Shown piece by piece: positions 1 through 12,063 of a stretch of DNA of 12,063 nucleotides. A model generated the notes under the pieces. The model saw only the letters and a list, made by a program, of their open reading frames with translations. It was not told the DNA's origin and searched no databases. How positions within the stretch are numbered: position 1 is the stretch's first letter; each line of letters begins with the position of its first letter. The translations under genes and the position numbers were made by a program. The stretch is from Sulfuricella sp. (GTDB taxonomy: Bacteria > Pseudomonadota > Gammaproteobacteria > Burkholderiales > Sulfuricellaceae), in assembly GCA_019911785.1 (NCBI GenBank), contig JAIOJM010000268.1, positions 1 through 12,063 on the forward strand. Direction: 5' to 3'.

Positions 1-220
1 GATCTGCCTCAGCGTGCGCCAGGCCTTCGGAGACGGGGGATTTCGTGAATTCCTTGCCGTTTTTCAGGGAACCGGACGGGCCATATTCCGTATAGACACG
101 GCACAGGGCGGTGGAGCCGTCCTGTGCGATGGTGATACGGTAATCCTTGTTTGAACCGTTCATGGTGCATCGCATGTCGATGCGCCGGATGACGTTGCCA
201 ATAAAGGTCGGGCGGGCCAT
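1..220 (-). CDS. Partial small protein, possibly WGR-like (runs off the left edge)
   Basis: The first 73 codons of a gene are present and its 3' end lies outside the window. The ATG at 220 is preceded by a strong ribosome binding site (AAAGGAGAAACAA then ATG), which fixes the start. The segment GSNKDYRITIAQDG followed by RVYTEYGPSGSLKNGKEFT has the layout of a WGR domain: an N-K-x-Y-x-I strand, then a strand ending in a Y/W-G-x-x-G turn, then a G-rich turn. The signature Trp-Gly-Arg is not exact (here YGP), so this is only a resemblance. WGR domains are found in nucleic-acid-associated proteins such as PARPs and MolR-like proteins. The gene is separated from the operon to its right by a terminator, so it probably has its own promoter in 221-350. 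Existence of the gene is well supported; the domain is a guess. Confidence 0.6.
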   Translation of the reverse strand, partial: MARPTFIGNVIRRIDMRCTMNGSNKDYRITIAQDGSTALCRVYTEYGPSGSLKNGKEFTKSPVSEGLAHAEAD

Positions 221-353
221 TTGTTTCTCCTTTGAACTGCTTTAATTATGAACAAGCGGCCCCACCAGGTTTGGAATTTCTAAGGCCAAATCGCCAAAAA
301 ACAGACAATGCGCGCCATCCGTAACGGACCAATTATTCGAGTCCGCCGGGCGC

Positions 354-375
354 AAAAAAAGCCGTGCATGACGGC
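354..375 (-). terminator. Rho-independent terminator closing the PRTRC-side operon
   Basis: Read on the minus strand, a GCCGT/ACGGC stem with a 5-base loop is followed at once by seven T. It sits about 40 bp after the stop of the 417-605 gene, where the end of the minus-strand transcription unit is expected. The stem is short but GC-rich and the T-run is intact. Confidence 0.7.
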
Positions 376-416
376 CAGAAAAGTAATTGCCAAGAAAAAT
401 GGCGCTGTGTGGTTTC

Positions 417-605
417 TTAATTCGAGATTCGGGGGTCGATCAATTCGACATTATGCGGAGCCCATTCGCATTGCCGATCGTTCACGTAGGTTGACACCTT
501 TATCCATTGGAAAGGAAACGCATCTTGAAACGCAATAACCCGCCCCAAACCATCCGGGCATATAGCTTCCTGACCAATAATCGGGTGCTCGAATTCGTGC
601 GCCAT
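417..605 (-). CDS. Small conserved-looking hypothetical protein (62 aa)
   Basis: I chose the ATG at 605 because it has a good ribosome binding site (AAAGGGG, about six bases upstream). The frame stays open to 695 but no such site precedes the farther start. The product is 62 residues, with no signal peptide or membrane segment. The pattern IGQEAICPDGLGRVIAF, then IKVSTYVNDRQCEWAPHNVELI, looks like a small beta-barrel of the SH3/KOW type: a GLGRV turn followed by short strands and a WxPxNVELI end. I do not recognise a named family. It is the last gene before the terminator at 354-375. It is separated from the gene above by 190 bp holding DnaA-box-like sites, so it may have its own promoter. 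Function unknown. Confidence 0.6.
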   Translation of the reverse strand: MAHEFEHPIIGQEAICPDGLGRVIAFQDAFPFQWIKVSTYVNDRQCEWAPHNVELIDPRISN

Positions 606-654
606 GTTTACCCCTTTCATGCCGCGACCAGTCGCAGTCATCAACCTGAATACC

Positions 655-756
655 GCCTGTTTATTAGGCATTATTCTATTTTTATCTGATTGCAATGGAG
701 ATATTTATCCATCGAGCAAAGGTATCCACAGGCTTGTCCACTGAAACCGTGGATAA
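655..756. other. Candidate replication-origin-like segment: AT-rich stretch plus three DnaA-box-like 9-mers
   Basis: Three 9-mers close to the DnaA box TTATCCACA fall within 52 bp: TTATCCATC at 705-713 (7/9), GTATCCACA at 722-730 (8/9) and, on the other strand, TTATCCACG at 748-756 (8/9). They abut an AT-rich run at about 660-709. This is the layout of a DnaA-dependent unwinding region, and the element encodes its own sliding clamp. No iterons and no replication initiator gene are seen in the window, so the assignment is tentative. Confidence 0.35.
668..695 (-). promoter_or_regulatory. Possible promoter for the 417-605 gene
   Basis: On the minus strand TTGCAA (690-695) and TAATGC (668-673) are separated by 16 bp in an AT-rich stretch about 60 bp upstream of the start at 605. 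The -10 match is weak; the AT-richness could instead belong to the possible origin. Confidence 0.25.
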
Positions 757-795
757 CCCGATCTGTGGCAGACCGCCGCACTGATAGAGACTCCC

Positions 796-1182
796 TTAAT
801 GACTCGCCACCGTATCTGGCTGGATTTTCTCCCAGTGCGTAATACGGGACTGATCCCGTATTGCCACCCGGCTTCCGCGCTGGATTTCCGTCCACCACTT
901 GAACCAGATGCCGCCCTTATGGAACGCCTCGCCAAGATTCGTCATGACGACCTGGCCCTCCAGCGGCAACCGAAGGCTGATGGGTTCAAGGACGATCAGC
1001 CACGACGAAGCATCACTACCGGGATTACCGCGTACCCGGTAGCGCACGATGGTATCGGGATGCACTTTTTTCAGCGAAGTGGCCACGGTTCGCGCCATGC
1101 TTTCGCTCTCTGCGGATACAGCAACCAGCACTTTTTTGGTGGCCGCATCCAGCACTTCAACTGGAACAATGAAGTTTCCCAC
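796..1182 (-). CDS. Hypothetical protein (128 aa) abutting the IS right end
   Basis: This soluble-looking protein has no family I recognise. The N-terminal half (FIVPVEVLDAATKKVLVAVS, then about 25 helical residues) and the second half (SSWLIVLEPISLRLPLEG, GGIWFKWWTEIQRG) suggest an alpha/beta fold. The only plausible start in the present arrangement is GTG at 1182, two bases after the tnpB stop and inside the predicted right end of the insertion sequence. An AGGGG in the IS end lies about eight bases upstream and could act as ribosome binding site. The original start was therefore probably altered by the insertion, and the true N-terminus may once have lain on the far side, near 2680-2750. 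The gene likely belonged to the PRTRC transcription unit. Expression now would depend on read-through from tnpB or the operon. Confidence 0.55.
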   Translation of the reverse strand: MGNFIVPVEVLDAATKKVLVAVSAESESMARTVATSLKKVHPDTIVRYRVRGNPGSDASSWLIVLEPISLRLPLEGQVVMTNLGEAFHKGGIWFKWWTEIQRGSRVAIRDQSRITHWEKIQPDTVASH

Positions 1183-1184
1183 CG

Positions 1185-1420
1185 CTAAAGCCCCTGTGGT
1201 CTTGTAGCGAGGGTTTCCTGGGTCAACGACCAGAGCGCAGGGGTGTTGCCACCCAAACGGCTTACCTTAGTCTTGCCAGGCGGTGATTGCGTTGCCGCAA
1301 CCGGTTCGGAGTCTTCCGCCCCTACCTTTTTCTTGGTAATTCCGCACCGCGTCTTCTCTTTCCGAACACATTTTCCAGCCAGCAATTGCCGGACACCGCG
1401 CATGGTAATCACCTTTGCCG
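1185..1420 (-). ncRNA. Predicted omega RNA (reRNA) overlapping the tnpB 3' end
   Basis: TnpB guide RNAs are known to be processed from the 3' part of the element and to run through the right end into flanking DNA. The region here is unusually long for a tnpB tail and ends in a hairpin-like sequence by the stop codon. If so, the guide would be the bases just below 1170, inside the 796-1182 gene. Positions are inferred from the family, not from a covariance match. Confidence 0.35.
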
Positions 1421-2630
1421 CGTTGTGATCAGCATGGTCAGTATTCCCGCAGCTTAGGCAGACGAATTCGGCTTGTGATACCCGATTGTCCTGGTGAACG
1501 TGGCCGCATTCGGCACATTCCTGCGAAGAATAAAACGGTGGAACTTCGATAACCAGCTTGCCTTGACGGCGAGCTTTGTACTGCAAAAACACTTTCGTCT
1601 GTCCCCATGTCGAGGCCAGAATGTATTTGTTTAGACCGGACTTGGCGGCAGCACCATTCTTGATCCAGCGGCCTTGCTCATCCTGTTTTGGCTTGACCTT
1701 CTTGGTCATGTTCTTGACCTTGAGCGCTTCGAACACGAACAGTTTGTATCGCGGATCGCTGGCAAGCGTGTGACTGGTTTTGTGAGCCACATCCCGGCGC
1801 ACGTCGGCACCATAGCACTGGTAATGTGCCACACGACGTTTGGCCTTGACCCAGCCTGACGAACCCTTGGTGCGGCGTGCCAGACGCCGTTGCCAGCGTT
1901 TCTTGTGCCGCTCTTGAGCAAGCAGGCGTTGTTTCTGGATCTTCGAGAAGTCGAATTGCTGCTTATCACTCCCGGCCAAGGGCAAAGCCACGCCTCGATC
2001 AAGACCGACTGTCATCTTGCACAGTTCGTCTTCGTTGAACTGCATCAGCCATGCCGCGGTATCCTTGTCGGTTGGCCCAGGGATGCTGTCGTCGTAGTTG
2101 AATGAGACGTGCCAGCGCCCGGCGTGAATACTGATATGCAGCGATGCCGGAGGCTGGTATTCCTTGTGCGCCTTGAATGCCAGAACCCCTACCGGGAATT
2201 TCTTGGTGCCAAGGTGAAGCTGGTGCTCGGTGATTTCGCCTGTTGCGGCATCCACAACGGGACTGAACTTGAACACTTCTGAAGTGAGCCACACCGACTG
2301 TTTGCCGATCTTCTTGTGAATAACAGGGCGACCGCCCAGCTTGGAGAAATACCGGCTATAGGCTTGTTTCCACAGCGCTGCGCCATTGCGCAGCAGGACA
2401 CTCGGTACTTCGGACAGGTAGGGCGTGAGTTCGGTTTTGAACTGGCTGTATTGTTGGTCTATCGGCGCATACCGCCCGACGTGCTGTAAAGACTTCCGCG
2501 CAAAGCGACGAAAATACTGGTCTTCGCGCACCTTGGAATTGTAGATATTCCGCTGGCAGCCGATCCACTGCAACAGGGTTTGTTCCTGTGCAGGAGTGGG
2601 GTAACAACGAAAGCGATTGCCGATTTGCAT
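1185..2630 (-). CDS. tnpB: TnpB RNA-guided nuclease (IS605 OrfB family transposon protein)
   Basis: The 481-residue protein starts with the family's typical RFRCYPTPAQEQ...CQRNIYN segment (residues 6-31). All three RuvC acidic residues are in place: D211 in VGLDRG, E301 in FEALKVKNM and D401 in DHADHNAAK. Between the last two sits the zinc finger, C372xxC375 and C391xxC394. The nuclease is thus predicted to be intact. Proteins of this family cut DNA under guidance of an omega RNA transcribed from the element's 3' end and help retain the element. The tail after the RuvC-III site (about 75 residues, basic then low-complexity) is longer than usual and is encoded in the region expected to double as omega RNA. 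No clear ribosome binding site precedes the ATG, which is common in this family. The gene lies in the same orientation as the PRTRC operon. Confidence 0.92.
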   Translation of the reverse strand: MQIGNRFRCYPTPAQEQTLLQWIGCQRNIYNSKVREDQYFRRFARKSLQHVGRYAPIDQQYSQFKTELTPYLSEVPSVLLRNGAALWKQAYSRYFSKLGGRPVIHKKIGKQSVWLTSEVFKFSPVVDAATGEITEHQLHLGTKKFPVGVLAFKAHKEYQPPASLHISIHAGRWHVSFNYDDSIPGPTDKDTAAWLMQFNEDELCKMTVGLDRGVALPLAGSDKQQFDFSKIQKQRLLAQERHKKRWQRRLARRTKGSSGWVKAKRRVAHYQCYGADVRRDVAHKTSHTLASDPRYKLFVFEALKVKNMTKKVKPKQDEQGRWIKNGAAAKSGLNKYILASTWGQTKVFLQYKARRQGKLVIEVPPFYSSQECAECGHVHQDNRVSQAEFVCLSCGNTDHADHNAAKVITMRGVRQLLAGKCVRKEKTRCGITKKKVGAEDSEPVAATQSPPGKTKVSRLGGNTPALWSLTQETLATRPQGL

Positions 2631-2764
2631 GGAATTAGTTTACCAAAATGACTTTACTCAATTGCAATTTATAACCATCCGCTTGACCCATCTTGGCGCG
2701 TGGAACTCGCCTAAGAGGGGGGAATGCGCGGACAAGTGTTCATCATTCACTCCCCACTCGACTT

Positions 2765-3568
2765 CTACGCAGCCTTCCGGCTTTCTTGCTCAACCGCCGC
2801 CGGACGGATCAACCGCCAAGCCTCCGGGCTGACCGGGATGGACGATGCACGTCCACTTTCCAGATTGAAAAACACACCATTCCAACCGATATGTCCATTC
2901 CGCAAGGCTTCCGCAAGCCATGCGAAAATCCACGATGCCGCCATCGCGTTGGTTCCGATGCCTTGCCGCATGATGCTTTCCCGCGCAGAGCAGGAAGGCG
3001 TGTTGTCGTCATCCCCGGCGATAATCTCAGGGTAAAGCTCGGTCACAAGGGGCAGGCGCATGGGGTCATCGGCAATACGCTTGCCGTACTGACCCACGAT
3101 CACTTGGGCCGACACAGCATCGTTGCCAGAGTCGATCCACCAGACCGTGTTATGGGCATCACGAACGAAGGCGTCTATTTCACGCCGCGCCGCCTTGCTG
3201 TCCACGCATCCGATGATGAAATCGGCCTCATAGCTGCGAATCGAGTCGCGGGTGAAGCGTTCCGGCCTGTCCTGCCAGGACAAGCCATGTGCCACGTTTA
3301 TGCGATTCACCATCACCGATGCCTTGTTATGGCCAACATCAGGAAGGAAGAAGTTTTGCCGCAGGCAGTTATGTTCTGCCACGGTGTCATCGTCCCAAAC
3401 CGAAACCTCCAGCCCGTGCGGGTGACCCAACTCAATGAGGCACTTTGACAGGGACGGCAGGCGCGGGAGCAACTGCGACCCGGTGCCGCCGCAGCCGATC
3501 ACATGAATCTTGATCGGGCGGTGCAGAATGTCGTCTGGAAGGATATGCAGGTTAGCGGGTTCGGTCAT
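2765..3568 (-). CDS. PRTRC system ThiF family protein (E1-like adenylyltransferase)
   Basis: The 267-residue protein carries the Rossmann nucleotide-binding loop GCGGTG (residues 25-30). This is followed by the E1/MoeB/ThiF signature, V-W-D-D-D-T-V then N67, R70 and Q71, K82, and the CVDS strand with D123. A cysteine in TPSCSAR (C193) sits where the catalytic or crossover-loop cysteine is expected. Such enzymes adenylate the C-terminal glycine of a ubiquitin-like protein, here most likely protein C. The start ATG overlaps the protein A stop by four bases (ATGA at 3565-3568), indicating translational coupling. The PRTRC call rests on this gene order together with the length and the family's C-terminal region (WNGVFFNLESGRASSIPVSPEAW). 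The operon is interrupted by an insertion sequence about 95 bp downstream. Confidence 0.92.
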   Translation of the reverse strand: MTEPANLHILPDDILHRPIKIHVIGCGGTGSQLLPRLPSLSKCLIELGHPHGLEVSVWDDDTVAEHNCLRQNFFLPDVGHNKASVMVNRINVAHGLSWQDRPERFTRDSIRSYEADFIIGCVDSKAARREIDAFVRDAHNTVWWIDSGNDAVSAQVIVGQYGKRIADDPMRLPLVTELYPEIIAGDDDNTPSCSARESIMRQGIGTNAMAASWIFAWLAEALRNGHIGWNGVFFNLESGRASSIPVSPEAWRLIRPAAVEQESRKAA

Positions 3569-4224
3569 GATTGGTTCTCCGTTCCGCCATCAGTAGCGGT
3601 AGGACTATGATCTAATATTGACCTCACAAATTCTGATAAATCTATCGAGAGTCCCATCATGGACAGCCGCATCGCAACGGAAGGCGTAGGCCGATCCAGA
3701 TTGCCCACCACAAAGGCCAGCTTGGCATCGTCTGTGCGGTCGTCCTTATCGTCCGTGCCGCTGAAAAAGGCGGGGAAAGCGCCGTGTGAGTGGCAATCGA
3801 CCACAGGGAGGCAAGAGGGCGTGGCATCAGGGCGGCGATACTGGATATGTTCGCATCCACGCGAGATGACATGAGGCTCAACGTAGCCAATGACACCTTG
3901 GTCGGGGTCGAAAGTGAGCCATGCCGCATGTTCGTCAGGGGCAAGCTCGGCGGCGCGTCCGATGAAACGGCGCAACCCGGCAGCAAGGGCGCGGCGGTGC
4001 AGATTGATCTTAAACAGCGCGGGAACTTGTCCATAAGGCATCTTGACGGCAACCTCCGACACTTTGGAGATTACGTGCAGCCAAGGTCGCAGCACCTCAA
4101 CGTGCACTCCATCCTCTGCCATCAGAAAACGATGTCCATCGCTGTCCAACAGGGTCAAGCGTTCATAGCGTGGACAGCAGACCGTAGGGCAGACCGCCTG
4201 TAGAACACAGTCAAGCTGGTTCAT
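3565..4224 (-). CDS. PRTRC system protein A (JAB/JAMM metalloprotease-like)
   Basis: The 219-residue protein contains a full JAMM metal-binding signature near its centre: H145-S-H147, seven residues, S155, two residues, D158 (in DCHSHGAFPAFFSGTD). This motif coordinates zinc in isopeptidases of the RPN11 and bacterial JAB type. A conserved glutamate is expected upstream; E98 and E116 are candidates. In the PRTRC pathway it is expected to trim or remove the ubiquitin-like protein C, but no substrate is known. It is coupled on both sides by 4-bp ATGA overlaps, with protein B upstream (4221-4224) and ThiF downstream (3565-3568). The N-terminal 90 residues form a mixed, Cys-containing domain (C6, C12, C16, C17) of unknown role. 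Confidence 0.9.
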   Translation of the reverse strand: MNQLDCVLQAVCPTVCCPRYERLTLLDSDGHRFLMAEDGVHVEVLRPWLHVISKVSEVAVKMPYGQVPALFKINLHRRALAAGLRRFIGRAAELAPDEHAAWLTFDPDQGVIGYVEPHVISRGCEHIQYRRPDATPSCLPVVDCHSHGAFPAFFSGTDDKDDRTDDAKLAFVVGNLDRPTPSVAMRLSMMGLSIDLSEFVRSILDHSPTATDGGTENQS

Positions 4225-4988
4225 CGGTCGGGCATCCTGTCGGCATCCAGTTTGTCTACCAGCAGGCCGAGTGTCATGCCCTTAATGGGGCGCAGGACAC
4301 GCTCTGGAAACTTGCGGAACTTGCCGTCCAGCAGATCACGGGAAAATGCGTGGATTCCGCCTTTGTAGTTTACTGGTTTGGGGTGGTTGGGGTGGCTGAA
4401 CGCGCTCTCCCAAAAGCCGCGCTCCCACCTCGCCACGGAATCCGCCATCGTGCTGTCGGGTAGCGGCATGGAACCCGTACAAACGGTTCCAGAATCCCAT
4501 ACGTTCATCAGCGGGGCATGGCAGAGCGGCGTGGATGCGTCAGGGCGATTTTCACCCTTGACCGCAAAAACCCACATTTTCTGGCCTTTGGCCGCGAAGA
4601 TCAGTCCGGGGGTCAGACCCTCCCCGTTTCGCTGACCTACCGCGATATGCCGATCTTCCTCTGTAACTCGCGTGTTGAAGAAGTAGGTGCGCTTGCCGGG
4701 GCGTTGCCACCAGACAACGTGTTCAGGCCCAACGGACAAGATGGTGTCGGGCATAACACCGGAGCGGGTGCGATTCGACTCCAGAAGCCCGGCGGCGACC
4801 TGCCGCAAGCTGTCACGGTCTGCCGGACGACCAGCCCGGATGATCGGGGCAGCACCGGGAGCGCAATCAACCGGGTGGATGGTGGCATAGCGAAGCTGCT
4901 CGTAGCCGCCGCCAGAACCATACAACAGGATCGCGGTTTGCAGCGTCACGCTGCGGGCATCAAGGTCGTGTGTTACGAAGCTCATCAT
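4221..4988 (-). CDS. PRTRC system protein B (prokaryotic E2-like family)
   Basis: I place the start at the ATG at 4988 because AAGGA lies five bases before it; the frame also opens at a TTG at 5006 that has no such site. The 255-residue product overlaps the end of protein F by 29 bp and ends in an ATGA overlap with protein A. Protein B belongs to a family named in Pfam as a prokaryotic E2-like group (Prok-E2_D). The segment PLCHAPLMNVWDSGTVCTGSMPLP (residues 154-177, described here by its key residues C156, N162, C170 and P175) is the most conserved-looking part. C170 is the best candidate for an acceptor cysteine, an inference from position and context only. Expected role: accept the Ub-like protein from ThiF. 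Confidence 0.88.
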   Translation of the reverse strand: MMSFVTHDLDARSVTLQTAILLYGSGGGYEQLRYATIHPVDCAPGAAPIIRAGRPADRDSLRQVAAGLLESNRTRSGVMPDTILSVGPEHVVWWQRPGKRTYFFNTRVTEEDRHIAVGQRNGEGLTPGLIFAAKGQKMWVFAVKGENRPDASTPLCHAPLMNVWDSGTVCTGSMPLPDSTMADSVARWERGFWESAFSHPNHPKPVNYKGGIHAFSRDLLDGKFRKFPERVLRPIKGMTLGLLVDKLDADRMPDR

Positions 4989-6000
4989 GAAGTTCCTTGG
5001 CTGCAATTAGCGCCTCGTCCAAGGCGCGGAGGACTTGTCCAGTATGACGAATGCGCGGGAGCGATTCTTGAATACCTGCCACATCGGGGCGGAACATGAC
5101 ACATCCGACCCACGGCGGATATTCGCCGCGCTCGTCCTCGTACCGATGATGGTCATCAATGATCTGATTGAACTGCCCATCTTCATCCCACTCGATCACC
5201 ACAGGCGGCTCGTTGGGATAAGAAGCCTCCCCATATTCATTTTCTTCTTCGGGGGTATCCAGAAACACGCCCTGAATGGAATTGATCTGGTGCAATTTCA
5301 GAAGGGCGGACATCAGGCGGCCAACAGGACGGTCAGAAAGACGCTCGGCGTGAGCCGCAAAGTCATCAGGCTCAACGTGTGGCAGTTCTGGCGCATAGCC
5401 GTTAAAAGCCCATTCAGGAACGCCATCGAACAGCACGTCACGGCGCGGCACGTCAGCGTCCTCGTCGCCCATTTCCTCGATCACCAAATCTTCGTTGTCC
5501 TCACCCATCCAGTAAATATTTTGAGCCATCTCATAGATGCCGGAGGGGGTATGAGGGCAGCCGAAGCGCACTAGCACCTGATCCAGATAGCCCAAGGCCG
5601 TGCGGCCCAAGCCGGGGGACTCGTTCTCGATGGATTCAAATGCGCGTCCAACTGTAATCCACTCAGGGCGGTCGGCATTGATCGCCACGCCGACTAGCGG
5701 CTCCTTATCTGCGCTGGTGAATTCCTCGTCGCCAGAGGTATTGGGAAGGATCAGTCTGGCGTAGGCGGAAATCAGGCGGAACTCGTAATCGTCCCCAACA
5801 GCGCGTTGCCAACCTTTCTCGATCAGCACCCGGATGGCGCTTGCACTCATGCGCGTCCGGCGCAGACCAGCCAGGTCATCGTCAGCGATCATTCCCATTT
5901 GGCTCATGGCCAGCACCAGCCGCAAGTGACGCTCTCCTGCGGGGGCGAACTCGATGATCGCCGGGACTTCCGGCGCGAAGGTGGGCAGGGTCAGAAGCAT
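4960..6000 (-). CDS. PRTRC system protein F
   Basis: The 346-residue protein lies where PRTRC protein F is expected, between the C region and B. It is strongly acidic in its middle and C-terminal parts (runs such as GEDNEDLVIEEMGDEDAD at about 177-194, and PEEENEYGE). There are no transmembrane segments, signal peptide or recognisable catalytic motif. The N-terminal 80 residues look helical, and residues 40-80 (LAGLRRTRMSASAIRVLIEKGW) could be a winged-helix-like stretch. The ATG at 6000 has no good ribosome binding site. It overlaps the preceding small gene by 10 bp, so translation is probably coupled. Family assignment rests on position, size and acidic composition; molecular function is unknown. 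Confidence 0.78.
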   Translation of the reverse strand: MLLTLPTFAPEVPAIIEFAPAGERHLRLVLAMSQMGMIADDDLAGLRRTRMSASAIRVLIEKGWQRAVGDDYEFRLISAYARLILPNTSGDEEFTSADKEPLVGVAINADRPEWITVGRAFESIENESPGLGRTALGYLDQVLVRFGCPHTPSGIYEMAQNIYWMGEDNEDLVIEEMGDEDADVPRRDVLFDGVPEWAFNGYAPELPHVEPDDFAAHAERLSDRPVGRLMSALLKLHQINSIQGVFLDTPEEENEYGEASYPNEPPVVIEWDEDGQFNQIIDDHHRYEDERGEYPPWVGCVMFRPDVAGIQESLPRIRHTGQVLRALDEALIAAKELHDELRNTRP

Positions 6001-6212
6001 GGCGGCACAAACTCAGGGGAGGGCGCTACGATCACTTTGGCGCGATTGTGAGCTTGTGCAAGCTCCCGCACGACACCTGCCACGTCACGCTCGGCAGGGC
6101 CGTAGCGAAGGCCGCCGATGCCGCGAGAACGCTTTGCCGAAGGTTTTGCCTGCCCCTTCACCATGTCACTCAGAACGGCCTCGATCATTACCTCAAAGGC
6201 ATCGCGCTTCAT
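5991..6212 (-). CDS. Small basic hypothetical protein between PRTRC C and F (73 aa)
   Basis: The start ATG at 6212 lies three bases after the protein C stop, with AAGGG about seven bases upstream inside the C gene. The 3' end overlaps the protein F start by 10 bp. The tight packing argues that it is a real gene. The product begins with a predicted amphipathic helix (MKRDAFEVMIEAVLSDMVKG), followed by a basic, Ser/Lys/Arg-rich linker (QAKPSAKRSRGIGG) and a second helix (ERDVAGVVRELAQAHNRAKV). The basic linker is compatible with nucleic-acid or acidic-partner binding, for example the acidic protein F, but this is speculation. I do not recognise a family. Confidence 0.7.
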   Translation of the reverse strand: MKRDAFEVMIEAVLSDMVKGQAKPSAKRSRGIGGLRYGPAERDVAGVVRELAQAHNRAKVIVAPSPEFVPPCF

Positions 6213-6215
6213 GTT

Positions 6216-6425
6216 TCAGCCCTTGGTTCCAACGCTGCGCTTGAATTCCCAAATTTGCGCATCACCCTCGAACTGACCGCCTTCAACTGCGGCATTAACG
6301 AGGTCGCCATGAATCGCAGAATAGAACGTCTTGACCTGTTCAGGGGTGAGTTGTGGATCAGGATCAGGCAAAATTCGACCATTGAATAGAAAGCGCCGAA
6401 CTGTGGGGGTTGCGGTCAAAGCCAT
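6216..6425 (-). CDS. PRTRC system protein C (ubiquitin-like protein)
   Basis: The 69-residue protein is close to ubiquitin in size. It has the family layout: an N-terminal strand (PTVRRFLFNG), LPDPDPQLTPEQVKTFYSAI with a helix following, then DLVNAAVEGG and a last strand (GDAQIWEFKRSVGTKG). Pfam names this family Prok_Ub. The chain ends in a single glycine (VGTKG), so no proteolytic trimming would be needed before adenylation by ThiF. The start has an excellent ribosome binding site (AAGGAG, six bases before the ATG). This suggests high expression, as expected for a modifier protein. It follows protein E by 56 bp and is followed after three bases by the 73-residue gene. Confidence 0.92.
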   Translation of the reverse strand: MALTATPTVRRFLFNGRILPDPDPQLTPEQVKTFYSAIHGDLVNAAVEGGQFEGDAQIWEFKRSVGTKG

Positions 6426-6481
6426 GAAAATCTCCTTATTCTCAAAGTAGGTGAAAAAATTCTCGTAAAGTGAAAAACGGC

Positions 6482-7126
6482 TCAGAACAGGTCTTGAGTC
6501 ACCTCTGCTGTCGTGACCACACTGGCGGCAGTCGCCGGGGCCGGAGCAGCCTCGGGAGCAGCGGCAACCGGGGCTGGCGCTGCCGTGACCACCTCGTCCT
6601 TCACAGGGACAGGAACCGCCGCTACCACGTCATCGACCGGAGCCGGTGCCGTGGCTAGAACCGCATCCAGTTCTTCGCCCGTTTCTTCATTTTCACCACC
6701 AGTACCGCAGCAACCTGTCTCCGGCAGATCGTCCAGCAGGGACGGCGTGGTGGGCTTGGCCGCCACGACCTTCGGCGGGGTAGGGGTACTGGCCTTGCCC
6801 AGAGTCGGCTTCTTGGATTTTTCGACAGCCTTCTTCTTGGCTTCATCGGCAGCCGTTTTGGCATCTGCTTCCGCCGCTGCCAGCGCCTCGCTCAAGGAAG
6901 AGGTCACGGTGCTGCGGGTGGTGAGCCATTGGGACAGGGCATCGGCCAGTTCGGCATCCAGTTCCTCTGGCATACATGTGCAGGAAAATGGGGTGACAAA
7001 GGCCGAATCTTCCTTGTCGCTCGTCTTGACCGGCTCGATATAGACCCTGATGCGGCCATCTTTTGCCGAGGACAACAGGATATGGATGCTGCGTTCCGCC
7101 AAAAGCGGTTGAAGTGCTTTGAACAT
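6482..7126 (-). CDS. PRTRC system protein E
   Basis: The start is the ATG at 7126, preceded by AGGAG at eight bases; the frame is open further upstream but only through the clamp gene. The 214-residue product has an N-terminal domain (residues 2-70, FKALQPLLAERSIHILLSS to SQWL). Next comes an Ala/Lys/Glu-rich likely coiled-coil or single helix (about 76-107), then a long Ala/Pro/Val-rich, probably disordered tail with a Cys-Cys in TGCCGTGG (139-140). The extreme C-terminus is TQDLF, which resembles the short motifs by which proteins bind bacterial sliding clamps. The gene just upstream encodes such a clamp. The molecular role of protein E is not known. Confidence 0.85.
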   Translation of the reverse strand: MFKALQPLLAERSIHILLSSAKDGRIRVYIEPVKTSDKEDSAFVTPFSCTCMPEELDAELADALSQWLTTRSTVTSSLSEALAAAEADAKTAADEAKKKAVEKSKKPTLGKASTPTPPKVVAAKPTTPSLLDDLPETGCCGTGGENEETGEELDAVLATAPAPVDDVVAAVPVPVKDEVVTAAPAPVAAAPEAAPAPATAASVVTTAEVTQDLF

Positions 7127-7148
7127 TTGCGAATCTCCTTTATTGGTG

Positions 7149-7183
7149 CGGGTTACAGAGACATTTTGCCTATCTGAAACCCG
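7149..7183 (-). promoter_or_regulatory. Imperfect hairpin in the leader between the clamp gene and PRTRC E
   Basis: CGGGTTACAGA (7149-7159) and TCTGAAACCCG (7173-7183) form an 11-bp stem with one mismatch around a 13-base loop. No T-run follows on the minus strand, so it does not look like a terminator. It ends about 22 bases before the ATG of protein E, close to its ribosome binding site. It could be an mRNA processing or stability site, or a binding site for a regulator. Confidence 0.3.
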
Positions 7184-7208
7184 ATTTGCTGGATTAACTT
7201 TTAACGGT

Positions 7209-8333
7209 TTAGGAACGCAGGGGCATGACAACGGCGAGGGGATATTCCATGTCCTTTGGACGCACGGTAATTGCCCCGGCAGAGCCGGAATACCCGATGC
7301 GGATGCCTTCGGCAGAGGAGCCGATGGTATTGACCGCATCGGACAGGAAGTCGATGTTGAAGCCGATTTCGCAGGGCGTGTTCGAGGTGGATACAGAGTC
7401 AACCTCGCAGCGTCCGGCATCGCCCCGCGAAATGGCGGTCAGACTATTGGTGAAAGTGATTTCAACCTTCTTCTTGAGAACGTCCTTGTTCTGGCCGTCC
7501 TCAATGGTCGCACCAAGCATGGCGAGGGCATCCCGCAAGCGGTTGGTGGCGATGTCCACGGTATCTTTGGTGGCAGGGATAACACCGCGCCAATTTGGAA
7601 ACGCGCCGTCAATACCGTTGGCCAGCAGCACCGTGGAATCCTCGAAGGTGAACTGCACGTCTTTGGCTCCGATGGTCAGGGTCACGTTGCCGCCTTGAGC
7701 CAGCAGCTTCTTGGCGAGGAGCGCGGATTTGCGCGGCACGATGACGTTGCGCGGAGCCAGCGTATCGGCTCCCTGAATCGGTTCATGGGACACGACCATG
7801 CGGCTGCCGTCCGTACTGACCAGCCACAAGCCATCCTTGTCGAAACTGAACAGAGCACCATTGAGGAATACGCGCAGATCGGCGCTGCTCATCGAACTGG
7901 ATACATCCCCAATCATTTCAGACAGGCGATGTGCCGCCATCGTAATGGACATGCGCTCCCCCTTGGCCTGAACCATGCGGGGGTAGTCGGCGGCAGCCAG
8001 AGTCGGTAGACGGAAACGAGAACGACCGGATTTGACCAGCAGCGTACCCTTGCCCTCGACGCTGATTTCAATGTCCTGTTTATCCGGCACCGCCCGAATC
8101 AGGTCGTGGAAACGGCGCACGTCAACGGCGATTTCCCCGCCAGACTTGATCTCGCAGGGAGATAGCGCCCGCGCCAACATCCCGGTATCACTGCATAGCA
8201 GGGAGAGTTGCCCGCTATTCGTTGTTTTGAGTAACACCATGCCAAGCATGGGGATCGTGCCGCGAGTATCGGCAGCGCCAGCTACCAGCGCGAGGTGAGA
8301 AACGAGCCGTTCTTTGGTTGTACTGATCTGCAT
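7209..8333 (-). CDS. DNA polymerase III beta subunit homologue (sliding clamp)
   Basis: The 374-residue protein matches bacterial beta clamps in length (about 366) and shows their three-domain order: ADTRGTIPMLGMVLL in domain 1, LPTLAAADYPRM before domain 2, then DGSRMVVSHEPI, VIVPRKSALLAKKLL and the end YPLAVVMPLRS. The chromosomal consensus C-terminal end is MPMRL, so this copy has a changed tip (MPLRS), part of the peptide-binding area. Clamps encircle DNA and tether polymerases and repair factors. The start at 8333 has AGGAG six bases upstream. It is the first gene of the operon, 82 bp ahead of PRTRC E. An accessory clamp beside a plasmid-maintenance cassette suggests use in element replication, but which partners it recruits is unknown. 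The symbol dnaN is withheld because this is probably not the housekeeping copy. Confidence 0.93.
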   Translation of the reverse strand: MQISTTKERLVSHLALVAGAADTRGTIPMLGMVLLKTTNSGQLSLLCSDTGMLARALSPCEIKSGGEIAVDVRRFHDLIRAVPDKQDIEISVEGKGTLLVKSGRSRFRLPTLAAADYPRMVQAKGERMSITMAAHRLSEMIGDVSSSMSSADLRVFLNGALFSFDKDGLWLVSTDGSRMVVSHEPIQGADTLAPRNVIVPRKSALLAKKLLAQGGNVTLTIGAKDVQFTFEDSTVLLANGIDGAFPNWRGVIPATKDTVDIATNRLRDALAMLGATIEDGQNKDVLKKKVEITFTNSLTAISRGDAGRCEVDSVSTSNTPCEIGFNIDFLSDAVNTIGSSAEGIRIGYSGSAGAITVRPKDMEYPLAVVMPLRS

Positions 8334-8378
8334 GATTTTCTCCTATGGTTAGATGGGAAGCGGCTTGTAGCCACGTCA

Positions 8379-8407
8379 TCCATAGGTAAAACGATACAGA
8401 GCAGCAA
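8379..8407 (-). promoter_or_regulatory. Likely promoter of the clamp-PRTRC operon
   Basis: On the minus strand TTGCTG (8402-8407) and TATGGA (8379-8384) are separated by 17 bp. The -10 element lies about 45 bp upstream of the clamp ATG, which fits a short leader with the AGGAG site. Matches are moderate (4-5 of 6). Confidence 0.4.
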
Positions 8408-8687
8408 CCAGTTTTTCTCGGAAAAGTAGAACCCGGCAGCCCATCTGCAATGGACAATCCTGGGGAAATTATTGAGAGAGCCGAAGGATGCGTGGGCATT
8501 ACGAGAATGAATTGTGAGCCAACTGCGTATTCCGATGAAAATTGCCACTCATAACGATCGCAAACCCGCCACCTATTCCAGTGGATTCCAGCATTGACGA
8601 ATGGTTGTTATTCGAAATGGCTACTGAGTACTATCGACCACAACTGCCTGATGATGTTTTCATGGGCAATAGCGGCTTACAGTTCAT

Positions 8688-8709
8688 ATTGTGTTGAAAA
8701 ACTCTTTTT
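8688..8709 (+). repeat. Left terminal inverted repeat of the MITE-like element
   Basis: Starts ATTGTGTTGAAAAACTC and pairs with 8884-8905 with one mismatch (G/C at the fourth position). Its TGTTGA supplies the in-frame stop that now ends the interrupted gene. Confidence 0.65.
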
Positions 8710-8883
8710 CTGAGGGGTGCTAAAAATATGCCAAATGCTGCTACCTTCAAAGAAGGCAATCAACTACCTGTGTTGTGGAGGAGTTAAGCACTCTGCAGTG
8801 AACGATCATGTTCCACATGACCCCCGGTACGTCCATCAAGAGAAAATCGATCTAAGCGGCTAGAATTTTTTCAAGGCGCCTGA

Positions 8884-8905
8884 AAAAAGAGTTTTTCAAC
8901 AGAAT
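8884..8905 (-). repeat. Right terminal inverted repeat of the MITE-like element
   Basis: Reverse complement of the left end, reading ATTCTGTTGAAAAACTC on the minus strand. The flanking AAGTTCAT is the second copy of the target duplication. Confidence 0.65.
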
Positions 8906-8950
8906 AAGTTCATAAAGCAGCCGGTCGAGAAAATTTGACGGCTGCCTGCA

Positions 8951-9013
8951 ATTCGGCCAAAGCGGCCGTCAATGATGTGGCGATGCAATGACTGCAGCCC
9001 GCTATGAGCGGAC
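8951..9013 (+). repeat. Long inverted repeat, left copy (about 62 bp)
   Basis: This segment, with the core CAATGATGTGGCGATGCA followed by CTGCAGCCCGCTATGAGCGG, is repeated in inverted orientation at 11799-11860. I count about ten mismatched or unpaired positions, mostly at the outer end and at a 4-versus-3-base difference in the middle. Weaker similarity continues for about 20 bp outward. The two copies bracket the helicase gene. Similar AAGCGG...CCGCTATGAGCGGAC text resembles dispersed intergenic repeats of proteobacteria, so it may be an old repeat family rather than transposon ends. Confidence 0.65.
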
Positions 9014-9080
9014 GTTTCGCATGATCATTATGCTGCCGATTATCTGTGGACACTACGAGGCTTTGACGCCAGGCTTTCGT

Positions 9081-11678
9081 TTAGGCCACCCTTACCAAGT
9101 GATCACGCGCTGGCCGCGCGGCAAGCCAAGCGTAGAGGCTGGGTGCATCAGCGCGAACCTCGCTCAGCGCCTCGGCAGCTTGAGCCCTCCAAGCTAGGTC
9201 GCCAGGCTCCCGGAAGCTACGCCTGAGTTGGCGCACCGTTACCAGGGCTGTTTCCGCCCACTCGCGGAACTCGCCAAGATCCCAGTGTGCTACCCGCCCG
9301 AGATGGGGCATAGCACCATCCTTAGCCTTCTTCGCCGGGGTCACGAGGACCGGCTGGATCGATGCGCCCGCTGACGCCGGGACATGTTCCCGCATCCAGT
9401 CTGGATGCGAAGCAGCCTGTCTGGCCTTAGTGGCGTCGATGACTGTGGTATCGCCCTTGGCGTTCGCGTGATCCTCGAACACAAGTGCGATGCCGCCCAC
9501 GATCCACCACGGATCCGGCGACGCATCACTTTCACGCTTTCCTGCCGAGAAGCCCAAGTGCTCGCCGAGCAGCACTTGAGCCTGCTCGAATCTGTCGCCA
9601 TCCTGGAGCCCCTCACGAATCTCCCTCTCACGCGCCGAGAACCCCCGGTTGTGCAACGTACCAAGCTTGACGAGCTGTGCCTCAAGTTGCTCCACCTGAA
9701 GCATGACGTTAGTCTTATCCTGATCTTCGGCGCTCAGAGTAGTGGCTGCATCGCCCCGCGCCAGGGAGATGAGCCACGGGATACCGGTGGCAGCTTCCTT
9801 GGCCTTTCGATATTGGGCGCGTGCATGTACGTCGAAACCGGCCTCCCCGTCTGCCGCCGCCTGTTCTGCGGCCGCGCCGGCTAGGTAGTGCCATAGTGCC
9901 CTATAGCCGCGCAGCCCACTGTCGGTCAGTCCGCCCAGAATCTCTCGGGCCGATTCGTACGCTTTGGCATAGTCCTCATTCCACATGGACGTCTGCCAGG
10001 CAATCTCGTGGGCAACAACCCCCTCCAGTTGATCCATGGCCGGAAACTCCGCTTGAGTAACAGCTTCGCGCATTTCTAGAATACCCTGGTTGGCTTCCTC
10101 CCAGCCTTGGTCATGCTCAAGGAAGGTGTCGAAGTTATCGAGAATTTCCTTCGCATTGACCTGAGTGGACTGATCGATACCGAATTCGAGTTCCGCCTGC
10201 AACTCAGGGTGAAAATACGAGCGACGCTTGCGATCGGTGAGGTAGGCCGGCAAGTCCTCGCCCGTCACGACGACAGCAGAGTAGTCGTTGAGACCCCGGG
10301 TGCACCGGCCGATAGCCTGAAGCACCCGCGTCTGCACACGTTCGTTGAACAGCATGCTAGCGCCCATGCGATTCATCAGGAAGCGCTCCTGAAGGTTGGT
10401 CGCTCGGGGCAGACCCTCAACAAACAAAAGCCGACAGTCGTCTTCAGGAAAGTCAATGCCGTCGTAGCGGTTAGCAATCACGGCGACGGCTTGCGCGGAC
10501 TTTGTGAACTCCGCCTTGCTGCTCTCAAGATCCGCCGCGGAGAAGACCGGGTATTTGAGTTCCTTGATCACATCCTCAGTAATCTCATCAGCGTCGGCCT
10601 TACTTGGCGTCAGTACCAAGCTGCGCCCCGCTTTGCCCATCAGCTGTCGACGCAGATTCAGGGTGTCCTCCTCATTGAGCGACTTCTCGGGGAAAATGAA
10701 GAAGCGTCGACCGATGCCCTGCCGATCCCAACCTTCTGGAATAGGCAGCCGCTTGATGTTGGATCGCCCGGTCAATCGCTCAAGGTCGCCTCCAGCTCCC
10801 AGGGTGGCCGACATGAAGATACGCTGCGTCGCATTGGCGAACGGCCCATGCGACCAAGTCGGAGGGATGAGGGGACGCAGCAGCACCTCCGAGGAAGACA
10901 CGTAGAGCTGGCATCCGCGAACGTGATCCGCCAGCATCCGCCAGACAAACCGCTGGTTGGCCTCATGGATGTTCTCTGAGATGGCAGCACGAAGCTCGTC
11001 AGCGATCTCGATTAGCTTGTGGGTCGGAATTTTGTCGACCCAGCTTGCGTCGTCAACGCTTTGCCAGCTCCCGGTCAACCGCGTGAAGTTACCTTCGGAG
11101 AGAACTCCTTTAAGCACACCTGCTACCGCCTTGAATAAGGTCTTATCGCTCTCCTCGAAGCTGCTGATCCGCATCGTCCATTGGCTGGCTATGTAGTTCT
11201 CCGCAGCGTGCGCATCGTCGACGATGATGACATCCGGGTTCTCGAAGAACGGATTGACGTTGAACAAGCTATTGTAGGTCGTCACAGCCACACGCTCGCC
11301 GTCCATATAGGCAGTCTTGGCCTCCGGAGTGTAGTTCTTGACCGTGCCGGTGAAGGCTTCTACCGTCAGCCCATATTTCGCCGACGCTTCTTCAGCCACC
11401 TGGTTCACGAGTTGCCTCGTCGGACACAGGTAGACGACACGCTCGTGGAACTTTCGACGGCGCCATTCGGCCAGGAGGAGCCCGACCAGCGTCTTTCCGC
11501 TACCCGTCGGCAGTTGCAATGCCACATCGGACGCCTTGAGCGCATGGGCCACGTAGTTCCGTAGCACTTGACCTTGATGGTCGAATAAGCTGGCATGCTT
11601 GCGGCGAGGAAGGTCACGAAATAGTCGATCCGGGCTTTCCGGCACGGTGGCGTGGGACGTTGGTTTTTTGAAAGCCAT
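9081..11678 (-). CDS. Large SF2 helicase, XPD/DinG-like (865 aa)
   Basis: The start is the ATG at 11678 with AAGG nine bases upstream; a GTG at 11717 is in frame but lies inside the likely promoter. Helicase motifs are complete: Walker A PTGSGKT (57-63), Ia CPTRQLVNQ (85-93), II VDDAH (153-157), III MSATLG (289-294), V ANRYDGIDFPEDD (402-414) and VI QAIGRCTRG (454-462). Motif II DDAH and the GIDFP and GLP segments resemble the XPD/DinG branch, but the four iron-sulfur cysteines of XPD are absent between Ia and II. Residues about 500-865 form a long, mostly helical extension I do not recognise. It should translocate on or remodel nucleic acid using ATP. The gene stands alone, bracketed by inverted repeats. 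A defence or repair role is possible but unproven. Confidence 0.85.
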   Translation of the reverse strand: MAFKKPTSHATVPESPDRLFRDLPRRKHASLFDHQGQVLRNYVAHALKASDVALQLPTGSGKTLVGLLLAEWRRRKFHERVVYLCPTRQLVNQVAEEASAKYGLTVEAFTGTVKNYTPEAKTAYMDGERVAVTTYNSLFNVNPFFENPDVIIVDDAHAAENYIASQWTMRISSFEESDKTLFKAVAGVLKGVLSEGNFTRLTGSWQSVDDASWVDKIPTHKLIEIADELRAAISENIHEANQRFVWRMLADHVRGCQLYVSSSEVLLRPLIPPTWSHGPFANATQRIFMSATLGAGGDLERLTGRSNIKRLPIPEGWDRQGIGRRFFIFPEKSLNEEDTLNLRRQLMGKAGRSLVLTPSKADADEITEDVIKELKYPVFSAADLESSKAEFTKSAQAVAVIANRYDGIDFPEDDCRLLFVEGLPRATNLQERFLMNRMGASMLFNERVQTRVLQAIGRCTRGLNDYSAVVVTGEDLPAYLTDRKRRSYFHPELQAELEFGIDQSTQVNAKEILDNFDTFLEHDQGWEEANQGILEMREAVTQAEFPAMDQLEGVVAHEIAWQTSMWNEDYAKAYESAREILGGLTDSGLRGYRALWHYLAGAAAEQAAADGEAGFDVHARAQYRKAKEAATGIPWLISLARGDAATTLSAEDQDKTNVMLQVEQLEAQLVKLGTLHNRGFSAREREIREGLQDGDRFEQAQVLLGEHLGFSAGKRESDASPDPWWIVGGIALVFEDHANAKGDTTVIDATKARQAASHPDWMREHVPASAGASIQPVLVTPAKKAKDGAMPHLGRVAHWDLGEFREWAETALVTVRQLRRSFREPGDLAWRAQAAEALSEVRADAPSLYAWLAARPARDHLVRVA

Positions 11679-11697
11679 GAGGGATAACCTTGTAGAA

Positions 11698-11727
11698 TAT
11701 GCTCGGTGAGACCGCACAGTATGTCAA
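11698..11727 (-). promoter_or_regulatory. Likely promoter of the helicase gene
   Basis: On the minus strand a perfect TTGACA (11722-11727) is followed after 18 bp by AGCATA (11698-11703), or after 20 bp by CATATT (11696-11701). A separate TATAAT lies at 11737-11742. If TTGACA is used, transcription starts below the GTG at 11717, supporting the ATG at 11678. Confidence 0.4.
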
Positions 11728-11798
11728 TTGCAAATAATTATACTCCGTGTAGTTAAACCGTGTTCTTCAACATTGGCGGCGATAAGCGCATTGGAAAA

Positions 11799-11860
11799 GT
11801 CCGCTCATAGCGGGCTGCAGCGCTGCATCGCCACATCATTGACGTCCGCTCAGGCCGAGA
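11799..11860 (-). repeat. Long inverted repeat, right copy (about 62 bp)
   Basis: Inverted partner of 8951-9013. It shares GTCCGCTCATAGCGGGCTGC and the block around TGCATCGCCACATCATTGAC. It lies about 120 bp upstream of the helicase start, so the helicase and its promoter are enclosed between the two copies. Confidence 0.65.
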
Positions 11861-11898
11861 ACCGGAAGGCCGCCGCAATTACCCGGATGGTCTGGAAT

Positions 11899-11930
11899 TC
11901 GGCCTTATGCAAAGCTTTGCATAAGGCCGA
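11899..11930. repeat. Perfect 32-bp palindrome
   Basis: The half-site TCGGCCTTATGCAAAG is followed without spacer by its exact reverse complement. Inverted half-sites of this size are typical of recombinase or repressor binding sites. As RNA it would form a spacer-less hairpin with no T-run after it. GCCGATTAT at its right shoulder (11926-11934) recurs at 9035-9043, on the other side of the helicase gene. Confidence 0.6.
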
Positions 11931-11945
11931 TTATGCACAGTGCTC

Positions 11946-12026
11946 GATTATGTGAAGTGAAGGACTAGAATACGCACCAATCGCTGATTGGCAGTGGCAA
12001 TCACGAATTTTGACCTTCACATAATC
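11946..12026. repeat. Inverted repeat pair GATTATGTGAAG around a small hairpin
   Basis: GATTATGTGAAG (11946-11957) and CTTCACATAATC (12015-12026) are exact inverted copies 57 bp apart. Between them lies a small stem CCAATC/GATTGG with loop GCT (11977-11991). No open frame of note crosses 11861-12063. The arrangement resembles an attachment or terminal site of an integrase-type mobile element whose genes would lie right of the window; this is inference. Confidence 0.45.
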
Positions 12027-12063
12027 ACCGAGCCCTCAGGCCGTCCACCTGTGAGCAAGGCGG

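What the first reader, a model, noticed from the sequence alone, without database searches (positions are those of the whole stretch)
2765..7126. Complete ubiquitin-like conjugation set in one PRTRC operon
A Ub-like protein with a terminal glycine (C), an E1-like enzyme with intact nucleotide-binding residues (ThiF), an E2-like protein (B) and a JAMM peptidase with all visible ligands (A) lie in one tightly coupled operon with E, F and a small extra gene. The families are known, but to my knowledge what PRTRC modifies and why plasmids keep it is not settled. All catalytic residues I can check are intact, so the system is probably active.
Basis: partly seen in the sequence, partly recalled or inferred. 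Interest (0 to 1): 0.7.

Follow-up and report, generated by a model that had tools for sequence, protein, structure and literature searches.

The report
Clamp-linked ubiquitin-like operon on mobile element
A bacterial DNA segment, probably from a mobile element, carries a complete, intact-looking ubiquitin-like protein-tagging kit, of a kind predicted in 2006, directly behind a gene for a DNA sliding clamp, which hints that the unknown target of the tag may be at the replication fork.

Summary
Window 2765-7126 (minus strand) encodes PRTRC E, C, a small orphan X, F, B, A and ThiF in one tightly coupled run; each named gene passes its NCBIfam cut-off. The set is not new: Iyer et al. 2006 described it as operon type 6d.
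Comparing 245 distinct PRTRC loci gave two things that I did not find in print. (1) JAMM protein A tracks a tail on C: all 114 C proteins with residues beyond the conserved Lys-Gly lie in loci with A; of 72 C proteins in loci where I found no A, none has a clear tail (69 end at Gly, two in Ala, one is ambiguous). A is best read as the C-maturing peptidase; the window's C needs no maturation, so there A would only deconjugate. (2) E tails are enriched in beta-clamp-motif-like ends (26 of 138 representatives against 0.6 in shuffles, none with the full consensus), and dnaN lies directly before E in 20 of 245 loci.
Clamp targeting is inference, not shown. A new variant of a known kind.

The parts
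7209..8333 (-). dnaN, beta sliding clamp, 374 aa; probable first gene of the operon
   Evidence: TIGR00663 173.4 bits over cut-off 137.65, three DNA_pol3_beta Pfam domains; 10 of 17 peptide-pocket residues identical to E. coli DnaN (pocket positions recalled)
6482..7126 (-). PRTRC E, 214 aa: conserved N-terminal part plus long Ala/Pro/Glu-rich tail
   Evidence: TIGR03741 63.3 bits over 37.95; Shine-Dalgarno-like AAAGGAG before ATG
6485..6499 (-). E C-terminal TQDLF, beta-clamp-binding-motif-like end (weak match)
   Evidence: sequence; family-level enrichment of LF ends
6216..6425 (-). PRTRC C, Ub-like modifier, 69 aa, ends exactly at ...VGTKG
   Evidence: TIGR03738 76.3 over 45.95, Prok_Ub 7e-17, model
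6219..6221 (-). C-terminal Gly69 codon; no precursor tail in this member
5991..6212 (-). X, orphan 73-aa basic protein ending PPCF
   Evidence: no NCBIfam or Pfam hit; same place in 4 other DnaN-first loci; 2 proteins found in a word-based search of 5.8 billion
4960..6000 (-). PRTRC F, 346 aa, helical family of unknown role
   Evidence: TIGR03742 59.6 over 58.4; alpha-hel2 8e-10
4221..4985 (-). PRTRC B, E2-like protein, 254 aa (ATG 4985; alternatives ATG 4988, TTG 5006)
   Evidence: TIGR03737 209.5 over 131.45; Prok-E2_D 1e-48; model and VIA-align
4479..4481 (-). B predicted catalytic Cys169 codon (His198 at 4392-4394)
   Evidence: Cys invariant in 77 of 77 rows
3565..4224 (-). PRTRC A, JAB-N (DUF2016) plus JAMM peptidase, 219 aa
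   Evidence: TIGR03735 174.2 over 101.8; Prok-JAB 7e-11
3751..3792 (-). JAMM H145 to D158 ligand stretch of A (Glu98 at 3931-3933)
   Evidence: sequence; motif in 157 of 159 A-bearing loci
2765..3568 (-). PRTRC ThiF, E1-like adenylating enzyme, 267 aa
   Evidence: TIGR03736 247.7 over 144.75; profile's best solved relatives are NEDD8 E1 catalytic subunits at 1.1e-9, over residues 11-131
2990..2992 (-). ThiF Cys193 codon in PSCS, predicted thioester cysteine
   Evidence: invariant in 33 of 33 rows

Best explanation
dnaN-E-C-X-F-B-A-ThiF is a mobile-element operon for reversible Ub-like tagging coupled to a sliding clamp. ThiF adenylates the C-terminal Gly69 of C and takes it as a thioester on Cys193; B takes it on Cys169 and passes it to lysines of a target; A (JAMM zinc peptidase) cuts after the Lys-Gly end of C. 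In relatives whose C carries a tail, A first matures C; in the window C is born mature, so A would only remove the tag. E holds the machinery at DNA-loaded clamps through its disordered tail and LF-type C-terminus, so that the clamp, or proteins riding on it or at the element's fork, would be the target. Shown here by sequence and comparison: gene identities, intact residues, gene coupling, A/tail association, E end-motif enrichment, dnaN adjacency. Inferred: every chemical step, the E-clamp contact and the target.
For: Families and residues. ThiF profile closer to NEDD8/ubiquitin E1s (1.1e-9) than to ThiF (2e-7) or MoeB (4e-5). A/tail: 114 tailed C, all in loci with A; of 72 C in loci without A, 69 end at Gly, two end TKA, one (L017) ends TGTLG. 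On a ThiF+B FastTree, about 77% of the tail-less branch length is A-less, yet all 4-5 tail gains on constant-A branches lie in A-bearing lineages (2-3 more on branches where A is gained too); P 0.0007 to 0.0025 over four tie-breaking choices. Tails are mostly unrelated to each other (27 BLAST clusters among 82 tails of 30 aa or more). Precedent: BilC cuts BilA to free its Gly (passages of PMC11354881). E ends: LF within the last 25 residues in 55 of 138 representatives against 5.7 in shuffles; at least 3 of Q,L,L,F in 26 against 0.6 (maximum 4 in 1000); F, B, A, ThiF and ParB do not exceed the shuffle range on these measures. 33 of 138 end in [LIM]F, 12 one residue before the end. Published beta-motif: C-terminal QLxLF, weak consensus (passages of PMC4549789). 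dnaN in 27 of 245 loci, directly before E in 20; in 19 of 141 viral PRTRC loci against 0 of 30 viral ThiF loci without B. In ten genomes that I picked, three because their locus has dnaN, a second dnaN occurs only in those three and at that locus.
Against: No conjugate, thioester or interaction has been observed. Independent-pairs sign tests for A against tail did not reach 0.05 (no contrary pair, too few informative ones). 9 of the 72 A-less loci have ThiF within 1.5 kb of a locus end, so a displaced A could be missed. No E has the full QLxLF and Gln at position 1 stands in only 4 of 57 LF ends; the window's TQDLF matches only L4 and F5 (plus D3 of a stricter QL[SD]LF that I recall). On the looser [LIM]F measure the ends of A also exceed shuffles (42 of 93 against 20.1, maximum 39). 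E ends are only marginally commoner in DnaN-linked loci (13 of 23 against 38 of 115, P=0.056). Most PRTRC loci have no dnaN, and 49 have parB in that slot. Several PRTRC DnaNs keep few pocket residues, and their tree backbone is unresolved. B and C fold matches are of middling Z. Two A-less C end in Ala.
Confidence: 0.4

Rival explanations
1. A Ub-like conjugation system whose target is the partition machinery (ParB) or other maintenance proteins; dnaN and the E tail are incidental.
For: PRTRC ParB lies directly before E in 49 of 245 loci, more often than dnaN (20); two papers mention PRTRC among partition functions (passages).
Against: No ParB hit in the window; in 89 of 141 viral loci E is the first gene that my profiles recognise, with neither parB nor dnaN before it.
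Confidence: 0.2
2. An anti-phage or inter-element warfare system like Bil or type II CBASS, tagging invader or immune proteins.
For: Same toolbox (Ubl, E1, E2, JAMM) as Bil (PMC11354881 passages); presence on many viral contigs with very variable C tails would fit an arms race.
Against: No effector or nucleotidyltransferase among the ten window proteins scanned; recognised neighbours in other loci are dnaN and parB, but I looked only for those. PADLOC was not run.
Confidence: 0.2
3. A sulfur-carrier pathway (ThiS/MoaD type): C becomes a thiocarboxylate, not a protein tag.
For: ThiF and MoeB are among the relatives of the E1; small modifier with C-terminal Gly.
Against: An E2-like protein with invariant Cys and a JAMM peptidase are present; C ends in a single Lys-Gly, not Gly-Gly; no metabolic gene among the ten window proteins scanned; ThiF profile scores E1s above MoeB.
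Confidence: 0.05
4. A decayed, inactive relic kept by hitch-hiking.
For: No expression data.
Against: All genes open, ligands and nucleophiles intact; the four closest loci, with ThiF 65-74% identical, keep the same gene order.
Confidence: 0.05

Closest known systems
PRTRC cassette (NCBIfam TIGR03735-TIGR03742) / operon type 6d of Iyer, Burroughs, Aravind 2006
   Same: Ub-like C with C-terminal Gly, E2-like B with Cys and downstream His, JAB with JAB-N, E1-like ThiF, helical protein; order E-C-F-B-A-ThiF
   Different: dnaN instead of parB in front; orphan X between C and F, seen in 5 of 245 loci
Azospira pAZI09 (NZ_AP021845) and Sulfuricystis pSTJ1 (NZ_AP018719) plasmid loci
   Same: dnaN-E-C-X-F-B-A-ThiF; ThiF 68% and 65% identical
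   Different: E ends TAELF instead of TQDLF
Bil (BilABCD) antiviral ubiquitin-like system
   Same: Ubl, E2, JAMM and E1; JAMM matures the Ubl (PMC11354881 passages)
   Different: BilA has two Ubl domains and BilD an added inactive adenylation domain (same passages); four genes, so no E, F, X, dnaN or parB
Type II CBASS Cap2/Cap3
   Same: E1-like/JAB logic; Cap2 appears among PDB relatives of ThiF
   Different: No separate Ubl, the cGAS-like enzyme is what is conjugated (recalled; of PMC10097602 I saw listings with the start of the abstract only)
PCNA ubiquitin/SUMO tagging (recalled)
   Same: Proposed analogy only: a Ub-like tag meeting a sliding clamp
   Different: Not shown to be homologous as a pathway; no conjugate shown here

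Membership tests
PRTRC cassette | PRTRC A, B, C, E, F and ThiF above curated cut-offs | tested here: met
   all six over NCBIfam cut-off, F by 1.2 bits
PRTRC cassette | ParB family protein in the cassette (name-giving) | tested here: inconclusive
   no hit in the 12-kb window with my ParB profile; no genome held to look further; many PRTRC loci lack it within reach
Ub-like modifier (beta-grasp, free C-terminal Gly) | beta-grasp fold | tested here: inconclusive
Ub-like modifier (beta-grasp, free C-terminal Gly) | exposed C-terminal Gly | tested here: met
   ends Lys-Gly-stop
E1-like activating enzyme | nucleotide-site residues and a conserved Cys | tested here: met
   G25, G27, G28, G30, D59, N67, R70, Q71, K82, D123, C193 invariant in 33 rows; activity not testable; the PDB alignments stop before C193
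E2 conjugating enzyme | UBC fold with catalytic Cys | tested here: inconclusive
JAMM peptidase | Glu, HxH, SxxD ligands | tested here: met
   E98, H145, H147, S155, D158; Prok-JAB 7e-11
beta-clamp-binding protein (E) | C-terminal QLxLF motif | tested here: not met
   window TQDLF keeps L4 and F5 only; no E representative holds the full motif. 'Works like' is left open by the enrichment
Bil system | two-domain Ubl BilA with BilB, BilC, BilD | tested here: not met
   C is one 69-aa domain of the PRTRC family; Bil features from passages
ThiS/MoaD sulfur carrier | Gly-Gly end and metabolic partner genes (recalled) | tested here: not met
   Lys-Gly end; no such gene among the ten window proteins scanned

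The most novel reading that the evidence does not exclude
PRTRC is a bacterial counterpart of PCNA tagging: a Ub-like system that docks on DNA sliding clamps through the C-terminus of E and conjugates C to the clamp (or, where parB replaces dnaN, to the ParB clamp) to steer replication or segregation of plasmids and temperate phages, with A both maturing and removing the tag, and with phage C proteins carrying exchangeable tails that A releases as separate peptides.
Probability: 0.2. Interest if true: 0.88.

Novelty: new variant of a known kind. Interest (0 to 1): 0.58.

Why it matters
Bacterial Ub-like conjugation is described in defence (Bil; CBASS), but I found no known substrate for the PRTRC version, which is carried by many plasmids (378 PLSDB records match the window ThiF, not all of them need be PRTRC) and viral contigs (141 distinct loci). 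The window's arrangement names a concrete candidate, the clamp encoded next to it, and the comparison gives three cheap tests: does A cut after Lys-Gly, does the E end bind the clamp, and is the clamp tagged. If the clamp is the target, sliding-clamp tagging by Ub-like proteins would exist in bacteria as well as eukaryotes.

Tried and rejected
Considered and set aside: that the set is a new discovery (Iyer 2006 type 6d describes it); that X is a known gene (the last search works by shared words and length, so distant relatives could be missed); that PRTRC-linked DnaNs are clearly one lineage or clearly many (backbone unresolved); that E ends depend on a neighbouring dnaN (P=0.056); that the A/tail association is settled by independent pairs (not significant). 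A first tree test counted losses as well as gains (12 changes in A-bearing, none in A-less lineages, P=0.0006); losses cannot happen where there is no tail, so I use the gains-only version. B had no Foldseek match at E<=0.001 and no PDB sequence relative under E 1; F had none under E 0.55; absence is not evidence of a new fold. Several literature hits for 'PRTRC' are, by their titles, Rhizobium tropici papers that match the plasmid name pRtrCIAT899, as seen in one. PADLOC and PHROGs were not run; E, F and ThiF were not folded (two structure jobs, spent on B and C). Scans with the Aeromonas and Virgibacillus ThiF alone gave no confirmed relative.

Limits of the counts: they rest on my own HMMs with loose thresholds. 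Of 368 sequences, 245 loci were kept after requiring ThiF and B within 6 kb and removing identical ThiF ends; C was recognised in 222 and E (with a stop) in 184 of them; the others were dropped from those counts. A was called within about 4 kb. The end position of C was taken as the Lys-Gly-like pair nearest to the profile's end, so that tails start at the same Gly partly by construction. Each alignment scan kept the 80 best-ranked loci, not a random sample. The genome tallies include the centre genomes G005 and G007, which were chosen because they carry PRTRC.
Full report
Observation. The minus strand of window 2765-7126 encodes ThiF, A, B, F, X, C and E (listed by rising coordinate), confirmed by profile search: all six named PRTRC families pass their curated NCBIfam cut-offs, F only just, and Pfam places C in Prok_Ub, B in Prok-E2_D, A in DUF2016 plus Prok-JAB, ThiF in ThiF, F in alpha-hel2. 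Spacings computed from the ORF coordinates run from 56 nt to overlaps of 4-29 nt. Directly upstream, on the same strand and 82 nt from E, lies a three-domain dnaN (7209-8333). The scan reported no terminator-like site between them, and E has a plausible ribosome-binding site. I therefore treat dnaN as the probable first gene; co-transcription is not shown.

What it belongs to. Iyer et al. 2006 (PMC1779556; section 14 and passages read) describe operon type 6d: JAB with an N-terminal JAB-N domain, E1-like protein, a small Ub-like protein with a highly conserved C-terminal glycine, a helical protein, and an E2-like protein with a conserved Cys and a downstream His. The window fits each point. 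tblastn of the window ThiF matches 378 of 72,556 PLSDB records, 354 of them over at least 80% of the query (the weakest are annotated only as ThiF family). The window's own arrangement is rarer: dnaN-E-C-X-F-B-A-ThiF was found in Azospira pAZI09, Sulfuricystis pSTJ1 and two MAG contigs. X, 73 aa, has no family and two homologues in the protein search. No genome is held for the window, so that it is a mobile element is inferred from these relatives and from the cassette.

What A does. From 368 sequences I kept 245 distinct loci with ThiF and B within 6 kb: 141 viral, 89 genome, 13 plasmid, one isolated phage, the window. C was recognised in 222. In 114 of them residues follow the conserved Lys-Gly; all 114 loci have A. 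Of the 72 C in loci without A, 69 end at the Gly, two end ...TKA, and one (L017) ends TGTLG and is ambiguous. 36 C without tail, the window's among them, lie in loci with A. Nine of the 72 A-less loci have ThiF within 1.5 kb of a locus end. Tails of 30 aa or more (82) fall into 27 BLAST clusters at E<=1e-3. In the first set of viral loci the Ub-like part before the tail ends RRAVGTKG with few exceptions. On a ThiF+B FastTree about 77% of the tail-less branch length is A-less, but all 4-5 tail gains on branches of constant A lie in A-bearing lineages, and 2-3 more coincide with a gain of A: P 0.0007 to 0.0025 over four tie-breaking choices. Independent-pair sign tests found no contrary pair but too few informative ones. 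The simplest reading is that A matures C, as BilC does for BilA (review PMC11354881, passages). Because the window's C is already mature, A there should act as a deconjugase.

Where it might act. E proteins consist of a conserved N-terminal part and a low-complexity tail; the window's ends TQDLF. Among 138 representatives (of 184 E), 55 have LF in the last 25 residues against 5.7 in shuffles, and 26 match at least three of Q, L, L, F of the published beta-binding consensus QLxLF against 0.6 (maximum 4 in 1000 shuffles); F, B, A, ThiF and ParB stay within the shuffle range or below it. On the looser [LIM]F measure A too exceeds shuffles (42 of 93 against 20.1), so that measure alone is not specific to E. 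TLDLF is the commonest E form, in 13 representatives. The consensus is taken from PMC4549789 (passages), which stresses its C-terminal place in transposases. Against this: no E has the full consensus and Gln stands in 4 of 57 LF ends. dnaN lies in 27 of 245 loci, in 20 of them directly before E; parB lies directly before E in 49. Viral PRTRC loci have dnaN in 19 of 141 cases, viral ThiF loci without B in 0 of 30. Among ten genomes that I picked, three of them because their locus has dnaN, a second dnaN occurs only in those three (G001, G002, G007), at the contig places of their PRTRC loci; the G007 copy is partial. The window DnaN is identical to E. coli DnaN at 10 of 17 peptide-pocket positions (pocket list recalled); several other PRTRC DnaNs keep fewer. 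Together these point to a clamp-docked system; they do not show one.

Distribution. PRTRC_B was found in 3 of 321 genomes of one class (2 over cut-off) and 12 of 200 of another (11 over cut-off); both tallies include the centre genome, chosen for its PRTRC locus, so without it 2 of 320 and 11 of 199. The system is frequent among the IMG/VR loci that the ThiF scans returned. In four such loci that I read by eye, without a family search, the module lies between DnaB- or primase-like genes and an integrase or recombinase, with a repressor-like gene in three, as in temperate phages. Among 50,697 phage records only five match the window ThiF, and only Burkholderia phage BgVeeders33 closely (39% identity over 87%).

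Novelty. My searches for prior reports were in an open-licence library without preprints. In their listings and the passages read I saw no report of the A/tail association in PRTRC, of phage C tails, of E as a possible clamp binder, or of dnaN-PRTRC linkage; subscription papers (for example further reviews by the authors of the 2006 paper, recalled) could not be checked.

Noticed in passing
window 1185-2630, minus strand: Stand-alone TnpB (guided_TnpB 210 bits) just downstream of ThiF; no TnpA among the ten window proteins scanned.
   Followed up: no
window 9081-11717, minus strand: 878-aa DEAD/Helicase_C_2 protein upstream of dnaN that reaches no NCBIfam cut-off.
   Followed up: no
L015-L094 (viral contigs): Most of these contigs carry E-C-F-B-A-ThiF (61 of 80 with exactly that call string); C is often a Ub-like domain followed by one of many unrelated tails after RRAVGTKG.
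   Followed up: partly
L218 and L278: C proteins ending ...VGTKA in A-less, DnaN-linked viral loci: the modifier lacks the terminal Gly.
   Followed up: no
L290-L302 (viral contigs of about 54 to 340 kb): ThiF 28-41% identical to a Virgibacillus plasmid copy on large contigs; Bacillus phage vB_BauM_KLEB27-3 has a ThiF that matches the window's.
   Followed up: no
L105, L141, L125, L150, L169: A or B called twice inside one PRTRC locus, perhaps split ORFs.
   Followed up: no
window 5991-6212 and L001, L002: X ends in PPCF in the three members that I read, an unexplained conserved C-terminal Cys-Phe.
   Followed up: partly
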